Source: a bacterium (lineage in GTDB: Bacteria; Blakebacterota; Blakebacteria; Blakebacterales; Blakebacteraceae). From it: DNA of 5,805 nt. The notes under the pieces were generated by a model. The model did not search any database. It saw only the letters and a program-made list of their open reading frames with translations, and had not been told where the DNA came from. The position numbers and the translations under genes were made by a program. Numbering within the stretch: position 1 is the first letter of the stretch; each line of letters begins with the position of its first letter. The DNA lies in contig JALGWK010000146.1 in the NCBI GenBank assembly GCA_025774205.1, forward strand, positions 1 to 5,805, written 5' to 3'. Positions 1 through 5,805 of the stretch are shown here, one piece after another.

Positions 1-7
1 CAGCGAA

Positions 8-37
8 TTGACACCCGTCTTTGACGGCTGATAGGAT
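8..37 (+). promoter_or_regulatory. Possible sigma-70-type promoter of the CsgG-like lipoprotein gene
   Basis: A perfect TTGACA lies at 8-13. After an 18-nt spacer comes TAGGAT at 32-37, which matches four of six positions of the TATAAT consensus, including the most conserved first, second and last bases. Transcription would begin near 44 and leave a leader of about 43 nt before the ATG at 87. Support is motif match and position only. Confidence 0.4.
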
Positions 38-86
38 TATCGTATGGAGGCATATCGACTCCACCATACACTGGGACAGAACCGAC

Positions 87-1577
87 ATGAGGCTCTCGAA
101 TACCAGGTCCGCCGCATCGCTCATCGCCTGCCTGCTCATTCTTCCCCTGTTCACCACCTCGTGCGCTGCCAAAAAGGCCTTCAAGCGGGCGCTGGAATAC
201 GAGGAGTCAGGACAGTACTTCGAGTCCGCGAACCGCGATCTGGAGTCGCTGGACCGTAGACCTGACTTTGAAGATGCGAAGACCCACCTGCGGGGAGTCG
301 CCTCGCAGGCCTACACCGAGCTGATCGATCGCGCAGCCTCGTTCGAGATAGAGAACGACTGGTCGCGGGCCATCGATACCTATGACCGGACTGAAAATTT
401 CGCCAGACGGTGTGGAAGACACGGTGTCACTGTGCAGGCTACCGATGTGGGCCACCTGCGGGCCGATGCCGTGCGTCGAGGGACCGAATACTATTACGGA
501 AACGCGGAAGCGCACTACAGCCGCCGGGAGTACGAGCTGGCCATCCCGGAATACCTCAAGGTGGTGCAGATAGCGGATTATCACGCGGACACGAAGGCGC
601 GGTTATGGCGCTGTCACGTGGAGGTCGGCAACCAGCTCGTCACTGGGGGGGCGTTCCAGCAGGCCATCACCGGCTGGTACGTGAAGGCCCTGCCCTATGC
701 CGAATTCGCGACCGACCAGGCGGCCACGCGGAACCTGCCCTATGCCGAATTCGCGACCGACCAGGCGGCCACGCGGAACTTCATCGCGGACGCATATTAC
801 CGGTGGGCCGAGAAGCTGGCTGAGGACGGTGACGCCAGGGGATCATACCATCGGTTCGGACAGGCTCTCGAGGCAGTACCCGGTTACCGCGACGCCGAAG
901 CCCGGGCGGCGGAGATGTACGAAGAGGCCGTCGCCAGGGTGGCAGTCCTCCCCTTCCGTAACACGACCTCGCGCGGGAACCAGTACAGCAACCTGCTGAC
1001 CGAACAGCTCATCGCACAATGCGTGAACGCCGAACTGGAGTTCGCGATCTTCGCCACCCGGGATGTCATCGACCAGCTCCTGAACGAGCACCAGCTGAGC
1101 GTCATGGGTGTCATCGATCCCGAGACCGCCACCAGGATCGGAGTACTCGAGGGCATTGACTACTTCATCACCGGCAGTGTGACCCAGATCTCGACCCAGA
1201 CCGGTCGTCCGAACTTCCAGGAGCGGGAGCACAAGATCAAGTATATGGGGCGTGATTCCACCGGCGCGGAGGTCGAAATGACCCGGTCGGTATTCTACCG
1301 CGAGTACACCATGCGGCGGACCGTGGAGGTCGCTGCCAGTTACCAGATCGTGGATGTCGACACCGGTCGGATCGTGAAGAGCGAGGAATTCACCGACCGG
1401 GTCGTGGATGAAGCCCGCTGGGTCAGGTTCCAGGGACCGATCAACGATCTGCCGAGGGAGAAGCGGGCCCTGCTCGACGCCCCGACCGAACCGCGCACGG
1501 CGGACATGATCACCAACGACGCTATCCGGGGAGTCTCCCGGCAGATGAGCGGGAAGATCGTCACCTGGTTCAGGTAA
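87..1577 (+). CDS. TPR-like repeat lipoprotein with C-terminal CsgG-like domain
   Basis: The 496-residue product begins with a lipoprotein signal peptide: a basic n-region (R2, R7), a hydrophobic stretch at about 9-22, and the lipobox-like TTSC with Cys26 as the likely lipidated residue. Residues 29-280 are helical and resemble degenerate TPRs, with aromatic and alanine spacing clearest at about 139-205 and 232-283. Residues 285-370 resemble the CsgG family: VAVLPF at 285, then a helix, a region ending DQLLNEHQLSVMG, then GxLEGIDYFITGSV near 350-365. The remaining 125 residues look beta-rich and end in an amphipathic helix. CsgG relatives are periplasmic or outer-membrane lipoproteins, some forming secretion channels; here the N-terminal repeats suggest an envelope assembly or scaffold role, which is inference. 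The open frame extends upstream to a TTG at 21, but the ATG at 87 puts the signal peptide exactly at the N-terminus; its Shine-Dalgarno site is weak. A perfect 15-residue duplication occupies 202-231. No curli genes are adjacent, so I give no gene name. Confidence 0.8.
   Translation: MRLSNTRSAASLIACLLILPLFTTSCAAKKAFKRALEYEESGQYFESANRDLESLDRRPDFEDAKTHLRGVASQAYTELIDRAASFEIENDWSRAIDTYDRTENFARRCGRHGVTVQATDVGHLRADAVRRGTEYYYGNAEAHYSRREYELAIPEYLKVVQIADYHADTKARLWRCHVEVGNQLVTGGAFQQAITGWYVKALPYAEFATDQAATRNLPYAEFATDQAATRNFIADAYYRWAEKLAEDGDARGSYHRFGQALEAVPGYRDAEARAAEMYEEAVARVAVLPFRNTTSRGNQYSNLLTEQLIAQCVNAELEFAIFATRDVIDQLLNEHQLSVMGVIDPETATRIGVLEGIDYFITGSVTQISTQTGRPNFQEREHKIKYMGRDSTGAEVEMTRSVFYREYTMRRTVEVAASYQIVDVDTGRIVKSEEFTDRVVDEARWVRFQGPINDLPREKRALLDAPTEPRTADMITNDAIRGVSRQMSGKIVTWFR
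690..779 (+). repeat. Perfect 45-bp in-frame tandem duplication
   Basis: Bases 690-734 and 735-779 are identical over all 45 positions. Each copy encodes LPYAEFATDQAATRN, giving residues 202-216 and 217-231 of the lipoprotein. The unit is 15 residues, not the 34-residue TPR period, so it is not simply a TPR copy. Absence of any synonymous difference indicates a very recent duplication, or an assembly or sequencing artefact. The reading frame is preserved. Confidence 0.97.
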
Positions 1578-1582
1578 TCCTT

Positions 1583-1612
1583 CTGTCCTGCCCCGGAACC
1601 GGGGCGGGACGG
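1583..1612. terminator. GC-rich hairpin between convergent genes, likely bidirectional terminator
   Basis: Arms 1585-1596 and 1599-1610 pair over 12 bp around an AA loop, with a single T-G wobble at 1589/1606. Two further pairs (1583-1584 with 1611-1612, one a wobble) extend the stem. It lies 5 bp after the stop of the CsgG-like gene and 8 bp beyond the stop of the convergent DUF819 gene. Neither side has a T-run, so it is not a textbook intrinsic terminator. It may act as a transcription block or as a 3'-end stabiliser for both mRNAs. Confidence 0.6.
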
Positions 1613-1620
1613 CAGGGAAG

Positions 1621-2769
1621 TTACGGGCTCAGAAGCCACGCCAGACCAACCCCGAGGAAGTTCCCGACAGCATAGCCGACGACGCCCGTCGTCAGCCCGG
1701 AGATGACTATCTCCCGATTATCCAGGACGTTCCCGATCGGCCCCACGAAGGCCGGGCCAAACACCGCGGCGGTGGAGGTGATGATGGCGGTATCGGCGTC
1801 GATTCTGAAAATGATGGCAAAGATGTAGTGGAGCGTGATGGCTCCCAGCAGGATGAAGGCGGTATATCCGAACAGGCTCCCGAAGGAGTCGAGAAGAACC
1901 TGGATGTTGGCCAGCGAACCGATCGCGATGCAGAAAATCAACAGCAGATACTGGCCGGTCTCATAGGACCCGACCTGTTTATGGATCGGCCTGATGAACG
2001 ATCCGATGATCCCGATGGAGGTAATCGAGAGGATCACGATCGGATCCGAGATCCTGCCGGTTACCAGCACTGAGAATCCGATCGCGATCGCCGCCGCCAT
2101 GACCGAAAAGCCGAGAGCAGTCAGGGCCTGGAGTGATCCGATCGCCAGGTTCGTCCGCTCGTTCGTCTCCGACGTATTCTCACCGGGTTGTATATCCCCG
2201 GCATTGCCGGCCGATTTGAAGGCCGGCAGCACCTTCAGGAGGAGACGCTGCGCCACCGTCATCAGCAGGATGAGGTAGAGACTGCTGAGCGCGACATCAG
2301 CCGCGTTCAGGAGGATGAAGGTTTCCCGCGGCACATCGAGCGCGGTCCCGATCGCGGCCATGTTAGGGGTGCCGCCGGTGTACACCCCGACCAGCATCCC
2401 GGCCACATTCCAGGGAGCCTCCACCGAATCCCGGAAGATGAAGACCGCTACGGTGGAGACGATCATCACCGCCACGATCGCGAGGGCGAAGGAGAGGATG
2501 GTCTTTTTCGCCAGGCGCAGCCAGCGTCGGAAATCCATACTGAAAAGGAGCATGGGGATGGCCAGAACTACTGTCCCGGATGTGAAACCTGCCGCGAGTT
2601 CTTCGTTTATCGGCATGATCCTGAAGTTCGCCAGGATAATCCCGAAGGCGTAGCAGAGGACGACCGGACTCAGCCATGCCAGCACCTTCGACCGGCGTTC
2701 GCCATACATGGCCAAGGCCGGAAAGAGCAGGAAGAGGAGGGCCAGTATCAGGCTCCAGAACATCAGCAT
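1621..2769 (-). CDS. DUF819 family multi-pass membrane protein
   Basis: The 382-residue protein is almost entirely hydrophobic, with about ten to eleven membrane segments, and has the usual length of the DUF819 (YjcL-like) family. Family-like signatures are the glycine-rich GVYTGGTPNMAAIGTAL in the first half, a likely re-entrant or broken helix, and the related stretch TSTAAVFGPAFVGPIGNVL near the C-terminus, followed by ISGLTTGVVGYAVGNFLG. The two similar motifs in the two halves suggest an internal pseudo-repeat, as in many secondary transporters. A hydrophilic linker (around KSAGNAGDIQPGENTSETNE) separates the halves. It sits in the cytoplasmic membrane; the substrate is unknown and transport is inference from topology. 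Start choice is ambiguous: ATGs lie at 2769 and 2763, and the only Shine-Dalgarno site (GGAG) is 3 nt from the first and 9 nt from the second, favouring the second (380 residues). It is divergent from DUF302-kbl and convergent with the CsgG-like gene. Confidence 0.88.
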   Translation of the reverse strand: MLMFWSLILALLFLLFPALAMYGERRSKVLAWLSPVVLCYAFGIILANFRIMPINEELAAGFTSGTVVLAIPMLLFSMDFRRWLRLAKKTILSFALAIVAVMIVSTVAVFIFRDSVEAPWNVAGMLVGVYTGGTPNMAAIGTALDVPRETFILLNAADVALSSLYLILLMTVAQRLLLKVLPAFKSAGNAGDIQPGENTSETNERTNLAIGSLQALTALGFSVMAAAIAIGFSVLVTGRISDPIVILSITSIGIIGSFIRPIHKQVGSYETGQYLLLIFCIAIGSLANIQVLLDSFGSLFGYTAFILLGAITLHYIFAIIFRIDADTAIITSTAAVFGPAFVGPIGNVLDNREIVISGLTTGVVGYAVGNFLGVGLAWLLSP

Positions 2770-2781
2770 CGTCTCCAGACG
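2770..2781 (-). promoter_or_regulatory. Shine-Dalgarno site of the DUF819 gene inside a small palindrome
   Basis: On the minus strand the sequence CGTCTGGAGACG directly precedes the first ATG. It is a 12-nt perfect inverted repeat containing the ribosome-binding GGAG (complement of 2773-2776). In RNA it could form a short stem with a UGGA loop, partly hiding the site. The spacing of 3 nt to ATG 2769 and 9 nt to ATG 2763 favours the second start. A stem this short could be chance. Confidence 0.4.
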
Positions 2782-2936
2782 GTCTCAGAGAACTGCGCCA
2801 TACGGGCAGAGAGCCTATTACGCCGCACAGGTGGAATCAAGAGGATGGTGAAGGTAGAAGCGTCACCGCCCCGGACATATATTGCGGCAGTTGAAAAGGA
2901 CGAACGGGCCATCCTGACAGGATGTTCCCCAGCCCC

Positions 2937-2943
2937 GAGGTGA
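2937..2943 (+). promoter_or_regulatory. Shine-Dalgarno site that fixes the DUF302 start
   Basis: GAGGTGA is a seven-base match to the anti-Shine-Dalgarno complement, 5 nt before the ATG at 2949. The earlier in-frame start at 2922 (ATG) has no comparable site and would add nine residues outside the conserved domain, so 2949 is preferred. Confidence 0.8.
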
Positions 2944-2948
2944 GAGCG

Positions 2949-3350
2949 ATGGATGAGGTTCGGTACGGTATCACTCGAGAATTCCCTGAAATTCCCTTTG
3001 AGGAAGCGGTCACAAAGGTCACCGAGGCCATCGCGGCAGAGGGTTTCGGGATTCTGACCGAGATCGACGTGAAGGCGACGATGAGGAAGAAACTGGACGT
3101 CGACTTCAGGAAGTACGTCATCCTGGGCGCCTGCAACCCTCCCCTGGCCCTCCGGGCGCTCTCGGCGGAGCCTCACATCGGACTCCTCCTGCCCTGCAAC
3201 GTGGTGGTGATGGAACGAGACGGCGGCGGCAGTATTGTTTCCGCGATCGATCCTGAAACACAGTTCAAACTGGTTGGCAGGCCGGGTCTGGGCAAGATCG
3301 CCTGCGAAGTGAAAGAGAAGCTGGAGCGGGCGCTGGAGAGCATCTCCTGA
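2949..3350 (+). CDS. DUF302 domain protein
   Basis: The 133-residue protein is one DUF302 domain with no signal peptide or membrane helix, so it is probably cytoplasmic. Recognisable family features are an N-terminal strand-helix (residues 4-32), the [14 protein letters not shown] block (32-45), the [16 protein letters not shown] motif (56-71), [11 protein letters not shown] (77-87), and the V-S-A-I-D-P strand (97-102). Cys62 in GACNPP and Cys83 in LPCN sit in the two conserved motifs and could act together in redox chemistry or metal binding, which is speculation. The family has no agreed biochemical function. The stop codon overlaps the proposed CTG start of kbl by 4 bp (CTGA), pointing to one transcript and coupled translation. 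The start is set by a strong Shine-Dalgarno site. Confidence 0.9.
3335..3340 (+). promoter_or_regulatory. Shine-Dalgarno site for a CTG start of kbl
   Basis: GGAGAG lies within the last codons of the DUF302 gene, 6 nt upstream of the CTG at 3347, which is good spacing. By contrast, the first conventional start (ATG 3392) has a purine-rich GAGGAG directly abutting it with no spacing. The site supports initiation at 3347. Confidence 0.6.
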
Positions 3351-4537
3351 CAACCTCACTTCCGAAACAACTCCGGGAACACCTCGAGGAGATGAGGCAG
3401 CAGGGGCTGTTCAATGTCGAACGGGTCATCGGTTCGGCCCAGCAGGCTGAGATCGAGTTGGCCGATGGTCGCAGAGCAATCAACCTGTGCGCCAACAATT
3501 ACCTGGGACTGGCGAACCACCCGAAGGTGGTCGAAGCCGCCAGGGAGGCGCTCTCCCGGTTCGGTTTCGGCATGGCATCGGTACGCTTCATCTGCGGCAC
3601 CCAGGAGCCGCACGCGGAACTGGAAAAACGGATCAGCCGTTTTCTCGGCACCGAGGACACCATCCTCTACTCCTCCTGCTTCGACGCGAACGGCGGTCTG
3701 TTCGAGGCTCTCCTGGGACCCGAGGACGCCATCATCAGCGATGAACTGAACCATGCCAGCATCATCGACGGAATCCGTCTGTGCAAGGCCGGGAGATTCC
3801 GGTACCGCAACAACGACATGGCCGACCTGGAGACCCGGCTCAGGGAAGCCGCCGATCGCCGCCACCGCCTGATCGTCACCGACGGGGTCTTCTCGATGGA
3901 CGGGATCGTGGCCGACCTGCCCGGGATCTGCGATCTCGCTGAGGAGTACGACGCCCTGGTGATGGTGGATGATTCCCACGCCACCGGATTCATGGGACCA
4001 GGAGGCCGCGGCACCCACGAACATCACCAGGTCATGGATCGCGTTGATATCCTGACCGGCACCCTGGGCAAGGCTCTGGGAGGCGCCAGCGGCGGTTACA
4101 CCTCCGGTCGAAGGGAGATCGTCGAGTGGCTGCGTCAGCGCTCCCGACCATACCTCTTCTCCAACACCCTGGCACCGGCCATCACCGTCGCGTCTCTGAC
4201 GGTTTTCGACCTTCTGGAAGAGAGTGATGACCTGCGTGTGCGATTGAGGGAGAACACCGCCTTCTTCAGAGCTGGACTGGAGCAGATGGGTTTCGAGCTC
4301 GTCCCGGGAGAACATCCCATCATCCCGGTGATGCTGGGCGACGCGGTCCTGGCGACGGCAATGGCGGACCGATTGCTGGATGAAGGGGTTTTCGCGGTCG
4401 GTTTCTCATATCCGGTGGTCCCGAAAGGCAGGGCGCGCATCCGTACCCAGATGTGCGCGGCCCATACCCGACCGCAACTCGATCGCGCCCTGACTGCATT
4501 CAGCAAGGTGGGGCGCGAACTGGGCATCATCGCGTAA
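3347..4537 (+). CDS. kbl: Glycine C-acetyltransferase (2-amino-3-ketobutyrate CoA ligase), probable CTG start
   Basis: This PLP-dependent alpha-oxoamine synthase joins 2-amino-3-ketobutyrate with CoA to give glycine and acetyl-CoA, the second step of threonine breakdown via threonine dehydrogenase. It is cytoplasmic. Kbl-specific blocks match the E. coli enzyme as I remember it: [43 protein letters not shown] (His136), VDDSHATG (Asp208, His211), [15 protein letters not shown] with the Schiff-base lysine at 242, [11 protein letters not shown], and IPVMLGDA. These separate it from the related BioF. Start: ATG 3392 would give 381 residues and lose the N-terminal helix. The same frame continues upstream without any ATG, GTG or TTG, but from CTG 3347 it reads [20 protein letters not shown] (first residue as Met), collinear without gaps with the first 30 residues of E. 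coli Kbl and giving 396 residues against about 398. Automated callers would choose 3392. Threonine dehydrogenase is not in the window. Identity is near certain; the start is probable. Confidence 0.93.
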
Positions 4538-4608
4538 CAATCAGATCAAAACGATCCGATACGGACTACCCCGACCTGTTTGTATCGCCGATAGAGTGAT
4601 ATATACAC

Positions 4609-4621
4609 GGCCCTGTGGGCC
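4609..4621. terminator. Short hairpin between convergent kbl and lipoprotein genes
   Basis: GGCCC-TGT-GGGCC forms a 5-bp all-GC stem with a 3-nt loop, located 5 bp beyond the stop of the minus-strand lipoprotein gene and 71 bp after the stop of kbl. There is no T-run on either side. It may contribute to termination of either gene, mainly on position. I see no better terminator in the 89-bp gap from 4538 to 4626. Confidence 0.3.
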
Positions 4622-4626
4622 ATTAT

Positions 4627-5265
4627 CTACCTGGAGCCCTCGCCACCGCCGACCTCGGGATGGGCCGACCATTTATCGAAGTCGGTGCTGGTCACAGTCA
4701 GTCTTACACGACGCTTCTCACCAGACTTGAGGTCGGTCGGGGTCGTCGGACCGAGTTCGATCCCGTTCGAGAGGTGAACTTCCACCCGGACGCGTGTCAG
4801 GATCTGTTCGGTAGTGTTCTCCACCGTGCCGACGAAAGAGCTGCTCTCGGCATCCCAGTTCAGGATCAAGCGGGCTCCATTCCTGACGTTATCGTAGGTA
4901 TCGTTCAGGCCGAATTCGGTACCTGATTCCTCGCCACCTTCACCTTCCTCGCCATGCTCACCTTCACCACCTTCCCCGCCATGCTCGCCGGAACCCTCAC
5001 GTGATTCTTCCCGGCCATGCTCACCTTCAGCGCGCTCTCCGCTGTGCTCGCCTTCACCGCGCTCTCCACCATGCTCGCCTTCACCCTCACGACTGACGAC
5101 CGCATCGCGCTCGTGTTCTCCCTGCTCAGCGGTCAGTTCGGGCAGTTCCAGACCCTCGTCCACCTTACCACTACCGGAACAACCGCCGAGTACGGCAGAA
5201 ATCACGAAGGCTATCATGGCCGTTATCAGCAGGTTTCTTCCGTTCGATCCGAGCCTGTTTTTCAT
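4627..5265 (-). CDS. Lipoprotein with Gly/Glu/His-rich repeats and a beta-rich C-terminal domain
   Basis: The 212-residue product has a lipoprotein signal peptide: basic n-region (K2, R4, R10), hydrophobic stretch at about 12-27, lipobox LGGC with Cys29 lipidated. A linker (30-48) leads to an extremely acidic low-complexity region (49-115) built from a nine-residue unit like GEGEHGGER; histidines fall at 51, 65, 74, 83, 95 and 104. Residues 118-205 form a separate beta-rich domain with the motifs NGARLILNWD, FVGTVENTTEQIL, RVRVEVHLSNGIELGPT and a closing WSAHPEV. Its alternating strands suggest an Ig-like, FxLYD-type fold, which is inference. The regularly spaced histidines and many acids could bind metal ions, also inference. 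It is envelope-anchored, probably facing the periplasm or surface. A possible AAGGA ribosome site lies about 12 nt before the ATG. A membrane-protein gene lies 111 bp upstream on the same strand. I do not recognise a named family or specific function. Confidence 0.85.
   Translation of the reverse strand: MKNRLGSNGRNLLITAMIAFVISAVLGGCSGSGKVDEGLELPELTAEQGEHERDAVVSREGEGEHGGERGEGEHSGERAEGEHGREESREGSGEHGGEGGEGEHGEEGEGGEESGTEFGLNDTYDNVRNGARLILNWDAESSSFVGTVENTTEQILTRVRVEVHLSNGIELGPTTPTDLKSGEKRRVRLTVTSTDFDKWSAHPEVGGGEGSR
4945..5085 (-). repeat. 27-bp coding repeats giving a nine-residue GEGEH unit
   Basis: The region codes for residues 61-107 of the lipoprotein. Units with little divergence are GEGEHGGER (61-69), GEGEHSGER (70-78) and AEGEHGREE (79-87). 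After a 3-residue offset come two looser units ending near 107. Histidine spacing is 9, 9, 12 and 9 from residue 65 onward. At DNA level, near-copies of CATGCTCGCCTTCACC and GCGCTCTCC recur on the plus strand with 27-bp spacing, so the array likely grew by tandem duplication and could vary in copy number. Confidence 0.85.
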
Positions 5266-5317
5266 TGTGCAATCTCATCCTTGTTGCTGGTGCCGTAAAA
5301 GGTGGTTCCTGAACTGC

Positions 5318-5345
5318 CAAAGATAGTGAGGAAATGTCGCTCAAA
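5318..5345 (-). promoter_or_regulatory. Possible Bacteroidota-type promoter of the repeat lipoprotein gene
   Basis: Read on the minus strand, TTTG (complement of 5342-5345) is followed after 16 nt by TATCTTTG (complement of 5318-5325), a full match to the TAnnTTTG -7 element described for Bacteroidota. The spacer is slightly short compared with the usual 17-23 nt. It would start transcription near 5311, about 45 nt before the ATG. One match in an intergenic gap is weak evidence. Confidence 0.25.
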
Positions 5346-5376
5346 TATGCCTGAGAATCAGACTACGGATCATTTA

Positions 5377-5805
5377 TCAGCCTCCGAATCCAATGAAGGC
5401 ACTGGTAACCAGAACCCCGATAGCAAACCACAGACAGGTATCGCAGAGAGACTTCCGCTTTGCCCGCTTCCCGAAGAACTCCGTTTCCGACTCCGGATCG
5501 GGATCGACATCTGATCCGAAACCATCAAAGAGTTCGCTCAACCGGGGATTCAAACCAAAGAAGATCTTCGCCATGATCACCATCATTCCGAAGACGAAGG
5601 CGAGTTTCAGCACCAGCGCAATCAGAGCCACAGAAGGAAGTGCCTTGAATGCCCCGTGGAACAGGTAATGGTTGACGGGCATCCCTATTCCGGTGATGAA
5701 CAGGACCGAAATGAAGACCATGCAGTATGGGGCGTTCCCCTGAAGTGTTTCCTCGACCACTTTATCCAACTCGTAGTGCAGCTTCGGCCCATACTGGCCT
5801 CTCTT
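5377..5805 (-). CDS. Small three-helix membrane protein, start beyond right edge
   Basis: The frame is open to the window edge, giving 142 visible residues before the TGA at 5377-5379. The first visible residues (YGPKLHYELDKVVEETLQGN) read as a real amphipathic protein segment, so the TTG at 5769 is unlikely to be the start and the gene is annotated as 5'-partial. Three hydrophobic segments follow: about 27-49 (YCMVFISVLFITGIGMPV...), 55-83 (ALPSVALIALVLKLAFVFG...), and 123-142, ending close to the C-terminus. Between the second and third lies a charged loop (86-120), first acidic (DVDPDPESETE) then basic (KRAKRK), consistent with a cytoplasmic position. A CDTC motif (121-124) precedes the last helix. 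I do not recognise the family. It lies on the same strand upstream of the repeat lipoprotein gene; a shared transcript is possible, although the 111-bp gap holds a promoter candidate. Confidence 0.7.
   Translation of the reverse strand, partial: KRGQYGPKLHYELDKVVEETLQGNAPYCMVFISVLFITGIGMPVNHYLFHGAFKALPSVALIALVLKLAFVFGMMVIMAKIFFGLNPRLSELFDGFGSDVDPDPESETEFFGKRAKRKSLCDTCLWFAIGVLVTSAFIGFGG

Follow-up and report, generated by a model that had tools for sequence, protein, structure and literature searches.

A kbl gene probably translated from a CTG codon that overlaps the stop codon of a DUF302 gene in a Blakebacteraceae draft genome

Where does translation of kbl begin at a locus in which the nearest canonical start codon lies well inside the conserved protein? 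The window, which is the whole 5,805-nucleotide stretch analyzed here, is contig 421 of a 3.09-Mb draft genome (G000; 527 contigs, 85.9% complete, 4.8% contaminated) that is fragmented and shows signs of local assembly duplications. The evidence supports reading kbl as a gene with CTG at the start position conserved in its family and with no canonical start there. We estimate a probability of roughly 0.8 that kbl is translated from CUG 3347 as a full-length, 396-residue Kbl protein. The features of the locus, in window coordinates, are as follows.

2949 to 3350, plus strand: DUF302 protein gene, 133 aa from ATG 2949; last codon TCC, stop TGA at 3348 to 3350
3335 to 3340, plus strand: Shine-Dalgarno (SD)-like GGAGAG, with a 6-nt spacer to CTG 3347; duplex energy of -6.4 kcal/mol
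3347 to 3349, plus strand: proposed CTG (CUG) start of kbl, whose TG also opens the DUF302 stop TGA; placed by ortholog starts and the 1FC4 register
3347 to 4537, plus strand: kbl, glycine C-acetyltransferase/2-amino-3-ketobutyrate CoA ligase, 396 aa, no internal stop
3359 to 3400, plus strand: predicted N-terminal helix, kbl residues 5 to 18 (AlphaFold2 model)
3392 to 3394, plus strand: first canonical in-frame start of kbl, ATG, equal to residue 16; gives 381 aa; the choice of a standard gene caller

The upstream gene product matches Pfam PF03625 (2.8e-25); an alternative in-frame ATG is present at 2922 and is poor by SD scoring. By curated family cut-offs, the kbl product is assigned to glycine C-acetyltransferase (Kbl), scoring 668 bits against NF005394 (cut-off, 460) and 653 bits against TIGR01822 (cut-off, 493), both of which are NCBIfam equivalogs. 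Residue K242, within the motif GTLGKALGG, is invariant across 30 aligned sequences; in this family it is the PLP-binding lysine. The codon usage of kbl falls at the 48th percentile of its own genome, and from this average value, the gene looks long resident. Downstream, on the minus strand, a short lipoprotein-like open reading frame (ORF) at 4627 to 5265 contains a low-complexity stretch of 9-bp repeats (GEHGGE...). It matches the FxLYD domain barely above the cut-off, and a relative was not found in the three comparison genomes (G001 to G003).

Rereading of the sequence bore out the anatomy described in the initial annotation. An in-frame TGA at 3254 to 3256 closes the kbl frame upstream, leaving it open from 3257, and the 45 codons that follow, up to ATG 3392, include no ATG, GTG, or TTG. 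The only near-cognate codons in that interval are CTG 3302 and CTG 3347; ATT, ATC, and ATA do not occur there in the kbl frame. The DUF302 gene ends TCC TGA (3345 to 3350), giving a 4-nt overlap, CTGA, at 3347 to 3350, and GGAGAG is separated from the CTG by the spacer CATCTC. Starting at CTG 3347 yields the 396 residues that had been claimed. We rejected CTG 3302, which has no SD (-2.7), lies 15 codons upstream of the start position of relatives, and has no homology upstream of residue 4. We also rejected a DUF302-Kbl frameshift fusion: the junction shows no X-XXY-YYZ slippery site, and the DUF302 gene has a normal stop in the sister genome G001 as well.

One claim did not survive. The CTG start had been said to be backed by four independent features, and we found that overlap, NTG shape, and frame count as a single feature, because a gene that follows a TGA stop in this frame always presents an NTG codon. 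The base before the stop is most commonly C in this genome (172 of 519 crude gene calls). The SD at CTG 3347 (-6.4 kcal/mol versus a median of -6.1 for crude gene starts in the same genome) is matched or bettered at approximately 9 to 13% of random in-gene positions. Coding statistics alone do not show the 5' extension of kbl, which has an unremarkable coding score of 3.7, about rank 24 of 441 genes.

It is homology, through the start position of the family, that makes the CTG start credible beyond chance. The alignment comprised 81 Kbl orthologs drawn from many phyla, with an identity of 60% or more. As the initial annotation had proposed, we checked the start codon used by relatives, and all 81 have ATG or GTG at -1 to +4 codons from 3347; the number with neither near the equivalent position is 0 of 81. 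The nearest canonical start falls exactly at 3347 in 67 orthologs, at -1 codon in 3, at +1 codon in 6, and at +4 codons in 5, and the codon is ATG in 75 and GTG in 6. Since all of them begin at or within a few codons of this position, they carry the N-terminal helix. Residues 4 to 15 of the window protein score 12.0 bits on the ortholog profile (random sequence mean, -21.9; fraction at or above the query, 2e-5), which is higher than 22% of true orthologs, whereas this DNA read out of frame gives -5.5 and -24.9. When the whole open frame was offered, the best NCBIfam matches began at residues 4 to 7 of the CTG version, so homology ends near CTG 3347. The N-terminal register is that of Escherichia coli Kbl, as proposed in the initial annotation: window residue 7 aligns to residue 10 of the 1FC4 chain, equal to native residue 7. 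The chain, with 401 residues versus 398 in the native protein, has three extra residues at the N terminus.

Translation could instead begin at ATG 3392, the sole canonical start in frame, to give a 381-residue Kbl missing most of the N-terminal helix. PLP enzymes of the Kbl superfamily do differ at the N terminus, and the match to TIGR01825 begins only at window residue 9. We nevertheless consider this start very unlikely, given that none of the 81 orthologs begins so far in and that residues 4 to 15, all upstream of the ATG, retain the family pattern. The ATG also lacks normal spacing from its SD: GAGGAG runs directly up to it, and among SD matches at a proper distance the best reaches -4.3 kcal/mol. 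In the AlphaFold2 model of the 396-residue protein (mean pLDDT of 90.1; 82 and 92 for the first two ten-residue blocks), residue 16 lies inside the helix predicted at residues 5 to 18; a start at 3392 would leave three residues of it, in agreement with the earlier claim that the helix would be stripped. What we regard as decisive is that the NTG at 3347 coincides with Met1 of the family and that no other codon nearby can take its place. The CTG start proposed for kbl is a correct observation, and its interpretation is well supported by the sequence.

A sister genome of the same genus (G001) offers a view of the locus with a different neighbor. Its DUF302 ortholog is 85% identical, and synteny with the window extends from within a CsgG-like gene through a DUF819 gene to the end of DUF302, where it breaks; an opposite-strand ORF occupies the place of kbl. 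At the opposite end of the window, the gene at 5377 to 5805 has an 88% identical counterpart in G001, where its neighbors differ. Both contig ends match G001, and therefore both belong to this genus. In G001, the DUF302 gene ends GCC TGA (CTTGCCTGA), with C also at the site of 3347, while GGAGAG is absent from the same place (CTGGATAC) and no kbl follows. We found no close kbl ortholog in G001 to G003, all three of which are incomplete drafts. The C at 3347 was probably already there before kbl, which would have taken its start codon from the end of DUF302. On the simplest reading of this comparison, kbl either came to lie behind DUF302 or was lost in G001; we infer the direction, and with it the order of events, from the arrangement in the two genomes.

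The same comparison bears on the reliability of the base at 3347. If that C had arisen through misassembly or a wrong consensus, or came from a minority strain, the true codon would be ATG, GTG, or TTG. The assembly is a metagenomic draft in which approximately 12 sampled contigs carry exact tandem duplications of 30 to 104 bp, one of them frame disrupting. We consider an error at this base highly improbable, as a C also precedes this stop in G001, with the caveat that C is the commonest base there anyway, and as the frame, the overlap, and the SD are otherwise intact.

Exact tandem duplications of about 40 to 72 bp were observed at L164:9310 (a 71-bp repeat), L204:6219, L236:689, L247:3874, L255:6806, and L262:2886. 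The L164 repeat disrupts a NuoF-like reading frame, which points to assembler errors as the source of the G000 tandem duplications. The window contains an exact 45-bp tandem duplication at 689 to 778, in the CsgG-like ORF, which is single copy in G001; it could be real or an assembly artifact.

The least probable of the readings that we weighed for this gene is that kbl recently lost its start, through recombination behind DUF302 or through mutation, and at present has little or no expression. The lack of kbl behind DUF302 in G001, and of any close ortholog found in the three incomplete drafts, would agree with such a history, and if the loss were recent, conserved residues would not yet have decayed. 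Against this, kbl is preceded by a fitting SD that G001 lacks, its frame is uninterrupted, and its codon usage lies at the genome average.

Returning to translation from CUG 3347, we propose that the codon, whose C closes the DUF302 serine codon and whose UG opens the DUF302 stop, would be reached mainly by translational coupling. A ribosome translating DUF302 would halt at UGA 3348 to 3350, step back one base, and reinitiate at the overlapping CUG, with GGAGAG 6 nt upstream keeping it in place, and the ordinary initiator tRNA would read the codon as (formyl)methionine. Bacteria are known to couple translation where stop and start codons overlap (PMC6728339); the DUF302-kbl pair has the overlapping stop and start and the same direction, and coupling itself is predicted. 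We rejected unusual initiation machinery as an explanation. G000, G001, and G003 each encode an IF3 that scores above the family cut-off, and G001 has a standard initiator-tRNA anticodon stem-loop; the initiator tRNA was not found in G000, which is incomplete.

Published measurements set limits on how efficient such a start may be. CUG initiates at approximately 0.86% of the AUG level in E. coli, and CTG accounts for 0.024% of annotated bacterial starts, in keeping with the rarity noted in the initial annotation (PMC11497404). Changes from AUG to CUG starts among closely related genomes are very rare (2 of 61,358) (PMC5622118). An SD-preceded CUG in Caulobacter dnaA gave a toeprint, indicating 30S binding in vitro, and is unused in the cell (PMC8443254), while in RepFIB rep, a CUG with a good SD (GGAGG) suffices for a start (PMC11983097). 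Because CUG is weak and the Caulobacter dnaA codon is unused in the cell, we regard initiation at 3347 inside this organism as likely rather than certain.

We also looked for noncanonical starts elsewhere in the genome, in a sample of 693,705 unmasked bases from 138 sequences with 441 crude 5'-complete genes, short contigs being masked. CTGA occurs near gene starts 25 times, nearly always with a canonical start close by, often an ATG directly behind (TGATG), so that the tally by itself does not argue for CTG starts. Noncanonical starts may be used by two further genes of the genome. The first is an L-serine dehydratase-like ORF (L259:6836-8392, minus strand; G000 contig 113), in which CTG 8392 and the stop of the preceding ORF form a CTGA overlap, the arrangement also present at kbl. 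It has no canonical start at the conserved N terminus, the profile match extends upstream of the first canonical start, and an annotated Serratia homolog (34% identical) starts at the equivalent of residue 4; the SD of this ORF is weak. Its orthologs are located at G001:C196:21113, G002:C335:3359, and G003:C103:3015. The second is a Kbl/serine-palmitoyltransferase-like paralog (L150:2566-3822, minus strand; G000 contig 490; the same gene in L266) in which ATG, GTG, and TTG are absent before the conserved N terminus. GGAGG is followed after 8 nt by ATT, an arrangement kept in the G001 ortholog (L267; 86% DNA identity), and an AUU start is likely for this gene. Among rejected candidates, a thiolase-like protein at a CTGA in L202 most likely begins at the next ATG, and in the survey for missing starts, the majority of strong hits resembled frameshifts, duplications, or false ORFs.

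Three noncanonical cases among 441 genes are suggestive only, as the gene calls are crude and the cases were deliberately looked for. From these cases, it could be supposed that the lineage tolerates noncanonical starts beyond what is known in bacteria, with CUG reinitiation at CTGA recurring in kbl and L259 alongside the SD-ATT paralog (L150/L266 and L267). We consider this unlikely. The lineage is little sampled, and the comparison comprises four genomes for its phylum.

In kbl, the CTG start is fixed by homology rather than by annotation. Standard gene finders, which accept only ATG, GTG, and TTG, would miss this CTG, as had been asserted, and cut the first 15 residues. Counts of CTG starts based on annotation are probably too low, because finders limited to those three codons shorten such proteins; CTGA overlaps with truncated homologs would offer a better route to an estimate. 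The locus also suggests that CTG starts can arise without mutation of a start codon, since a gene placed in the right frame behind C-TGA gains an NTG.

Among known systems, E. coli Kbl (1FC4) and other glycine C-acetyltransferases share with the window protein their family, a near-equal length, and an N terminus that aligns without gaps from residue 7; the window gene differs in having CTG in place of the canonical start and DUF302 upstream. The ATGA-type termination-reinitiation overlaps described by Huber et al. (2019; PMC6728339) likewise have a 4-nt overlap, an SD within the upstream gene, and genes in the same direction, whereas kbl has CTG instead of ATG and its coupling is predicted from layout. 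In the RepFIB plasmid rep gene, a CTG start was proven by protein sequencing and a CTG-to-CTC mutation (PMC11983097). Both rep and kbl have a CTG with a good SD, and annotation shifts the start to a canonical codon downstream, by 14 codons in rep, as it would by 15 in kbl. Rep is laboratory tested, and its low expression suits plasmid copy control; kbl, in contrast, is a metabolic enzyme gene whose proposed CTG start overlaps the stop of the upstream gene. The CTG start of kbl adds a good new case to a rare kind already known rather than revealing a new mechanism.
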